From contig NZ_CP121634.1 of the NCBI RefSeq assembly GCF_029714945.1, positions 3,183,001-3,247,000 on the forward strand: a stretch of 64,000 bases of DNA, written 5' to 3'. Position numbers and translations under genes: made by a program. Positions 1 to 64,000 of this stretch are shown piece by piece (position 1 is the stretch's first letter; each line of letters starts with the position of its first letter). This stretch comes from Bradyrhizobium sp. CIAT3101. GTDB taxonomy: Bacteria; Pseudomonadota; Alphaproteobacteria; Rhizobiales; Xanthobacteraceae. The notes below the pieces were generated by a model. It ran no database searches. It was not told the DNA's origin and was given only the letters and a program-made list of their open reading frames with translations.

Positions 1-132
1 CTCCGGGCCTTGCAGGGCGGCAGGCGCGGCCGGCTCGACAGGGGCGACTTGCGCGGCAACAGGGCCGCAGGCGAAGCCAAACAGGCTCCCCAGCAGGCCG
101 GCGGTCATCAGGGCGGATTTCAGGCGGAACAT
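1..132 (-). CDS. Exported protein, N-terminal fragment (cut by window edge)
   Basis: Only the first 44 codons lie in the window; the rest is beyond the left edge. The start ATG (132-130) is preceded on the minus strand by a good GAGGGAG ribosome-binding site. The peptide begins MFRLKSALMTAGLL, a basic N-terminus and hydrophobic core typical of a Sec signal peptide, with likely cleavage near VAAQ/VAP, followed by an Ala/Pro-rich stretch. A Cys in GFAC could suggest a lipoprotein, but the lipobox is poor. The function cannot be told from this fragment. Two CRP/FNR-like palindromes lie 76-118 bp upstream of its start. Confidence 0.6.
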   Translation of the reverse strand, partial: MFRLKSALMTAGLLGSLFGFACGPVAAQVAPVEPAAPAALQGPE

Positions 133-207
133 GGCGTGCTCCCTCGGGGCTCATCTCGATGCGAGATTGGTTGCGAGGAAGCTAGGACACGTTCGAACCC
201 GCGGTCC

Positions 208-250
208 GTGATCGCGATCACCCGTTGTCCCGTGCGTGATGTAGATCACG
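208..250. promoter_or_regulatory. Two CRP/FNR-like palindromes (GTGA-N6-TCAC)
   Basis: Two perfect dyads sit in the gap upstream of the exported-protein gene: GTGATCGCGATCAC at 208-221 and CGTGATGTAGATCACG at 235-250. Both read GTGAT-N4-ATCAC, with centres 28 bp apart. This matches the half-site layout of the Crp/Fnr regulator superfamily (GTGA-N6-TCAC, or TTGAT-N4-ATCAA for FNR/FixK types). Which regulator, if any, binds is inference. Confidence 0.5.
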
Positions 251-356
251 CCGGAACCTATGGTGCGTTCCGATCCCCAAGGGTGTTGCACATCCGAAAT
301 CGGGTGGATCGAACTGTGCCGGTTCCTATCGTGCGACAAACATGAAGGATCCTGAC

Positions 357-551
357 ATGCACAAGCTTCATGCCATCGCCGCGCTTCGCGGCGACGGCCT
401 CAGGCCGGAATTGCAAGCCCTGTTCGAGCGGCTTGCCATCGATCCTCACGCAGATCTGCGCGTTCGCGGTGACGGCATGATCCAGTCGGGCCCGGACCCG
501 GCTTCGGAGGCAGCCGGCGTGGTCATCGCAGAGACGAAGCGTGTGGCGTGA
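357..551 (+). CDS. Possible small hypothetical protein (64 aa)
   Basis: I do not recognise this reading frame. It starts MHKLHAIAALRGDG and has no signal peptide, membrane segment or known motif. ATG 357 is preferred over ATG 342 because AGGA lies about 7 nt upstream of it. It follows the paired palindromes at 208-250 and could be the gene they control, but its small size and lack of family resemblance leave it doubtful. If it is not a gene, 133-695 is a roughly 560-bp non-coding stretch holding the palindromes and a hairpin at 646-669. Confidence 0.35.
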   Translation: MHKLHAIAALRGDGLRPELQALFERLAIDPHADLRVRGDGMIQSGPDPASEAAGVVIAETKRVA

Positions 552-645
552 CGCCTTGCGCTGGCCCCGGGCCCCCTAGTGACCTCGCAGGATTGACTTA
601 ACCAGGGTGGGAGGTGGTATTCAGGCTGCTACGGGCGCTCTAATT

Positions 646-669
646 GCGGCACGGCAAGAACCGTGCCGC
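646..669. promoter_or_regulatory. Hairpin in the leader of the acyltransferase gene
   Basis: A perfect 9-bp stem (GCGGCACGG / CCGTGCCGC) with a 6-nt loop lies 26 nt upstream of ATG 696 and overlaps the upstream in-frame GTG at 663. It has no T-run, so it is not a standard terminator. It argues against initiation at GTG 663 and may influence translation or transcript stability. Confidence 0.4.
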
Positions 670-695
670 CAAGAAGCAGAGATCGAGTGGATAGC

Positions 696-1976
696 ATGCA
701 CGGCAAACAGGGGGATGGCCGCCATTCGCAAGGTGGTGCGAGCCATCGGATCCTGCCGGAAATCGAGGTGTTGCGCGCGATTGCGATCCTATTCGTCCTG
801 ATTGCTCACCATCGTACGGCGATGTGGTGGCTCCCGCCGACGTTGGAGAGTTACCTGAACTTTGCATTCGGCGTCGACCTGTTCTTCTGCGTCTCCGGAT
901 TCGTGATAACGCGCGCATTCTATCGGGATTTCGTCCTGGCTGCCGGCAAGGGGGCGCCCGCCTATTGGCGCGTCGTAACCGATTTCTGGATCCGCCGCGC
1001 CTTTCGCATCATGCCTTTGGCATGGTTGTGGCTGCTCATTCCGATCGTGATGTCGCTCGTCTACAATCGATCCGGGGCTTACTTTTCCTTCTTCGGCAAT
1101 GTCGGCGATTTTCTTGCCGCGGCCCTCAACGTCTATAATTTTCACTACGCGTACTGTACCGCCTCGCCGAACCTCTGGTGCGGGTCCTCCGGCGTCTACT
1201 GGTCCCTCAGTCTGGAAGAGCAATTTTATCTGGCCTTTCCGCTGCTCGTTCTGCTTCCGCGCCGCGCCATGGCGGTGGTGCTGGCCGGGATTGTCGCCTG
1301 GATGGCGATGCGAGAGCGGACATCCCTGACCTGGATGACCCGCTTTGATGCGATCTCGCTCGGCGTGCTGATCGCGCTGTTCAAGCAGAGCGCCGCCGAC
1401 GTGGCCTTCACGCCGTACTTCCTGCAAAACCGTTTTGTGCGATGGCCGCTTCTTGTCATCCTGCTGTTTGCGCTCGCGGCGGTGGGCGGCGGCCCCGGCC
1501 TGGTCACGTTCTTCCCGGTGATCGTGACGCTGATCTGCGGCGCCCTGGTCTATATCGCGTCCTTCAACGGTGGATACCTGCTTGCACCAGGATTGCTCAG
1601 ATCAATCCTGGTCTGGATCGGGGCGAGGTCGTTCGGGCTCTACCTCATGCACAACCCTGTGATTGCCTTCGTGCGCGAGACCTGGGAACGCGCCCATCCC
1701 GGACAGTTGCCGGATGCCACGATGAAGGCCGTGATCGTCCTTGCCATCGTCGGGCTGCTCGCACTGCTCAGCGATCTGTCGTTCCGATATTTTGAGACGC
1801 CGCTGCGAAGATATGGCAAGCAACTCGTCGATAGGCGGAACGCCGCACCTGCTTCGACGGCCGACGATTTGGTCGATCCCGACAGCGGCGCCATTGATGC
1901 CGCGTCGACCAATCTGGCTGCCGGAATCCATTCCCCGCTTCGCCGCGAAGAAGCATTGGGCAAACAAGGGTATTGA
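696..1976 (+). CDS. Acyltransferase family 3 membrane protein (OafA/YrhL-like)
   Basis: This is an integral membrane acyltransferase of about 426 residues, a usual length for the family. Such enzymes transfer acetyl, succinyl or similar groups to extracellular polysaccharide, LPS or Nod-factor sugars. Family hallmarks are present: the His-containing N-terminal motif IAHHRTAMWW, the FFCVSGFVI segment, and SLSLEEQFY near residue 190, followed by a series of hydrophobic helices. Translation probably begins at ATG 696 (MHGKQGDG); GTG 663 would add 11 residues but lies in a hairpin. The gene stands alone, with no polysaccharide cluster beside it, so the substrate is unknown. Confidence 0.85.
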   Translation: MHGKQGDGRHSQGGASHRILPEIEVLRAIAILFVLIAHHRTAMWWLPPTLESYLNFAFGVDLFFCVSGFVITRAFYRDFVLAAGKGAPAYWRVVTDFWIRRAFRIMPLAWLWLLIPIVMSLVYNRSGAYFSFFGNVGDFLAAALNVYNFHYAYCTASPNLWCGSSGVYWSLSLEEQFYLAFPLLVLLPRRAMAVVLAGIVAWMAMRERTSLTWMTRFDAISLGVLIALFKQSAADVAFTPYFLQNRFVRWPLLVILLFALAAVGGGPGLVTFFPVIVTLICGALVYIASFNGGYLLAPGLLRSILVWIGARSFGLYLMHNPVIAFVRETWERAHPGQLPDATMKAVIVLAIVGLLALLSDLSFRYFETPLRRYGKQLVDRRNAAPASTADDLVDPDSGAIDAASTNLAAGIHSPLRREEALGKQGY

Positions 1977-2062
1977 TCAGCTCTCTTCTGACCTGATGGG
2001 ACCGCGAAAGCGAGACCGCTTCGCTGCGCTCACGAGGACGATGGAGAAAGTGCGAGAGAGGC

Positions 2063-3394
2063 TTACGAGAAGAACGCGATCTTCTCGGCCTGGGTCATGC
2101 GGCGGATCGGCGCGAGCGCGTCGTTGGCCGCAGCGCGGGGCTTTTGCACGATGCCGCTGGCGAGAATGGTGGCGCCGAGCGAGGGTTCGGGCAGGGGGGA
2201 CGGCATCGGAAGCGACGCGGTCGGTGCTGCGCCGGATGTCGCCGCGGCCGCCATGGCGGGGGCCGGCTGCTCCATCACTTCAGCCGCGGCTTCCGCAATG
2301 GCATCGGTGAGGCGCGCGAGCGATTCCATCGCGATCGGTGCTTCGGCAACCGGCGCCTCGACGACCGGCGCCTCGATATGTGGCGCGATCGGCGCCTCCA
2401 TGACGACCGGCTCGGCGACCTCCGCGACCATCGGCACAGGCACAGCCGCTTCCATCTCCATGGGCTCGACGATCGCGTCGAACTCCGGATCGGGCGCGGC
2501 CATCTCCAGCGCGATGGCGTCGAGTATCGCTTCATCCTCGGCTTCCGCCGCGGCATCGAGCGAGAACTCGTCCGTGATCTCTGCGACGGACGCGGGATCG
2601 GCGAGGCCGTCCTCGACCGCAGCAAGGCTGGCCTCGATGGCGACGTGGCCTTCGGCGATCTCAGGCGCGATCGCGACGTCCATCGTCGCGTTCTCGGCAA
2701 TGCCGCTCGCGTCATCGACGGCCTCGGCCGCGATGTCCTGTGGCGTCTCCGTAGAACCCACGGGTGCTTCGCTCGCCATCGCGGCGGGCGCTTCGGCCAC
2801 CGGCGGTGTGGCCTGCGCAGGTGCCGGCCGCACCGCGGCCTGCGGCGCTGCGTCGCCGTCAGCGTCGGTTTGCTCGACCCGGTCCTTGAGCAGATCGAAG
2901 GCGGCCTTGAGGTCGCCGCGCGGGTCGATGGTCGAAATCTGCGCGCAGGCCGCCTCGATCGAGGCGAGCTGCGAATCAATCAAGTCGCAGATTCGCCCGT
3001 CGGCGCCGATCTCGCGCCAGCGCCAGGAGATCTCCTTGATGATGCGCACGCCGCGGGGGATCGGTGCGAGGCTTGCCTCGAGCGCCGCCGGATCGCACGC
3101 CTTGGCGGCGGCGTTTTCTGCGTCGTCAACGGCACGGCGGATCGCGACCAGCGCTTCGGGGAGGCGGTCCTCGACGACGGGTTGTCGCTGTGCCGCAAGG
3201 GTTTCTTCGATTTTGGCGACCGCGTCGAGCACCATGCGCGTGTCGGCATTGCGGTTGCGCTTGGCGTATTCGCCGAGGAACCAGCGGCCGCGCGCGGTCT
3301 CCATGAAAGCTTCGCGGATCGCGTCGTAATCCTGCTCGTTCGGCTCGGCCGCGCGGGCAGACATGGGCGAGAGGGCGAATGCTTCGTTGGCCAT
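2063..3394 (-). CDS. Hypothetical acidic Ala-rich protein with conserved ends
   Basis: I do not recognise a named family. The N-terminal ~130 residues look folded and helical, with the segment RGRWFLGEYAKRNRNAD followed by a helix (MVLDAVAKIEETL), a pattern I associate with uncharacterised alphaproteobacterial proteins. Residues ~190-400 are low complexity, rich in Ala, Glu, Pro, Val and Met (repeats such as APVVEAPVAEAP). The C-terminus ends RRMTQAEKIAFFS, which resembles a short conserved tail. No signal peptide or membrane helix is seen, so it is probably cytoplasmic. The start at 3394 (MANEAFALSP) is preferred to 3442. It is divergent from the MFS gene at 3470, leaving a 75-bp shared promoter region. 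Confidence 0.65.
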   Translation of the reverse strand: MANEAFALSPMSARAAEPNEQDYDAIREAFMETARGRWFLGEYAKRNRNADTRMVLDAVAKIEETLAAQRQPVVEDRLPEALVAIRRAVDDAENAAAKACDPAALEASLAPIPRGVRIIKEISWRWREIGADGRICDLIDSQLASIEAACAQISTIDPRGDLKAAFDLLKDRVEQTDADGDAAPQAAVRPAPAQATPPVAEAPAAMASEAPVGSTETPQDIAAEAVDDASGIAENATMDVAIAPEIAEGHVAIEASLAAVEDGLADPASVAEITDEFSLDAAAEAEDEAILDAIALEMAAPDPEFDAIVEPMEMEAAVPVPMVAEVAEPVVMEAPIAPHIEAPVVEAPVAEAPIAMESLARLTDAIAEAAAEVMEQPAPAMAAAATSGAAPTASLPMPSPLPEPSLGATILASGIVQKPRAAANDALAPIRRMTQAEKIAFFS

Positions 3395-3469
3395 GACAAT
3401 CTCGTCGCGCAAATCAGTGCGCGTTACTGTAACGATCACCACGATATCGACCGAATCGCAATTGGTTTG

Positions 3470-4666
3470 ATGGCAGGCGAATCACAAATCCCCATCGCGA
3501 CATCCGTCAAGCGGCGATTCGCCGTGCGTCTCGCGCTGTTCTACTCGGCCGTGTTCGCGGTGTCGGGCACGCATCTGCCGTTCTTTCCGGTCTGGCTCAA
3601 GGCGGTCGGCGTCGATGCGGCCTGGATCGGGATCATCAACGCGCTGCCGGGCATCACGCGTTTCACCACGCTGCCTTATGCAACCGCCTTTGCTGAAAAG
3701 CGCCATGCGATTCGCGCCGGCATGATGGTTTCGGTCGTCGCGACGGCGGCGGGATTTGCGCTGGTCGGCCTGCAGCACCAGCCGCTGGCACTGCTCCTGC
3801 TCTATGCGCTGACCTGCATCGTGTGGACGCCGGTCGTCCCGCTGACGGATGCGTACGCGTTGCGCGGCGTCATTCGCTACGGCTTCGACTATGGGCCAGT
3901 TCGGCTGTGGGGCTCGGCGGCCTTCGCCGCCGGCGCACTCGCCTGCGGCTATCTCGTGGACAGTATCGCCACGCGCGAGCTGATCTGGATCATCGTCGCA
4001 TGGGCCCTGGTTGCGGCCGTCACAGGCCTGTTGCTCCAGCCGCTCGACGATGTCAGGCGAAGGACCGCGGAAAAGCATGGCGGCAATGCCCTGCTGCGCG
4101 ATGCCGGCTTCTGGCTGGTCATCATCTCGGCCGCGCTGATCCAGGGCAGTCATGCCGCCTATTACTCATTTTCGGCGATCAGCTGGCAGGCCCACGGGCT
4201 CGGCGGGTTCACCATCGCAGGACTCTGGACGCTGGGCGTGATCGCCGAGATCGTCGTGTTCGCGCTATCGCCGCGCTTCTCGCTGCATCCGTCATCGCTG
4301 ATGGCGATCGGCGGCGTCAGCGCGGTGCTGCGCTGGATCGTCACGGCGCAGGAGCCGTCGCTGGCGCTGCTCACGATCGCGCAGCTCGGTCACGGCCTCA
4401 CGTTCGGCATGACCATCGTCGGCACCATGAATTTGCTGGTGCAGCGCGTCCCGTCGCATCAGATTGCGCGGGGGCAGGGTTACTATGCCGCGTGCAGCGG
4501 AGTGGTGGGAGCGACAAGCTCGATCGCCTCAGGCGCGATCTACGCCCACATCGGCGACAGCCTCTATTACGTCATGGCGGCGATGGCAGCGGCCGGCGCG
4601 CTTCTGATCTGGGCGGCGCGGCGTCGGCTCATCGCTCAGCCCCAGAGCGAAGCGTCCGGCGGATAG
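3470..4666 (+). CDS. MFS transporter, MFS_1-like (HcaT/LacY-type)
   Basis: This is a 398-residue inner-membrane permease with about 12 predicted helices. It fits the MFS_1-like group that includes the phenylpropionate permease HcaT. Supporting segments are the N-terminal RLALFYSAVFAVSGTHLPFFPVWL, the short loop FAEKRHAIRAG between helices 2 and 3, and the motif YGPVRLWGSAAF near residue 143, which is characteristic of this group. The frame is open far upstream, but that extension is antisense to the acidic Ala-rich gene; ATG 3470 gives a start close to the first helix. The ribosome site is weak. Its 3' end overlaps that of the convergent dipeptide epimerase gene by 31 bp. The substrate is unknown. 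Confidence 0.82.
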   Translation: MAGESQIPIATSVKRRFAVRLALFYSAVFAVSGTHLPFFPVWLKAVGVDAAWIGIINALPGITRFTTLPYATAFAEKRHAIRAGMMVSVVATAAGFALVGLQHQPLALLLLYALTCIVWTPVVPLTDAYALRGVIRYGFDYGPVRLWGSAAFAAGALACGYLVDSIATRELIWIIVAWALVAAVTGLLLQPLDDVRRRTAEKHGGNALLRDAGFWLVIISAALIQGSHAAYYSFSAISWQAHGLGGFTIAGLWTLGVIAEIVVFALSPRFSLHPSSLMAIGGVSAVLRWIVTAQEPSLALLTIAQLGHGLTFGMTIVGTMNLLVQRVPSHQIARGQGYYAACSGVVGATSSIASGAIYAHIGDSLYYVMAAMAAAGALLIWAARRRLIAQPQSEASGG

Positions 4667-5631
4667 ACCAGGCTCTCGTCATAGCGCAGGGCGTGATCGC
4701 GATCGCGCGCGAGCAACAGAGGTCCGTCGAGATCGACGAAGCGCGCCTGCGGCGTCACCAGCATGGCGGGCGCCATCGACAGCGAGGTCGCGACCATGCA
4801 GCCGATCATGATCTCGAAGCCGAGTGCCTGCGCTGCATCGGCCATGGCGAGCGCCTCGGTGAGACCACCGGTCTTGTCGAGCTTGATGTTCACCGCGTCG
4901 TAGCGCGTGCGCAGGGGCGCCAGCGAACCACGATCATGCACGCTCTCGTCGGCGCAGACCGCGAGCGGCCGCTTGATCCGCGCCAGCGCGTCGTCCTTGC
5001 CGGCCGGCAGCGGCTGCTCGACCAGGGTGACGCCGACGGCGTCGCAGGCGGCGAGGTTGGCTTCCAGATTGGCTTCGGTCCAGGATTCGTTGGCGTCCAC
5101 GATCAGCTCGGACTCGGGGGCAGCCCTGCGCACCGCCGCGATCCGTTCCGGGTCGCCGTCGCCGCCGAGCTTGATCTTGAGCAGCGGCCGGCGCGCCGCT
5201 TTCGCAGTCGCCGCCGCCATGGCCTCGGGCGTGCCGAGCGAGATCGTGTAGGCCGTGGTGCGCTCGCCCGGGATCGGGCGGTCCAGCAAGTTCCAGGCCC
5301 GCAGGCCCGCCGCCTTGGCCTCCAGGTCGATCAGGGCGCAATCCAGCGCATTGCGGGCAGCTCCTGGCGGCATGGCGGCCTGGAGGGCCTGCCGCGTCAG
5401 GCCGCCCGCCACGGCGGCCTGCATGGCCTCGACCGCGGCCAGCGTCGCTTCGGGCGTCTCGCCATAGCGGGGATAGGGCACGCACTCGCCACGGCCGATC
5501 AGGCCGTTTCGGCTCACTTCGGCCACAACGGTCACCGCTTCCGTCTTGGCGCCCCGGCTGATCGTGAAACTGCCGGCGATGGGAAACCGCTCGATTCGTG
5601 CGGCGAGGGCTGGAACTTTGCTGGAAGTCAT
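4636..5631 (-). CDS. Dipeptide epimerase (L-Ala-D/L-Glu epimerase type)
   Basis: This 331-residue protein belongs to the enolase superfamily, muconate-lactonizing subgroup. Enzymes of this type epimerise L-Ala-D-Glu from murein peptide to L-Ala-L-Glu for recycling. Visible hallmarks are the KxK pair (LLKIKLGG, K152/K154), metal ligands D179 (VDANES), E205 (VEQPLP) and D228 (CADES), the second-side lysine in NIKLDKTGG (K250/K253), and IGCMVATSLSMAPA plus DLDGPLLL near the C-terminus, which are typical of the epimerase rather than of dehydratases. It is convergent with, and overlaps, the MFS gene and is divergent from the lipid transporter operon. Exact dipeptide specificity is inferred. Confidence 0.85.
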   Translation of the reverse strand: MTSSKVPALAARIERFPIAGSFTISRGAKTEAVTVVAEVSRNGLIGRGECVPYPRYGETPEATLAAVEAMQAAVAGGLTRQALQAAMPPGAARNALDCALIDLEAKAAGLRAWNLLDRPIPGERTTAYTISLGTPEAMAAATAKAARRPLLKIKLGGDGDPERIAAVRRAAPESELIVDANESWTEANLEANLAACDAVGVTLVEQPLPAGKDDALARIKRPLAVCADESVHDRGSLAPLRTRYDAVNIKLDKTGGLTEALAMADAAQALGFEIMIGCMVATSLSMAPAMLVTPQARFVDLDGPLLLARDRDHALRYDESLVYPPDASLWG

Positions 5632-5658
5632 TTTGAACTCTGGCGAAATCTGAACCTG

Positions 5659-5689
5659 CTGGTTACCTCTAGCAACTAACGTTAACCAG
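5659..5689. promoter_or_regulatory. Inverted repeat in the epimerase / mlaE divergent region
   Basis: Arms CTGGTTA (5659-5665) and TAACCAG (5683-5689) are separated by 17 nt in the 134-bp gap between two divergent genes. The layout suits a dimeric repressor or activator site. No known consensus is claimed. Confidence 0.35.
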
Positions 5690-5765
5690 TTGGGGATACC
5701 TTTTCTGGGTAAGGGCGCGTGCGCAACTATCTGATTTCCTCCGCCCCGGCACGGGAGCGGATATC

Positions 5766-6899
5766 TTGAACGGCGATCCGAAGCTGGAACGGATAGCCAA
5801 AGGCAACGCGCTGGCCCTCTGCGCCACCGGAACCTGGACCGCGAGCTTCGCGCCGGTGCTGGAGCGGATGGTGGCCGACGCCGAGAAGCTCGCCGGCAGC
5901 TCCCAAAGCATCTTCATCGACGTCTCCGAGGTCGCCAAGCTCGACACCTTCGGTGCGTGGCTGATCGAGCGGCTGCGCCGCAGCCTGACCCAGGGCGCCG
6001 TCGAGGCGCAGATCGCCGGGCTGTCGGCGAATTATTCGAGCCTCGTGGACGAGGTGCGCCGGGTCCGCGCAACCCCGGTGGTCGACAGCAGCACGATCAC
6101 GATCTCGGGCATGCTGGAGCAGATCGGCCGCGCCGTCGCCGGCGTCGGCGGCACCATCGCGAGCCTGATCGACATGCTCGGCGCGGTGCTCGCCGCGGTC
6201 GCGCATGTGCTGATTCATCCGCGCTCGTTTCGCCTGACCTCGACCGTGCATCACATGGAGCAGGTCTGCTGGCGTGCGGTGCCGATCATCGTGCTGATCA
6301 CGTTCCTGATCGGCTGCATCATCGCCCAGCAGGGCATTTTCCATTTCCGCCGCTTCGGCGCCGACATCTTCGTCGTCGACATGCTCGGCGTGCTGGTGTT
6401 GCGCGAGATCGGCGTGCTGCTGGTCGCGATCATGGTCGCTGGCCGCTCGGGCAGTGCCTACACCGCCGAGCTCGGCTCGATGAAGATGCGCGAGGAGATC
6501 GACGCGCTGCGCACCATGGGGTTCGACCCGATCGAGGTGCTGGTGCTGCCGCGCATGCTGGCGCTGGTGCTGGCGCTGCCGATCCTCGCCTTCCTCGGCG
6601 CCATGGCTGCGCTCTATGGCGGCGGGCTCGTCGCCTGGCTCTATGGCGGCGTCGATCCGGAGGCGTTTCTTTTGCGGCTGCGCGACGCCATCTCGATCGA
6701 TCATTTCATCGTCGGCATCGTGAAAGCGCCCGTCATGGCCGCGGTGATCGGCATCGTCGCCTGCGTCGAGGGCCTCGCCGTGCAGGGCAGCGCGGAATCG
6801 CTCGGACAGCACACGACCGCCTCGGTGGTGAAGGGCATCTTCTTCGTCATCGTGATGGACGGCGTGTTCGCCATCTTCTTCGCCTCGATCGGAATGTGA
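5766..6899 (+). CDS. mlaE: MlaE-type ABC permease with N-terminal STAS domain
   Basis: This 377-residue protein is the membrane subunit of an Mla-type lipid ABC transporter, thought to move phospholipids between inner and outer membranes. Residues ~1-95 form a STAS-like domain (IFIDVSEVAKLDTFGAWLIERL), replacing the separate MlaB protein of E. coli; residues ~120-377 are the MlaE permease, with several helices and the conserved block MVAGRSGSAYTAELGSMKM. A TTG start at 5766 is used because GGGAGCGG lies about 10 nt upstream and it completes the STAS domain. The ATPase gene follows after 2 nt, so the genes are translationally coupled. The STAS-MlaE fusion is common in alphaproteobacteria. Confidence 0.88.
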   Translation: MNGDPKLERIAKGNALALCATGTWTASFAPVLERMVADAEKLAGSSQSIFIDVSEVAKLDTFGAWLIERLRRSLTQGAVEAQIAGLSANYSSLVDEVRRVRATPVVDSSTITISGMLEQIGRAVAGVGGTIASLIDMLGAVLAAVAHVLIHPRSFRLTSTVHHMEQVCWRAVPIIVLITFLIGCIIAQQGIFHFRRFGADIFVVDMLGVLVLREIGVLLVAIMVAGRSGSAYTAELGSMKMREEIDALRTMGFDPIEVLVLPRMLALVLALPILAFLGAMAALYGGGLVAWLYGGVDPEAFLLRLRDAISIDHFIVGIVKAPVMAAVIGIVACVEGLAVQGSAESLGQHTTASVVKGIFFVIVMDGVFAIFFASIGM

Positions 6900-6901
6900 C
6901 G

Positions 6902-7684
6902 ATGGCGCAAGAAACTCAAAACGCGATTCAAGACCCCATCATCCGCGTCCGCGACATCACCGTACAGTTCGGCGCGACGCGGGTGCTCGACGGCCTCAAC
7001 CTCGACGTCAAGCGCGGTGAGATTTTGGGATTTGTCGGGCCGTCGGGCGCGGGCAAATCGGTGCTGACACGGACCATCATCGGTCTCGTCCCGAAGGTCG
7101 CGGGCTCCATCGAAGTGTTCGGCGTCGACCTCGATTCCTCAAACACGTCGCAGCGCCGTAACGTCGAGCGGCGCTGGGGCGTGCTGTTCCAGCAGGGCGC
7201 GCTGTTTTCCTCGCTCACGGTGCGGCAGAACATCCAGTTTCCGATGCGCGAATATCTTCGCGTGTCGCAGCGGCTGATGGACGAGATCACCATGGCCAAG
7301 CTCGCCATGGTCGGTCTCAAGCCGGAAGTGGCCGAGCGCTTTCCCTCGGAGCTGTCCGGCGGCATGATCAAGCGCGTCGCACTGGCCCGCGCGCTGTCGC
7401 TCGATCCCGATCTCGTGTTCCTGGACGAGCCGACCTCGGGCCTCGATCCGATCGGCGCCGGTGATTTCGACGATCTGGTCAGGACGCTGCAGCGGACTTT
7501 GGGGCTGACCGTTTTCATGGTAACCCACGATCTCGACAGCCTTTACACGGCTTGCGATCGGATCGCCGTTTTAGGGAACGGTAAGATCATTGCTGCAGGG
7601 TCGATCGCCGACATGCAGGCCTCGCAGCATCCCTGGCTGAGGCAGTATTTCCATGGCAAGCGCGCCCGCGCGGTCGTGACTTGA
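6902..7684 (+). CDS. mlaF: MlaF-type ABC transporter ATPase
   Basis: This 260-residue ATP-binding subunit powers the lipid transporter encoded by its neighbours. It carries Walker A GPSGAGKS, the ABC signature LSGGMIKRVALARAL, Walker B DLVFLDEPTSGLDP and the switch histidine in VTHDLDS. The signature with GGMIKR rather than GGQQQR is typical of MlaF/Ttg2A-type ATPases. ATG 6902 lies just after the permease stop; the frame is open far upstream only as a shadow of mlaE. The MlaD-like gene begins 16 nt downstream, giving a tight three-gene operon. Confidence 0.92.
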   Translation: MAQETQNAIQDPIIRVRDITVQFGATRVLDGLNLDVKRGEILGFVGPSGAGKSVLTRTIIGLVPKVAGSIEVFGVDLDSSNTSQRRNVERRWGVLFQQGALFSSLTVRQNIQFPMREYLRVSQRLMDEITMAKLAMVGLKPEVAERFPSELSGGMIKRVALARALSLDPDLVFLDEPTSGLDPIGAGDFDDLVRTLQRTLGLTVFMVTHDLDSLYTACDRIAVLGNGKIIAAGSIADMQASQHPWLRQYFHGKRARAVVT

Positions 7685-7700
7685 GGTGCCGGAGCAGCTG

Positions 7701-8582
7701 ATGGAAACGCGGGCGAACTACGTATTGATCGGATCCTTCACGCTGGCGGTGCTCGCGGCTGCGATCGGCTTCGTGCTGTGGTTCCAGTCGCTGCACACCA
7801 CCAAGCAGCGCAGCCCCTTCCGCGTCGTGTTCGAGGGCCCGGCCGCGGGCCTGCGCAACGGCGGCAGCGTCAACTTCAACGGTATCCGGGTAGGTGAAGT
7901 GGTCTCGGTGAAGCTCGACAATCCGAGGCGGGTTGTCGCACTCGCCATGATCGAGAACAACACGCCGCTTCGCAAGGACACCCTCGTGGGCCTCGAATTC
8001 CAGGGCCTGACCGGCGTTGCCGCGATCTCGCTCAAGGGCGGCGAGGATGCGGCGCCGCCGCCGCCGCTCGACGAAGACGGCATCCCGACGCTGACGGCCG
8101 ATCCCAACAAGCTCCAGGACGTCACCGAGGCGATCCGCGGCACGCTGCAGAACATCAACAAGATCGTCGCCGACAACCAGGAGTCGGTGAAGAACTCGCT
8201 GAAGAACCTCGAGACCTTCACCAACTCGCTCGCCCGCAACTCCGAGAAGATCGACGGCGTGATGGCCAAGGTCGATGGCGTGATGTTGAAGGCCGACAAC
8301 CTCATGCTCGGTCTCAACACGCTCGCCGGCGGCAAGGACGGCGGCGAGCTGTTCCTGACCGTCAAGTCGATCCGCGAGCTCGCCGAGGATTTCGACAAGC
8401 GCTCCGGTGCACTGATGACCGACGGCCGCCGCACGCTCGGCGACATCAGCCGCGCGGTGAACAATTTTGACCGCAACCCGACCCGGGTGCTGTTCGGCGC
8501 CAGCAACAGCGCACCGGCAGCAGCGCCCCCGCCGGCCGAGGCGCCGAAGCCGGCACCGGCCGCGAGCGGCAGGCGGCAGTAG
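7701..8582 (+). CDS. mlaD: MlaD-type MCE-domain substrate-binding protein
   Basis: This 293-residue protein is the membrane-anchored, periplasmic lipid-binding subunit of the transporter. It has one N-terminal transmembrane helix (YVLIGSFTLAVLAAAIGFVLW), then an MCE domain (~residues 35-115, with RNGGSVNFNGIRVGEVVSV), a long helical region (~140-255) and an Ala/Pro-rich tail. ATG 7701 is chosen because GGAG lies 6 nt upstream; GTG 7686 would add five residues. No mlaC-type carrier or DUF330-type lipoprotein gene follows: the next 470 bp are non-coding, so remaining parts of the system must lie elsewhere. Confidence 0.88.
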   Translation: METRANYVLIGSFTLAVLAAAIGFVLWFQSLHTTKQRSPFRVVFEGPAAGLRNGGSVNFNGIRVGEVVSVKLDNPRRVVALAMIENNTPLRKDTLVGLEFQGLTGVAAISLKGGEDAAPPPPLDEDGIPTLTADPNKLQDVTEAIRGTLQNINKIVADNQESVKNSLKNLETFTNSLARNSEKIDGVMAKVDGVMLKADNLMLGLNTLAGGKDGGELFLTVKSIRELAEDFDKRSGALMTDGRRTLGDISRAVNNFDRNPTRVLFGASNSAPAAAPPPAEAPKPAPAASGRRQ

Positions 8583-9052
8583 GCGTGTAGTCCACGGGCC
8601 ACTCCTCGTCGTGTCGACTTCGCTATTGGTCCCGTCATCCTGAGGTGCGAGCGTAGCGAGCCTCGAAGGATGCGCGGCCCCGATGCAGCCGGGCCGTCGC
8701 CCTTCGAGGCTTACTCAGCGGCGCGGTTGCGCCGCTGAGCGCGCACCTCAGGGTGACGGTGAGAGATTGGAGCGGAGCACAATCCGAGACCTTTCCAGCA
8801 TTCCGCTCCATGCGAGCTACGATTGTTCCTCGCAATGACAAGCTCGAACAAAGGCTGAGACCGCAAGGCCTCCGTCTCCATTCGCCACTCGCTATTCGCG
8901 ATCTCCGCTCCAACCCGGGCAGCGATACGAAAGTATGGGGGTCCGGCCGAGCCAAGGTAGGGGGAGGGGCTGGCGGGCGATGTCAGCTATATCGCGCTCA
9001 AGGTGCGCTTCACGAAAAGCGCGTCGACTTCAATCACAGGGGAGGAGAGAGC
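8583..9052. other. Non-coding interval with palindromic repeats
   Basis: No credible gene is seen in these 470 bp. The stretch carries the palindromic element at 8633-8758 and a second short inverted motif at about 8807-8840 (ATGCGAGC...CTCGCAATGAC), which resembles the CGTCATTGCGAGCG family of rhizobial intergenic repeats. The end of the interval should hold the promoter of the DUF3311/symporter genes. Confidence 0.6.
8633..8758. repeat. Palindromic intergenic repeat element
   Basis: The outer arms GTCATCCTGAGGTGCG and CGCACCTCAGGGTGAC are nearly complementary. A second arm pair is GCCTCGAAGG / CCTTCGAGGC. A perfect internal hairpin (11-bp stem, GGTT loop) occupies 8714-8739. The sequence looks like a member of a dispersed family common in Bradyrhizobium genomes (from memory, not searched). 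As RNA it would fold into a branched structure just after mlaD. Confidence 0.65.
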
Positions 9053-9229
9053 GTGATACGTCTGTTGCTGTTGTTGCCGTTCATCGGCCTGATGATCGTG
9101 CCGTTCTACAACGTCCGGGAGCCGCTTCTGTTCGGCTTCCCATTTTTCTACTGGTACCAGCTCGCCTGGGTGCCGTTGACCTCGCTGCTCACCTACATCG
9201 TCTACAGGAGCGTGCGCCGTGCTGACTAA
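9053..9229 (+). CDS. DUF3311 small membrane protein
   Basis: This 58-residue protein consists mainly of two hydrophobic segments (LLLLLPFIGLMIVPFYN and YWYQLAWVPLTSLLTYIVY), as in DUF3311 proteins. These are usually encoded directly before sodium:solute symporters and presumably act as an accessory subunit. The GTG start at 9053 has a strong GGGGAGGAG site 5-13 nt upstream. Its end overlaps the symporter start by 11 bp, so translation of the two is coupled. Functional partnership is inferred from this arrangement. Confidence 0.82.
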   Translation: MIRLLLLLPFIGLMIVPFYNVREPLLFGFPFFYWYQLAWVPLTSLLTYIVYRSVRRAD

Positions 9230-10709
9230 TGTCGATAGCGCGGCCTTTGCCGTATTCCTCGCTCTGTTCATCCTCGTCACCGGCATGGGCTTCGTCGCCT
9301 CGCGCTGGCGCAAGCCGGAGACGCTCGCTCATCTCGACGAGTGGGGCCTCGGCGGCCGCAAGTTCGGGACCTGGATCACCTGGTTCCTGGTCGGCGGCGA
9401 CTTCTACACCGCCTACACCGTGATCGCCGTGCCGGCGCTGGTCTACGCCGTCGGCGCCTACGGATTCTTCGCGCTGCCCTACACCATCATCGTCTATCCC
9501 TTCGTGTTCGCGGTGATGCCGGTGTTGTGGAAGGTCGCCAAGGAGCGCGGCTATGTTACCGCAGGCGACGTCGTGCGCGGCGCTTACGGTTCACGTGGCC
9601 TCGAGCTTGCCGTTGCCGCAACCGGCGTGCTGGCGACGATGCCCTACATCGCGCTTCAGCTGATCGGCATGGAAGTGGCGATCAAGGCGCTGGGGCTGAC
9701 CGGCGAGGTACCGCTCGTTCTCGCGTTCCTGGTGCTGGCGCTCTACACCTATTCGTCGGGCCTGCGCGCCCCGGCGCTGATCGCCTTCGTCAAGGACATT
9801 ATGATCTACATCGTGGTGATCGCCGCGATCGCGATCGTGCCGTCCAAGCTCGGCGGCTACGGCGCGATCTTCACGGCGGCCGATGCCGCATTCGCGGCGA
9901 AAGGCTCGGGCGGCATCCTGCTGGCGCCGGCGCAGATCGTGCCCTACGCCACGCTGGCGCTGGGCTCGGCACTCGCCGCTTTCATGTATCCGCACACGCT
10001 GACCGGCATCTTCGCGTCCTCCGGCGGCAACACCATTCGCAAGAATGCGATGCTGCTTCCGGCCTACACGCTGCTGCTCGGCCTGCTCGCGCTCTTGGGC
10101 TACATGGGCCATGCGGCGGGGCTCAAGCTCGCGAGCAACAACGACGTCGTGCCGGAGCTGTTCAAGACGCTGTTCCCGAGCTGGTTCGCAGGCTTTGCGT
10201 TCGCGGCGATCGCGATCGGCGCGCTGGTGCCGGCGGCGGTCATGAGCATCGGTGCGGCCAATCTGTTCACCCGCAATTTCTGGAAGGTGTGGATCGATCC
10301 GAAGGTGACGCCGGCAGGCGAGGCCAAGGTCGCCAAGATCACCTCCATGCTGGTGAAGGTCGGCGCGCTGCTCGCCATCCTGCTGATGCCGACACAGTTT
10401 GCGCTCGACCTGCAGCTGCTTGGGGGCCTCTGGATCCTGCAGACGCTGCCGGCACTGGTGTTCGGCCTCTATCTGAACTGGTTCTCGAGCACTGCGCTGC
10501 TGGCCGGCTGGGCCGTCGGCCTCGCAGGCGGATCGTGGCTGGCCTGGTCGGACGGGCTGAAGCCGTTGCACGGCATCGACTTCGGTGCCGGCAAGGTCGC
10601 GATCTACACCGGGGTGCTGGCGCTCGCGCTCAACATCGTGGTCGCCGTCGTGGTCAACCTCGTGCTCAAGGGCCTGCCGCAGGCCCGGGTGTCGCGCGAG
10701 GCGGCCTGA
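9219..10709 (+). CDS. Sodium:solute symporter (SSF), MctP-like monocarboxylate permease
   Basis: This 496-residue integral membrane protein has about 13 helices and belongs to the sodium:solute symporter family. Characteristic segments are WGLGGRKFGTWITWFLVGGDFYTAYT near residue 45, ALQLIGMEVAIKALG, and the central MYPHTLTGIFASSGGNTIRKN. These resemble the rhizobial permease MctP, which takes up lactate, pyruvate, alanine and other short monocarboxylates. The GTG start at 9219 has AGGAG upstream and overlaps the DUF3311 gene. The sensor kinase and regulator that follow fit the MctSR pair known to control mctP in Rhizobium leguminosarum. The substrate assignment rests on family and context. 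Confidence 0.85.
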   Translation: MLTNVDSAAFAVFLALFILVTGMGFVASRWRKPETLAHLDEWGLGGRKFGTWITWFLVGGDFYTAYTVIAVPALVYAVGAYGFFALPYTIIVYPFVFAVMPVLWKVAKERGYVTAGDVVRGAYGSRGLELAVAATGVLATMPYIALQLIGMEVAIKALGLTGEVPLVLAFLVLALYTYSSGLRAPALIAFVKDIMIYIVVIAAIAIVPSKLGGYGAIFTAADAAFAAKGSGGILLAPAQIVPYATLALGSALAAFMYPHTLTGIFASSGGNTIRKNAMLLPAYTLLLGLLALLGYMGHAAGLKLASNNDVVPELFKTLFPSWFAGFAFAAIAIGALVPAAVMSIGAANLFTRNFWKVWIDPKVTPAGEAKVAKITSMLVKVGALLAILLMPTQFALDLQLLGGLWILQTLPALVFGLYLNWFSSTALLAGWAVGLAGGSWLAWSDGLKPLHGIDFGAGKVAIYTGVLALALNIVVAVVVNLVLKGLPQARVSREAA

Positions 10710-10790
10710 CCGCATGCCTTGATTGGCGGCCGGACACCCGGCCGCCAATCCCAAGCGTGCCTTCCACGCAATTGAAAGCTCCAGATTGTT

Positions 10791-10843
10791 GTTTTGACGC
10801 GTTTTCTTTACGCGCACCGGTGTCCACTTCGCTGGAAAACGCT
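10791..10843. repeat. 53-bp dispersed repeat, copy A
   Basis: This element starts GTTTTGACGCGTTTTC and ends with GGAAAACGCT. Copy B at 21731-21783 has the same length with only a handful of differences. The ends form an inverted repeat (GCGTTTTC / GAAAACGC) around a centre with CCACTTCGCT. It lies between the symporter and kinase genes. I recall very similar sequences as a high-copy intergenic element in Bradyrhizobium. Confidence 0.75.
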
Positions 10844-10907
10844 CTAGTATCCGCCCGCGTTCCGGACCCGTCCACGGGTGCGCGGATAGATCTCGAGTGA
10901 GGATGTC

Positions 10908-13900
10908 TTGCAGGCGTGGTTCGTTCTCGCGGTCGCGGCTGGCTACGTGACCACGCTGTTCCTGATTGCCTGGTGGGGCGATCGGCGGAGCGTGGACGGA
11001 CCGCTGGTCTCGCCAAGATCCGGGGCGGCGGCCGTCAGCTACTGCCTGACGCTTGCGGTCTACAACACCTCGTGGAGCTTCTACGGATCGGTCGGTCGTG
11101 CCGCCACGAGCGGGCTGGACTTCGCCACCATCTATATCGGTCCGACACTCGTGCTGCTGTTTGGCCAGCCGCTGCTGTCCAAGGTGATCGCGATCGCGAA
11201 AGCCCAGAACGTCACCTCGATCGCGGACTTCATCGCCGCGCGCTATGGCAAGAGCCAGGTGCTTGCGGCTTTCGTGACGCTCGCTTCGCTGCTTGGCGTG
11301 CTTCCCTATATCGCGCTTCAGCTCAAGGCCGTCGGCAAGAGTTTCGACTACCTGATCCTCCAGCCCGAGCGCGCGGGCGGCGAGGCGCTGCGGTTCTGGC
11401 AGGACTCCGCATTCGGCGTCGCCGCGTCGATGGCGCTCTTCGCGATCGTGTTCGGCGTCCGGCATGTCCACGCCAGCGAGCATCATCGCGGGTTGATGCT
11501 CGCGATCGCGTTCGAGAGCGTGGTCAAGCTGGTCGCATTCCTCGTTGTCGCGCTGTTCGTGCTGTTCGGTCTGTCCGGTGGACCGGCCGCGCTGGTGTCG
11601 CAGTTCGCCTCGGATCCGCAATTGGCCAATATCCTGACCTTCGATCCCGCGCAGCCGGTCTGGCCTACGACGATCATCATCTCGGCGATCGCCTTCCTCT
11701 GCCTGCCGCAGGCGTTCCACGTCGCCGTTGTCGAGAACGAGAGCCCGGGCCACACGCGCACCGCAGCGTGGCTCTACCCGACCTATCTCGCGCTGTTCAG
11801 CCTGCTGATCCTGCCGATCGCTGCCGCCGGATTGACGAGGTTCGGTGCGATGATGGACCCCGACACTTACGTGATCTCGTTGCCGATTGCCGCGAATGCC
11901 GGCACGGTCAGCCTGATCGCCTTTCTGGGCGGACTGTCGGCTGCCACCGGCATGGTCATCATGACCTCCGTCGCGCTGAGCACCATGCTCTGCAACGACG
12001 TCATCATGCCGCTGCTGCTGCGCTCGCGCTTTTTCGGTCTGCGCGCGCAAAGCCGGCCGGTGACCTCGGTGCTGATGACGGTGCGCAGGCTCTCGATTCT
12101 CGGCATCCTGCTGCTGGCCTATCTGATGCACCGCCTGGTCAACCAGGCCTATCCGCTCACCGTGATCGGCCTGCTGTCGTTCGTTGCGGTCGCGCAATTC
12201 GGTCCGGCGTTCGTCGGAGGCCTGTTCTGGCAGCGTGCCAACAAGATCGGCGCCTCGGTCGGGATCGCGGCCGGATTTTTCATCTGGGCCTATACGCTGC
12301 TGCTTCCCTCGGCCGCACCGCTATGGCCCGCCTTCGAGGAGATCGTTCGCACCGGCCCGTGGCAGCTCGCGTTCCTCAAGCCGAACGCGCTGTTCGGCCT
12401 CGAAGGGCTCGATCCGATCTCGCATGCGACGCTGTGGAGCCTGGCCGCCAACCTCGCCTGCTTCCTGGTGTTCTCGGTGCTGGGGCGGCAAACCACCGTC
12501 GAGCGCAACCAGGCCGCGGCGTTTGCCGATGGTGTCGTCCGCGAGACGGTGCCAAAACTGTCCTCACGCGTGGTGATCCGGCTCGACGATCTTCGTGCGC
12601 TCGCGCGGCGCTTTGTCGGTGCCGAGCGCGGCGCAGCAGCCTTCGACGGCTATCTCGCGGCGCGCATGTCGGGCACGGGGCCGCGCCTCGATCCATCGGG
12701 CCTGGTCGATCTCGACTCGATCCGCTTCACCGAGAATCTTCTCGCCGGGGCGATCGGCGCGGCCTCGGCGCGCGTGGTGATCGCGGCCTCGCTGGAGGGG
12801 CATTCGCTGTCGCGCCGGGCGGCGATGGCGATGCTGGACGAGGCCTCGGAGGCCCTGCGCTTCAACCGCAGCCTGCTGCAGAGCACGCTCGAGAGCGTGC
12901 CGCAGGGCATCTGCGCCTTCGACGCCGATTTCAACATCACGGCGTGGAACGGGCGGTTCATCGCGCTGCTCGACCTGCCACCGGATTTCGTGCGCGTCGG
13001 CCTTTCGCTCGCGGAGCTCATTGCCTTCAACGTCGAGCGCGGCGAATATGCCGCGTCCGAATTCGCCGCGCTCCTGGTCAATCGTGACGTCGCCACGCAG
13101 AGCTGGCCTTATCTTTACGAGCGCAAGCGGCCGGACGGCACCGTGCTCGAGATCGTCTACGATCGCGCTGCCGAGGGCGGCTACGTCTCGACCTACACCG
13201 ACGTGACCGAGCGTCACCGCGCCGCGGAAGCCCTGCGGCACGCCAACGAGGACCTCGAGCTGCGCGTCCGTGAGCGGACCGAGGCACTCGAGCAGGCGAA
13301 GGCGGAGGCCGAGCAGGCCAATCTCGGCAAGACCCGCTTCCTGGCGGCGGCGAGCCACGATCTGCTGCAGCCGCTGAACGCGGCGCGCCTGTTCCTGTCG
13401 GCGCTCGACGAGAGCCTGCATGCGTCCTCGCAAGCCGGCGCGGCCGAGAAGGAGCGCACCCTGGCAGGCAGCGCCATCACGGCGCTACGCTCGACCGAGC
13501 ACGTGCTGGACAGGCTGCTCGACATCTCCTCCTATGATGCCGGCGCCGTCCGCGCCGAGCCGTTCGACTTTCCGATCGCGGATCTCCTCGTGCAGTTGAA
13601 CGTGGAATTTTCCGCGATGGCGCGCGAGCGCGGACTGGTCTTCCGCGTCGTCGATTGTCACCGCGCGGTGCGAAGCGATCCGCATCTCCTGCGGCGGATA
13701 TTGCAGAACCTGCTGTCGAATGCGCTGCGCTACACGCCCAAGGAGACATCCAGGGGACGCATCCTGCTCGGTTGCCGGCGCCACGGCGGCGATCTGCGCA
13801 TCGAGGTCTGGGATACCGGCATCGGCATCGCCACGGCGGATCAGAAGCGCATCTTCGAGGAGTTCCAGCGCCTCGCGCCTGGATCGGAGAAGGGGCTCGG

Positions 13901-14471
13901 CCTGGGGCTCGCGATCGTCGATCGCGTTTCGCGGCTGCTGGGACATCGCGTCGATGTCCGTTCGCGCCCGGGACAGGGCTCATGCTTTGCCGTCACGGTG
14001 CCGCTGGCGCCTGGACCGGGAACGCCGCTCCAGCGCAAGGCGGCGACAGCGGCACCGGCGGTGGCGGAGCGGCCGCTGACGATCCTGTGTCTCGACAATG
14101 ATGCGACGATCCTCGACGGCCTGACGGCGCTGCTCGGCGGCTGGGGCCATCGCGTGCTGGTCGCCACCAATGCCGCCAGCGCGATGGCTGTGGCTGCGGC
14201 AAGCCCGCCCGACGTCGTGCTGGTCGACTATCATCTCGACGGGGAGCGCACCGGCTTGGACTTTCTCGACGATCTCGGGCAGAAGTCGGGACGCGGCATC
14301 TGCGCGCTCGTCGTCACCGGAGATCGCAGCGAGGCCGTGCGCGCAGCGGCGAGAGCGCGCGGCTGCGAGGTCCTGTCGAAGCCGGTCAAGCCGGCGGCGT
14401 TGCGGCGCTTCCTCGGCAACGAAGCCCTGAGCCGGCCGTTCGGGACGAAACAGGGAGCCGCCTCGGCGTGA
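10908..14471 (+). CDS. SSF-fused hybrid histidine kinase (CbrA/MctS-like)
   Basis: This 1187-residue sensor joins a membrane transporter-like module to signalling domains. Residues ~1-520 are a 12-13-helix sodium:solute symporter-like domain (YNTSWSFYGSVGRAATSGLDF, LLGVLPYIALQLKAVGKSF); ~655-770 a PAS domain (SVPQGICAFDADFNITAWN); ~770-805 a coiled coil; then HisKA with phospho-acceptor H817 (AAASHDLLQPL), an HATPase domain (LLSNALRYTP, DTGIGIA, GLGLGLAIV), and a C-terminal receiver with probable phospho-Asp D1107 (VLVDYHLDG). The TTG start at 10908 follows GAGTGAGGA. It overlaps the response-regulator gene by 4 nt. It probably senses the carboxylate imported by the adjacent symporter; the transporter module may bind or carry the ligand. 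Confidence 0.9.
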   Translation: MQAWFVLAVAAGYVTTLFLIAWWGDRRSVDGPLVSPRSGAAAVSYCLTLAVYNTSWSFYGSVGRAATSGLDFATIYIGPTLVLLFGQPLLSKVIAIAKAQNVTSIADFIAARYGKSQVLAAFVTLASLLGVLPYIALQLKAVGKSFDYLILQPERAGGEALRFWQDSAFGVAASMALFAIVFGVRHVHASEHHRGLMLAIAFESVVKLVAFLVVALFVLFGLSGGPAALVSQFASDPQLANILTFDPAQPVWPTTIIISAIAFLCLPQAFHVAVVENESPGHTRTAAWLYPTYLALFSLLILPIAAAGLTRFGAMMDPDTYVISLPIAANAGTVSLIAFLGGLSAATGMVIMTSVALSTMLCNDVIMPLLLRSRFFGLRAQSRPVTSVLMTVRRLSILGILLLAYLMHRLVNQAYPLTVIGLLSFVAVAQFGPAFVGGLFWQRANKIGASVGIAAGFFIWAYTLLLPSAAPLWPAFEEIVRTGPWQLAFLKPNALFGLEGLDPISHATLWSLAANLACFLVFSVLGRQTTVERNQAAAFADGVVRETVPKLSSRVVIRLDDLRALARRFVGAERGAAAFDGYLAARMSGTGPRLDPSGLVDLDSIRFTENLLAGAIGAASARVVIAASLEGHSLSRRAAMAMLDEASEALRFNRSLLQSTLESVPQGICAFDADFNITAWNGRFIALLDLPPDFVRVGLSLAELIAFNVERGEYAASEFAALLVNRDVATQSWPYLYERKRPDGTVLEIVYDRAAEGGYVSTYTDVTERHRAAEALRHANEDLELRVRERTEALEQAKAEAEQANLGKTRFLAAASHDLLQPLNAARLFLSALDESLHASSQAGAAEKERTLAGSAITALRSTEHVLDRLLDISSYDAGAVRAEPFDFPIADLLVQLNVEFSAMARERGLVFRVVDCHRAVRSDPHLLRRILQNLLSNALRYTPKETSRGRILLGCRRHGGDLRIEVWDTGIGIATADQKRIFEEFQRLAPGSEKGLGLGLAIVDRVSRLLGHRVDVRSRPGQGSCFAVTVPLAPGPGTPLQRKAATAAPAVAERPLTILCLDNDATILDGLTALLGGWGHRVLVATNAASAMAVAAASPPDVVLVDYHLDGERTGLDFLDDLGQKSGRGICALVVTGDRSEAVRAAARARGCEVLSKPVKPAALRRFLGNEALSRPFGTKQGAASA

Positions 14472-15121
14472 CCATGCGCATCCTTATCGGCGATGATCAT
14501 CCGCTTGTGCAGGCCGCCTTGCGCAGCGCGCTGTCGACCGTGCTGCCCGATCTCGACATCATCGCCTGCCAGTCGCTTGACGAGGCGGTGGGCGTGCTCT
14601 CGGCCCAGTCGGACGAGATCGACCTCATCCTGTGGGACCTGACGATGCCGGGGATCCAGGGATTTGCCGCGCTGTTCATTCTGTCGGCGCAGTTCCCGAC
14701 GGTGCCGGTTGCGATCATCTCGGCGCGGCAGGACGCCGCCACGATCCGCCGCGCCATCGCCTATGGCGCATCCGGCTACATCCCGAAATCGCTCGGCCTG
14801 CCCGAGATGGCGGATGCGATCACGAAGATCCTCGCCGGCGAAATCTGGATGCCGCCGAATGCCGGCGGCCGTGGCTCGATCCAGAGCGCCGATGTCGAGC
14901 TTGCCGCACGCATGGCCTCGCTGTCGGTGCAGCAGCTGCGCATTCTCGCGATGATTGTCGAGGGCAAGCTCAACAAGCAGATCGCCGGCGAGCTCGACAT
15001 CGCCGAGCAGACCGTGAAAGGGCATGTCTCGACGATCCTGCGCAAGCTCGGTGTCGGCTCGCGGACCCAGGCCGCCGTTCTGGCCGAGCGGCTGTCGTTC
15101 GGGCAGCCCGGGGGAACCTGA
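14468..15121 (+). CDS. LuxR/NarL-family response regulator (MctR-like)
   Basis: This 217-residue regulator has an N-terminal receiver domain (acidic pair D9/D10, phospho-acceptor D57 in LILWDLTMPG, K in YIPKSLG) and a C-terminal LuxR-type helix-turn-helix (~155-210; NKQIAGELDIAEQTVKGHVS). It should be phosphorylated through the preceding hybrid kinase and activate transcription, plausibly of the symporter genes. The GTG start overlaps the kinase stop (GTGA); an ATG two codons later is an alternative. A strong intrinsic terminator follows. Confidence 0.9.
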   Translation: MTMRILIGDDHPLVQAALRSALSTVLPDLDIIACQSLDEAVGVLSAQSDEIDLILWDLTMPGIQGFAALFILSAQFPTVPVAIISARQDAATIRRAIAYGASGYIPKSLGLPEMADAITKILAGEIWMPPNAGGRGSIQSADVELAARMASLSVQQLRILAMIVEGKLNKQIAGELDIAEQTVKGHVSTILRKLGVGSRTQAAVLAERLSFGQPGGT

Positions 15122-15139
15122 CGTCTCCAGGTCAAAAAC

Positions 15140-15167
15140 AAAACGGAGGCCGTGAGGCCTCCGTTTT
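15140..15167. terminator. Bidirectional Rho-independent terminator
   Basis: A perfect 12-bp stem (AAAACGGAGGCC / GGCCTCCGTTTT) with a GTGA loop ends in a T-run in both directions. It lies between the convergent response-regulator and GPR-like genes and should terminate both. Confidence 0.92.
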
Positions 15168-15194
15168 CATTCCTGTGCGCTGTCGTGACGCGCC

Positions 15195-18100
15195 TTACCC
15201 CAGCCGCCCCGCCGCATGCGCGAGCAGCGTGTACACCAGGCCCGTCTCCGAGGTCAGGTGGCTGCGCAGTTCCTGCGGGCCGCGGCCGTCGCGGGCGACT
15301 TCGTCGAGCAGGCGTTCGAACTCGCTGATATAGCGGTCGACCGTGCCCTTGAAGTTGCGGTCGGCGCGATACTTGCGGGCGACCTCGTCGAATGCCTTCT
15401 GGCCGGCGGGCGTGTACAGGCGCTTGGTGAAGGCCTTGTTCTCGCCGCGCTGGTAGCGATCCCACATCTCGGAGGCGAGGTTGCGGTCCATCAGCCGGCC
15501 GATGTCGAGCGACAGCGATTCCAGCGGATTGCCGTTGCTCTGCGGGGCCTGCGGCTGCGGAGCGGGTGCAGCAGTCTGGCGGCCGCGCGGGGCCTCACGA
15601 CCGGCCGGAGCAGGCTGATTGGCGTCGGTGCGGTTCAACAGGTCCGACAGCCAGCCGTCGCGGCCCGGGTCGTTGCCGTTGCTGCCGGGGGCAACCGACG
15701 GAGCCTCGGTGCGACGCGAGGAGGCCGGCATGCCGAGGTCCGGTGGCGGCAGCGTCGAGGCGCTGCCGGTGTCGCGCATGCGCGTCTCGGTGCCACGACC
15801 GCCCGTGCTTGCCATCACCGGCTCTTCCTGGCGCTGGACGGCGACGGAAGCGCGGCCCGCCGTGGTGACGTCGAGGCCGCGGCCATGCTGGGCCACGATG
15901 CGGTTGAGCTCGGCGAGCGCCTCGATCTGGTCGACGATCACCTTGCGCATCTGCGCCGTGCTCTCGGCGGCCTCCTGCGGCATCTCGAGGACGCCACGGC
16001 GCAGCTCGTTGCGGGTGGCCTCGAGCTCGTTGTGCATCTCGAACGCCATCTGCTTCATGCTGGAGACGAGGTTGCCGAACTTCTCCGTCGACTGCTTGAA
16101 CATCGCATCCGCTTCGTCGGTGGTCGTGCGGTAGATGTCGTGCATGGCCTCGATGGTCTGGCGGTGCTCTTCTTCGGACGCCGACCGCACCGCCTCGAAC
16201 TGGCGGGTGATCGCGGCCGAACCTGCGCCGGCGGTCTCCGCGACCACGCGGGCGATGTCGCGGGCACGCTCTTCGGCTGCAGCGAGCGACTCATCGAGCA
16301 GCCCGGTGAAGCGCGACAGGCGCTGGTCGAGATCGGCGGTGCGCAGGTCGATGGTGGTGACCAGCGATTCCAGCGCCGCCTTGCGTTCGGCAAGCGAGGC
16401 GGTGGTGTTCTTGTTGCTCTGCTCGACGACCTGCGCGGCATCGACGAGCGCCTTGCCGTGCGCGTCGAACTGGGTCGACAGCTCGCCGAGATCCTGCAGT
16501 GCCCGCGTGGTCTTCGTGTTGAAGACGTTGAGCTGGTCTTCCAGGTTCTGGGTCGCCGCGCCGTTGCGCGAGGTGACGTCGTTCATCGCCGAGACGAAGT
16601 CGGCGACGCGCGTCACCAGCGCCCGCTCGAGCGAGTTGAGGTTGTCGTGTGCACCGGTCAGCACCTCCTGGAGGAGGATGTTGCCTTCGCGCAGACGCTC
16701 GAACAGGGCGACCGTGTCGGTGCGCAGGATCTTGCTGGTCTCCTGCATCTCGGTGACGGCCGCAATCGACACCTGGCGCGACTGGTCGATCGCCGCACGC
16801 GAGGCCGTCTCGAGGTCCTTCAGCGACCGGCCGACCGCGCTGGTCGCGATCTCGCTCGCCGCGTTGATGGTGCGCGCGACTTCATTGCCGTTGCCCATCA
16901 TGGTCTGCGAGAATGCCGTGCCGCGCGTCTCGATCGACTTCAGCGCGTCGGAGGTGACGCGGTCGATGTCGAGCGTGAGCTGGCTGGTCTTCGAGCCGAT
17001 CGCATCCACGAGCGAGCCGCGCTTGGCGTCGATCATGTTCGAGAGGCGGTCAGCCTGCTGCTGCACGTAGGTGACGATCTCGTCGGTCTTGCCGGTCATG
17101 GCCTGGCCGAAGCTGCTCGAGGCGGAGAGCACCGAGCGCTCGACGTCGGCCGAGCTCGACTTGACCCGCGAGCTCGCCTCGTTGGAGGCGTTGATCAGCG
17201 CATTCTGGGCGTTGAGCGCGCTGGTCTGGATGTCGTTGGTCGCGTTCGCGGTCGCCGTGCTCAGCGCGCGCTCGATCTCGGTCGAGATCGTGCGGATCTG
17301 GCTTGCGGCATCCGCCGAGGTCGAGGTCAGCGAGGTCTGGGCCTCGCGTGCGCTGCTGAGGATGGTCGAGGCGGTGTCGGCACCGACAGCGGTCAGCGTG
17401 CGCTCGATGTCGGTCGTCAGCGACTTGATCTGGGTCGCTGCATCGGTCGACGCGGTGATCAGCGTGCCCTGGGCCTCGCGCACGCCGCTGGTGAGTGCCT
17501 CGATGGTGGCGCCGCCGGCGGTCGCCAGCGCGCGCTGCATCTCGGCTGCGAGCGAACGGACCTGGCCGGTTTGTTCTGCCGAGACAGCAAGAAGGGTGCT
17601 CTGGGCGTCGCGGGCGCTCGCCGTGATCGTCTCGGCGGTGGACTGGCCGACCTGCGAGAGCGAGCGATGCACTTCGGCCGCGAGCGACTTGACCTGGCTC
17701 GCAGCATCCGAGGACGCGTTGACCAGCGTGCTCTGCGCTTCGCGCGCGCCGGTCATGATGCTCTCGGCCGTCGAGGTGCCCGCCATCGAGAGCGAGCGCT
17801 GGACGTCGGAGGACAGCGCCTTGATCTGGTTGGCGGTCTCGGTCGAGGCCGCGATCAGCGTGCCCTGCGCATCGCGGGCGCCGGCCGTGATCGATTCAGC
17901 CGTGCTGGTGCCGGCGAGCGACAGCGAGCGCTGCACGTCGGCAGTGAGCGTCTTGACCTGGTTGGCGGCATCCGACGAGGCGGTGACGAGCGTGGTCTGT
18001 ACCTCGCGGGCGCCGGCCAGGATCGAGGCCGCGGTGGCCGAGCCGGCTGCGGACAGCGTGCGTTCGACGTCGGCGGCGAGCCCCTTGATCTGGTTGGAGG

Positions 18101-20918
18101 CATCGCCCGAGGCCGCGACCAGGGAGGACTGCGCCTCGCGGGCGCTGGTCAGGATCGAGTTCGCAGCGCCGGTGCCGACCGCGGTCAGCGCGCGCTCGAC
18201 CTCGGCGGAGGTCATCTTGAGCTGGGCGTTGACGTCGGAGGAGACCGTCATCAGCGACTGCTGGGCGGTGCGCGCACCGGTCTGGATCGTCTCGCTGGTG
18301 TTGACGACCAGGTTGGTGAGCGAGCGCTCGGCGTCCTCGACATGCGAGCGGATCGCGGTCGAGATCATCTCGGCGCGGGACATCATGTCCTCGCTGGCCT
18401 GGCGGCCGCTGCTCTCGATGCGGCCGGCAACGGCCTCGACACGCGAGCCGAGCAGGTCTTCGAACTGCGCCACGCGGACGTCGATGTCGTTGGCAACCGA
18501 ACCGACCTTGGTCTCGATCGCCTGGTGGATGTCCTGGAAGCGCGCCGTGACCGTGTCGGTCAGGTGCATGCTGCGGCCGTCGATGAGGTCGGCGACGCCG
18601 GTGATGCGGCGGTCGACCGCCTCGATCGCCTGCGCCGTGCCGTCCGTGAGCGTCGAGGTCAGCAAGGTGAGGCGGGTGTCGATCGACTGCACGGCCTGCG
18701 AGGCGCCGTTGGTCAAAGCGGTCGTCAGATAGGTGAGGCGGCTGTCGACGGACTCCAGCGCCTGCGATGCGCCGCTGTTGAACGTCGTCGTGAGGTGCGT
18801 CAGCCGCGTATCGATCGCCTGGATCGACTGCGAGGCGCCGTCGGTCAGCGTCGACGTGAGGTGGGTGAGGCGGGCGTCGATGGACTCGAGCGCCTGCGAT
18901 GCGCCACCCGTGAGTGTCGTCGTGAGGTGCGTCAAGCGCGTGTCGACCGACTGGATCGCCTGGGCGGCACCATCGGTCAGCGACATCGCGAGCGTGTTGA
19001 GACGCCCGTCGATGGTTTCGGTGACGGACTTGGCGCGGGTGTCGAACGACTCCTCGAGCGCGGCCACGCGGCCGATGAGCTGTTCGTCGAAAGTCCTGAT
19101 GTGGCCTTCGATCGTGCCGTCGAGGCTCGTGATCTTGCCGTTGAGCGAGGCGTCGAGATTGGTGACGCGTTCGCCGATCGTGGTCTCGAACTGCACCAGG
19201 CGCTGGTCGAGCACGGCCGTGATCGCACCGCCGTTCGAGGTGAAGCGGGTGTCGAAGTTCTCGACATAGGTCTTCAGCGACTCATGGATGTCGTGGGTGC
19301 GCTGGCCCATGCGTTCGACGATCTCGCCGCCGAAGGTCTTCACGGTGCGGTCGAACTCGGAGATGTGGCGCGTGATCAGGGCACCCAGCGTGCCGGAATC
19401 GCGGGCGAACTTCTCGACCAGCTCGGAACCCTGGTTCTTGACCAACTCGTCGAACGCGCTCATCTGCAGCGACAGCGAGTCGTGCGCGGTCTCGGTCTGG
19501 CTGACGACCTTGGCGACGAGGGTGTTGACCGTGGCGTCGAGCGCCTCGCTCGCCTTGTCGCCCGAGGTCATGATCTGGCCGGCGAGGCGGTTGCCGGCGT
19601 CGTCGATCTTGGCGGAGAGGTCGTTGGAGCGCAGCTCGAGCTCGAGCAGCAGCGAGTCCGACGAATTCTTCAAGGAGTCATGCACCTGCTCGGTGCGCTC
19701 GGAGATGCCGTCGACGATCGCGGCCGAACGCTGCTCGAACTCGCCGGTGATGCGGTCGATGCGCTCGTTCAGCATCTCGTGGACGCGGTCGGCGAGGTCG
19801 ACGAACTCGTCGTGGACGTGGCCGGTCTTGAAGTTGAGGCTGGTGGTCAGCCGCTCGCTGGCGTCGAGCACTGCGCGGGTGGTCTCGGCGCTGGCTTCCT
19901 CGAGGCGGTCGAGCAGGTCGCCGCCACGCTCGCCGAGCGCTAGGATCATGTTGTCGCCGGCGTGGCTCAGCGCACCGGTGATGTGGGCGCCGCGCTCTTC
20001 CAGCGCGCCGGTGATGGATTTCGCGACCTCGTCGACGCGCGAGGCGATCGCGTCCGAGATCAGCGCGATGTCGTGGCGGAGGTCGATCTGCACGCCGGAA
20101 ATGGCGCTGCGGACCTGCTCGGCCTGGCCGACCAGGTTGTCGCGCTGATGCGCGATGTCCTGGAGCAGGGCGCGGATGCGCACCTCGTTGTCGGAATAGG
20201 CGCGCTCGAGCGCGGCGACCTCGTTGGCGACCAGCGTCTCGAGCTCGCCGGCACGCGCGATCGCGCGCTCGATGCCGTCGCCCATCGCCGCGACCTCGCG
20301 GCGGATGGCTTGACCCACGGTGACCATGGAATCGGACGCAGAGCCTTCCGGCTCGGAGAATCGGATCGCGACCTGCGCCATCGCCTGCGCGACCTGGCTC
20401 ATCTGCTGGCCGCGCCAGACCAGGCTGGCGAGGAAGTAGAACAGCATGATCGGCGCAAAGAACATCGTGGCGAGGCCGGCGATCGCCAGCACGCCGCCGC
20501 TCTCGCCCATGGCCGCCCGGATCGAGGGCAGGAAGCCGACCGTCAGCGCGGCGCAGGCCGCAAGCCAGACGACGGTGAAGATGGTCGCGCCGGTGTAGAT
20601 GTTGCGGGCAGGGCGGCCCGTCTGCAGCGACTGGAGCAGCTGGCCGATGGTCTCGCGGTCGTCATTGGCGGCGCGGCGCGAGGCGCGCGGTTCCTCGATC
20701 GGATCGAACACGGCGCGCTCGTTGGCGGCCGGCCGTGGCTCGAATGTCGGCTCGTCGAACGCGGGAGGTGTCGGGGGCGCCACCTGCGGCGCCGTTTCGT
20801 TGCGCATCGATGCGTTGCGGCTGGTGTCGGCAGCCGTGTCGCTGATGTTGAGGGCTTCCTGGATCGCAGAAAGCGCAACTTCTGTGGGGTCTTTGACCTT
20901 CTTGGGAGTGTTGGCCAT
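15195..20918 (-). CDS. Giant coiled-coil membrane protein, GPR/RgsE-like polar growth factor
   Basis: This 1907-residue protein has a Pro-rich cytoplasmic N-terminus, two transmembrane helices (~108-130 and ~141-168), then some 1600 residues of apolipoprotein-like amphipathic helix, and a conserved globular C-terminus (~1795-1907, with SEMWDRYQRGENKAFTKRLYT). This architecture matches GROWTH POLE RING protein of Agrobacterium and RgsE of Sinorhizobium, which form a ring at the growing pole and are needed for rod shape and unipolar growth. Internal repeats are exact in length: six 22-residue units (650-781) and nine 44-residue units (882-1277), both multiples of 11 (hendecads). The ATG start MANTPKKVK at 20918 precedes the N-terminal region directly. 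It is divergent from an Hpt gene, with a CtrA-type box about 180 bp upstream. The homology is by architecture, not alignment. Confidence 0.85.
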   Translation of the reverse strand: MANTPKKVKDPTEVALSAIQEALNISDTAADTSRNASMRNETAPQVAPPTPPAFDEPTFEPRPAANERAVFDPIEEPRASRRAANDDRETIGQLLQSLQTGRPARNIYTGATIFTVVWLAACAALTVGFLPSIRAAMGESGGVLAIAGLATMFFAPIMLFYFLASLVWRGQQMSQVAQAMAQVAIRFSEPEGSASDSMVTVGQAIRREVAAMGDGIERAIARAGELETLVANEVAALERAYSDNEVRIRALLQDIAHQRDNLVGQAEQVRSAISGVQIDLRHDIALISDAIASRVDEVAKSITGALEERGAHITGALSHAGDNMILALGERGGDLLDRLEEASAETTRAVLDASERLTTSLNFKTGHVHDEFVDLADRVHEMLNERIDRITGEFEQRSAAIVDGISERTEQVHDSLKNSSDSLLLELELRSNDLSAKIDDAGNRLAGQIMTSGDKASEALDATVNTLVAKVVSQTETAHDSLSLQMSAFDELVKNQGSELVEKFARDSGTLGALITRHISEFDRTVKTFGGEIVERMGQRTHDIHESLKTYVENFDTRFTSNGGAITAVLDQRLVQFETTIGERVTNLDASLNGKITSLDGTIEGHIRTFDEQLIGRVAALEESFDTRAKSVTETIDGRLNTLAMSLTDGAAQAIQSVDTRLTHLTTTLTGGASQALESIDARLTHLTSTLTDGASQSIQAIDTRLTHLTTTFNSGASQALESVDSRLTYLTTALTNGASQAVQSIDTRLTLLTSTLTDGTAQAIEAVDRRITGVADLIDGRSMHLTDTVTARFQDIHQAIETKVGSVANDIDVRVAQFEDLLGSRVEAVAGRIESSGRQASEDMMSRAEMISTAIRSHVEDAERSLTNLVVNTSETIQTGARTAQQSLMTVSSDVNAQLKMTSAEVERALTAVGTGAANSILTSAREAQSSLVAASGDASNQIKGLAADVERTLSAAGSATAASILAGAREVQTTLVTASSDAANQVKTLTADVQRSLSLAGTSTAESITAGARDAQGTLIAASTETANQIKALSSDVQRSLSMAGTSTAESIMTGAREAQSTLVNASSDAASQVKSLAAEVHRSLSQVGQSTAETITASARDAQSTLLAVSAEQTGQVRSLAAEMQRALATAGGATIEALTSGVREAQGTLITASTDAATQIKSLTTDIERTLTAVGADTASTILSSAREAQTSLTSTSADAASQIRTISTEIERALSTATANATNDIQTSALNAQNALINASNEASSRVKSSSADVERSVLSASSSFGQAMTGKTDEIVTYVQQQADRLSNMIDAKRGSLVDAIGSKTSQLTLDIDRVTSDALKSIETRGTAFSQTMMGNGNEVARTINAASEIATSAVGRSLKDLETASRAAIDQSRQVSIAAVTEMQETSKILRTDTVALFERLREGNILLQEVLTGAHDNLNSLERALVTRVADFVSAMNDVTSRNGAATQNLEDQLNVFNTKTTRALQDLGELSTQFDAHGKALVDAAQVVEQSNKNTTASLAERKAALESLVTTIDLRTADLDQRLSRFTGLLDESLAAAEERARDIARVVAETAGAGSAAITRQFEAVRSASEEEHRQTIEAMHDIYRTTTDEADAMFKQSTEKFGNLVSSMKQMAFEMHNELEATRNELRRGVLEMPQEAAESTAQMRKVIVDQIEALAELNRIVAQHGRGLDVTTAGRASVAVQRQEEPVMASTGGRGTETRMRDTGSASTLPPPDLGMPASSRRTEAPSVAPGSNGNDPGRDGWLSDLLNRTDANQPAPAGREAPRGRQTAAPAPQPQAPQSNGNPLESLSLDIGRLMDRNLASEMWDRYQRGENKAFTKRLYTPAGQKAFDEVARKYRADRNFKGTVDRYISEFERLLDEVARDGRGPQELRSHLTSETGLVYTLLAHAAGRLG
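17088..18275 (-). repeat. Nine tandem 132-bp (44-residue) coding repeats
   Basis: Within the GPR-like gene, residues 882-1277 form nine consecutive units of exactly 44 residues. Each opens with a variant of AREAQSTL and contains a central D/E-V-x-R-x-L segment (ADVERTLS, SDVQRSLS, AEVHRSLS). Units are diverged in sequence but keep length without any indel. 44 equals four hendecads, giving a near-straight helical rod. Confidence 0.9.
18576..18971 (-). repeat. Six tandem 66-bp (22-residue) coding repeats
   Basis: Residues 650-781 of the GPR-like protein form six units of 22 residues patterned GASQAxxSxDTRLTxLTxTL, the last one degenerate (GTAQAIEAVDRRITGVADLI). The 22-residue period is that of exchangeable apolipoproteins and may explain the apolipoprotein-like domain assignment of this family. 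Confidence 0.88.
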
Positions 20919-21311
20919 GTTCAGTCCGAGCCCTCGTTACTTGTACGCGTCCCCCCGCGAGCCCTGCGCGCTGCGCAAGCCCACAGACCGGATCATGCCG
21001 CTTGCGCGGATCTCCGAGCCGTCCCCACCCGGACGGCTTGTCCGCCAATTTCCGCAACATCCTATTGGCAGAGCGTCGCGAATGAAATGCCCGCGATTAA
21101 TACAATCTTAATCATCGTTAACAGGATCGCGCCGTAACACCTTAGGCCTAAATGAAATTCTCCACGGAACTCGGTCGATTGCGGCAACTTTTCGTCAATA
21201 AACGGGCGGATTTGCGTAAAACGGCGCAAACACTTCGTTAACCATTTCCATGCTTCGGTGGGGGCGAACCGCCGGACCGGCGGACCGTCGCGCGATGCCG
21301 GGGCCTGCGCC
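20919..21311. other. Divergent regulatory region between GPR-like and Hpt genes
   Basis: These 393 bp contain no credible gene. They hold the CtrA-type box at 21097-21111 with an extra TTAA half-site at 21118, and a further GTTAACC at about 21238. The stretch is clearly more AT-rich than the flanking genes, as expected for promoters serving both directions. Confidence 0.6.
21097..21121. promoter_or_regulatory. CtrA-type binding site (TTAA-N7-TTAA) with extra half-site
   Basis: TTAA at 21097-21100 and TTAA at 21108-21111 are separated by 7 nt (TACAATC), the full consensus of the alphaproteobacterial cell-cycle regulator CtrA. A third TTAA follows at 21118-21121. The site lies about 180 bp upstream of the GPR-like start and about 200 bp upstream of the Hpt start. 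Actual binding is inference. Confidence 0.6.
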
Positions 21312-21686
21312 ATGACGCCTGAACTGCAACGGATGGACTGGATGCCCTCGCCCCCGCTTGCGCCCATCGACAGCCCCCTCGACCTCGACCACCTCGCGCG
21401 GATGACGCTCGGCGATGCCGAGCTGGAGCAGGAAGTGCTCGCGATGTTCGCCGAGCAGGCGGTCCGGCTGATCGCGGCGATGACGGCGCTGCCGGCCGAG
21501 ACCGGCGCGCTCGCGCACAAGCTCAAGGGCTCGGCGCGTGGGATCGGCGCCTTTGCGGTGGCGGATGCCGCCGCCAGCCTGGAAACCGCGATCCGGATCG
21601 GCCACAACCAGCCCCACGCCTTCGCCGCGCTGAAAGAGGCGGTCGCCGAGGTTCGCGCGGCCATCGCGAGCATCCTCAAGCACTAG
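21312..21686 (+). CDS. Single-domain Hpt phosphotransfer protein
   Basis: This 124-residue protein is little more than a histidine phosphotransfer domain. The motif LAHKLKGSARGIGA carries the phospho-accepting His within HxLKGSA, in a four-helix-bundle context (DLDHLARMTLGDAELEQEVLAMF before it, HAFAALKEAVAEVRAAI after it). Such proteins shuttle phosphate between hybrid kinases and response regulators. The start at ATG 21312 (MTPELQRMDW) is preferred, though GTG 21258 is in frame and neither has a clear ribosome site. No kinase is adjacent; the partners are unknown. It is divergent from the GPR-like gene and shares its CtrA-type box. Confidence 0.83.
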   Translation: MTPELQRMDWMPSPPLAPIDSPLDLDHLARMTLGDAELEQEVLAMFAEQAVRLIAAMTALPAETGALAHKLKGSARGIGAFAVADAAASLETAIRIGHNQPHAFAALKEAVAEVRAAIASILKH

Positions 21687-21730
21687 GCCGGCGCCCCCTT
21701 GGAAGTCGGGGACTTGCGCATTAGTCTTTT

Positions 21731-21783
21731 GTTTTGACGCGTTTTCTTCCCGCGAACCGGTATCCACTTCGCTTGAAAACGCT
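21731..21783. repeat. 53-bp dispersed repeat, copy B
   Basis: This copy matches that at 10791-10843 in length and nearly throughout in sequence (GTTTTGACGCGTTTTCTT then CGCG, ACCGGT, TCCACTTCGCT, GAAAACGCT). It stands between the Hpt gene and the ferredoxin gene, 79 bp before the ferredoxin start. Confidence 0.75.
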
Positions 21784-21861
21784 ATGGCGCTGCCCTGACC
21801 GACCCGTTATAGGACAGCCCGGACCCTCCTTTTTCCCCAGATCGCGGCAGCACGAGCACCC

Positions 21862-22182
21862 ATGGCCAAAATTCACTTTGTCGACCACAAGGGCGAAACC
21901 CGCACGGTGGATGTCGAGAACGGCGCGACCGTGATGGAAGCCGCCATCCGCAACAGCATTCCCGGCATCGAAGCCGAATGCGGCGGCGCCTGCGCCTGCG
22001 CGACCTGTCATGTCTATGTCGACGAAGCCTGGCGCGAGAAGGTTGGCAGCCCGACGCCGATGGAAGAGGACATGCTCGACTTCGGCTTCGACGTGCGCCC
22101 GAACTCGCGCCTGTCCTGCCAGATCAAGGTCGCCGACGAGCTCGACGGGCTCGTGGTGTCGACGCCGGAACGTCAGGCCTGA
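21862..22182 (+). CDS. [2Fe-2S] ferredoxin, adrenodoxin type
   Basis: This 106-residue electron carrier binds a 2Fe-2S cluster through C40, C46, C49 (C-x5-C-x2-C in [11 protein letters not shown]) and C86 (LSCQI). The MEEDMLDF segment between these sites is typical of adrenodoxin or putidaredoxin-like ferredoxins that feed cytochromes P450 or Fe-S biogenesis. An additional Cys44 lies within the cluster loop. ATG 21862 gives the usual N-terminus. A ferredoxin-NADP reductase gene lies 0.7 kb downstream on the same strand, with a thioesterase gene on the other strand in between, so the two may be physiological partners. Confidence 0.92.
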
Positions 22183-22199
22183 TCCGTCCCTCCAAGAGA

Positions 22200-22244
22200 G
22201 CATGATCTTTCCGGAAAACCGCTACACACTTTTCCGGATCATGC
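22200..22244. repeat. 45-bp palindromic dispersed repeat
   Basis: GCATGATC at 22200-22207 is mirrored by GATCATGC at 22237-22244, with inner arms TTTCCGGAAAA and TTTTCCGGA around a short centre. It lies between the 3' ends of the ferredoxin and thioesterase genes and can form a hairpin on either strand. I recall this sequence as a common intergenic element in Bradyrhizobium and Rhodopseudomonas. Confidence 0.7.
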
Positions 22245-22246
22245 AC

Positions 22247-22714
22247 TTAAGTGCTCGGCGGCGTGACCTCGATGCCGCGCTTGAGCCAGGGTTTGAATTT
22301 CCCGATCACCTCTGCGGTCAGGGGTGCCGGCCGGCGCGTCGCCTCGTCGAGCAAGACGCCGACGGACGTCGCCGACGCGATGCAGGTCCCGTTCGAAAAC
22401 ACGACCTGCTCGAAGGTCACTGACGTGCGCCCGAGCTTGACCACGCCGAGGCCGAGTTCGATCGTGTTCGGCCAGTGCAGCTCGGCGCGGAAATGGATGT
22501 CGAGCCGCACCATGATCCAGGCGAGCCCCGGCGGTGTCAGCCCGTATTCCGGGAGCTTCATCAGCGTGACGCGGCCGGTCTCGAAATAGGTGGCGTAGAC
22601 CGCGTTGTTGACGTGCTGGTTCGGGTCGAGATCGCCGAAGCGGACGTTGTCACTGAGGCGAAAAGGGAAGTCCTCCAGGCGCGGCGTCGTATCGAGGCGG
22701 CTTGGTGCGTTCAC
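22247..22714 (-). CDS. Hotdog-fold acyl-CoA thioesterase (4HBT family)
   Basis: This 155-residue protein has the hallmark of 4-hydroxybenzoyl-CoA-type thioesterases, RFGDLDPNQHVNNAVYATYFE (residues ~25-45), with the catalytic Asp within GDLDPNQHVNN. It should hydrolyse an acyl-CoA; the family is broad (YbgC-like), so the substrate is unknown. Its ATG lies at 22714 and it ends 3 bp from the 45-bp palindromic repeat. It is divergent from the ferredoxin-NADP reductase gene. Confidence 0.85.
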   Translation of the reverse strand: MNAPSRLDTTPRLEDFPFRLSDNVRFGDLDPNQHVNNAVYATYFETGRVTLMKLPEYGLTPPGLAWIMVRLDIHFRAELHWPNTIELGLGVVKLGRTSVTFEQVVFSNGTCIASATSVGVLLDEATRRPAPLTAEVIGKFKPWLKRGIEVTPPST

Positions 22715-22887
22715 CGATTGATCTCCGTCATATCCAACCTCGTTACAGCCCAGTTATTTTGACCCGGCAAGTGGGCGCGGCTGCGGGGCGCTCCCGCTTT
22801 TATGCCTTCCCTGATCCATCCCCGTTGGCTAGACAGTCAGGGTCACCTCTGCCCGCCGGGCGCCGTCCAACCGATAACGACCGATAA

Positions 22888-23925
<1,038 letters not shown>

Positions 23926-24033
23926 TCGCGACGGGAGCGGACGAGCGATGCCCCATGTTCCTGGTGCTGGAATCGTTCGCGAAATCGCCGTAGTCTGCGG
24001 CCATTGCAGTGGCGGCTTAGCAAGGTGATCATA

Positions 24034-24630
24034 ATGCGGAAACTCTTTTCCAGCTTTGGGCTGATCGCGTTCCTCGCGCTGTCGCTCGGCGCGGCGCGCC
24101 CGACTGCGGCACAAGCGCAGCAGCCAACCGCTGCGGGTCTCTGGCAGAAGGTCGAGGACGGCAAGACGGTGGGCTGGTTCCTCTTCATCGACCACAACGG
24201 CATCTTCGAAGGCGTCATCGCCAAGACGTTTCCGCGCCCCGGCGACGATCCGAACGAAGCCTGCACGAAATGCACGGACGATCGCAAGAACCAGCCGGTG
24301 CTCGGCCTCTCCTTCATCCGCGACATGAAGCGTGACGGGTTGAAGTATGAGGGCGGCAACGTCGTCAATCCGCGTGACGGCAACATCTGGAAGGCCAAGA
24401 TGACGGTGAGCCCGGATGGTCAGGTCCTGACCATGCGCGGCTTCCTCGGCATTTCCCTGTTCGGCAAGGACGAGACCTGGCAGCGTTTGCCGGATACAAG
24501 TATGGCCGAAGTCGATCCCGCCATCATCGCGAAATATCTCCCCGCGCAGGCCGCCGCGACCAAGCCGGCGCCCGTGCCCGCGACCAAAAAAGGTGGCGCG
24601 ATGATGATGGCGCCGGCGGCCAAGAAGTAG
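24034..24630 (+). CDS. Exported DUF2147 protein
   Basis: This 198-residue protein begins with a clear signal peptide ([20 protein letters not shown], cleavage near AQAQQ), followed by a DUF2147-like domain ([61 protein letters not shown]). DUF2147 proteins are periplasmic, lipocalin-like in fold, and of unknown function. Residues CTKCTDD near the centre hold two cysteines. The tail is Ala/Pro/Lys-rich. ATG 24034 is chosen over 24004 because AAGGTGAT precedes it and it begins the signal peptide. Confidence 0.82.
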
Positions 24631-24660
24631 ACGGCTTTCACGCCGCCCGGGCAACGGACA

Positions 24661-25803
24661 TCAATACGTCCGCGCCTTCTTGCAAGGCGCGTAGAACGTG
24701 CCGTTGCCGGCAACGACGCGCTCGAGGCATTGCCGGGGATCGGTGATCTCGCCGTCGACCTGAAAATAATAGGCCTGCGGTCCCAGGCTCAGGACGTAAT
24801 GTCCCGGCGGAAGCTCGAGCTCCACATCACTGGCGTGCAGCTCGTACATTTCGGCTTTCCCCGGAATCGGCGAGATCCGGAACGGGTAAGAGAAGTTGCG
24901 GATCACGCCGACGTCGTCTCCGCCACTCGTCGTCTTGCCTGCGGCGTCGGTCGAAAACTCCTTGACCTTCGCGACAAGGCGGACCTCGACGCGCTCGGGG
25001 ATCACATTTGCAATATCCCGGCGGAACACGATGAACTTGACGTGGCCGTTCGGCAGGTGCGGCCGATCGGGCTTCTTGAATTCCGGTGAAATCGCAATGC
25101 GCATGTCCGGCGCCATCACGCCGGTCGCGTTCAGCTCAGCCAGCGACTTGTCGTCGATCAAGGCATAGATGCCGTAATCGCTGGGAAGCACGCGCGTGGG
25201 TGGAGGCGGCGGAGAGGGCACCATTTCCGGCTTGGCCACCGTGATCGTCGTCTCGGGTTTTGGCGCGACCTGTGCGATCTCCGGCGTCTGCGACGACATC
25301 TGCCGGCGCAGCGCGGCGATCCGGTCTCGCTGCGAGACGATCACGACGGTTGCGCCAACGACGAGCAGGATGGCCGCCGTCCGCTTGATCACAGGCCAGA
25401 GCGGACCAGAGACCACTGGCAGCTTGCTGCGGGACTTGATCCCCGAAGGCAAAACCGTTGTATCGCCGGAGACCAGAAGAGTGCCTGCTTCGGTGACCCT
25501 GGATGACGTGAGTTGCTGCGGCGGCAAGCGCTCAAGCGGCGCCTGTTCGCGCGAAAACTTCTCGACCTCATCGATCGCGACCTCGAGGGCCTGCTTCATC
25601 TGCTCGATGTTTTTCGCGTCGGCGTAGGTGAACTGCTCCTGGAGCTTGTAGCGGGCGAGATCGTAGACCATCTGCCGCCGGGCTTCGGCGTCGTCTTTCA
25701 CCGTCTCGAGCATGCGCGAAATCACCAGCGCAAACTGCACCTGGTTTGCGGGCAAATCGGTCGGGTCCTGTTGACCGGGAAGCAGGTCCCTCGAGTCACT
25801 CAT
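24661..25803 (-). CDS. Hypothetical single-pass membrane protein
   Basis: I do not recognise this 380-residue protein. Residues ~25-85 form helices (QVQFALVISRMLETVKDDAEARRQ) on the cytoplasmic side; a transmembrane helix lies near residue 140 (PVIKRTAAILLVVGATVVIVS); a Pro-rich linker (PSPPPPPTRVLP) leads to a ~170-residue beta-rich periplasmic domain with YPFRISPIPGKAEMYELHASDVEL and two late cysteines (C358 region and C375 region). The tandem of an internal helix and a periplasmic beta domain suggests a sensor or anchor role, but this is a guess. It is convergent with the DUF2147 gene. Confidence 0.7.
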   Translation of the reverse strand: MSDSRDLLPGQQDPTDLPANQVQFALVISRMLETVKDDAEARRQMVYDLARYKLQEQFTYADAKNIEQMKQALEVAIDEVEKFSREQAPLERLPPQQLTSSRVTEAGTLLVSGDTTVLPSGIKSRSKLPVVSGPLWPVIKRTAAILLVVGATVVIVSQRDRIAALRRQMSSQTPEIAQVAPKPETTITVAKPEMVPSPPPPPTRVLPSDYGIYALIDDKSLAELNATGVMAPDMRIAISPEFKKPDRPHLPNGHVKFIVFRRDIANVIPERVEVRLVAKVKEFSTDAAGKTTSGGDDVGVIRNFSYPFRISPIPGKAEMYELHASDVELELPPGHYVLSLGPQAYYFQVDGEITDPRQCLERVVAGNGTFYAPCKKARTY

Positions 25804-26155
25804 AGCGCTGACGGTCCAAGGCCTGTCACGCCGATACCCAATTCTTCCATTCGAAACAGTCGGTTAAGCGGATGGCGGGCGCGTCCGCGCCCGCTTCGTA
25901 CACGTCCTGACACGACAAGGAAAGCCTCCGAAGTGAGGCGCGGCGGAGCGTCGGCACATCACACATGCAGGACGTGCAGTCGGATCGAGGAAGGCGGCCG
26001 CGCCAGTAGTTCCCCGGAATGCGCGGTGGCGCTGGATTTGCATAGCTATCGGCAAATCCGCCGGAGGAGCGAGTCGCCGCTGCCGTGCCTGTTCGAGGGC
26101 GCGAGCGACGTCGCCTGTTCCTCGCGGCGCCAACTTCGATCCGTGAGATGACGTT
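25804..26155. other. Non-coding interval (352 bp)
   Basis: This gap separates divergent genes, so it should contain both promoters. Open frames across it have no recognisable protein features. I see no strong hairpin, repeat or consensus promoter. Confidence 0.5.
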
Positions 26156-26512
26156 ATGAAACTCGCAAGACCGTGTGCGGCGACGTTGCTGGGACTGACA
26201 ATGCTGCTGGCGACATCGGCGTTGGCGCGTGACGACGGGCGCTATGCCAACTCGCCGTTAAAACCCTGGTTCGAGAGCCTGCGCAGCCAGTACGGACAGT
26301 GCTGTTCGGATGCCGACGGCTATGTCGTCGCCGATGTCGACTGGGAGTCCGACAAGGGACACTATCGTGTGCTTCTCGACGAGGAGTGGGTCGTCGTGCC
26401 CGACGGCGCTGTCATCACCGAGCCGAACAAGATCGGCCGCACCATGGTGTGGAAGCACTATATCGACGGCCACCCGCGCGTGCGCTGCTTCATGCCGGGC
26501 AGCATGACCTGA
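26156..26512 (+). CDS. Small exported hypothetical protein
   Basis: This 118-residue protein carries a signal peptide (MKLARPCAATLLGLTMLLATSALA, cleavage after ALA) and a mature domain of about 94 residues with a CC pair (YGQCCSDADGY) and a third cysteine (RVRCFMPG). The remaining sequence looks beta-rich (HYRVLLDEEWVVVPDGAVI). GAGATGACG precedes the ATG. I do not recognise a named family; similar small secreted proteins are common in Bradyrhizobium. A hairpin follows the stop. Confidence 0.75.
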   Translation: MKLARPCAATLLGLTMLLATSALARDDGRYANSPLKPWFESLRSQYGQCCSDADGYVVADVDWESDKGHYRVLLDEEWVVVPDGAVITEPNKIGRTMVWKHYIDGHPRVRCFMPGSMT

Positions 26513-26520
26513 AAATACCT

Positions 26521-26549
26521 GCGACGCCCGCATCAGATGCGGGCGTCGC
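26521..26549. terminator. Probable bidirectional terminator hairpin
   Basis: A perfect 13-bp stem (GCGACGCCCGCAT / ATGCGGGCGTCGC) with a 3-nt loop lies between the convergent genes ending at 26512 and 26564. There is no T-run on the plus side, so efficiency is uncertain. Confidence 0.6.
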
Positions 26550-26563
26550 ATAGGGCGAAAAGC

Positions 26564-26833
26564 TTAGCGCGCCTCGCTGTCGGAGCTCACGCTGGCGAGC
26601 CGCTTGACGCGCGGCGACAGCACCGACATCTGCGCGGGCGAGGCCGGCATGCCGGCGACGATCATCGCGGGCGCAGTCGATTGCTCCTCGACGCCGGCGC
26701 CGCCGAGCACCTGAACCTGCACCGTCGAGATCGGAAACGACTTCGCCTCGTAAGAGGGGAGCTCGCCGGCAAATGCGCTGGCTGTGCTTGCAATCATTGC
26801 GCCGGCAACGGCAATCATCGAGAGAATACGCAT
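26564..26833 (-). CDS. Small exported hypothetical protein (89 aa)
   Basis: The protein starts MRILSMIAVAGAMIASTASAFA, a clean signal peptide cleaved after AFA, then a ~66-residue mature chain with no cysteine and no known motif (GELPSYEAKSFPISTVQVQV near its start). The ATG at 26833 has GGAGA about 7 nt upstream; the frame continues upstream to 26911, but that extension lacks signal-peptide character. Function unknown. Confidence 0.7.
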   Translation of the reverse strand: MRILSMIAVAGAMIASTASAFAGELPSYEAKSFPISTVQVQVLGGAGVEEQSTAPAMIVAGMPASPAQMSVLSPRVKRLASVSSDSEAR

Positions 26834-27024
26834 TTCAAAATCTCCGTTGAAGATATCAATCGGAGGTTTGGTCGCGGCAGTGCCGCAGCAGGTTCGCTTG
26901 TGTGCGAACATTCGTCTTCCGCGGGCGGGTCAATTTGGTTGCGTGCGACGGCAGGACGAAACGAGGAAGAAATTTTCCGCGCCAATGTTTCAGCAAGGTT
27001 TCGCGACAGACGGACGATCGTGCT

Positions 27025-28231
27025 TTACGCGCCGAGTTTGGTTTCTCGCACCACCGCGTCGGCGCGGCGGCGCAAATCCGGATTGAGCGCGAGCCCGAGA
27101 CCGGGGGCCGTCGGTGCCGATACGATGCCGTTGGTCACGACGGGCAGCGCCGTGACGAGGTCGCGATACCAGGTCGACAGCGTCGCGCGCACGACCTCCT
27201 GGAAGATCGCCGTCGGCGCATGCAGCGCCAGATGCAGCCCCGCCATCAGCGCCACGGGTCCGGTGCAGTCATGCGGCGCAAGCGGCTTGTTGTAGGCCTC
27301 GCTCAACGCCGCGATCTTGCGCGCCTCGCTCAGGCCGCCGCACCAGGCGATGTCGAGCATCACGACGTCGACCGCATCGGCCGCGAGCAGATTGCGGAAG
27401 CTCGCCGCACCCGCCAGCGTCTCGCTGCCGCAGATCGGTGTCTTCACGCGCCGCCTGAGATCGGCAAGGCCCTGCACGTCGTCCATCTTGTTGAGGGGAT
27501 CCTCGACCCAGAACACGCCGTAATCTTCGAGCGCGCGGCAGATGCGTTCGGCGGTGTGCATGCCCCACAGGCTGTGCAGCTCGCACATGATCTCGATGCG
27601 ATCGCCGACGGCGTCGCGGATCTTGCGGAACGGCTCCAGTCCGGTTTTGAGATCTGTCAGCGAGATCGCATGACCGCCATTCGCGGCAAACGGATCGAAC
27701 GGCCAGATCTTCATGGCGCCGTAGCCTTCGCTCAGAAGGCTTTCGGCAAGCGTCCCGGGCATCGCGCATGAAGGCGATCTGATCGTCGTAGGGGCCGAGC
27801 GCGGCATCGTCCGCGCCGATCTCGCGGCGCTTCGAGCTTTTCGTGTTGTAGGCATAGCCGGCGCAGGTGTTGTAGGCGCGGATCTCGAGCCGGCTGGCGC
27901 CGCCGAGAGCCTCGTGCACGGGAATGCCGTGACGCTGGCCCTTGAGGTCCCACAGCGCGATGTCGATGGCGCTGGCCGCGCGCACCTCGGCGCTGACGCT
28001 GTGAAAGCCGAGATAGGGCGTCAGCAACTGGCGCGAGATCGCCTCGATGCGGCGGGAGTCCTGGCCGAGCACCAGCGGCGCCGCGAGTTCGTGCACGGCC
28101 GCCTCGACCGCTTGCGCGCCGCGAAAGCTTTCGCCGAGGCCGGTCAGTCCCTCGTCGGTTTCGATCTCGACCCAGATCAGGTTCGGCCGCTCGTCGATGC
28201 GGATCGTGCGCAGGGTCGTGACGCGGGACAT
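27025..28231 (-). pseudogene. Mandelate racemase/muconate lactonizing enzyme family, frameshifted
   Basis: Two overlapping reading frames together encode one enolase-superfamily enzyme of about 401 residues. The first (from ATG 28231) runs from MSRVTTLRTIRIDERPN to YDDQIAFMRDA; the second resumes at GTLAESLLSEGYGAMKIW and carries the barrel and active-site regions (CELHSLWGMHTAERICRAL, WVEDPL, ICGSETLAG, LAPHDCTGP) to 27025. The total, 1207 nt, is one base too long; the extra base lies in the CCCGGG run at about 27754-27759. The family includes acid-sugar dehydratases, and the position at the end of the hexarate cluster suggests such a role. The shift may be a genuine lesion or a sequence error; both halves look otherwise intact. 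Confidence 0.8.
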
Positions 28232-28235
28232 CGAG

Positions 28236-28257
28236 GTCCTCTTGGAGTCCTCTTGGA
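28236..28257 (-). repeat. Tandem 11-bp duplication over the ribosome-binding site
   Basis: The plus-strand 11-mer GTCCTCTTGGA occurs twice head to tail directly before the start of the frameshifted MR/MLE gene. On the coding strand this gives two AGAGGA Shine-Dalgarno-like motifs, the nearer about 6 nt from the ATG. Confidence 0.7.
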
Positions 28258-28271
28258 CGAGTTGCCGGCGC

Positions 28272-29813
28272 TCAGGTCACCGGTGCCGGATTGAACAGCG
28301 TGAGGTCGTTGTGAATGCCCCAGCGATCCGACCACGGCTTGGTACGGCCGGAGGCGACGTCGAGGATCAGGCGGAACAGGTCCCAGCCGGTTTCCTCGAT
28401 CGTCTTCTCGCCGGTCGCGATGCCGCCCGCGTCGAAATCGATCAGGTCCTTCCAGCGTCGCGCCAGCTCGGTGCGGGTCGCGACCTTGATCACGGGCGCC
28501 GCCGCGAGGCCGTAAGGCGTGCCGCGGCCGGTGGTGAACACCTGCAAGGTCATGCCGGAGGCAAGCTGGAGCGTGCCGCAGATGAAGTCGGAAGCCGGCG
28601 TTGCCGCGAACAGCATGCCCTTCTGCGTCGCCTTCTGGCCGGGCGAGAGCACGCCGGTGATGGCTGACGAGCCGGACTTGACGATCGAGCCCAATGATTT
28701 TTCGACGATGTTGGCGAGGCCGCCCTTCTTGTTACCGGGGGTGGTGTTGGCGCTGCGATCGGCACCGCCGCGCGCCAGATAGGAATCGTACCAGGCCATC
28801 TCACGCACCAGCGCGCGGCCGACGTCCTCGTTGATGGCGCGGCGGGTGAGAAGCTGGATGGCGTCGCGCACCTCGGTGACTTCCGAGAACATCACGGTGG
28901 CGCCTGCGCGCACCAGGAGATCGGCGGCGAAGCCGAGGGCGGGGTTCGCCGTGACGCCGGAGAATGCGTCACTGCCGCCGCATTGCAGGCCGATCACGAG
29001 ATCGGCAGCCGGGCAGGTCTCGCGGGTACGCTTGTTGAGGATCTTCAGGCGGGCTTCCGCTTGCGTCATTATCGCATCGACGATCGCGCCAAAGCCGTCG
29101 AAGGCTTCGTCCTGCATGCGCACGATGGCGTCGCTGATGCCTTCGGGCACCAGCCGCTCGGGCGCAAGCTTCTCGCAGCCGAGACTGATGACCAGGATCT
29201 CGCCGCCGAAATTCGGGTTGAGCGCGAGGTTCTGCAGCGTGCGGATCGGCACCACCGCATCGGGCGCTGTGATAGCAACGCCGCAGCCATAAGCGTGTGT
29301 CAGCGGCACGACGTCATCGACGTTCGGGTATTTCGGCAACAGCTCGGCGCGGATGCGCTTCACCGCATATTCCATCGTGCCCTTGACGCATTGCACGGAG
29401 GAGGAGATGCCGAGGATGTTCTTGGTGCCGACCGAGCCGTCGGGATTACGAAAGCCTTCGAAGGTGAAGCCTTCGAGCGGCGGCAGCGGCGCAGGCACGG
29501 CGGTGGAAATTTCGAGCTTGTCGAGGGCAGGGGCCTCCGGCATGCGGATGCGCGCCTCATCCACCCATTCGCCGGCCAGGATCGGCGAGAGCGCGTAGCC
29601 GATCACCTCGCCATAGCGGATGATCGGCGCGCCTTCGGCGATGTCGGCCAGCGCCGTCTTGTGTCCCTGCGGGACGAAGGCGCGCAGCGTCAGTCCGCAG
29701 GCGAAGCGAGAGCCGGCGGGAAGCCCGAAATCATTCACGACGATCGCGACGTTGTCGCGCGCGTTGAGCTTGATGTAGCGGGGCTGTTCTTTTGCTGCGA
29801 CGTCCTGATCCAT
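28272..29813 (-). CDS. garD: Galactarate dehydratase
   Basis: This 513-residue enzyme of the UxaA/GarD family dehydrates galactarate to 5-dehydro-4-deoxyglucarate, the same intermediate as GudD makes. It matches E. coli GarD in length and, as I recall that sequence, in many blocks: the N-terminal [83 protein letters not shown] and FNPAPVT at the end. Cysteines in GLQCGGSD and YGCGV are probable metal ligands. ATG 29813 (MDQDVAAK) is chosen over 29876 because GAGG lies about 9 nt upstream. Downstream after 40 nt is the frameshifted MR/MLE gene. Confidence 0.93.
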
Positions 29814-29836
29814 CTGCTGTACCTCAGAAACTGAAG

Positions 29837-29928
29837 TCGTAGGGTGGGCAAAGGCGCAATGCGCCGTGCCCACCATGCTTCATACCGAACGTAAGCCGTG
29901 GGCACGCTTCGCTTTGCCCACCCTACGA
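29837..29928. repeat. Palindromic intergenic repeat in the hexarate cluster
   Basis: Perfect 17-bp terminal arms (TCGTAGGGTGGGCAAAG at 29837-29853, its complement at 29912-29928) enclose inner copies of GTGGGCA/TGCCCAC. It fills the gap between the semialdehyde dehydrogenase and garD genes and resembles a dispersed element frequent in Bradyrhizobium. In mRNA it would form a long stem that could protect or attenuate the operon transcript. Confidence 0.75.
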
Positions 29929-29942
29929 TGTCTTCCTTGTGG

Positions 29943-31391
29943 TTAGCCGGGATAGGTATAGGCCGTCTTCACCGTTGTGTAGAACTCGCGCGCATAGGAG
30001 CCCTGCTCGCGGGCACCGTAGCTCGAGCCCTTCCGGCCGCCGAACGGCACGTGATAGTCGACGCCGGCGGTCGGCAGATTGACCATCACCATGCCGGACT
30101 CGCTGTTGCGCTTGTAGTGCGAGGCGTATTTCAGGCTGGTGGTGCAGATGCCGGAGGCGAGGCCGAACTCGGTGTCGTTGGAGATCGCCAGCGCCTCGTC
30201 GTAGTTCTTGGCGCGGATGACGGCCGCAACGGGCCCGAAGATCTCTTCACGCGCGATGCGCATGTTGTTGTTGGCTTCGGTGAACAGCGCCGGCGCGAGA
30301 TAGTGGCCGGGCGTCTCGCGCTTGAGCAGCTCGCCGCCGAAGGCGAGCTTGGCGCCTTCGTCCTGGCCGATCTTGATATAGCGGAGGTCCTGGTCGAGCT
30401 GGCTCTGGTCGACCACCGGGCCGATATGGACGCCGGCCTTGAGCGCGTCGTCGACCGACAGGCTGTTCAGGCGCTCGGCCACCGCCGCGACGAAGCGGTC
30501 ATGGATGCCTTCGGTGACGATCAGGCGGGACGACGCCGTGCAGCGCTGGCCGGTCGAGAAATAGGCGCCGTTGACGGCGACCTCGACGGCGGTCTTGAGA
30601 TCGGCGTCGTCGAGCACGACCAGCGGGTTCTTGCCGCCCATCTCGAGCTGGAACTTCTTCATCGGGTTCGAGAGCACGCAGGCCTGCGCGATCTTGCGGC
30701 CGGTCTGCACCGAGCCGGTGAAGGAGATCGCCGCCACGTCAGGGTGGTCGAGCAGGGTCTGGCCGACCACGGAGCCGGAGCCGACCACGAGGTTGAAGAC
30801 GCCTGCCGGAATGCCGGAGCGCGTGATGATCTCGGACAGCGCATGCGCCGAGCCGGGCACCAGTTCGGCCGGCTTGAACACCACCGTGTTGCCGTAGCAG
30901 AGCGCGGGCGCGATCTTCCAGGCCGGGATCGCGATCGGGAAATTCCAGGGCGTGATCATGCCGACGACGCCGACGGGCTCGCGGGTGAGCTCGACGTCGA
31001 GGCCGGGACGCACCGAGGCGCCCTTTTCGCCGATCAGGCGCAGCGCCTCTCCGGCGAAGAACGCAAAGATCTGGCCGGCGCGGGCGACCTCGCCGATACC
31101 CTCGGGGAGCGTCTTGCCTTCCTCGCGGGCAAGCAGACGGCCGAGCTCTTCCTTGCGGGCGAGGATCTCGAGAGAAATCTTGTTCAGCGCGTCGTAGCGC
31201 ACCTGAGGCGTCGACTGGGCCCAGGCGGGGAAGGCGGCTTTCGCGGCCGCGATCGCCTTCTCGGTCTGCGCCTTGTCGGCCTTGGCGTATTCGCCGACCA
31301 GATCGTTGGTGTTGGAGGGGTTGATGTTCTTGGTGACGCCGGAGCCGTCGACCCATTCACCGCCGATGAAGTTCTTCAGGATCGCAGTCAT
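29943..31391 (-). CDS. 2-oxoglutarate semialdehyde (2,5-dioxopentanoate) dehydrogenase
   Basis: This 482-residue NAD(P)-dependent aldehyde dehydrogenase oxidises 2-oxoglutarate semialdehyde to 2-oxoglutarate, the last step of hexarate breakdown. Catalytic features are ITPWNFPIAIPAWKIAPAL for cofactor binding, ISFTGSVQTGR, the general-base Glu in LEMGGKNP, and the nucleophilic Cys in STGQRCTASSR. The start at 31391 (MTAILKNF) has an excellent GGAGGAACGAG site; the track upstream of it overlaps gudD. Context between gudD, the KDG dehydratase and garD gives the substrate assignment. Confidence 0.9.
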   Translation of the reverse strand: MTAILKNFIGGEWVDGSGVTKNINPSNTNDLVGEYAKADKAQTEKAIAAAKAAFPAWAQSTPQVRYDALNKISLEILARKEELGRLLAREEGKTLPEGIGEVARAGQIFAFFAGEALRLIGEKGASVRPGLDVELTREPVGVVGMITPWNFPIAIPAWKIAPALCYGNTVVFKPAELVPGSAHALSEIITRSGIPAGVFNLVVGSGSVVGQTLLDHPDVAAISFTGSVQTGRKIAQACVLSNPMKKFQLEMGGKNPLVVLDDADLKTAVEVAVNGAYFSTGQRCTASSRLIVTEGIHDRFVAAVAERLNSLSVDDALKAGVHIGPVVDQSQLDQDLRYIKIGQDEGAKLAFGGELLKRETPGHYLAPALFTEANNNMRIAREEIFGPVAAVIRAKNYDEALAISNDTEFGLASGICTTSLKYASHYKRNSESGMVMVNLPTAGVDYHVPFGGRKGSSYGAREQGSYAREFYTTVKTAYTYPG

Positions 31392-31414
31392 CTCGTTCCT
31401 CCAGGGAAAGTTTT

Positions 31415-32752
31415 CTAACGCACGAGGCAAGGACGCTTGTCGTCGAAGGTCCAGCCGGGGATCAGGTCCTGCATGGCCATAGCGTCATCTCGGGCGCCGA
31501 GTCCATGCTGCTTGTAAAGTTCATGTGCGGCCTCGATGGCCGCACGGTCAATCTCGATGCCGAGGCCTGGGCGATCCGGGACCGTGATCTTGCCGCCCTT
31601 GATCTGCAGCGGCTCCTTGGTGAGCGCCTGGCCATCCTGCCAGATCCAGTGGGTGTCGATCGCGGTGACCTTGCCGGGGGCCGCGGCGCCGACATGGGTG
31701 AACATCGCGAGCGAAATGTCAAAATGGTTGTTGGAGTGCGAGCCCCAGGTCAGGCCATTGTCACGGCAGGTCTGGGCGACGCGCACCGAGCCCTGCATGG
31801 TCCAGAAATGGGGGTCGGCGAGCGGAATGTCCACCGCACCCAGGCGCAGCGCGTGGCTAAGCTGGCGCCAGTCGGTCGCGATCATATTGGTTGCGGTCGG
31901 CAAGCCCGTGGCGCGGCGGAACTCGGCCATGATCTCGCGGCCGGAGAAGCCGGCCTCGGCGCCGCAGGGATCCTCGGCATAGGCGAGGATGCCGTGCATG
32001 TTCTTGCAGAGGCCGATGGCCTCGTCGAGCGACCAGGCGCCGTTCGGATCGAGCGTAACGCGCGCATCGGGAAAGCGCTTTGCGATCGCCGTGACAGCCT
32101 CGATCTCCTGCTCGCCGCGGAGCACGCCGCCTTTCAGCTTGAAGTCGGCGAAGCCGTAATGGTCCTGGGTGGCTTCCGCGAGCCGCACCACCGTCCCAGG
32201 TGTCATCGCTTCCTGATGGCGGAGGTTGAACCAGTCGGGCTTGCCGGTCTCGCCCTGGACGTAGTCGAGCTTGCTCTTGCGCCGGTCGCCGACGAAGAAG
32301 AGGTAGCCGAGCGTCTCGACGCTCTTGCGCTGCTGGCCTTCGCCGAGCAGCGCCGCGACAGGAAGATTGAGGTGCTGGCCGAGCAGGTCGAGCAGGGCGG
32401 ATTCGATCGCCGTGACCGCATGAATCATCACGCGAAGGTCAAACGTCTGCTTGCCGCGGCCGCCGGCGTCGCGGTCGGCGAAGGTGGTGCGGATGTCGGC
32501 GAGGATGTTGTTCATCGCGCCGACGGTCTTGCCGATCACGAGATCGCGGGCGTCCTGGAGCGTCTGCCAGATCTTCTGTCCGCCCGGCACCTCGCCGACG
32601 CCGGTGTGACCGGCATTGTCGGTGAGGATGACGATGTTGCGGGTGAAGAACGGCGCATGCGCGCCGCTCAGATTGAGGAGCATGCTGTCGCGGCCCGCGA
32701 CCGGGATCACCTGCATCGTTGTGACGATTGGTGCGCCGGAAACTTCGACCAT
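31415..32752 (-). CDS. gudD: Glucarate dehydratase
   Basis: This 445-residue enolase-superfamily enzyme converts D-glucarate to 5-dehydro-4-deoxyglucarate. Its length equals that of E. coli GudD, and the typical blocks are present: [17 protein letters not shown] at the N-terminus, DFKLKGGV (KxK base), [11 protein letters not shown] and AYAEDPCG (metal ligands), [14 protein letters not shown] with the catalytic His, and [10 protein letters not shown]. An AAGGAGGAGCGTGC site precedes the ATG. It is 27 nt downstream of the KDG dehydratase gene and 23 nt upstream of the dehydrogenase gene. Confidence 0.95.
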
Positions 32753-32779
32753 TGCACGCTCCTCCTTGTTGTGTTGTTT

Positions 32780-33724
32780 TTATTCTGCCGCCTGTTGTGT
32801 CGATCCTGCGGCGGGCAGATTCTTCACCAGCGCGGTCAGTTCCGCAATCTCCTGCTCGGTGAGATCGGTCAGCGGCGGCCGGACCGGGCCGGAATCGCGG
32901 CCGATCACCTTCATGCCGGCCTTGATGATCGAGACCGCATAACCCTTCTTGCGGTTGCGGATCGCGATCAGCGGCAGGATGAAATCCTTCAGGCCGGCGT
33001 GGATGGTCGCGTGGTCACGCTTGCGCACCGCGGCGTAGAAATTGGTGGCGAATTCCGGCACGAAGTTGAACACGGCCGAGGAATAGGTCGTCACGCCCAT
33101 GTCGAGATAGGGCAGCGCGAACGTCTCGGCGGTCGGCAGGCCACCGACATAGGTCAGGCGGTCGCCGAGCTTGGTGTAGACGCGGGTCATCAGTTCGATG
33201 TCGCCGATGCCGTCCTTGTAGCCGACGAGGTTCGGGCAGCGCTCGGCGAGGCGGGCGACCGTGTCGGGCTGGAGGATGGCGTTGTCGCGGTTGTAGACGA
33301 TGACGCCGATCTTGACGGCGGCGCAGACGGCCTCGACGTGAGCGGCAAGGCCTTCCTGTTCGGAATGGGTGAGGTAGGGCGGCAGCAGCAGCAGGCCGTC
33401 AGCGCCGGCCTTCTCGGCGCCAACAGCGATCTCGCGGGCGATCGCCGTGCCGTAGCCGGTGCCGGCGAGCACGGGCACGCGGCCCTTGGTCTCCTCGACG
33501 GCGACCTTGACCACCTGCGGAACTTCGGTCGGGGTCAGCGAAAAGAACTCGCCGGTGCCGCCGGCGGCGAACAGACCCGCGACATCATAGCCGCACAGCC
33601 AATCCATGTTGGCGCGGTAGGTCGCCTCGTCGAAGGAATAGTCCGCCTTGAACGGCGTGACGGGGAAGGACAGGAGGCCGGATCCGATCTTCTGGGCCAT
33701 TTCCTGCGGGGTCATCTTGCTCAT
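32780..33724 (-). CDS. kdgD: 5-dehydro-4-deoxyglucarate dehydratase (decarboxylating)
   Basis: This 314-residue DapA-superfamily enzyme dehydrates and decarboxylates 5-dehydro-4-deoxyglucarate to 2-oxoglutarate semialdehyde. Hallmarks are LLSFPVTPF at the N-terminus, [16 protein letters not shown] for substrate carboxylate binding, the Tyr in VIVYNRDN, and the Schiff-base Lys in [19 protein letters not shown] precedes the ATG at 33724. It is the first structural gene after the LysR regulator, so the operon promoter probably lies in 33725-33852. Confidence 0.92.
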
Positions 33725-33852
33725 GGGCGCTGCTCCCTGCTCTCGTGTTTATCGGGGACGCAACCTGAGGCGCGCGTCCATGCGCAGCTGTTTAGGCAAC
33801 CGTTCGATGCGCGTCCAAGCCAAAGCCTATATCGACCGATGCGGATTGAGCA

Positions 33853-34758
33853 TCAATCTTCCACCACCTCGGCGGAGGATAGTTCGCTGGCGATTTTGAC
33901 CAGCGCGGACAGCAGCGGATTCTCGTCGTCGCGGCGCCAGACCATGAAGAGCTCGACCGGAACGCGGTTGCGTAGCTTCAGGGGGCGCAGCCGAACGTCG
34001 GAGATTTTCAGGCCGGCGGCCGCGGCCGGCACGATGGCGAGGCCAAGGCCGGCGCGCACCATCGCCAGGATCGAGTGGATCTGGCTCAGATGCTGGACGT
34101 AGCGCGGCAGGATGTCGGCGCGGGTGAACAGCGCCACCAGGAGATCGTGGAAGTAGCGGCTCTCATAGGGCGAATACATCACGAAGGGCTGGTCGTCGAA
34201 ATCCTTGATGGTGATGCTGTCGGCATTGGCCAGCGGATGCTTTTTCGGGATCGCGGCGAGCAGGGGCTCGGCGACGACGCGGCGGCTGGTCAGTTCGGGC
34301 CGCGCGATCGGCGGCCGCAGCAGGCCGGCATCGATCTGGCCCGAGGTCAGCGCCTCGAACTGATCGCCCGAGACCATCTCCTTCAGCGAGAAATCGACCT
34401 CCGGGAGCTTGGCGCGGCAGGCCGCGACCAGCTCGGGCAGGAAGCCGTAAGCGGCTGCAGCCGTAAAGCCGATCTTCAGCGAGCCGGTCTTGCCGAGCGC
34501 GATGCGGCGGGCGACCTGCGAGGCGCTCTCCGCGAGCTTCAGGATGCGACGGGCCTCGGGCAGGAAGCTGCGCCCGGCCGGCGTCAGGCGCACCGAGCGG
34601 CTGGTGCGCTCCAGCAGCGGTGCGTCGATGATGTGCTCCAGCACCTGGATCTGCCGGGACAGCGGCGGCTGGGTCATGTTCAGCCGCGCGGCGGCGCGGC
34701 CGAAGTGCAGTTCCTCCGCCACCGTGACGAAACAGCGGAGCTGGTTGAGGTCGAACAT
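33853..34758 (-). CDS. LysR-family transcriptional regulator of the hexarate cluster
   Basis: This 301-residue regulator has an N-terminal winged helix-turn-helix (MFDLNQLRCFVTVAEELHFGRAAARLNMTQPPLSRQIQVLE) and a C-terminal substrate-binding domain (LKIGFTAAAAYGFLPELV onward) that would sense a pathway acid. The start at 34758 is preferred to 34806, since the extension is not LysR-like. It is transcribed in the same direction as the catabolic genes and sits between transporter and enzymes, so it most likely controls them; the ligand is probably glucarate, galactarate or their keto product. Confidence 0.9.
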   Translation of the reverse strand: MFDLNQLRCFVTVAEELHFGRAAARLNMTQPPLSRQIQVLEHIIDAPLLERTSRSVRLTPAGRSFLPEARRILKLAESASQVARRIALGKTGSLKIGFTAAAAYGFLPELVAACRAKLPEVDFSLKEMVSGDQFEALTSGQIDAGLLRPPIARPELTSRRVVAEPLLAAIPKKHPLANADSITIKDFDDQPFVMYSPYESRYFHDLLVALFTRADILPRYVQHLSQIHSILAMVRAGLGLAIVPAAAAGLKISDVRLRPLKLRNRVPVELFMVWRRDDENPLLSALVKIASELSSAEVVED

Positions 34759-34826
34759 CGATACATGCCTTAGATGAATAAGGCGTTTCCCCGGCACTTC
34801 TAGCATCGATCATCCCCAAAACAAAG

Positions 34827-34850
34827 ACGGCGGCTTTTGAGGGCCGCCGT
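34827..34850 (-). terminator. Rho-independent terminator after the gudP-like gene
   Basis: An 8-bp stem (ACGGCGGC / GCCGCCGT) with an 8-nt loop is followed on the minus strand by CTTTGTTTTG. It lies 36-59 nt past the transporter stop, so the transporter may be a separate transcript from lysR and the enzymes. Confidence 0.7.
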
Positions 34851-34885
34851 TGAGTTGCCTGTCCCGCTCCGATCACTCGGAGCGC

Positions 34886-36226
34886 TCAGGAGGAACGTTT
34901 GAGCACCACCCGCTCGATCTTGCCGACCACGACGAGGTAGGCGACCGCGGCCACCAGCGCGTTGATGCCGACGAACACCAGGGCACCGTTGAAGGAGCCG
35001 GTCGCGGCCACGATGTAGCCGATCACGATGGGCGTGGTGATCGAGGAGAGGTTGCCGAAGGAGTTGAACAGGCCGCCGGAGACGCCGCCGGCTTCCTTGG
35101 GGGAGGTGTCGGAGACGACCGCCCAGCCGAGCGCGCCGATGCCCTTGCCGAAGAAGGCGAGCGCCATGAAGCCGACCACCAGCGCCTGGCCGTCGACATA
35201 GTTGCAGGCGATGATGGACATCGACAGCAGCATGCCGCCGACGATCGGGATCTTGCGCGCCATGGTCAGCGAACCGGTCTTGCGCAGGATGGCGTCTGAG
35301 ATGACGCCGCCGAGCACGCCGCCGATGAAGCCGCACAGCGCGGGCAGCGTCGCGACGAAACCGGCTTGCAGGATCGACAGGCCACGCTCCTTGACGAGGT
35401 AGACCGGGAACCAGGTCAGGAAGAAGTAGGTCAGCGTGTTGATGCAGTACTGGCCGAGATAGACGCCGAGCATCATGCGGTTGGAAAGCAACTGGCGGAT
35501 ATGGTCCCATTTCGGACCGGAGTCCGGCGCGCGCTCGTCCTTGGGTGCGTCGAGATCGACCAGCGCGCCGCCGTCCTTGATGTAGTCGAACTCGGCCTCG
35601 TTGACGCCGGGATGCTCCTTCGGCCCGTAAACGGTCTTGACCCAGACGAGGCCCATGATGACGCCGAGCCCGCCCATGACGAAGAACACGTAGCGCCAGC
35701 CGTAATCATGGGCGATCCAGCCCATCAGCGGCGCGAAGATCACGGTGGCGAAATATTGCCCGGAATTGAAGAAGGCCGATGCGGTGCCGCGCTCATTTCC
35801 GGGAAACCAAGCCGCGACGATGCGGGCATTGGCGGGGAAGGACGGTGCTTCCGCAACGCCGACCAGGAGCCGCAGCGCGAACAGCACGGCGACGGCAGTG
35901 CCGGCGCTGAAGAAGCCGACCCAGCCCTGCATCATCGTGAACAGCGACCAGACGATGATGCTGAAGGCATAGACGAGGCGCGAGCCGTAGCGGTCGAGCA
36001 GCCAGCCGCCCGGCACTTGTGCGGCTACATAGGACCAGCCGAAGGCCGAGAAGATCCAGCCCATGGCGACGGGATCGAGATGCAGTTCCTTGGCGAGCGC
36101 GGCGCCTGCGATCGAGAGCGTGGCGCGGTCAGCGTAGTTCACTGTCGTGACCAGGAACAGCATGGTCACGATGAACAGCCTGACGCGAGACCTCCTCACG
36201 TCCGTTGCGGACACCACTGCGCTCAT
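34886..36226 (-). CDS. gudP: MFS hexarate transporter (GudP-like, ACS family)
   Basis: This 446-residue permease with about 12 helices belongs to the anion:cation symporter group that includes GudP, GarP and DgoT. The N-terminal signature NYADRATLSIAGAALAKEL and the segment GWIFSAFGWSYVAAQVPGGWLLDRYG are family hallmarks. It should import glucarate and galactarate with protons. ATG 36226 has a textbook AAGGAGGCGCCTG site; a longer frame to 36412 is not membrane-protein-like. Its terminator and the LysR gene follow. Confidence 0.88.
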   Translation of the reverse strand: MSAVVSATDVRRSRVRLFIVTMLFLVTTVNYADRATLSIAGAALAKELHLDPVAMGWIFSAFGWSYVAAQVPGGWLLDRYGSRLVYAFSIIVWSLFTMMQGWVGFFSAGTAVAVLFALRLLVGVAEAPSFPANARIVAAWFPGNERGTASAFFNSGQYFATVIFAPLMGWIAHDYGWRYVFFVMGGLGVIMGLVWVKTVYGPKEHPGVNEAEFDYIKDGGALVDLDAPKDERAPDSGPKWDHIRQLLSNRMMLGVYLGQYCINTLTYFFLTWFPVYLVKERGLSILQAGFVATLPALCGFIGGVLGGVISDAILRKTGSLTMARKIPIVGGMLLSMSIIACNYVDGQALVVGFMALAFFGKGIGALGWAVVSDTSPKEAGGVSGGLFNSFGNLSSITTPIVIGYIVAATGSFNGALVFVGINALVAAVAYLVVVGKIERVVLKRSS

Positions 36227-36437
36227 CAGGCGCCTCCTTAGAACTTGAAATGTTTCCTCGCTGCGACTCCTAGAGGCGCACGCGGGAAAGTGTCCAAGTT
36301 CAAGGGAGTATCGATTGATGCCGTTTTTGAATTGATGGAACGGCAGGGAGCGGGAACGGAGTGTGACCGCCAGGAGAAAAGGCGTCGCCCGTTTCAGTGC
36401 GCAATTGCGCACAAAGGCGGGCGACGATGTGAATGTG

Positions 36438-36461
36438 GCGGGAGGACTGTGGTCCTCCCGC
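36438..36461. terminator. Hairpin downstream of the phosphodiesterase gene
   Basis: A perfect 10-bp stem (GCGGGAGGAC / GTCCTCCCGC) with a 4-nt loop starts 15 nt after the minus-strand stop at 36476. There is no T-run, so it is a weak terminator or an mRNA-stabilising hairpin. Confidence 0.5.
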
Positions 36462-36475
36462 GCTTCTTTGAAGGG

Positions 36476-38074
36476 TCAGTCCCGGTCGCGCAGCCGCACG
36501 CCCGGCAGCAGGCGCGTATGGTCCTCGCCGCGCACCGCCTCGAGATCGTCCGGCTCGAGGCCGAGCGCTTTCAGGATGGTGGGCGCCACCTGCCGGTTCG
36601 CGACGCGCTCGCGAACGACTGTGGGCGCGAGCTTTGGATTGGAGACGACGAGCAGGACATGCGTGTCGTCCTCGGCGAAACCGCCATGTTCGGCGATCTT
36701 GGCCTTGCTCTTGCTGTAGATCGTGCCGGCGATCGGCTGGATGATGATGTCAGGCGTACGGCCGCCGGCCGGATCGCCGAACCGATCGACCAAATCCTCA
36801 CCGGCATAGATTTTCTCGATGTGAGCCTTGTTGCTGCCTTTGCGGTCGGCTTCGAGGATTGCGACGGCCTTCTCGGCATCACCCTGGTTCTTCAGCCAGA
36901 TCAGCGCAACGTCGTCGGCGGTTTCCTGGGCCAGCGTGACGCCCCCATTGGTCAACAAATCGGCCGGATCGGTCACGTCGGCGCGCGCGCCGCCGCCCAA
37001 CTTCGGATTGGTGCTGCCGGTCAGCATGTGCAGCTTGTTGACGTCGATCGGCGACTGGCCGTGCTTGGCGCCGACGATCACCAGGGTGTCGCGCGCGAGG
37101 TGCTGGTCCGCCAGCGCATCGAGCATCTGGCCGAGCGAGGCGTCGACGAAGTCGAGCGATGCCTGGAGCTGCGGGCTCGGCGTCGCCGCGGCGTCAAGAT
37201 ATCCGTCGGCGGTCACTTTCTGGCCGACGCTGACGGCCTGGAAGTTCATGCCGAAGATCGCGGGAACGCCGGTCTTGGTCTTGCCGGTGTGATCAAAGCC
37301 CTTGATCCAGTTGAGCACGGCCGTGACCTTGAGCTGGTCGTAGGTGCGCGTGAAGCTCGGGTCGGTGGTCCAGTCCGCGCCGGGTTGACCCGGCACCGAG
37401 GTCGAGTTGATCTCGGGCGCATAGAGCTCGTCGAGGCCCTTGCCGGACGGACCGCTGATGATCTCGTAAGCGGGATGCTTGTCCGACCAGGCCGTGCGCC
37501 GACCGGCCTCGTGGATCACTTCCATGATGGTGTTGAGCCTCTGGAACTGATGCGGATAGACCGGTTCGCATTTGCCGTTCGTCAGGCGCATCGGCAGATG
37601 CGTCGGATCGATATGACTGGAGCCGGCAGGGCCGCCGCCGTCGAGCTTGGTCAAGTCGTAGTCGATCGATTCATCGAACAGCGTCTCGGTTCCGGGGCTG
37701 CCCTGGCAGTTGCTGCCGGGCGCGAACAGCGTGCGGTCGTAGGAATCGTCATAGAACACGCCGTGGGTTTTCGGCGTCCCTCCGGTCATGAATGCAAGGA
37801 GACCAGGGAAGGAGTCCGAGGGGCGAGAGGTGTGCGCATCGGCGAAATGGACGCCATGCGCGAGCAGCCTGGCCAAGCTCGACGAGGGGTGAGAGCTGAC
37901 ATAGCGCTGCAGATCGACCTCATGCATGCCGTCGACGCTGATCAGCAGCACATGCTTGATGTCGCCCTTGTCCTTATCGTCCGCGCGGGCGAACGAAGGG
38001 GCCAGCAGCGAAAGACCAAGGGTCGAGGCAAAAGCGATTGCGACGGCCGCGCGCGGCCGCTTTTCGATCGTCAT
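36476..38074 (-). CDS. Exported type I phosphodiesterase / alkaline phosphatase superfamily protein
   Basis: This 532-residue protein has a signal peptide (AAVAIAFASTLGLSLLAPSFARA) and a type I phosphodiesterase/nucleotide pyrophosphatase fold. The metal motif HVLLISVDGMHEVDL opens the domain; SRPSDSFPGLLAFMTGG supplies the nucleophile (Ser or Thr in this segment), and VGAKHGQSPIDVNK plus AEHGGFAEDDTHV give the later metal-binding His/Asp residues. It should act in the periplasm on phosphodiesters or phosphonates. ATG 38074 (MTIEKRPR) follows GGGGAG. Neighbours on the same strand encode DUF1501, DUF1800 and SGNH proteins, all apparently exported. Confidence 0.85.
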   Translation of the reverse strand: MTIEKRPRAAVAIAFASTLGLSLLAPSFARADDKDKGDIKHVLLISVDGMHEVDLQRYVSSHPSSSLARLLAHGVHFADAHTSRPSDSFPGLLAFMTGGTPKTHGVFYDDSYDRTLFAPGSNCQGSPGTETLFDESIDYDLTKLDGGGPAGSSHIDPTHLPMRLTNGKCEPVYPHQFQRLNTIMEVIHEAGRRTAWSDKHPAYEIISGPSGKGLDELYAPEINSTSVPGQPGADWTTDPSFTRTYDQLKVTAVLNWIKGFDHTGKTKTGVPAIFGMNFQAVSVGQKVTADGYLDAAATPSPQLQASLDFVDASLGQMLDALADQHLARDTLVIVGAKHGQSPIDVNKLHMLTGSTNPKLGGGARADVTDPADLLTNGGVTLAQETADDVALIWLKNQGDAEKAVAILEADRKGSNKAHIEKIYAGEDLVDRFGDPAGGRTPDIIIQPIAGTIYSKSKAKIAEHGGFAEDDTHVLLVVSNPKLAPTVVRERVANRQVAPTILKALGLEPDDLEAVRGEDHTRLLPGVRLRDRD

Positions 38075-38275
38075 GATTGAGCTCCCCAATGATGTCTGTT
38101 GCGGATTGACGTGCAGGCGCACGACCACGCGCAGCGGGGAGCTTGCGCTCCCGCCACGTGCGTCAACACCTGCGTCAAATTGTAGCGTTGGGAAAACTAG
38201 GTAACGGCGATGACCGTTGGATGACGTCGCGACTACGTGGCACGCGAAAATTTTTCTGTGCGCGCGATCGTCAAC

Positions 38276-39469
38276 TCAAACTAATGCCAGGTTCGTCGGG
38301 TGCACGCCGGTGAAGATGCGCTGGATGCTGTCGTTGCCGAGGCCGAAGACGTGGCCGAACAGATCGGCAAACAGCGCGCGATAATCGGTCAGCACGGGAT
38401 AGTCGCGGTTCTGGAACAGATGCGGCTGTTCGACCTTGACCTGCTCGCCGAGAATGCGGCCGCCATTGATGCCGCCACCGAGCACCCAATAGACGCTGCC
38501 ATGGCCGTGATCGGTGCCGCGGTCGCCGTTCTCGCGGAAGGTGCGGCCGAATTCCGAGATTATGACCACCACCGTATCGCGCCACGCGGCCGGCCCGACT
38601 TCCTCGGAGAAGCCGACGAGGGCGCGCCCGAGCTCGCCGAGCCGGTCGGCGAGATAGCCGTTGGCGGCACCCTGGTTGACATGGGTGTCCCAGCCGCCGA
38701 CGTCGACGAAGCCGAGGTTGAACTGCTCGCGCATCAATCGGCCGATACGGCGGGCCGACAATTCGAAGCCGCGCGGCGAGACGGCGCCGCGATTGGCGGC
38801 ATTCATCTCCTCGGAGACCGAGCGGTAGACGTCGTCGCGCACGCGAAAGCCTTCCGACACCGAGGACGCCAGGTTGGACTGGGCATACATCTTCTTGATC
38901 AGATCGGCCTGACGGTCGTCGACGCCGGGTTTGGCGACGTTGTTGATGCCGGTGTTCGGCACCTGCGATTTGCCGCGGAAGATCAGCGGGAGCTGGTCGG
39001 TGAACGCGATCGGCTTGACCCGCGTCAGCTCGGTGGCGAGCCGGCTCATGAAGCCCGAACGATAGTCGCGCGAGCCGGAGGCCGACTGGCCGAGCTCGAT
39101 CGTGTCCTGGGTCTCGAAATGGCTCCGGGTCAGGTCGTCGCTGGTGCCGGCGAAGGGAATGAAGGCGATCTCGCGTTTGGCCCAGAGCGGATAGATGCTG
39201 TCGCGCAGGGCCGGATGCAGTCCCCAATCGGCGTCGAGCGAAAGCGCGGCGTTGGGATTGCCGAGATCGGGCTTGGCAATGGCGAGCGTCGGTCGCGATG
39301 CCCGATAGAATTCGCTGGAGACCGGCACCACGACATTCGCTGCGTCATAGGCGCCGCGCAGGAACACCACGAGCATACGGGCATCGGTTGCCGGCGCGGC
39401 CCAGACGCGGCCTGCCACCGTGAGCGGCGCGAGTGCGGCAAAGGTCTTGATCAGCTCGCGACGGTTCAT
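38276..39469 (-). CDS. DUF1501 exported protein
   Basis: This 397-residue protein starts MNRRELIKTFAALAPLTVAG, a short twin-Arg-like leader. DUF1501 hallmarks follow: LVVFLRGAYDAANVVVP, LHPALRDSIYPLW, GGWDTHVNQG and VVVIISEFGRTFREN with DHGHGSVYWVLGGG near residue 320. The fold is related to alkaline phosphatase/sulfatase, and the His and Asp in these motifs look like metal ligands. Proteins of this family are almost always paired with DUF1800, as here: the DUF1800 gene ends 15 nt upstream. Function is unknown. GGAGATCACC precedes the ATG. Confidence 0.88.
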   Translation of the reverse strand: MNRRELIKTFAALAPLTVAGRVWAAPATDARMLVVFLRGAYDAANVVVPVSSEFYRASRPTLAIAKPDLGNPNAALSLDADWGLHPALRDSIYPLWAKREIAFIPFAGTSDDLTRSHFETQDTIELGQSASGSRDYRSGFMSRLATELTRVKPIAFTDQLPLIFRGKSQVPNTGINNVAKPGVDDRQADLIKKMYAQSNLASSVSEGFRVRDDVYRSVSEEMNAANRGAVSPRGFELSARRIGRLMREQFNLGFVDVGGWDTHVNQGAANGYLADRLGELGRALVGFSEEVGPAAWRDTVVVIISEFGRTFRENGDRGTDHGHGSVYWVLGGGINGGRILGEQVKVEQPHLFQNRDYPVLTDYRALFADLFGHVFGLGNDSIQRIFTGVHPTNLALV

Positions 39470-39484
39470 GGTGATCTCCGTAGC

Positions 39485-41074
39485 TCAGTGCATGAATTCC
39501 GGTGACGACAGGAACAGCGTGTTCCAGTCCTGCGGTGAAATCGCCCGGTCGAGCGAGGCCAAGGTCGCGGGGCCCAGCGTCTTGCGAAGGCCGTTGAAGT
39601 AGAGTGCATTCTGGAGCAGCGGGAACGCGGGCTGCTCGACCGGGTTCGGTCCGTCCGATTTGAACAGGCCGGACGAGCCCGATCCGATCTGGCGCGCGAT
39701 CTCGAAGCGCACCATCATCTGTCCAGGGCCGTTCCACGATGCCGAGGTCAGCGCGTAGCCATCCGGCGTCTCGTGGTTGAACAGGCCCTCGCCGAGGCGA
39801 TTGATCCAGCCCTGGATCGGCGCCGTGTTCAGGATGACCCGGTCGTCATAGGCGAGGCGGACGGCCGACAGCACGTATTGCACGGGATCCTTGAAGCGCG
39901 TGCCGGGTTTCAGCGCGGCCTCGAATTCGCTCGAATGGATCATCGTTGCGAGGACCGACGCAATGTCGCCGTCGGTGGATTTGAAGCTCTGCGCCATCCG
40001 CTGCACCAGCGTCTCGGGCGGATTGTCCGAGACGAAATAGGTCGCGATCTTGCGCGAGACATGGCTCGCGGTCGCCGGATGGCGGACCAGAATGTCGATG
40101 GCCTCGTCGACCTCGGCAAGTCCACGGCCCTTGATGGTGTGGCCGAGAAAGGTCTTGTCGCTGTAGTCGTGACGGGACGGATTGAACTCGAAGGCGCCCT
40201 CGCGCACGAGCTGGGACTGCAATTCCGGCTTGAGCTTCGGGTCTTCCGGCTTGGTGTCGATGCCGACCCCGGTGAGGATCTTCGCGAGCGCCTCGACGTC
40301 GGCCTGGGTGTAGCCGGAGCCGACGCCCATGGTGTGCAGCTCCATGATCTCGCGGGCGTAGTTCTCGTTCAGATGGCCTGCCGCGTTGTCGGCGTTGTCG
40401 AGATAGCGCAGCATCGCGGGATGACGAACGGTCGCGGCGAGCAGGTCGCGAAACTTGCCGAGCGAGTTCGGACGAAGGGCATGATCGACGTAGTCGCCGA
40501 CCAGTATGCGCAGATTCGATTTGTACTGGTGGACATTGAAATGATTGAACCAGAACCAGACCATGCGCTCGCGCAGCTGGTCGGGCGCATAGAGCGCGCG
40601 CAGGATAGTACGGGCCGCCGCCTGCTTGGCGCGATCGTTCATCGCCTGCTGAAAGACCTGCTGCGCGGCTTTCTTCTGCTCGGGATCGGCGACCTGATTG
40701 GCGCTCTTGGATTGCTGCTCGAAGGCAACCGCAATGTCGAACGGGAAGCTGTGGACGTCGGGCATCGCGTCGATCTGCGCCTTGGCCGCGTCGGGCAAAA
40801 CCGGATTGCCGGCGGGATGCAACTGCTCCTGCAGCCAGCGTTCGGCACCAAGGCCGTGCATGTGCGCGGCACTCGCGGTACTGACGCCAAAGGTCAGCCG
40901 ATCGAGCAGAGCGAGATCGTGCGGATTGAGGTCGTCGGCGCGGGTCGTGTTCGGGTGCAGGCCCGCAGCGAGCGCCACGAACGCCGCAACGCGCGACCAG
41001 TGCAGCCGACGACATCCGCTTCTGCTATCCACGATCGGTCCCGACGGGTTCGGACTGCATGAGGACGCCCACAT
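39485..41074 (-). CDS. DUF1800 exported protein
   Basis: This protein of up to 529 residues carries the DUF1800 pattern: DLALLDRLTFGVSTASAAHMHGLGAERWLQEQL at the N-terminus, LRERMVWFWFNHFNVH, NENYAREIMELHTMGVGSGYTQADVEALAKILTG, and PETLVQRMAQSF. A signal peptide (RVAAFVALAAGLHPNTTRA) suggests export. The start is uncertain: ATG 41074 gives a 28-residue lead before the hydrophobic core, whereas a GTG at about 41031 (VDSRSGCRRLHW) gives a normal signal peptide. The DUF1501 gene follows after 15 nt, and the two presumably form a functional pair. Confidence 0.87.
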   Translation of the reverse strand: MWASSCSPNPSGPIVDSRSGCRRLHWSRVAAFVALAAGLHPNTTRADDLNPHDLALLDRLTFGVSTASAAHMHGLGAERWLQEQLHPAGNPVLPDAAKAQIDAMPDVHSFPFDIAVAFEQQSKSANQVADPEQKKAAQQVFQQAMNDRAKQAAARTILRALYAPDQLRERMVWFWFNHFNVHQYKSNLRILVGDYVDHALRPNSLGKFRDLLAATVRHPAMLRYLDNADNAAGHLNENYAREIMELHTMGVGSGYTQADVEALAKILTGVGIDTKPEDPKLKPELQSQLVREGAFEFNPSRHDYSDKTFLGHTIKGRGLAEVDEAIDILVRHPATASHVSRKIATYFVSDNPPETLVQRMAQSFKSTDGDIASVLATMIHSSEFEAALKPGTRFKDPVQYVLSAVRLAYDDRVILNTAPIQGWINRLGEGLFNHETPDGYALTSASWNGPGQMMVRFEIARQIGSGSSGLFKSDGPNPVEQPAFPLLQNALYFNGLRKTLGPATLASLDRAISPQDWNTLFLSSPEFMH

Positions 41075-41198
41075 GCCATGACGCGTGCGTCATCATGCGC
41101 CGGCCGGCTGAACCTGCCCTGAATGGAATGGACTCAATTGACGGCAGCGCATCAATTTCTAGCGAGCGGCAACGGTGGTTCCGTTGCCCCCAATTCCG

Positions 41199-43151
41199 CT
41201 ATTGCCGAGCGGCCGGCAGGAGTGGGCCCAATAGTCCGCGCGTGACGCCTGGCGGCACGGCATCCAGGCCCAGCACCGCGCTCGCGGCCGGCAGTGTGGC
41301 GTCCGCCATCGCCGCGTGGCCTTCGGCGCTCGGATGCACGGCGCCGCCATAGACGGCCGACAGCACGCCCCAGGTCGCGTCGTGGATGTCGTTCGGCTGG
41401 CTCGCCGCCGGCAATCCTTGCGGATAGGTCATCGCGGCAAAATAGCTGTCATTGGCATCGCGGATCCAGCGCGCGCGCGGCAGGTAGGCGCGATATTCCG
41501 AGGCGCCCCGGCCGCACAGCATCGGCTGGCTCGCCGCGCTGACGATGTCCGGATTGAAGCTCTGGCCGTTCTCGGCGAAGCAGGTGCGGTCGAACTCGGG
41601 ATCATTGCCGGAATGAGCGCAAAAGCCGTGATCCGCGAACGCAGCCTGGTGCGTGTCGACGAAGGTCATTCGGTCAGCCTCGGGATCGCGGCACAGCGCG
41701 CCCTGCGTGCAGGTTGCGAGCCCTTTCAGCTGCGGCAGGAACTCGGTGTCGACGAAGGTCGAGACGCGGGCGAGACGTTGGGGATCGGCATTGAAGGCGG
41801 GATGAACGTCGAAGCCGGCGCGGCCGCCGCGGCAGGGCACGCCGCCATCAGCGAGCGCCGGATTGGCGTAGGAGACGTAGACCACGTGCGAGAGGTCGCC
41901 GCCGAGCAGCGGCTTCAGCTCCTCGCGCAGCTTGACGAAATTCTTCGGCAGCTCGCGCTGGAGCGCATCGCGTGAATCGTCGACGCTCGCCATCACGCCG
42001 GAGCGGCGGAACAGCGCGCGTTCAGTCGCGGTATCGACGATGACGTCGGCGACGAGGCCGGAGAAGTAGACGTCGTTGGCGCCGATCGAGAGCAGCACCA
42101 GATCGAGATTGCGATCCGGCTGGCGCTTCTTGGCCGCGGTGACCGCCTCGCGCAACTCCGCAACCTGGGCATTGACGCTGGTGTTGCAGACGCCGGACTT
42201 GCCGGGCGGGCATTCGCGGGCGCGCTGCGAGCCGAGCAGCCCGTCGCTGATGCTGGCGCCGGTGCAGGCGAGCGGCAGATAGGTGACGGCGATATGGGTG
42301 TAGCGTACCGCGAGCGCGAGCGCGGTGCGGGTCTGGTAGCTGTAGAGCGAGCGGTGGCAGGGCGAGTTGAGCCAGAGCGCGCTGTAGTGCTGCCAATTGG
42401 CAAGCGTATCCGGTGCCTCGCAGGCGCGACCGCCCTTGAAGCCGGCGCGGCTCGGCCGGTAATACTGTCCGCCGGCGGTGCCGAGATAGGAGCGGAAGCA
42501 AAACCCCTCGTCCGACAGCGCCAGCGGCCGGTCCGGATTGCCCTCGCCGGAGGCAATGCTGTCGCCAAGGCCGGCGATGAAGATGTCGCGGACCTGGATC
42601 TCGGTCTGGATGCGCTGGCTCGGATCGGAGCCGGAGGAGACGTCGACGCTCGCCACCGTCTGCTTGCCATAGCGGACCCGCAGATTGACCGGTTCGGCGC
42701 AGTCGAAGGTCGAGGTCTGCGGTCCGTCGCCGTCGTCGAACGTCCACGCGCAGGTGGCGCCGACCGGCACCGCGCCGGCAAGGCGCACGGTGATGGGGTG
42801 GTCGATCGGGGTGATGTAGTTCTCTTTGACGTTGTCGCGCGTGCAGGGCTGGTTGACCCGGCCCTGGAGATCGATGCAGAGGCGGTTGACCATGTTGCGG
42901 GCCCAGCCGCGGCCCTCGCTCTGCAGCTCCAGCGACTGCTCGGCGGCGAGGATGCTGCGGTTACGCGCATTCTCGACATGCAGCAGGAAGTCGCGCTCCT
43001 CGCGGAACAGGCGGAAGCGGTTGCGGACCTCCCAGGTGATCTGCATGGCGCCGGCATCCTGCGCGACGGCGCGCGGAAGCGGCAAAACGGTGAGGAGCCC
43101 GGCCAGCAGCAAGGCGCTCGAGAGCAAACGGCGTAGGGAAATAGGGATCAT
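41199..43151 (-). CDS. Exported SGNH/GDSL hydrolase
   Basis: This 650-residue secreted protein has a signal peptide (MIPISLRRLLSSALLLAGLLTVLPLPRAVA), an N-terminal ~190-residue region with Ig-like character (AVPVGATCAWTFDDGDGP), and an SGNH hydrolase domain: block I GDSIASGEGNP with the nucleophile Ser, block III LLSIGANDVYFSG, and the C-terminal catalytic His in GGAVHPSAEGHAAM. A dozen or so cysteines suggest disulphides. It may be an esterase acting on cell-surface polymers. The GxGEG pattern resembles actinobacterial secreted lipases. ATG 43151 is preferred to the frame start at 43172. Confidence 0.85.
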   Translation of the reverse strand: MIPISLRRLLSSALLLAGLLTVLPLPRAVAQDAGAMQITWEVRNRFRLFREERDFLLHVENARNRSILAAEQSLELQSEGRGWARNMVNRLCIDLQGRVNQPCTRDNVKENYITPIDHPITVRLAGAVPVGATCAWTFDDGDGPQTSTFDCAEPVNLRVRYGKQTVASVDVSSGSDPSQRIQTEIQVRDIFIAGLGDSIASGEGNPDRPLALSDEGFCFRSYLGTAGGQYYRPSRAGFKGGRACEAPDTLANWQHYSALWLNSPCHRSLYSYQTRTALALAVRYTHIAVTYLPLACTGASISDGLLGSQRARECPPGKSGVCNTSVNAQVAELREAVTAAKKRQPDRNLDLVLLSIGANDVYFSGLVADVIVDTATERALFRRSGVMASVDDSRDALQRELPKNFVKLREELKPLLGGDLSHVVYVSYANPALADGGVPCRGGRAGFDVHPAFNADPQRLARVSTFVDTEFLPQLKGLATCTQGALCRDPEADRMTFVDTHQAAFADHGFCAHSGNDPEFDRTCFAENGQSFNPDIVSAASQPMLCGRGASEYRAYLPRARWIRDANDSYFAAMTYPQGLPAASQPNDIHDATWGVLSAVYGGAVHPSAEGHAAMADATLPAASAVLGLDAVPPGVTRGLLGPLLPAARQ

Positions 43152-43249
43152 GGCCCGCGTCTTCAACGGCAAAGTTGAGGCGGAAATAAGAGAGCATCAC
43201 TCTCCGCCCCGCAACCTTTGTCTGAGGCTCCTACGGGCTCGGGCGTGCC

Positions 43250-44332
43250 TTATCGCTTGCTGGCCTGGCGCACCAATCGCTCGCGCTCCATCGGCGTCAC
43301 CTGATTGGGCAGGTTGGCCTGCGCGCAGGCTTCCGCCAGCCGCCGCCGCTCCTGCCAGGGCCGGACGACGTTCATCCAGAGCTCGCGGGTGCCCATAATG
43401 GAGATGGCGAGGCCGAACGGGATCACGAAATAGAGGATGCGGAACACGAGCAGGGTTGCCAGCAGTTGCTCGCGGCCGAATTCGGGCAGTGCCACCAGCA
43501 TGGCGGCGTCGAACACGCCGATCGAGCCCGGGGCGTGGCTGGCAAAGCCCAGCAGCGTCGCCAGGATGAACACCACGGCGAGCGACAGGAAGTCGATCGG
43601 CGGATTGGCCGGCATCAGCAGGTACATCGCAAGCGCGCAGAAGCCGAGATCGACCACACCGATCAGGATCTGCACCAGCGTCAGCGGCGCCGACGGCAGC
43701 ACGACCTTCCAGCCCTTCTGGCCGAGCTCGCGGCGTTTGTCGCCCATGCAGAGCCAGACCAGATAGGCGGCGATCGAGGCGAGGCCGCCGAGCGCGATCA
43801 GCCGATTGATCGACGACGGCAGCTGATCCATGTAGGAGGCCGCATCCGGGTGGATGGTCATGCCGATCGAGAGCACGAAGATGTTACCGAGCCAGAAGGT
43901 CAGGCCGGAGAGGAAACAGATCTTGGCGACGTCGATCGCATTCAGCCCGTAGTCCGAGTAAATCCGGAAACGGATCGCGCCGCCCGTGAACACGGTGGCG
44001 CCGATGTTGTGGCCGATCGAATAGGACGTGAAGCTCGACAGCGCTGCGATGCGGTAGGGCACGTGCTTCTTGCCGATCGTTCGCAGTGCAAAAAAGTCGT
44101 AGAACGTCAGCGTACAGAACGCGAAGAACACGCAGATCGCGGCCAGACCGATATGTCCGCGCGGAATATCGGTCAAAGCGGTCAGGATGACGCCGGTATC
44201 GATGCCCTTGAGGGTCCGCAGCAGCGTGGTGACCGCGAAGGCGATGATCATCACGCTTGCGGCAATACCGAGCCGTCGCCAGCCGATCCATTTCTTGAAG
44301 CCGCGTTTCAGCGCGGGCAGCAGTCCGTGCAT
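43250..44332 (-). CDS. Lysylphosphatidylglycerol synthase-like membrane protein (UPF0104/YbhN)
   Basis: This 360-residue integral membrane protein has about eight helices and belongs to the LPG synthase transmembrane family. Typical segments are TFYDFFALRTIGKKHVPYR, SYSIGHNIGATVFTGGAIRFRIYSD and GFASHAPGSIGVFDAAMLVAL, the last being the family's signature. It lacks the cytoplasmic lysyl-transferase domain of MprF, so it may act as a flippase or lipid-handling factor rather than as a synthase. ATG 44332 has a strong GGGAGGATGA site. It lies 98 bp upstream of the SGNH gene on the same strand. Confidence 0.87.
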   Translation of the reverse strand: MHGLLPALKRGFKKWIGWRRLGIAASVMIIAFAVTTLLRTLKGIDTGVILTALTDIPRGHIGLAAICVFFAFCTLTFYDFFALRTIGKKHVPYRIAALSSFTSYSIGHNIGATVFTGGAIRFRIYSDYGLNAIDVAKICFLSGLTFWLGNIFVLSIGMTIHPDAASYMDQLPSSINRLIALGGLASIAAYLVWLCMGDKRRELGQKGWKVVLPSAPLTLVQILIGVVDLGFCALAMYLLMPANPPIDFLSLAVVFILATLLGFASHAPGSIGVFDAAMLVALPEFGREQLLATLLVFRILYFVIPFGLAISIMGTRELWMNVVRPWQERRRLAEACAQANLPNQVTPMERERLVRQASKR

Positions 44333-44760
44333 TCATCCTCCCGGCGGGGGGCAAGACCGACCGGGCCAGACATTGGCCGGTCGGTTGCGATCACTGCCCG
44401 AAATGGGCGTCGATCGCTAGGCATGATGTAGCTCATTTAAGGCAAAAACAGCGACTTGTGCAGCCCTTGACAACGACTGGTTCTGCGCCGGACCGGCTGT
44501 TTTTGTCATAAGTGGTTCACATGGCGCGCGCGTTAAGCATATGAGTCGAGGGAGCGACCCTGCGTCGTGCACCCGCATGTTCAGATGGTTTCAAATCCTG
44601 CGGTCGCAAGCGTTGTTCCGAAGCAAACGATCCGGGCATTTTTTGGAACGACGCTGCTGCGGATCGGTTAGCGCCCCATCAGCAATCGAACACGGCAAAA
44701 CACAGGCTTCTCGTGCAGGCCGGTGCTGCCGTGTTCCCGAAACCTGCGAGGATCGGAACG
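44333..44760. other. Non-coding interval (428 bp)
   Basis: No credible gene is seen. A TTGACA occurs at 44467-44472 but lacks a good -10 partner. A possible stress-sigma promoter for the downstream DUF892 gene is at 44645-44669. The region serves two divergent genes. Confidence 0.5.
44645..44669 (+). promoter_or_regulatory. Possible EcfG-type general-stress promoter
   Basis: GGAAC at 44645-44649 is followed after 16 nt by GGTT at 44666-44669, close to the alphaproteobacterial EcfG consensus GGAAC-N16/17-CGTT but with one mismatch in the -10. It is 92 bp upstream of a DUF892 gene, a family often stress-induced. Confidence 0.35.
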
Positions 44761-45267
44761 ATGGGACTGTTCACAAAAGACATCAAGACCATGAACGACC
44801 TGTTCGTGCATCAGCTACAGGACATCTATTACGCCGAGCAGCAGCTCACCAAGGCGCTGCCGAAAATGGCAAATAAGGCGACCGATCCGCAGCTGAAGCA
44901 GGGCTTTTTGACGCACCTCGAAGAAACCAGGCAGCACGTCACGCGGCTCGAGGAAGTGTTCAAGATGCATGGTGCCCAGGTGAAGGCGGTCGACTGCCCG
45001 GCGATCGACGGCATCATCGAGGAGGCCGACGAGACCGCCGGCGAGGTCGCGGACAAGGCGGTGCTCGACGCCGCGCTGATCAACGCGGCGCAGGCCGCCG
45101 AGCATTACGAGATCGTCCGTTACGGCAGCCTGATCGCCTGGGCCAAGCAGCTCGGTCGCAGCGACTGTGCTGCCGTGCTGGCCAAAACGCTCGAGGAAGA
45201 GAAGGCGACCGACAAGAAACTGACGACGCTTGCCGAGAGCAAGGTGAACCTGCGGGCCGCGAGCTAA
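44761..45267 (+). CDS. DUF892 (YciE/YciF) ferritin-like stress protein
   Basis: This 168-residue protein is a four-helix ferritin-like bundle of the DUF892 family. Opening MNDLFVHQLQDIYYAEQQLTKALPKM and central EHYEIVRYGSLIAWAKQLG supply the Glu/His residues that would bind a di-metal centre (E in YYAEQQ, E and H in HLEETRQH and AEHYE). Such proteins are induced by osmotic and general stress, with no defined reaction. ATG 44761 (MGLFTKDIKTM) is chosen over 44713, with GAGGATCGG upstream. A GC hairpin follows. Confidence 0.9.
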   Translation: MGLFTKDIKTMNDLFVHQLQDIYYAEQQLTKALPKMANKATDPQLKQGFLTHLEETRQHVTRLEEVFKMHGAQVKAVDCPAIDGIIEEADETAGEVADKAVLDAALINAAQAAEHYEIVRYGSLIAWAKQLGRSDCAAVLAKTLEEEKATDKKLTTLAESKVNLRAAS

Positions 45268-45286
45268 CGCCGGCCTAGCCGCAAAA

Positions 45287-45312
45287 GCGCCGCGCGGTCG
45301 TCCGCGCGGCGC
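45287..45312. terminator. Terminator-like hairpin after the DUF892 gene
   Basis: An 11-bp perfect stem (GCGCCGCGCGG / CCGCGCGGCGC) with a TCGT loop lies 20 nt beyond the stop. It is very stable but lacks a T-run on the plus strand. Confidence 0.6.
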
Positions 45313-45399
45313 TCGCGCATCCATCATTCGGTCATTGTCGAAACATGATGGCGGGCCGGAGGCGTATATGTCGCATGGGGCTGCAATCGAGGTGGCAGC

Positions 45400-46815
45400 A
45401 TGCGAGCCAACACCATCAAATATGAAACCTTCGGCGCGAAGGATGCCACGCGCACCGCTTCGCGCCTTGCGACCTCGCTGACGCTGGCGGCGATGAGCCT
45501 CGGCTACGGCGTGGTGCAGCTCGACGTCACCATCGTCAACACCGCGCTCGATGCGATGAGCAAAACGCTCGGCGGCGGCGTTGCCGAGCTGCAATGGGTG
45601 GTGAGCGCCTACACCATCGCCTTTGCCGCCTTCATCCTTACGGCCGGCGCACTCGGCGACCGGATCGGCGCCAAGCGCATCTTCATGGCGGGGTTCGCGA
45701 TCTTCACCGCGGCCTCGCTCGCCTGCGCGCTGTCGCCCAACGCCGTCGTGCTGATCGGCGCGCGGCTGGTCCAGGGGCTGGCGGCGGCGATCCTGGTGCC
45801 GAATTCGCTGGCGTTGCTCAGTCATGCCTATACGGACGACCGCGCGCGCGGCCGTGCCGTCGCGGTCTGGGCGGCGGGCGCAAGCCTGGCGCTGACCGCC
45901 GGTCCCTTCGTCGGCGGCGCGCTGATCACGCTGGTCGGCTGGCGGGCGATCTTCCTCGTCAATCTGCCGATCGGCCTCGCCGGTCTGTGGCTGAGCTGGC
46001 GCTATGCGACAGAGACCACGCGGGCGCGTTCGCGCGAGATCGATCTGCCTGGCCAGCTCGCCGCGATCGGCGCGCTGGGGGCGCTCGCCGGCGCGATCAT
46101 CGAGGGCGGCGTGCTTGGCTGGGAGCATCCGCTCGTGCTTTCGGCCTTCGCGGCGGCCGCCGTCTTCGCGACGCTGTTCGTCTGGCGCGAGAGCCGCACG
46201 GAGCAACCGATGCTTCCGTTGTCCTTGTTCAGTCATCGGCTGTTTACCCTGACCACGGTCGTCGGCCTGCTCGTCAATATCGCGATCTACGGCCTGATCT
46301 TTGTGCTCAGTCTCTACTTCCAGCGGATCAACGGCCTGTCGGCCTGGTGGACCGGGCTCGCCTTCGTACCGATGATGAGCGCGGTGTTGCCGGTCAATCT
46401 GCTGGCGCCGCGCCTCGCCGAGCGCATCGGCCCGTGCCCGACCATCGTTGTCGGCGCCTGTATCTCGGCGCTTGGCTGTCTTGGTCTGCTCTGGATCGAG
46501 CCGGAGACGAGCTACTGGGCGATCTTCGCGCAGATGATCGCGATCAGCGGCGGACTTGGCCTCCTGGTGCCGCCTCTCACCTCCACCTTGCTCGGCAGCG
46601 TCGAGAAGGCGCGCTCCGGTATCGCTGCGGGTGTGCTCAACGCGACGCGACAGACCGGCAGTGTCCTCGGCGTTGCACTGTTCGGTTCGCTGGTAGCCTC
46701 CGACAGCGCATTCATGATCGGCCTTCACCAGTCGCTAATTATATCAGCGGCCGTGCTGCTGCTGGCGGCCGGCGTGATCGGCTTCGGTGCAAAGGCGGGC
46801 GGCGAACAAATGTGA
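45400..46815 (+). CDS. MFS exporter, DHA2 family (14 helices)
   Basis: This 471-residue permease fits the DHA2 drug:H+ antiporter group (EmrB/QacA-like). Motif D1-like LDVTIVNTALDAM in helix 1, LQWVVSAYTIAFAAFILTAGALGDRIGAKR with motif A, RLVQGLAAAILVPNSLALL, and motif C-like ASLALTAGPFVGGALI are visible. It should export hydrophobic compounds using the proton gradient; the substrate is unknown. ATG 45400 follows GAGGTGGCAGC. No regulator of the TetR or MarR type is adjacent. A perfect inverted repeat follows its stop at 46846. Confidence 0.87.
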   Translation: MRANTIKYETFGAKDATRTASRLATSLTLAAMSLGYGVVQLDVTIVNTALDAMSKTLGGGVAELQWVVSAYTIAFAAFILTAGALGDRIGAKRIFMAGFAIFTAASLACALSPNAVVLIGARLVQGLAAAILVPNSLALLSHAYTDDRARGRAVAVWAAGASLALTAGPFVGGALITLVGWRAIFLVNLPIGLAGLWLSWRYATETTRARSREIDLPGQLAAIGALGALAGAIIEGGVLGWEHPLVLSAFAAAAVFATLFVWRESRTEQPMLPLSLFSHRLFTLTTVVGLLVNIAIYGLIFVLSLYFQRINGLSAWWTGLAFVPMMSAVLPVNLLAPRLAERIGPCPTIVVGACISALGCLGLLWIEPETSYWAIFAQMIAISGGLGLLVPPLTSTLLGSVEKARSGIAAGVLNATRQTGSVLGVALFGSLVASDSAFMIGLHQSLIISAAVLLLAAGVIGFGAKAGGEQM

Positions 46816-46845
46816 GTAAGCGCACACATTCCCTGTTCACCATTC

Positions 46846-46872
46846 CGGTAACCGGCGCATAGCCGGTTACCG
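46846..46872. promoter_or_regulatory. Perfect inverted repeat before the GGDEF-EAL gene
   Basis: CGGTAACCGGC and GCCGGTTACCG (11 bp each) flank a 5-nt centre. The element lies 31 nt after the MFS stop and 49 nt before the GGDEF-EAL start. It could terminate the MFS transcript, though no T-run follows, or act as an operator for the downstream gene. Confidence 0.45.
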
Positions 46873-46920
46873 ACTGTCCATTTCTGCCGGTTCTAGTGCC
46901 CGATGGAATAGGGGCCGGCA

Positions 46921-49320
46921 ATGTATCAAGTTCTGTTTTGTCTCACGGACCAGCATGATTTGCGCCTGGTCGCACTCGGCGGGGTGGTATGTCTGCTCGC
47001 CAGCGCGGCGGCAATCAGCCTGTTTCACCGCGCGCGTGCTGCGAGCGGGTCGGCGCGTCTGGTGTGGATCACGCTCGATGCCATGGTGGCCGGCTGCGGT
47101 ATCTGGGCAACCCATTTCATCGCGATGCAGGCCTACGGGCCGGGCGCCGGCGGCGCCTACAACATTCCCGTGACGATCCTGTCGCTGCTGTTTGCGATCG
47201 CAGTCACCTTCATCGGTCTCAGCATCTCGGTTTCGTCCACGCATAGGGGGCTGGTCGCTGTCGGCGGCGCCGTCGTTGGCGCAGGCGTGGCCGCGATGCA
47301 TTACACCGGCATGATGGCGTTCGAGATTCCCGCCCATGTCGGCTGGGCCACCGGAACCGTGACGGTCTCGATCGTGCTCGGCATCCTGTTTGGATCGTTC
47401 GCCCTGCACGTCGCGGGACGAGGCGATAGCCTGTCCGACGCGATTGCCGCGACGATCCTGTTGACGGTTGCCATCGTCTCTCATCATTTCACCGCGATGG
47501 GCGCACTGGAATTGACGCCCGATCCGACGCTCGTGATCAGTGGTCTTTCGATCCCGCCGGCGTCGTTGTCCATCCTGACCGCCAGCGCGGCCGCTGCCAT
47601 TCTCGTCATCGCGCTCGCGGCCGCCGTACTCGACCGTCGCGCCAAGGGCGAGATCGGACGCCAGCAGGTCGTGTTGGATACCGCTCTTGAAAACATGTCG
47701 CAGGGGCTGTGCATGTTCGATGCGGAGGGCAAGATCCAGCTGTTCAACGAGCGCTACGCCGCGATGCTCGGTCGCACCAACATTCCGCTCACCGGCCGGC
47801 TGCTCGTCGACGTGTTGCGGGAAGAGCAGGCCAAAGGCCAGTGGCAGGGCGATGCAAACGAATTCTTCGCGCGCCTTGTCGCCGACGCGCGGGAGGGCCG
47901 TACGACCAGCCAGGTCGTGACCCGGTTCGAGCGCTCGATCCGTGTCGTCAATCAGCCGATGCAGGGCGGCGGCTGGGTCGCCACCTTCGAGGACATCACC
48001 GAATGGCTGGAGGCGCAGGCCAAGATCTCGCACATGGCGCGCCATGATGCGCTGACCAATCTGCCGAACCGCGTCCTGTTCCACGAGCAGCTCGAGCAGG
48101 GGCTGCGTCGGGCGGGCGCGAACGACCAGCTCGCGGTGCTCTGCCTCGACCTCGACCATTTCAAGGACATCAACGACTCGCTCGGCCATCCCATTGGCGA
48201 CGCGCTGTTGAAGGAAGTCGGACGCAGGCTCAAGGCCACCGTCGGCGAACACGACACCGTCGCCCGCCTCGGCGGCGACGAGTTCGCCGTGGTCCAGATC
48301 GGTCGCTCGGAAGAGGCTGCCGCGCGGGCGCTCGCCGGCCGTCTGGTCGAGGTGATCTCCGCGCCTTACGCGATCGACGACCATCAGATCGTGATCGGCG
48401 TCTCGATCGGCATCTCGCTGTCGCCACAGGACGGCAGCAATCCCGACGAGCTGCTGAAGAACGCCGATCTCGCTCTGTACCGCGCCAAGGCGGACGGCCG
48501 CGGCACCTATCGCTTCTTCGAGACCGGCATGGACGCGCGCGCGCAGGCGCGGCGCCTGCTGGAAATGGATATGCGGGCGGCGCTGCAGCGCGATGAATTC
48601 CAGCCGTATTATCAGCCCATCCGCGACGTCGCCAGCGATCGCGTGGTGGCATTCGAAGCGCTGATGCGCTGGAACCATCCGCAGCGCGGCCTGATCTCGC
48701 CCCTCAACTTCATTCCCCTCGCCGAGGAAACCGGCCTGATCATCCAGCTCGGTGAGCTGGTGTTGCGCAGTGCCTGCGCAGATGCTGCGACCTGGCCGGA
48801 TGACGTCGGCGTCGCCGTCAACCTCTCGCCGGTGCAGTTCAAGAATCCGAACCTGATTGCATCGGTGACCGAGGCGCTGGAGAAATCGGGGCTCGCGGCG
48901 AGCCGCCTCGAGCTCGAGATTACCGAATCCGTACTGCTCCAGAACAGCGAGGCGACGCTGACCACGCTGCACGATCTGCGCGCCATGGGCGTGCGTATCT
49001 CGCTCGACGATTTCGGCACCGGCTATTCCTCGCTGAGCTACTTGCGCAGCTTTCCGTTCGACAAGATCAAGATCGATCGTTCGTTCGTGTCCGAGCTTGC
49101 CACGCGCGAGGATTCGGTCGCGATCATCCGCGCCGTGACCGGTCTTGGCCGCAGCCTCGGCATCGTCACCACGGCGGAGGGCGTCGAGAATGATGCGCAG
49201 CTCGAGTTGCTCCGGCGCGAAGGCTGCACCCAGGCGCAGGGCTATCTGTTCAGCATGCCGCGGCCCGCTTCCGATGTCGCGATGATGCTGGAACGGCCGC
49301 GGCTACGCGCTTCGGCCTGA
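46921..49320 (+). CDS. MHYT-PAS-GGDEF-EAL cyclic-di-GMP regulator
   Basis: This 799-residue membrane protein combines a sensor with c-di-GMP synthesis and breakdown domains. Residues ~1-240 are the seven-helix MHYT sensor, with its motif in three variants (ATHFIAMQAY, AAMHYTGMMAF, VSHHFTAMGAL), proposed to bind copper and sense O2, CO or NO. Residues ~250-365 are PAS-like (SQGLCMFDAEGKIQLFNERYA). GGDEF (~375-535) has an intact RLGGDEF. EAL (~545-795) has FEALMRW, the ELEITESVLL region, DDFGTGYSSLSYL and KIDRSFV. Both enzymes look intact, so net activity cannot be told. AGGGGCCGG precedes the ATG. Confidence 0.93.
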   Translation: MYQVLFCLTDQHDLRLVALGGVVCLLASAAAISLFHRARAASGSARLVWITLDAMVAGCGIWATHFIAMQAYGPGAGGAYNIPVTILSLLFAIAVTFIGLSISVSSTHRGLVAVGGAVVGAGVAAMHYTGMMAFEIPAHVGWATGTVTVSIVLGILFGSFALHVAGRGDSLSDAIAATILLTVAIVSHHFTAMGALELTPDPTLVISGLSIPPASLSILTASAAAAILVIALAAAVLDRRAKGEIGRQQVVLDTALENMSQGLCMFDAEGKIQLFNERYAAMLGRTNIPLTGRLLVDVLREEQAKGQWQGDANEFFARLVADAREGRTTSQVVTRFERSIRVVNQPMQGGGWVATFEDITEWLEAQAKISHMARHDALTNLPNRVLFHEQLEQGLRRAGANDQLAVLCLDLDHFKDINDSLGHPIGDALLKEVGRRLKATVGEHDTVARLGGDEFAVVQIGRSEEAAARALAGRLVEVISAPYAIDDHQIVIGVSIGISLSPQDGSNPDELLKNADLALYRAKADGRGTYRFFETGMDARAQARRLLEMDMRAALQRDEFQPYYQPIRDVASDRVVAFEALMRWNHPQRGLISPLNFIPLAEETGLIIQLGELVLRSACADAATWPDDVGVAVNLSPVQFKNPNLIASVTEALEKSGLAASRLELEITESVLLQNSEATLTTLHDLRAMGVRISLDDFGTGYSSLSYLRSFPFDKIKIDRSFVSELATREDSVAIIRAVTGLGRSLGIVTTAEGVENDAQLELLRREGCTQAQGYLFSMPRPASDVAMMLERPRLRASA

Positions 49321-49326
49321 AAAGGC

Positions 49327-49761
49327 CTAGCCGCGGCGCAGCGCGAAATGCGCGCCGCAGAACGCCATCACGGCGCCGAGACACAGTGCCGCAAGGCCTG
49401 CGAGCACGCCGGAAATGGTCGGGATCGGGCTCGGCGCCGAGGCGGCCTGTCCGGCGCCGGCGAGCAGGAGCACGCCGACCGCGATCAGGAACTGACGCAT
49501 CCGCTGCGGGATCTGGCCGGAGACGGCGCTTTGCATCAACGACGCCGTGAAATAGCCGCCGGAGAATCCGACGGTCGCAATCAGCCACCAGGCGATCGCA
49601 GCTCCGGTCGGCATGAACTCATGCGTGTCCGAGCGCCAGAGACCGCCGAGGTCGAGCCCGTAGCGCGCACCCAACATGTGCACCGCGAGCGCGAGCAGCA
49701 CGCCCGAGATCATGGCGGCCCCGAGAATCAGGTGGCGCGGGAAATAGGTCGTCTCAGCCAT
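49327..49761 (-). CDS. Hypothetical four-helix membrane protein
   Basis: This 144-residue protein has four hydrophobic segments (LILGAAMISGVLLALAVHML; AAIAWWLIATVGFSGGYFTASLM; FLIAVGVLLLAGAGQAASA; VLAGLAALCLGAVMAFCGAHF). I do not recognise a named family. The start at 49761 (MAETTYFPRH) gives a short cytoplasmic lead; the frame extends to 49932 without membrane or other signature. It is convergent with the GGDEF-EAL gene, with 6 bp between the stops. Confidence 0.68.
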   Translation of the reverse strand: MAETTYFPRHLILGAAMISGVLLALAVHMLGARYGLDLGGLWRSDTHEFMPTGAAIAWWLIATVGFSGGYFTASLMQSAVSGQIPQRMRQFLIAVGVLLLAGAGQAASAPSPIPTISGVLAGLAALCLGAVMAFCGAHFALRRG

Positions 49762-49821
49762 GCCCTGCTTGTAGGATGGGGGAGGGCGGTCGCGCAAGCG
49801 GATCGCGGACGGGATTGAGTG

Positions 49822-50409
49822 ATGCAGGTTTCGGACGGGAAGGGGCGGTGGGTCACGAGCTACGCATATAAGGCGTCGCTGATCGGCTCGGCACATCGCT
49901 TCGAGCTGACCGATGAGGGATTGTCCTGGCACATCGCCGGCCGCTCAGGCGTCTGGCGCTATGATGAGATCAGTGCAATCCGGCTGTCCTTCCGACCGGT
50001 TTCGATGCAGCAGCATCGCTTTCGCGCCGATGTCAGCCGTGCCAGCGGCGGTCGCATCGCGATCCTGTCGACGAGCTGGCAGACCGCGGCGCTGATGGCG
50101 CCGCAGGACCGCGGGTTTCGCGATTTTCTCGTCGAGCTGCACGCGCGGATGGCGAAGGCCGGCAGCCGCGCCGCGCTGACCGCAGGCCTCGGCCGCAAGA
50201 CCTATGCGGCTGTGCTGGCGTTCCTCGCGGTGCTGGCCGTGGCGATGGCCGGACTGTTGATCCGCGCGCTGATGATCGGCGAAGTCGCCGGTCTCCTGTT
50301 CATCCTCGGCTTTGCCGCGTTATTCGCCTGGCAAGTCGGCGGCTTCGTCCGGCGCAACCAGCCGCGCAGCTACAGTTTTGATCGGCTGCCGGCTGGCCTG
50401 CTGCCCTAG
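49822..50409 (+). CDS. Hypothetical membrane protein with PH-like N-terminal domain
   Basis: This ~195-residue protein begins with a ~110-residue beta-rich domain (RFELTDEGLSWHIAGRSGVWRYDEISAIRLSFRP) that looks like bacterial PH-type domains, followed by two transmembrane helices near the C-terminus (TYAAVLAFLAVLAVAMAGLLI and AGLLFILGFAALFAW). A GTG at 49819 directly precedes ATG 49822; either may be used. The function is unknown. It is 65 bp upstream of the DUF218 gene on the same strand and may be co-transcribed. Confidence 0.7.
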   Translation: MQVSDGKGRWVTSYAYKASLIGSAHRFELTDEGLSWHIAGRSGVWRYDEISAIRLSFRPVSMQQHRFRADVSRASGGRIAILSTSWQTAALMAPQDRGFRDFLVELHARMAKAGSRAALTAGLGRKTYAAVLAFLAVLAVAMAGLLIRALMIGEVAGLLFILGFAALFAWQVGGFVRRNQPRSYSFDRLPAGLLP

Positions 50410-50474
50410 CGCTCGTAACCGGCCGCAATCAAAATTGACTTCGCAGCCGCGCGCCGGTCCCGCATCGTGCCGCG

Positions 50475-51074
50475 ATGACAGTTGGGAATCGCAGTACGCG
50501 CCTGCCGACGGCGGACGAGATCGCCGAGATCAATCGCACCCATCTGATCGATACGCCGCTTCAGCCGGCCGACTTGCTGTTTCTGTTCGGCACCCGCGAG
50601 GACGTGGTGCTGCGCGCCGAAACCGCCGCGCGGCTCTGGCGCGAGGGCTCTTTCCGCTGGTCGATTGTCAGCGGCGGCGCAACGCCCGGCTCGGAGCAAT
50701 CCGAGTGCATGATCATCAAGGCGGCCATGGTCGATGCGGGCATTCCGGGGGATCGGATTCTCGAGGAGCATCGCGCGATGAACACCGGCGAGAACGTGAT
50801 CTTCTCGCTGCCGATCATCGATGCGGCGCTGGGACTGCACAATATCCGCAGCGTGATCTGCCTCGGCAACACCTGGACCGCGCGGCGCTATCCGATGACA
50901 TTGCACCGGCATTGGCCCGAGGTGACGAAGCTGCTGCTCACCGTCGACAGTTTTGCGACGCCACGCACGCTCTGGCATACCGACGATGAATTTCGTCGTC
51001 GTGTCCTGCACGAATGGGACAAGATCGGGCCGTACAAGGCGAGAGGCTTCATCGCCGAATGGCCGGAGCGTTGA
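50475..51074 (+). CDS. DUF218 (YdcF/ElyC-like) family protein
   Basis: This 199-residue protein resembles DUF218 proteins: ADLLFLFGTREDVVLRAETAARLW, WSIVSGGATPGSEQSECMIIKAAMVDAGIP, ILEEHRAMNTGENVIFSLPII and VICLGNTWTARRYPMTLHRHWP follow the order of the domain. The family includes ElyC/SanA, linked to envelope assembly, but this version lacks a membrane anchor and looks cytoplasmic. The reaction is unknown. It is convergent with the MocR-type regulator gene. Confidence 0.83.
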   Translation: MTVGNRSTRLPTADEIAEINRTHLIDTPLQPADLLFLFGTREDVVLRAETAARLWREGSFRWSIVSGGATPGSEQSECMIIKAAMVDAGIPGDRILEEHRAMNTGENVIFSLPIIDAALGLHNIRSVICLGNTWTARRYPMTLHRHWPEVTKLLLTVDSFATPRTLWHTDDEFRRRVLHEWDKIGPYKARGFIAEWPER

Positions 51075-51085
51075 CCGGCGAGGGG

Positions 51086-52429
51086 CTACTCCGTCGAGTC
51101 GAAATCTTCCTCCTTGGTGCCGAGCAGCGATACGATCGTGCGCAGGCCGGAATCGAGTTGCTCGAACGAGGGCGGGGCGAGCGCCAGCCGCACGGCGTTC
51201 GGGGCATGGCCATGCGCGACCGCGAAGGTCGAGGACGGCGTCAGCGCGATGCCGCGCCGGGCCGCCGCGGCAACGAATGTCTGCGAGCGCCAGTGCGGCG
51301 GCAGCGTCAGCCAGAGATGATAGGAGCGCGCATCGGCGGCGATCTGGTAACCGGCGAGCAGTCGTGCCGCGGTCTGCTGGCGACGTGCGGCGTCGATGCG
51401 CTTGAGCCGTGTCAGCTCGGCGACGGTACCGTCGGCCATCAATCGCTGACCGGATGCGAGCGCGTGGCCCGAGGCGATCCAGCCGCCGGTGCGGACCGCG
51501 CTCATGACGCTCTCGCGCAAGTGAGGAGGCGCGACGAGGATGCCGAGCGCAAGACCCGGCGCGACCTTCTTCGAGAGGCTGTCGAGCACGATGCAGCGGT
51601 CCGGCCCCAGCGCCGCCAGCGGCGTGTCGTCGGCGAGGAAACCGTAGACGGTATCCTCGATGATGGTGAGGTCGAGCTTCTCGGCAACGCGCATGATGTC
51701 GGCGCGTCGCGTCGCGTTCATGGTGACACCGAGCGGATTCTGGATGATGGGCTGGAGATACAGCGCCGACAGATGCGCTTCGCGATGCGCCTTCTGGATC
51801 GCGTCGGGCCGCGCGCCGAATTCGTCCATCGGGATCGGCACCAGCGTAATGCCGAGCCGCGCGGCGATGCTCTTGACGTAGGGGTAGGTGAGCGCCTCGA
51901 CGCCGCAACGTCCGCCGGTCGGCACGAGCGCTGCGAGCGCGGCCGCGAGCGATTGCTTGCCGTTGGCGGTGAATAGAATCTGCTCGGCCTGCGGCGTGAA
52001 ATCCTTGCGCGCGAGATAGGCGGCAGCCGCATTGCGTGCGCTCTTGGTGCCGGTGCTGGTCGACGAGCGCAGCACGGCTTCCAAAGCGTCGACGCGTTCG
52101 AGCCCGGCGAGGCTCTTGGCGATCATTGCCCATTGCTGCGGCAATAACGGATAATTGACCTCGAAATCGATGCGCGCATCACGCGGTTCGGTGACGGTCT
52201 CGACCTCGCGCCTGATGTCGCCGGAGATGAAGGTGCCGCGCCCGACTTCGCCGACCACGAGCCCGCGGCGCAGCAGCTCCGTATAAACACGGCTCGCGGT
52301 CGAGACCGCTATGCCACGGTCATAGGCAAAGTTGCGCTGCGGCGGCAGCCGGTCGCCGGGTCTTAACGTGCCTTTAGAGATATCTGCGGCAATGGCATCC
52401 GCAAGCTTCACGTACTCGAACTTGGACAT
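51086..52429 (-). CDS. MocR-type GntR/aminotransferase-like regulator
   Basis: This 447-residue protein joins an N-terminal GntR winged helix (residues ~1-70; LPPQRNFAYDRGIAVSTASRVYTELLRRGLV) to a class I aminotransferase-like domain that would bind pyridoxal phosphate at the Lys in DSLSKKVAPGLALG. MocR proteins use bound PLP or amino compounds as signals and usually bind direct repeats. ATG 52429 (MSKFEYVKL) is preferred to 52480, since the extension lies over the direct repeats in the upstream region. It is divergent from the DUF1127 gene, its most likely target along with itself. Confidence 0.9.
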   Translation of the reverse strand: MSKFEYVKLADAIAADISKGTLRPGDRLPPQRNFAYDRGIAVSTASRVYTELLRRGLVVGEVGRGTFISGDIRREVETVTEPRDARIDFEVNYPLLPQQWAMIAKSLAGLERVDALEAVLRSSTSTGTKSARNAAAAYLARKDFTPQAEQILFTANGKQSLAAALAALVPTGGRCGVEALTYPYVKSIAARLGITLVPIPMDEFGARPDAIQKAHREAHLSALYLQPIIQNPLGVTMNATRRADIMRVAEKLDLTIIEDTVYGFLADDTPLAALGPDRCIVLDSLSKKVAPGLALGILVAPPHLRESVMSAVRTGGWIASGHALASGQRLMADGTVAELTRLKRIDAARRQQTAARLLAGYQIAADARSYHLWLTLPPHWRSQTFVAAAARRGIALTPSSTFAVAHGHAPNAVRLALAPPSFEQLDSGLRTIVSLLGTKEEDFDSTE

Positions 52430-52440
52430 TATTGCACCGA

Positions 52441-52470
52441 GAGCAATGTTTTCCTTGCTCCGAGCAATGT
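52441..52470. promoter_or_regulatory. Direct repeats, probable MocR operator
   Basis: GAGCAATGT occurs at 52441-52449 and again at 52462-52470, exactly 21 bp apart (two helical turns). The second copy is also part of a palindrome TTGCTC-C-GAGCAA at 52455-52467, and a further GAGCAAT lies at 52522-52528. Direct repeats upstream of the gene are typical of MocR/GabR operators. Confidence 0.6.
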
Positions 52471-52615
52471 ACTGGAGCATTTAAGTTCCATCAAGGTCCG
52501 CGATTGAGCCGAGGAAAGCGAGAGCAATCCGATGGCAAATGAGGTGCAGATGCTTAAGGCATTTGCGCCAACGGCATCCGCTTCGCCGCGCAGGACCAAA
52601 GGCCGGAGAAGAAAC

Positions 52616-52852
52616 ATGACCACGATCTCGCAAACTGCCGGGCGGAGTTTACGCCCATCCTCGTCGAGCGGATTTTTTGCCACGCTCGTCAACGCCGCCT
52701 ATGCCCTGTTCGACCGCCTGGAGCGCCGCTCCGCCGTCAAGACGCTGAACGAGCTCGACGACCGCGCTTTGCGCGACATCGGGATCAACCGCAGCCAGAT
52801 CGAAGACGCCGTCTACGGCCAGTTCAAGGCCGAGCTGACGCGGTATCTGTGA
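52616..52852 (+). CDS. DUF1127 small basic protein
   Basis: This 78-residue protein ends in a DUF1127 domain (LFDRLERRSAVKTLNELDDRALRDIGINRSQIEDAVYG), whose Arg-rich helix has been linked in other alphaproteobacteria to RNA handling, phosphate and stress responses. ATG 52616 has a good GGAGAAGAAAC site; an in-frame ATG at 52532 would add 28 residues. The MocR regulator is divergent, with direct repeats between them. The 135 bp that follow hold a CGTCATTGCGAGCG-type repeat fragment near 52954. Confidence 0.85.
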   Translation: MTTISQTAGRSLRPSSSSGFFATLVNAAYALFDRLERRSAVKTLNELDDRALRDIGINRSQIEDAVYGQFKAELTRYL

Positions 52853-52987
52853 GTGCCTTCGCTCTCGCCCCGGACGCGCTGCAACGCCTTGGTGTTGCGG
52901 CGCAGAGCCGGGAGACGAGAGCGGAGTCTTAGCCCGCAACAGCCGCCGCATCGTCATTGCGAGCGCAGCGGATAATCCAGACCGTAA

Positions 52988-53449
52988 TCAAGCCAGCGCG
53001 ACCTGGCCCCACACGCCGCCATAGGCTCGATCGTCCTCGGACCGATCAGGCCTGCGGCGAGGCCTCGCCGGAGCGCTGCGCGTGCGCCGATGCCGGACAT
53101 CGAGCCGCTGCAACTGCGCGGCGACGTGGCCTGCGAGCATCGCGACGCGTGCCGCCGCTTGTTTGACGACGAACAAGATCGTCGTGACGCGGCTGAGTAC
53201 CCCGATCAGGAACAGCACCGAGAAGATGTCGATATAGGCGAGGAAGTCGCCGATCAGCATCAGTTCCGGCGGAATCGGGATGCTGTGGTAGTAGGCGCCT
53301 ATCAGGATGACGACGGGGATGAAGGCGACGACCTTCCGCACCGTCAGCCTGTCCAGCAGCGCGGCCAGTTGCACCACCAGCACTTCCCACAGTGCATCGC
53401 CGATTGCGAGCGGGACCTCGTAGGTCCATCTCCGCCACCATTGCTTCAC
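52988..53449 (-). CDS. Hypothetical small membrane protein
   Basis: This 153-residue protein has two to three hydrophobic segments (KVVAFIPVVILIGAYYHSI and FLAYIDIFSVLFLIGVLSRVTTILFVV) and an Arg-rich C-terminal tail. I do not recognise a family. The GTG at 53449 has CGGAG upstream and lies 15 nt after the UspA-like stop, so the two genes are probably co-transcribed. Confidence 0.68.
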   Translation of the reverse strand: MKQWWRRWTYEVPLAIGDALWEVLVVQLAALLDRLTVRKVVAFIPVVILIGAYYHSIPIPPELMLIGDFLAYIDIFSVLFLIGVLSRVTTILFVVKQAAARVAMLAGHVAAQLQRLDVRHRRTRSAPARPRRRPDRSEDDRAYGGVWGQVALA

Positions 53450-53464
53450 GACATTGCTCCGAGT

Positions 53465-53890
53465 TCAGTGCCTCACCACCAGCACCGAGCACTTCGCGTA
53501 GCGCACGACATGCCCGGCGTTGGAGCCGAGGAAATAGGTCCGCATCGCAGGCCGATGCGAGGTCATGACGATCAGGTCGGCCTTCATGTGCGCGGCTTCC
53601 TCCAGGATCTCGTGATAGATGCCGCCCTGGCGCACGACGCTTGAGATGTGCGATGCCTCGATCCCGGATTCGCGCGCGACGATGGCGAGCGCCTCTTCCG
53701 AGGTCTGGCGCTGCTGTTCGTCGAAGTCGGCCGGGACGTATTCGGCGAGCATCACTGGCGTCATCGGCAGCACGTTGAGCAGCCGGACCGATCCGCTCCA
53801 GTTCTGCGACAGCGTCGTCGCGGTCGCGATCGCAGGCTTTGCGAGGTCGGTGTCGGCGAGGTCGATGGGCACGAGAATGGACTTGAACAT
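53465..53890 (-). CDS. Universal stress protein (UspA family)
   Basis: This 141-residue protein is a single UspA domain. The N-terminal ILVPIDLADTDLAKPAIATATTL and the C-terminal ADLIVMTSHRPAMRTYFLGSNAGHVVRYAKCSVLVVRH are family-typical. The nucleotide-binding loop G-x2-G-x9-G(S/T) appears as GSNAGHVV only in part, so ATP binding is uncertain. ATG 53890 has GGGAGGCGCAG directly upstream; the frame reaches 53911. It is followed by a membrane-protein gene and preceded by sixA. Confidence 0.9.
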   Translation of the reverse strand: MFKSILVPIDLADTDLAKPAIATATTLSQNWSGSVRLLNVLPMTPVMLAEYVPADFDEQQRQTSEEALAIVARESGIEASHISSVVRQGGIYHEILEEAAHMKADLIVMTSHRPAMRTYFLGSNAGHVVRYAKCSVLVVRH

Positions 53891-53946
53891 CTGCGCCTCC
53901 CTAGTGACCAAGCTGCATCAACCGGTCGAGACGGCGCCCGCGCGTC

Positions 53947-54483
53947 TCATCCCAGTCGAAGCAACTTGGGGCTGACGAACAGCACCAGTTTGCCGCGGCG
54001 GTAGGCCACGTCCCCCCAATCCTTGACGTCAAAGTCGAGGACCGCAAGCCCCGCCGTGGGCAGATTGCCGGCAAGCGCCTTGGCGCCGGCCGGATCGCCG
54101 CTGCCCATCAGCATCAGGCCGGCCTCGTGCATGCCCGGATTATGCCCGACCAGCAGCAACTGCCTGGGATTGGCCGGAATCGTTGCAGTGCGAATGGTTT
54201 CAAGGATCTGCGCGGGATCGGCGCCGTAGAGTTCCGGCAGGATCTCGACCTGCGGTGCTGCGACGCGGTCCTTCATCGCCTGCCAGGCGATATCCCAGGT
54301 CTGCCGGGCACGGACGGCGTGCGACACCAGCACGAGTTCGGGCACGGGCGGGTGAGCGGCGATCCAGTCGCCCATTTCGGCGGCGTCCCGCTGGCCGCGG
54401 TCGTCGAGCCGGCGGTCCTGGTCGCGGCCGCTCGGCGCGTCGGTCTCGGTCTTGGCGTGACGCAGCAGCATCAAACGGCGCAT
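53947..54483 (-). CDS. SixA-like phosphohistidine phosphatase
   Basis: This 178-residue protein belongs to the histidine phosphatase superfamily. The phospho-accepting His lies in MLLRHAKTE (H9), with a second active-site His in LVGHNPGMHE and an Arg in SHAVRARQTW. The SixA branch removes phosphate from Hpt domains of histidine kinases. ATG 54483 (MRRLMLLRHAK) is preferred to GTG 54504. The UspA-like gene follows after 56 nt on the same strand. An Hpt protein is encoded 33 kb away in this window, but a link is speculative. Confidence 0.85.
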   Translation of the reverse strand: MRRLMLLRHAKTETDAPSGRDQDRRLDDRGQRDAAEMGDWIAAHPPVPELVLVSHAVRARQTWDIAWQAMKDRVAAPQVEILPELYGADPAQILETIRTATIPANPRQLLLVGHNPGMHEAGLMLMGSGDPAGAKALAGNLPTAGLAVLDFDVKDWGDVAYRRGKLVLFVSPKLLRLG

Positions 54484-54593
54484 GGCATTCTCGAATCGTT
54501 CCACGTCCAGAATAATCTACAGGCGCCGGTTGAGGACAAGGTGACAAGCGCCCGATTGGTCCTTTAAGAAGATTGCTCCGTTGACAAAACGAC

Positions 54594-56054
54594 ATGAGCG
54601 AGACTTTCACAAGCGTGTCCCAGGAAGAAGCCGGCTTTCGTGAACGTGCGCGGCTGTCGTTTGATCTCGACGCCGACATTTGCGTGATCGGGGCGGGGCT
54701 TGCCGGCCTCTCCATTGCGCTGGAGGCGGCCCGGCTCGGGGCCAGCGTCGCGGTGCTCGAGGGCCGCCATATCGGCTGGAACGCCTCCGGCAACCAGCTC
54801 GGCACCGTGACGCCGGGCTTCGCGCTGCCGCTCACGGATCTGATCGAGCGCATCGGCTTCGAGGACGCCAGCGAATTGTGGACGCTCTCGAAGGAGGGCG
54901 CCGAGTTCGTCCGCGCCAATGCCACCGAAGAGAACATGCCGGGCATCGGCATCACCGACGGCGTTCTGGAAGTCTCCAACGTCGATGCCGGCGACCGGCT
55001 GATCAGCCGGCTCCAGATGCTGAACGAGGATTTCGACACCGAGGTCGAGGGCTGGCAGGTCGATCGCGTTCGCGAGGCGCTCAAGACCGATCGTTACTTC
55101 CACGGCATCTACTATCCCAAAGCATTCCAGGTCGACGGCCGCAAATATGTGCATGGCCTTGCCGTGCTGGCGCGGCGCGCCGGTGCCCGCATCTTCGAGG
55201 ATACGCCGGTCGTCAGCATCGATCATTCCGGTATCCGCAAGCGCATCGTCACGCCGTCGGCGCGGCTGCGCGCCACGCACATCGTGCTTGCCGGCAACAT
55301 TCATCTCGGCGCGCCCTTGCGGCGCCTGTCGGAGACGCTGCTACCGGTCTGGCGCCATGCCGGTATCACCGCGCCGCTCGGCGAGCGCGTGCACGAGATC
55401 ATCGGCTTCAAGGGATCCGTGATGGATTCCGATGGCGTCGATCATTTCCGCATCGTCGATGGCGATCGCCTGATGTGGGAGAGCCCGGAGACGACCTGGG
55501 CGGCGCGGCCGCAGCGATTTGCCGGCGCCGTCAAGCGGCGGATCCGCACGATCTTTCCCCAGCTCGGCAATGTCGAGATCACCGACACCTTCGGCGGTGC
55601 CACCGGCCAGACCGTGCACGGCATGCCGCAGATCGGCCAGCTGCGCAAAGGTCTGTGGGTGGCGAGCGGGTTCGGCCGCCAGGGCATGAACACCTCCGCC
55701 ATGGCCGGGCAGCTGATCGCACGCAGCATCCTGTGGGGCGACGAGCGCTGGAAGCTGTTCTCGCCGTTCGAGCTGGTCTGGGCCGGCGGCACCACCGGAC
55801 GGGTCGCAGGCCAACTGGTCGGAGTTTGGGGCAGGGCAAGTTCCGCCGCCGCGGGGTCGCTCGCCCGCTATCGCGAACGGGCCCGGGTCAAGGATAGGGA
55901 ACGCGAGGCGCGGCTGGCCGAGGCCAATCGGGCTGCCGGCACCGGTCCGCGCCGTCCGCCGCCCGGGGTTCGGCCGCGGCCGGCTCCGGCACCGCAGCCG
56001 CCAGCGACGGAGCAGGCGGAACCGGTCCCCCAAGACCAAGGCGTCTCGCAATAA
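54594..56054 (+). CDS. FAD-dependent oxidoreductase (DAO family, PuuB-like)
   Basis: This 486-residue enzyme of the D-amino-acid oxidase family has the FAD motif DICVIGAGLAGLSIALEAA near residue 27 and a C-terminal FAD-contact region (GLWVASGFGRQGMNTSAMAGQLIA). The pattern GWNASGNQLGTVTPGF is like that of gamma-glutamylputrescine oxidases and glycine-oxidase relatives. It would oxidise an amine or amino acid. The last ~70 residues are Arg/Pro-rich low complexity. ATG 54594 lacks a strong ribosome site. No polyamine genes are adjacent, so the substrate is open. Confidence 0.83.
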   Translation: MSETFTSVSQEEAGFRERARLSFDLDADICVIGAGLAGLSIALEAARLGASVAVLEGRHIGWNASGNQLGTVTPGFALPLTDLIERIGFEDASELWTLSKEGAEFVRANATEENMPGIGITDGVLEVSNVDAGDRLISRLQMLNEDFDTEVEGWQVDRVREALKTDRYFHGIYYPKAFQVDGRKYVHGLAVLARRAGARIFEDTPVVSIDHSGIRKRIVTPSARLRATHIVLAGNIHLGAPLRRLSETLLPVWRHAGITAPLGERVHEIIGFKGSVMDSDGVDHFRIVDGDRLMWESPETTWAARPQRFAGAVKRRIRTIFPQLGNVEITDTFGGATGQTVHGMPQIGQLRKGLWVASGFGRQGMNTSAMAGQLIARSILWGDERWKLFSPFELVWAGGTTGRVAGQLVGVWGRASSAAAGSLARYRERARVKDREREARLAEANRAAGTGPRRPPPGVRPRPAPAPQPPATEQAEPVPQDQGVSQ

Positions 56055-56140
56055 GTTGAGAAAAATCCCGCCTGGAAGTGTAACGTCCGCCGTTAGAATC
56101 CGTATCTCAGGGCGTGGACTTCCTGCGCACGGAGAAAGAC

Positions 56141-56653
56141 ATGTTTGACCGCCGCATCCTGTTGACGACCGTCGCCGGTCTGTTTGGCCTTTCGGCCTTC
56201 CGCTGGTTGAGGGGAACACCCGCTGAGGCTGGAGAGAAGGCCGCACAAAAGTTCGAGATCGAGAAGACCGACGCCGAGTGGCGGGCCCAGCTCACCCCGC
56301 AGCAATATGAGATCCTCCGCAAGGAAGGCACCGAACGGCCGGGCTCCAGCCCGCTCTTGAAGGAGCATCGCAAGGGCACCTTCGCCTGCGCCGGCTGCGA
56401 CCTGCCGCTGTTCGCCTCGGAAACCAAGTTCGAGAGCGGCACGGGGTGGCCGAGCTTCTACCAGCCGATCGAGGGCAATGTCGGCAAGACCGAGGACCGC
56501 ACCTTCGGCATGGTGCGCACCGAGGTGCACTGCCGGCGCTGCGGCGGCCATCTCGGCCACGTCTTCGACGACGGTCCGAAGCCGACCGGATTGCGCTACT
56601 GCATCGACGGTTTCGGGCTGGTGTTTCATCCCGCGGCGCCGTCGGCGACTTAG
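56141..56653 (+). CDS. msrB: Exported methionine sulfoxide reductase B
   Basis: This 170-residue protein reduces methionine-R-sulfoxide. The MsrB domain has the zinc cysteines CAGC and [28 protein letters not shown], and the catalytic Cys in LRYCIDG. The N-terminus [20 protein letters not shown] has a twin-Arg motif and a hydrophobic stretch, suggesting Tat export or a membrane anchor rather than the cytosol. ATG 56141 follows GGAGAAAG; GTG 56114 adds nine residues. A terminator follows at 56703. Confidence 0.92.
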
Positions 56654-56674
56654 GGCGTTATATGAAGTGTTTCC

Positions 56675-56691
56675 CCGGCAATTGTTGCCGG
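56675..56691. promoter_or_regulatory. Palindrome upstream of flgE, possible FlbD-type enhancer
   Basis: CCGGCAA-TTG-TTGCCGG is a perfect 7-3-7 inverted repeat centred about 84 bp upstream of the -24/-12 promoter. A second, imperfect copy (CCGGCA-ATTA-TGCC) follows at 56693-56706. Enhancers at this distance are normal for sigma-54 activators, and the sequence recalls Caulobacter ftr sites bound by FlbD. It could instead belong to the terminator region of msrB. Confidence 0.5.
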
Positions 56692-56702
56692 TCCGGCAAT
56701 TA

Positions 56703-56726
56703 TGCCCCGGTCATCCGACCGGGGCA
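56703..56726 (+). terminator. Terminator after msrB
   Basis: A perfect 10-bp stem (TGCCCCGGTC / GACCGGGGCA) with an ATCC loop is followed by TGTCTATTTAA. It overlaps the second CCGGCA-type motif. Confidence 0.7.
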
Positions 56727-56764
56727 TGTCTATTTAAGTCATTGATTTCCTGAGAATACCCGCA

Positions 56765-56781
56765 TTGGCATAGGCCTTGCG
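56765..56781 (+). promoter_or_regulatory. Sigma-54-type promoter of the flgE-flgK-flgL operon
   Basis: TTGGCATAGGCCTTGCG has GG and GC dinucleotides exactly 10 bp apart, matching the -24/-12 consensus TGGCAC-N5-TTGC. It is 63 bp upstream of the flgE ATG. Hook genes are sigma-54-dependent in Caulobacter-type flagellar cascades. Confidence 0.75.
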
Positions 56782-56843
56782 ACGTCTCCTCCGACTGCGG
56801 CCATGGTCTGCCGGCCGCCGAGATCGGATTTGGAGACAAAGTT

Positions 56844-58676
56844 ATGGGTATCTTCGATGCAATGAACACCTCGGTGGGTGGCCTGCAGGCGCAGTCCTAC
56901 GCGCTTCAGAACATCTCGGGCAACATCGCGAACTCGTCCACCACCGGTTACAAGGGCATCGGGACCTCATTCGAAGATCTCATCCCGGACGCCTCCGTGC
57001 CGAGCAAGCAGGTCGCCGGCGGCGTCACTGCGCATGCGCAGGCGACCATCACCACCCAGGGTACGATCTCGTCCTCCACCGTCGCCACCAACATGGCGAT
57101 CACCGGCGACGGCTTCTTCTCGGTGCAGAAGGCGACCGGCGTCGTCGACAACGTGCCGGTATTCAACGGCGTCACGAATTACACCCGCCGCGGCGACTTC
57201 CAGGTCAACGCCAACGGCAACCTCGTCAACGGTGCCGGCTACTATTTGATGGGCGTCGCGGTCGATCCAAAGACCGGCAACCCGACCGGCAACGTGCCGA
57301 CGGTGCTGCAATTCCAGAACAACTTCGTTCCGGCTCAGGCGACCACCGCGATTCAGTATGCGGCGAACCTTCCGACCCAGCCGAACACGGTGGCAAGTTC
57401 GACGGCGGCCAGCGGTTCGCTCTTGGCCAATGGTGGTCTTAATCCGTCCGACTTCGCGGCGAACCCGCTGCCGATCGGCACGCCGGCGACGCCCTATTCG
57501 GATGCCACGATCACCGGCACGTCCGTCCACAACGAGAATACGACGCCAGTGCCGATCACCACTGCAACAAAGCTGTCGGGCACCGCGCCGAGCGACTCGC
57601 TGACGTCGAACTTCGTCGCCGGCAACACCATCGTCGTGGGCACCTCGCCCGCGACTACCATCACTATCACTGCAGCAGGCACCGGCGCGCAGGACGCAAC
57701 CCACGTCCGCGCCGACGATACAGTCGGCGACCTGCTCACGGCGATCGGGACCGCCACGGGCGTGCAGCCGACCATCAACGCCTCGACCGGCGCCATCACC
57801 TTCCACACAGGCACGGCGCAGGATCTCAGCATCACGAGCACCGCGCCCGCGTTCTCAGCGCTCGGATTCACGAGCCCGGTGACCAAGGCGCGCAACGGCG
57901 GCGGCACGGCCGGCACCGGGACGGTGATCGGCAACGACATCGCGACCTTCACCAAGGAATCCATCAGCGGCGGTGCCGTGACGGCCTACAACGCGGCCGG
58001 CACGCCCGTGAACATGCAATTGCGCTGGGCCAAGACCGACAGCGCGGCACTGGGCACAGGACATACGGACAGCTGGAACTTGTTTTATCAGACCGACCCG
58101 AACGCGACCGGTACGACGGTCGGCTGGGTCAATAGCGGCCAGACCTTCACCTTTGCCAGCGACGGTTCGCTGTCCACGCCGACCGGCTCGGGCATCACCA
58201 TCAACAACGTCAGCGTCAGCGGCCAATCACTCGGCTCGGTCGCTTTCAACATCTCTTCGGGTGGGTTGACGCAATATGCCAGCACCAGCGGTGCCGTCAC
58301 CATCAACACCATCACGCAGAACGGCTACGCCGCCGGCCAGCTCCGTTCGGTCGCCGTCAACAACAACGGCCTTGTAGTCGGCACCTTCTCCAACGGCCAA
58401 AACCTCGACCTCGCTCAGGTGTCGCTGTCGCACTTCAATGGCACCAACTACCTCAAGGCGTTGGATGGCGGCGCCTATGCCGTCACCGATCAGTCTGGTC
58501 CGGCGATCGACGGCGCCTCGGGCACCATCAGCGGCTCGTCCCTAGAGGGATCCAACACCGACATCGCCGACGAATTCACCAAGCTGATCGTGACCCAGCA
58601 GGCCTATTCGGCCAACACCAAGGTGATCACGACGGCGAATTCGATGGTCCAGGATCTCCTCAACGTGTTGCGCTGA
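56844..58676 (+). CDS. flgE: Flagellar hook protein FlgE
   Basis: This 610-residue protein forms the flagellar hook. The N-terminal rod/hook motif (GIFDAMNTSVGGLQAQSYALQNISGNIANSSTTGYKG) and the C-terminal TKLIVTQQAYSANTKVITTANSMVQDLLNVLR match the axial-protein ends. The middle is longer than in enterobacterial FlgE (~400 aa): residues ~240-352 hold an extra domain (TVGDLLTAIGTATGVQP, DLSITSTAPAFSALGFTSPVTKA) resembling the flagellin-IN/hook-IN repeats and shared with FlgL in this cluster. GGAGACAAAG precedes the ATG. It is the first gene of flgE-flgK-flgL behind a sigma-54-type promoter. Confidence 0.94.
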   Translation: MGIFDAMNTSVGGLQAQSYALQNISGNIANSSTTGYKGIGTSFEDLIPDASVPSKQVAGGVTAHAQATITTQGTISSSTVATNMAITGDGFFSVQKATGVVDNVPVFNGVTNYTRRGDFQVNANGNLVNGAGYYLMGVAVDPKTGNPTGNVPTVLQFQNNFVPAQATTAIQYAANLPTQPNTVASSTAASGSLLANGGLNPSDFAANPLPIGTPATPYSDATITGTSVHNENTTPVPITTATKLSGTAPSDSLTSNFVAGNTIVVGTSPATTITITAAGTGAQDATHVRADDTVGDLLTAIGTATGVQPTINASTGAITFHTGTAQDLSITSTAPAFSALGFTSPVTKARNGGGTAGTGTVIGNDIATFTKESISGGAVTAYNAAGTPVNMQLRWAKTDSAALGTGHTDSWNLFYQTDPNATGTTVGWVNSGQTFTFASDGSLSTPTGSGITINNVSVSGQSLGSVAFNISSGGLTQYASTSGAVTINTITQNGYAAGQLRSVAVNNNGLVVGTFSNGQNLDLAQVSLSHFNGTNYLKALDGGAYAVTDQSGPAIDGASGTISGSSLEGSNTDIADEFTKLIVTQQAYSANTKVITTANSMVQDLLNVLR

Positions 58677-58710
58677 TCGGCGCGTAACGTAACCAAAGGC
58701 GGCAAGTAAG

Positions 58711-60594
58711 ATGGGTTTGAGTTCAGCCCTTGCCAGTGCGATGAGCGGTCTGCGTGCCAACCAGGCCGCGCTGTCGATCGTCTCGTCGAACGTCGCAAAC
58801 TCGCAGACGCCGGGTTACGTCGCCCAGACGCCGAACCAGATCGAAGTCACCACCGGTGACTTCGGCTCGACTGCGAAGACGACCGGCGTCAGCCGCGACA
58901 TCGACAGCTATGTGCAGAACCAGCTGCGCACCGAGACCGGCGGCAGCGGCTATGCCGACCAGATGGCCAACATTCTGAAGCAGCTTCAGAATGTCTATGG
59001 CACGCCCGGCAACAGCGGCACGCTCGAAAACGCGCTGAACAACTTCACCTCTTCGCTCCAGGCGCTCTCGACCAGCGCAGGCTCGTCGTCGGCGCAAACG
59101 GTCGCGCTCGGTGCCGCGCAGTCGCTGGCGACGCAGCTCAACGTCACCACCAAGGGCATCCAGTCGCTGCGCTCCAATGTCGAGCAGGATCTCGGCACCT
59201 CATCGCAGCAGGCCAACGCGGCGATGAGCCAGATCGCCGACATCAACACCAAGCTCCAGGGGTTGGCTCCCAGCGATCCATCCGCCGCATCGTTGATGGA
59301 CCAGCGCGACCAGGCCATCAACACGCTGTCGAAATTCGTCGACGTTCGTGTCACCACCGACGGATCAAACCAGGCCAACATCTACACTACCACCGGCATT
59401 CAGCTCGTCGGCGCGGGACTGGCCTCGCAGTTCTCCTTCGCATCTACCGGCACGCTTTCGGCGACCTCGCTCTACAACGTCGATCCGACCAAGTCCGGTG
59501 TGGGGGCGTTGACCATCAAGCTGCCAAACGGATCATCGCTCGACGTCGTCGCCAACAACGTTGTCTCCTCCGGCCAGATCGCAGCCGATCTCAAGCTGCG
59601 CGACCAGACGCTGGTGCAGGCGCAGAACCAGGTCGACCAGCTCGCCGCGACGATGTCGAGCGCACTGTCTGACAAGACCACGGCAGGCAGCGCGGTTGCG
59701 GGCCCGCCGGCCGGCTTCGACGTCGACCTCGCGGGTGCGGCGCCCGGCAACACCGTCAACATTACCTACACGGATACAACGACCAACACGCAGCGCCAGA
59801 TCACGCTGGTCAACGTCACCGATCCGGCGGCTTTGCCGCTTCAGAACGCTGCTAACGCTAATCCGATGCAAGTTGGAGTCAATTTCTCCGCCGGCATGGG
59901 CGCGATCGCGTCGGCGCTCAGTGCCACGCTTTCCGGTGCGCATCTGTCGTTTTCCGCCGCCCCGTCGCCGGCTACCGCCACGACGTTGCGGATCACCGAT
60001 GACGGCACCGGTCTCGCCAAGGTCAATTCGTCGGCCGCCACCAAGACGATCTCGTCGCTGACGTCGGGCAGCCCGCAACTGCCGCTGTTCACCGACGGCA
60101 GCACGGCGCTCTACACAGGTGCGATCACGGCGTCGGGTTCGCAGATGACCGGCCTTGCCGGCCGCATTTCGGTCAACCCGTCACTGGTCACCGACCCGAC
60201 AAGGCTGTCGATCTACAGCACCTCGCCGGTGACGCCCACCGGTGACACCACGCGCTCGGACTATCTCTATTCGCAGCTCACCAACACGGTGTTTTCCTAT
60301 TCACCGCAGACCGGTCTCGGTTCGGCCAGCCAGCCGTTCACCGGCAGCGTCTCGAACTATCTCCAGCAGTTCCTGAGCGTTCAGGCCAACGCCTCGACCC
60401 AGGCGACCGCCCTCCAACAGGGCCAGAGCGTCGTGGTCTCGACGCTGCAGGCCAAGTTCAACTCGACCTCCAGCGTCAATCTGGACTCGGAGATGTCGAA
60501 CCTGATCCAGCTTCAGAATGCCTATGCCGCCAACGCCCATGTCATGTCGGTGGTGCAGAGCATGATGAATACGTTGATCCAGGCTCAAGGGTAA
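58711..60594 (+). CDS. flgK: Flagellar hook-associated protein 1 FlgK
   Basis: This 627-residue protein forms the first hook-filament junction zone. The N-terminus GLSSALASAMSGLRANQAALSIVSSNVANSQTPGYV and the C-terminus LDSEMSNLIQLQNAYAANAHVMSVVQSMMNTLIQAQ are diagnostic. Between them is the FlgK helical region (~90-200, MDQRDQAINTLSKFVDVRV) and a variable beta-rich domain. AGGCGGCAAGTAAG precedes the ATG. Only 34 bp separate it from flgE and 18 from flgL, so the three form an operon. Confidence 0.95.
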   Translation: MGLSSALASAMSGLRANQAALSIVSSNVANSQTPGYVAQTPNQIEVTTGDFGSTAKTTGVSRDIDSYVQNQLRTETGGSGYADQMANILKQLQNVYGTPGNSGTLENALNNFTSSLQALSTSAGSSSAQTVALGAAQSLATQLNVTTKGIQSLRSNVEQDLGTSSQQANAAMSQIADINTKLQGLAPSDPSAASLMDQRDQAINTLSKFVDVRVTTDGSNQANIYTTTGIQLVGAGLASQFSFASTGTLSATSLYNVDPTKSGVGALTIKLPNGSSLDVVANNVVSSGQIAADLKLRDQTLVQAQNQVDQLAATMSSALSDKTTAGSAVAGPPAGFDVDLAGAAPGNTVNITYTDTTTNTQRQITLVNVTDPAALPLQNAANANPMQVGVNFSAGMGAIASALSATLSGAHLSFSAAPSPATATTLRITDDGTGLAKVNSSAATKTISSLTSGSPQLPLFTDGSTALYTGAITASGSQMTGLAGRISVNPSLVTDPTRLSIYSTSPVTPTGDTTRSDYLYSQLTNTVFSYSPQTGLGSASQPFTGSVSNYLQQFLSVQANASTQATALQQGQSVVVSTLQAKFNSTSSVNLDSEMSNLIQLQNAYAANAHVMSVVQSMMNTLIQAQG

Positions 60595-60612
60595 TCAGTA
60601 GGGCTCTGAAAC

Positions 60613-63006
60613 ATGTCGATCAGCAGCATCAATTACGGTTCGTCGGTCCTCGGCGCACAGATCCGCAACATCAACCAGCAGCTCACCGACCTGTCGACGC
60701 AGCTCTCGACCGGCAAGCTGTCGCAGAATTATTCAGGCATGGGCACCAACGAAGGCTTTGCGATCGCCTCGCGCGCGCAGCTTTCGAACATCGCCGCCTA
60801 TACCGACACGATCACCAACGTCAACGTCAACATCAACCTCGCCAACACGGCACTGCAGTCGCTGACGACGATCCGCAACACGGTGCAGACGGGCTCGGCC
60901 ACCAGCTCACAGGATCTCAACGTCAACGGCCAGACGGTGGCGCAGAACACCGCCGCCGCGCAGTTCGGCTCGATGGTTGGCGTCCTCAACACGCAGTCGG
61001 GCAACCGCTACCTGTTCTCCGGCACCGCCTACAACACGCAATCAGTCGCCAACGCCGGTGACATCATCAACGGCACCACGACGCAGGCCGGCCTGAAGCA
61101 AGTCATGGCGGAGCGTCAGGCTGCCGACCTCGGCACCAATGGCATGGGCCGGCTTGTGCAGTCGACGCTGCCCTCGGGCGCGATCCAGGTGCAGGAGGAT
61201 TCGGCGACGTCGCCGTTCGGGCTCAAGATCGCGGCGGTCTCCTCGACACTGACGGGTGCGACCGTGACCGGCCCAAGCGGCTCGCCGGTGTCGTTCTCGG
61301 TCAATCTCAACGGCGTCAATCCGAAGAACGGCGACAAGCTCAGCGTACAGTTCACGCTGCCGGATGGTTCGACCGAGCAGATCGACCTGACGGCGTCCAG
61401 CGCTACGCCGACGCCGGTCGGCAGCTTTGCGATTGATCCCGGCAATCCCAATGTCATTCCGGCGGTTGCTCCGAACCCGGCCATTACCTCGTCGAACCTC
61501 AACACCGCGCTGAACACCGCGATCACGAAGCTCGCCAACACCTCGCTGGTGGCAGCATCCGCCGTGGCTGCCGGCGACAATTTCTTCAATACGGCGGGAT
61601 CGGCCACCGCGAACACGGCGGCCACCGGCAATCTGAGCTCCTATACCTCGACGACCGGGACGGGCTCGGTCGCGTTGCAGGACACCGCAGCGGCGGCTGC
61701 GTCGACGGCCACGTCGCTCGATTCTTCGGCGACACCCCATCTCAACGGAACCATTCTCAACGCGCTCGCCAACGCTCCGACCGGGACCACCCTGACCATC
61801 ACCGGCGCGAACGGCGCCCACACGATCACCTTCGACCCTACCGTCACCACGGTCACGACGGCCAGCGGCAACACCACGATCGGATTGGCTTCGGGCAGCA
61901 CCGCCAAGGTGTCTGACATCTTGAGCGCGATCGCGACGGCCGCAGGCGTCCCCTCCGCCAACGTGACCCTGAGCGCCAGCGGCAATATCCAGATCGCCAC
62001 TGGCACCGGCACAGACGTGGCGGTCACCGGCGGTGCGGCGGCCACGGCGCTCGGTCTCGGCAGCGTGACGCGCGGCAGCGTGCCGTCGACGGCTCCGATC
62101 ACAGGTTCAACTGTGCTGAGCGGCACTGCGACGACGGGCGGTCCCTCAGTCCTCTCGACGGCGTTCCAGGCGGGGTCGGCGGGTCCGCCTGCCGTTAGCC
62201 CCGATACGATTACGGTGAACGGTCAGACGCTGACCTTTGTCGCCTCGGGTGCCACAGGTCCAAACCAGATCAACGTTACCGACAATGTCTCAACTCTGCT
62301 TAGCAAGATCGATCAGCTCACTGGCACCTCGAAACCATCGACCATCCATGGTGGCGTGATCACGATCAACACGGACGATCCCGGCAGCCTCAACATCACG
62401 AGCTCGAACAGCACGGCGTTCGCGGCGCTCGGCTTCACGACGTCCCCGGTCACGGCGGCAAAGGCTCCGCTGCGCGTCGGCTCCTCGCCTGCGGGCTCGG
62501 CGACGACCTTGGTGGACGGCTCGGCCACGACCGTGAAATGGTACACCGGCAATGACGGTCCGGGGTCGGCGCGCTCGACCGCGGTGGCGCGGGTCGATGA
62601 TTCCGTCACGGTGCAATATGGCGCCCAGGCCGACGAGGACGCGATCCGCAAGCAGCTGCAGGCGGTCGCCGTGTACGGCACGTTCTCGACCTCGCCGACC
62701 GGGCAATATTCGGGTGCGGCGGTCGCAGCCCTGAGCCTGCGTACCACCCAGGCACTTACCCCGCAGGCGGGCCAACAGAAAATCGAGGACATCCAGACCG
62801 ACATCGCGATGGCCCAGAACACCATGAAGGACGCGACCACGCGCCAGACCCAGGCCAAGGCGCAGCTGCAGAACATCGTCGATCAGGCGGAGTCGGCCTC
62901 GCCCGACCAGGTGGCGAGCGAAATCCTGTCGCTTCAGAACGCGCTGCAGGCGTCTTACCAGACTACCGCCAACCTCGCGCAGCTCTCGTTGGTCAAGTAC
63001 CTGTAA
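60613..63006 (+). CDS. flgL: Flagellar hook-associated protein 3 FlgL (unusually long)
   Basis: This 797-residue protein caps the hook-filament junction. It has flagellin-type ends: N-terminal SSVLGAQIRNINQQLTDLSTQLSTGK and C-terminal EILSLQNALQASYQTTANLAQLSLVKYL. Typical FlgL is 300-400 residues; the excess is a central insertion (~370-625) containing two domains of the flagellin-IN type, KVSDILSAIATAAGVP...ALGLGSVTRG (~372-494) and NVSTLLSKIDQLTG...AFAALGFTTSPVTAAKA (~495-622). The second closely resembles the insert of FlgE here. An N-terminal stretch after residue 100 carries the usual FlgL helices. The gene ends the flgE-flgK-flgL operon. Confidence 0.92.
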   Translation: MSISSINYGSSVLGAQIRNINQQLTDLSTQLSTGKLSQNYSGMGTNEGFAIASRAQLSNIAAYTDTITNVNVNINLANTALQSLTTIRNTVQTGSATSSQDLNVNGQTVAQNTAAAQFGSMVGVLNTQSGNRYLFSGTAYNTQSVANAGDIINGTTTQAGLKQVMAERQAADLGTNGMGRLVQSTLPSGAIQVQEDSATSPFGLKIAAVSSTLTGATVTGPSGSPVSFSVNLNGVNPKNGDKLSVQFTLPDGSTEQIDLTASSATPTPVGSFAIDPGNPNVIPAVAPNPAITSSNLNTALNTAITKLANTSLVAASAVAAGDNFFNTAGSATANTAATGNLSSYTSTTGTGSVALQDTAAAAASTATSLDSSATPHLNGTILNALANAPTGTTLTITGANGAHTITFDPTVTTVTTASGNTTIGLASGSTAKVSDILSAIATAAGVPSANVTLSASGNIQIATGTGTDVAVTGGAAATALGLGSVTRGSVPSTAPITGSTVLSGTATTGGPSVLSTAFQAGSAGPPAVSPDTITVNGQTLTFVASGATGPNQINVTDNVSTLLSKIDQLTGTSKPSTIHGGVITINTDDPGSLNITSSNSTAFAALGFTTSPVTAAKAPLRVGSSPAGSATTLVDGSATTVKWYTGNDGPGSARSTAVARVDDSVTVQYGAQADEDAIRKQLQAVAVYGTFSTSPTGQYSGAAVAALSLRTTQALTPQAGQQKIEDIQTDIAMAQNTMKDATTRQTQAKAQLQNIVDQAESASPDQVASEILSLQNALQASYQTTANLAQLSLVKYL

Positions 63007-63013
63007 GGGCGCA

Positions 63014-63028
63014 TTAAGGCGCCGTTAA
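63014..63028. promoter_or_regulatory. CtrA-type binding site upstream of the glycosyltransferase gene
   Basis: TTAA (63014-63017), seven bases (GGCGCCG), TTAA (63025-63028) match the CtrA consensus exactly. It lies 8 nt beyond the flgL stop and 51 bp upstream of the next start. The central GGCGCC is itself a palindrome. Confidence 0.55.
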
Positions 63029-63078
63029 CCATGCCTGTTTACCTCTTGGTGAGGATTTGAGCGGGGGCGGAGCCGTCA

Positions 63079-63864
63079 ATGTCGGACAAGATGCAACTGG
63101 TGGTGGCTACGCCATGCTTCGGCGGGCAGGTGTCGAGCATTTACGCGAGCTCGATCTTCGCGCTGCAGCGCGCCGTGCACGGCATGTCCAATCTCGGGCT
63201 CAAGGTGCACTTGCGCGACGGCGACGCGCTGATCACGCGCGCGCGGGCCAATCTGGTCGCGATGTTCCTGGACGACCCGGACGCGACGCATTTCCTGTTC
63301 ATCGACGCCGATATCGGCTTCAAGCCGGAGCAGGTCTTCCGGTTGATCGAATCCGGCGCCGACGTCGTCGCCGGCTGCTATCCGATCAAGCGGGTCAATT
63401 GGGACAAGGCAACGCGCGCGATCAAGGCGGGACGGACCGACGTCACGGCGGCCTCGCTCGACTACGTGCTCGAGATCGAGGATCCCGACCGCATCGTGGT
63501 GGTCAACGGCTTTACCCGCGTGCGCTATGCCGGCACCGGTTTCCTGATGATCCGGCGCCAGGCGCTGGAGGCGATGTGCCGCCATCCGGACTATGCCAAT
63601 CTGCAATTCTTCCGCGAGCATTCGCATGACTCGCTGGTCGCGAGCCAGAACCGGTTCGCGCTGTTCGAATGCATGATCGATCCGGCGACCGGCACCTATC
63701 TCTCGGAAGACTTCGCCTTCTGCAAGCGCTGGACCGATATCGGTGGCGAGATCTGGGCCGACATCCAGAGCTCGCTCGACCACGTCGGTCCTTCGGTGTT
63801 CCATGGCGACATCGCCTCGCAATTCGCAGCCGCACCCGCGGTGGCGGCGGCCGACGCGGCGTGA
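63079..63864 (+). CDS. Glycosyltransferase-like protein (GT-A type)
   Basis: This 261-residue cytoplasmic protein opens with VVATPCFGGQVSSIYASSI and carries a DxD metal motif at D76/D78 (HFLFIDADIGF), as in GT-A glycosyltransferases, with a later SEDFAFCKRW acidic segment that could bind the acceptor. Its acceptor is unknown. Immediately after flgL, with its own CtrA-type box, it could glycosylate a flagellar protein, since flagellin glycosylation is known in alphaproteobacteria. GGAG lies upstream of the ATG. The tail is Ala-rich. Confidence 0.8.
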   Translation: MSDKMQLVVATPCFGGQVSSIYASSIFALQRAVHGMSNLGLKVHLRDGDALITRARANLVAMFLDDPDATHFLFIDADIGFKPEQVFRLIESGADVVAGCYPIKRVNWDKATRAIKAGRTDVTAASLDYVLEIEDPDRIVVVNGFTRVRYAGTGFLMIRRQALEAMCRHPDYANLQFFREHSHDSLVASQNRFALFECMIDPATGTYLSEDFAFCKRWTDIGGEIWADIQSSLDHVGPSVFHGDIASQFAAAPAVAAADAA

Positions 63865-63874
63865 GCCTGTCGGG

Positions 63875-64000
63875 ATGAGCACCGGCGCATCCCACCTCGC
63901 AGATATCGAGCGAGCGTCCGAGGGCGGCTCGCGCTATCGCTTGCGCGATCTCTTCACGCCGCTGGATACGCTGCTCGTCTCCGGCGGCGACCAGCGGCTG
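63875..64000 (+). CDS. Protein cut by window edge (first 42 residues)
   Basis: An open frame starts at ATG 63875, 10 bp after the glycosyltransferase stop, and runs off the window without a stop. The visible N-terminus reads MSTGASHLADIERASEGG... and contains DLFTPLDTLLVSGGDQRL. I do not recognise a family from this fragment. A short gap suggests co-transcription with the preceding gene. Confidence 0.6.
   Translation, partial: MSTGASHLADIERASEGGSRYRLRDLFTPLDTLLVSGGDQRL

Follow-up and report, generated by a model that had tools for sequence, protein, structure and literature searches.

The nine tandem 44-residue repeats encoded in the window, by which I mean the whole 64,000-nucleotide stretch of DNA analysed here, belong to a much longer rod, and changes in the length of this rod nearly always keep its helical phase. 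The array is probably a section of a length-plastic, rotation-locked hendecad coiled-coil rod, of which the periodicity is observed and the helix predicted. A preliminary description of this DNA had suggested that register matters in the repeats, which keep their length while their sequence drifts. As read from the sequences compared here, that idea is correct, and more broadly so than was proposed. The family is known, and repeats have been noted in passing in RgsE; what is new, as far as the literature found shows, is the rule that the rod changes by whole helical turns.

The gene, its family and its neighbours

As judged from its sequence, the protein is a GPR/RgsE orthologue, a polar-growth scaffold and a member of a known family, since its membrane helices, proline-free rod, C-terminal domain and Hpt and ferredoxin neighbours (Table 1) agree on this assignment. 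The 9.37-Mb genome holds one match to the 1,907-residue protein. RgsE of S. meliloti, with a published length of 2,089 residues, is described as the GPR homologue (PMC7327166). Agrobacterium GPR is reported to form a hexameric ring at the growing pole, and rod shape to be lost on depletion of GPR or RgsE (PMC8262873, PMC7327166).

Table 1. Features of the gpr/rgsE locus, in positions of the window
Feature	Position	Strand	Basis
gpr/rgsE orthologue, 1,907 aa	15195..20918	-	ORF and translation, RgsE homology, PF01442 (E 3.5e-59)
Predicted membrane helix 1, residues 107-134	20517..20600	-	Kyte-Doolittle, 19-residue windows
Predicted membrane helix 2, residues 140-168	20415..20501	-	Kyte-Doolittle, 19-residue windows
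Proline-free rod, residues 191-1646 (1,456 residues)	15981..20348	-	Proline positions
Single hendecad phase, about residues 266-1387	16758..20123	-	Hydrophobic-moment phase, 44-residue windows
Second tandem array, 22-residue units, about residues 640-771	18606..19001	-	Repeat detection
Nine tandem 44-residue (4-hendecad) units, residues 882-1277	17088..18275	-	
Conserved C-terminal domain, residues 1790-1907, predicted mostly helical	15198..15551	-	
Hpt-domain gene, divergent from gpr, conserved neighbour	21258..21686	+	PF01627
2Fe-2S ferredoxin gene, conserved neighbour	21862..22182	+	PF00111

The family comparison was made against one S. meliloti locus and 76 Rhizobiaceae loci. The RgsE sequence used was a 2,089-residue protein annotated 'kinesin' from S. 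meliloti strain Ak57 (3.7-Mb record CP090106.1). The N-terminal region is 41% identical to RgsE over residues 61-280 (E 3e-45) and the C-terminal domain 52% identical over 114 residues without a gap (E 1e-37), both as single-subject E-values. The paired N-terminal hydrophobic segments have counterparts at residues 117-143 and 152-186 of RgsE. PF01442, which has been reported for GPR (PMC8262873), matches both the window protein and RgsE; the summed score on the whole protein is 200 bits, above the curated cut-off of 90, while in a six-frame search no single stretch exceeded the cut-off (best 76 bits). The homology that the preliminary description had drawn from size, membrane helices and helical repeats is thus confirmed by identity at both ends and by a common gene order. 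As for the record CP090106.1 itself, it is titled pSymB, but the presence of rgsE, folP and genes for cytochrome bc1 suggests a chromosome under a wrong label.

In the window and in S. meliloti, gpr adjoins a divergent Hpt-domain gene, beyond which lies a gene for a ferredoxin. The Rhizobiaceae sequences used throughout this study are the best 80 of at least 569 confirmed matches, are biased to relatives of the Shinella query, and were usable in 78 cases. Among the 76 loci of this best-matching set that are longer than 15 kb, the Hpt match lies upstream of gpr on the opposite strand in 72, the ferredoxin match in 73, and both in this order in 69. The divergent arrangement points to a possible phosphorelay link to pole growth.

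Every one of the 60 genomes of the genus, including that of the window, has a match to the N-terminal region, and the C-terminal domain is present in 142 of the 150 order genomes that were sampled. The order-wide ORFs ending in this domain are mostly 850 to 2,940 residues long, some of them cut by contig ends. A model of the C-terminal domain (mean pLDDT 75) had no fold match in the PDB at E 0.001 or better, and the best hit of a profile search of solved structures had an E of 0.014. Antisense to gpr there is an open frame (15216-19943, plus strand, 1,575 aa) without a Pfam match, probably a shadow ORF arising from the GC-rich and repetitive sequence of the gene.

Periodicity of the rod and of the nine-unit array

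The hendecad (11-residue) periodicity that had been suggested for the repeats is very strong in the whole rod. Over residues 204-1640, the spectral power of hydrophobicity was 98 at a period of 11/3 residues versus 1.2 at 3.5. The direction of the hydrophobic moment stayed between -84 and -36 degrees in all 44-residue windows starting at residues 266 to 1344. Because this direction is constant, a single register extends over about 1,100 residues, the nine units included; beyond it, from about residue 1388 to 1500, the phase slips. In the units of the genus, the stripe is made of mainly A/S/G at position a, A/V/T at d and L/V/I at h. A hydrophobic stripe at period 11/3 with an a/d/h core is the pattern by which a hendecad coiled coil is recognised, and, going by its residues, the stripe is narrow and coiled-coil-like.

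The array itself fills its span exactly with nine units and zero indels, as the preliminary description had stated. At a lag of 44 residues its identity reaches 0.47, while 2,000 shuffles gave 0.107 on average and 0.156 at most. The units share on average 44% identity in pairs (range 25-70%), and identity is highest at hendecad positions a (0.66) and h (0.67), followed by d (0.52), e (0.52) and k (0.42), with 0.17-0.41 at b, c, f, g, i and j. The claim that the units differ at most surface positions therefore holds roughly, but some non-core positions (Q5, S12 and R2) are strongly conserved over 368 distinct units of the genus. The DNA of the array also shows tandem repeats, of 132 bases. A single-sequence AlphaFold model of the array was helical nearly throughout, at low confidence (mean pLDDT 59.5, pTM 0.26).

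Length changes within the genus and across the order

Is the number of units constant? I compared 60 proteins of the genus. Eight incomplete ones (G045, G033, G006, G003, G051, G042, G016 and G030) were left out, as was G046, in which runs of N interrupt the array; the complete set thus holds 51 proteins. In a scan with a profile made from the window's own units, which may miss distant copies, the proteins have 4 to 13 units, spaced by 44 residues throughout except for a few spacings of 55 and 66 in three proteins. Nine is the commonest number among the nearest relatives. Very similar proteins differ: G038 and G039 (98.5% identical) as well as G040 and G056 (97.5%) are one 44-residue unit apart, and G018 and G034 (97.0%) differ by one 44-residue plus one 22-residue unit. 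On a tree built without the repeat region, the unit number changed at least 16 times and the rod length at least 32 times, both counts being approximate since 16 of the 48 inner branches are weakly supported. In the best-matching Rhizobiaceae set (78 proteins), the rod length ranges from 1,188 to 2,356 residues. The stretch of gpr following the array, residues 1411-1630 (16029-16688), is unlike it in having a constant length in 51 of 52 proteins of the genus.

The phase, in contrast to the number of units, is conserved in Bradyrhizobium. The distance between anchors at residues 204 and 1411, a measure independent of gap placement, differs from that of the window protein by -297 to +128 residues. 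In 47 of the 51 proteins (47 of 52 with G046 counted in) the difference is an exact multiple of 11 or zero, while the remaining four form one clade whose rod is offset by 7. The rod length modulo 11 changed once on the tree, as against the 32 or more changes in rod length. By a second, longer length measure, 46 proteins fall into one modulo-11 class and five into another; the additional off-class protein, G043, has lost four residues near the C-terminal end. Likewise, in 25 disjoint pairs with an identity of 75% or more, 30 of the 31 indels within the rod were 11, 22, 33, 44, 88 or 220 residues long. These results bear out that register matters: length changes keep the helical phase.

Eleven residues make three helical turns and 18 residues make five, so any length of the form 11a+18b closes whole turns. 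A single modulo-11 length class for the whole order was rejected: 43 proteins outside the genus fall into ten classes (class 0 with 13 proteins, class 4 with 12, the others with 18), and the rods of the best-matching Rhizobiaceae set occupy seven of the eleven. The form 11a+18b was then picked post hoc, after the data had been seen, and the counts that follow are not independent of one another. Among disjoint close pairs, 80 of 83 rod indels fit the form, the exceptions being 4 residues (twice) and 15, compared with 2 of 188 indels outside the rod; the rod counts tilt toward the rule, as in-phase gaps score better in periodic sequence. In the best-matching Rhizobiaceae set (28 disjoint pairs, at least 75% identity), 50 of 52 rod indels fit, or 46 of 48 of those up to 66 residues, versus 2 of 111 non-rod indels. 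The commonest rod indels there were 29, 11, 44, 22, 33, 66, 18, 58 and 55 residues. In the pairs of the genus, none of 77 non-rod indels fit.

The same form is found in the tandem units, called at 55% identity or more and at lengths up to 66 residues. All 222 units called in 169 GPR-family proteins fit it: 77 of 77 from 51 proteins of the genus, 54 of 54 from 40 proteins of the order, and 91 of 91 from the 78 proteins of the best-matching Rhizobiaceae set. The 40 order proteins were picked by hand among the 142 matches, with most taken from the upper half of their list. The lengths called across the lineages were 11, 18, 22, 29, 33, 36, 40, 44, 55, 62 and 66. For reference, the form is satisfied by 16 of the 61 possible lengths between 6 and 66 residues, and none of the other 45 was called as a tandem unit in these 169 proteins. 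Units longer than 66 residues were not counted as evidence, since nearly all large integers fit. At greater distances the pattern loosens; within-family pairs of the order below about 70% identity (taken from the 21 of 40 proteins matched by the N-terminal pattern) contain off-rule gaps such as 37, 19, 25, 26, 14, 5, 67 and 78, and one pair at 68% identity contains a 458-residue gap.

Tandem duplication and contraction are the main mutational route, as the DNA of 56 of the 83 rod indels matches an adjacent stretch with an identity of 70% or more. Recombination among existing units yields only multiples of those units, so that selection can be tested only on how new unit lengths arise. In a control with 2,404 flanking ORFs there were two repeat calls, both at the same place and of the off-rule length 34, which hints, thinly with two calls, that repeat calling is unbiased toward the rule. 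No description of the whole-turn rule was found in a literature search, confined to main texts and largely to open papers, on hendecads together with polar growth, Rhizobiales or apolipoprotein.

It is conceivable, although rather doubtful, that rods throughout the order change by whole turns only, with the rod setting, across hundreds of turns, the rotation of its ends for ring assembly and its length tuned in each lineage, perhaps to cell size. With one fewest-contig genome per family and without phylogenetic correction, ORF length correlates with genome size at a rho of 0.54 over 36 families, or 0.64 without family f45, whose ORF of 306 residues looks broken; 34 hand-picked families had given 0.69. 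ORFs of 846-939 aa occur in four genomes of 1.3-1.4 Mb.

Readings of the rod and their meaning

The reading that I favour may be put as follows. The nine-unit array would be the variable-length part of one very long, proline-free predicted helix, in which a hydrophobic stripe returns every 11 residues to the same side for about 1,100 residues. Its units would be gained and lost through tandem duplication and contraction of the DNA. Nearly all length changes that persist close whole helical turns, a pattern that is observed and behind which selection may stand. In a parallel hendecad coiled coil, the strands, or the rod and its partners, would pack along one stripe; a whole-turn insertion would only make the rod longer, while any other insertion would rotate the distal part and disrupt the packing. 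The membrane anchor at the N-terminus would then stay in a fixed rotational relation to the C-terminal domain at a tunable distance, and, to go by the GPR/RgsE literature, the whole may serve as a ring scaffold at the growth pole.

A coiled coil is favoured because the a/d/h stripe suits it and because whole-turn insertions are harmless in such a rod. Counting against it, the composition of the array (20% large hydrophobics, 54% A/G/S/T) is ill suited to a strong coiled coil and resembles that of the perilipin-4 membrane helix; the phase is not kept to the end of the rod and is looser throughout in RgsE; and the anchor-to-anchor length falls into several modulo-11 classes across families. The protein may instead be a giant amphipathic 11/3 helix with a weak stripe, lying on the inner face of the growing pole in the manner of apolipoproteins or perilipin-4, with one phase needed for the entire stripe to face lipid. 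As the phase pattern fits both, the evolutionary pattern alone cannot choose between them. By my own calculation, 33-residue windows of the array have a hydrophobic moment of 0.286, a hydrophobic fraction of 0.40, 0.003 aromatics and 0.16 charged residues, near the Heliquest values for perilipin-4 of 0.257, 0.35, 0.002 and 0.15 (PMC5889406 Table 1). The PF01442 match points the same way, and a lipid role is favoured by the authors of the GPR domain paper (PMC8262873). However, the rod has a net negative charge, which per 33 residues amounts to -0.66 for the array and to -2.41 for residues 270-640 and is unfavourable on an anionic bacterial membrane, whereas the perilipin-4 helix is net positive (PMC5889406). 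The rod has no proline in 1,456 residues, as against the seven that break the helix of apolipoprotein A-I (PMC5889406 Table 1), and small residues occupy a and d of its narrow stripe. On this evidence the membrane-lying helix is possible but unlikely.

Regular lengths could also come solely from unequal recombination among DNA repeats, the register having no function. The resemblance of 56 of 83 indels to adjacent DNA agrees with this, and the array units themselves provide the common steps of 44, 29 and 22. Such turnover leaves unexplained that all unit lengths fit whole turns across lineages, and the single phase also spans stretches without strong repeats; the flanking-ORF control, with its sole length of 34, has too few calls to be strong. 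Neutral turnover as the whole explanation is thus improbable. The preliminary description had further proposed that the rod is a fixed-length ruler, nine repeats measuring one membrane-to-ring distance. The units of the window are indeed free of indels, and nine is the usual number in the closest relatives. But large variation in repeat number was the observation that the preliminary description itself had named as incompatible with a ruler, and 4 to 13 units with at least 16 changes in the genus, differences between proteins 97.0-98.5% identical, and the twofold range of the best-matching Rhizobiaceae rods are such variation; the ruler is refuted and scarcely credible in this form.

The window protein resembles RgsE (SMc00190) in its two membrane helices, long PF01442 rod, C-terminal domain and Hpt and ferredoxin neighbours. 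They differ in that the hydrophobic phase of RgsE drifts from about residue 960-1,070, while the window rod is in one phase to about 1387, and in unit lengths, 44 and 22 here versus 29 and 106 in RgsE. The 29-residue tandem array of RgsE starts at about residue 1084, near the phase drift, and is possibly a section of different helical pitch. RgsE is termed 'repeat-containing' in the methods of PMC7327166, and the words 'repeat' and 'heptad' are absent from the main text of the GPR domain paper (PMC8262873). Perilipin-4 repeats a 33-residue unit 29 times 'entirely without deletions or insertions' (PMC5889406), and is like the rod in its tandem multiples of 11 residues, weak moment, few aromatics and little charge. 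This is a likeness of working and not a claim of homology; perilipin-4 is a human lipid-droplet protein with a net positive helix, whereas GPR combines true membrane helices with a rod of net negative charge. Apolipoproteins A-I and A-IV share the 11/22-residue amphipathic periodicity and the PF01442 match, but their proline-punctuated helices were not found in residues 191-1646 of the window protein. Bacterial chemoreceptors have length classes that differ by heptad indels in a hairpin rod. There, too, rod length evolves in quanta of the coiled-coil repeat, although the quanta are heptads, while the GPR rod has hendecads and 18-residue steps.

GPR/RgsE is a scaffold central to unipolar growth but structurally unexplained; its rod has so far been read mainly as apolipoprotein domains that need to fold up. 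An extended helical domain of 1,700 residues was put at 600 nm in the GPR paper (PMC8262873); by my own arithmetic, at 0.15 nm per residue, such a helix would be about 255 nm long. The evolutionary record suggests that the length of the rod is free and its rotation constrained. The phase rule predicts that deletions of 44, 22 or 11 residues would be harmless and that deletions of, for example, 5 or 8 residues would be harmful. The natural variants in rod length offer a means to ask whether ring size or cell width tracks the rod.
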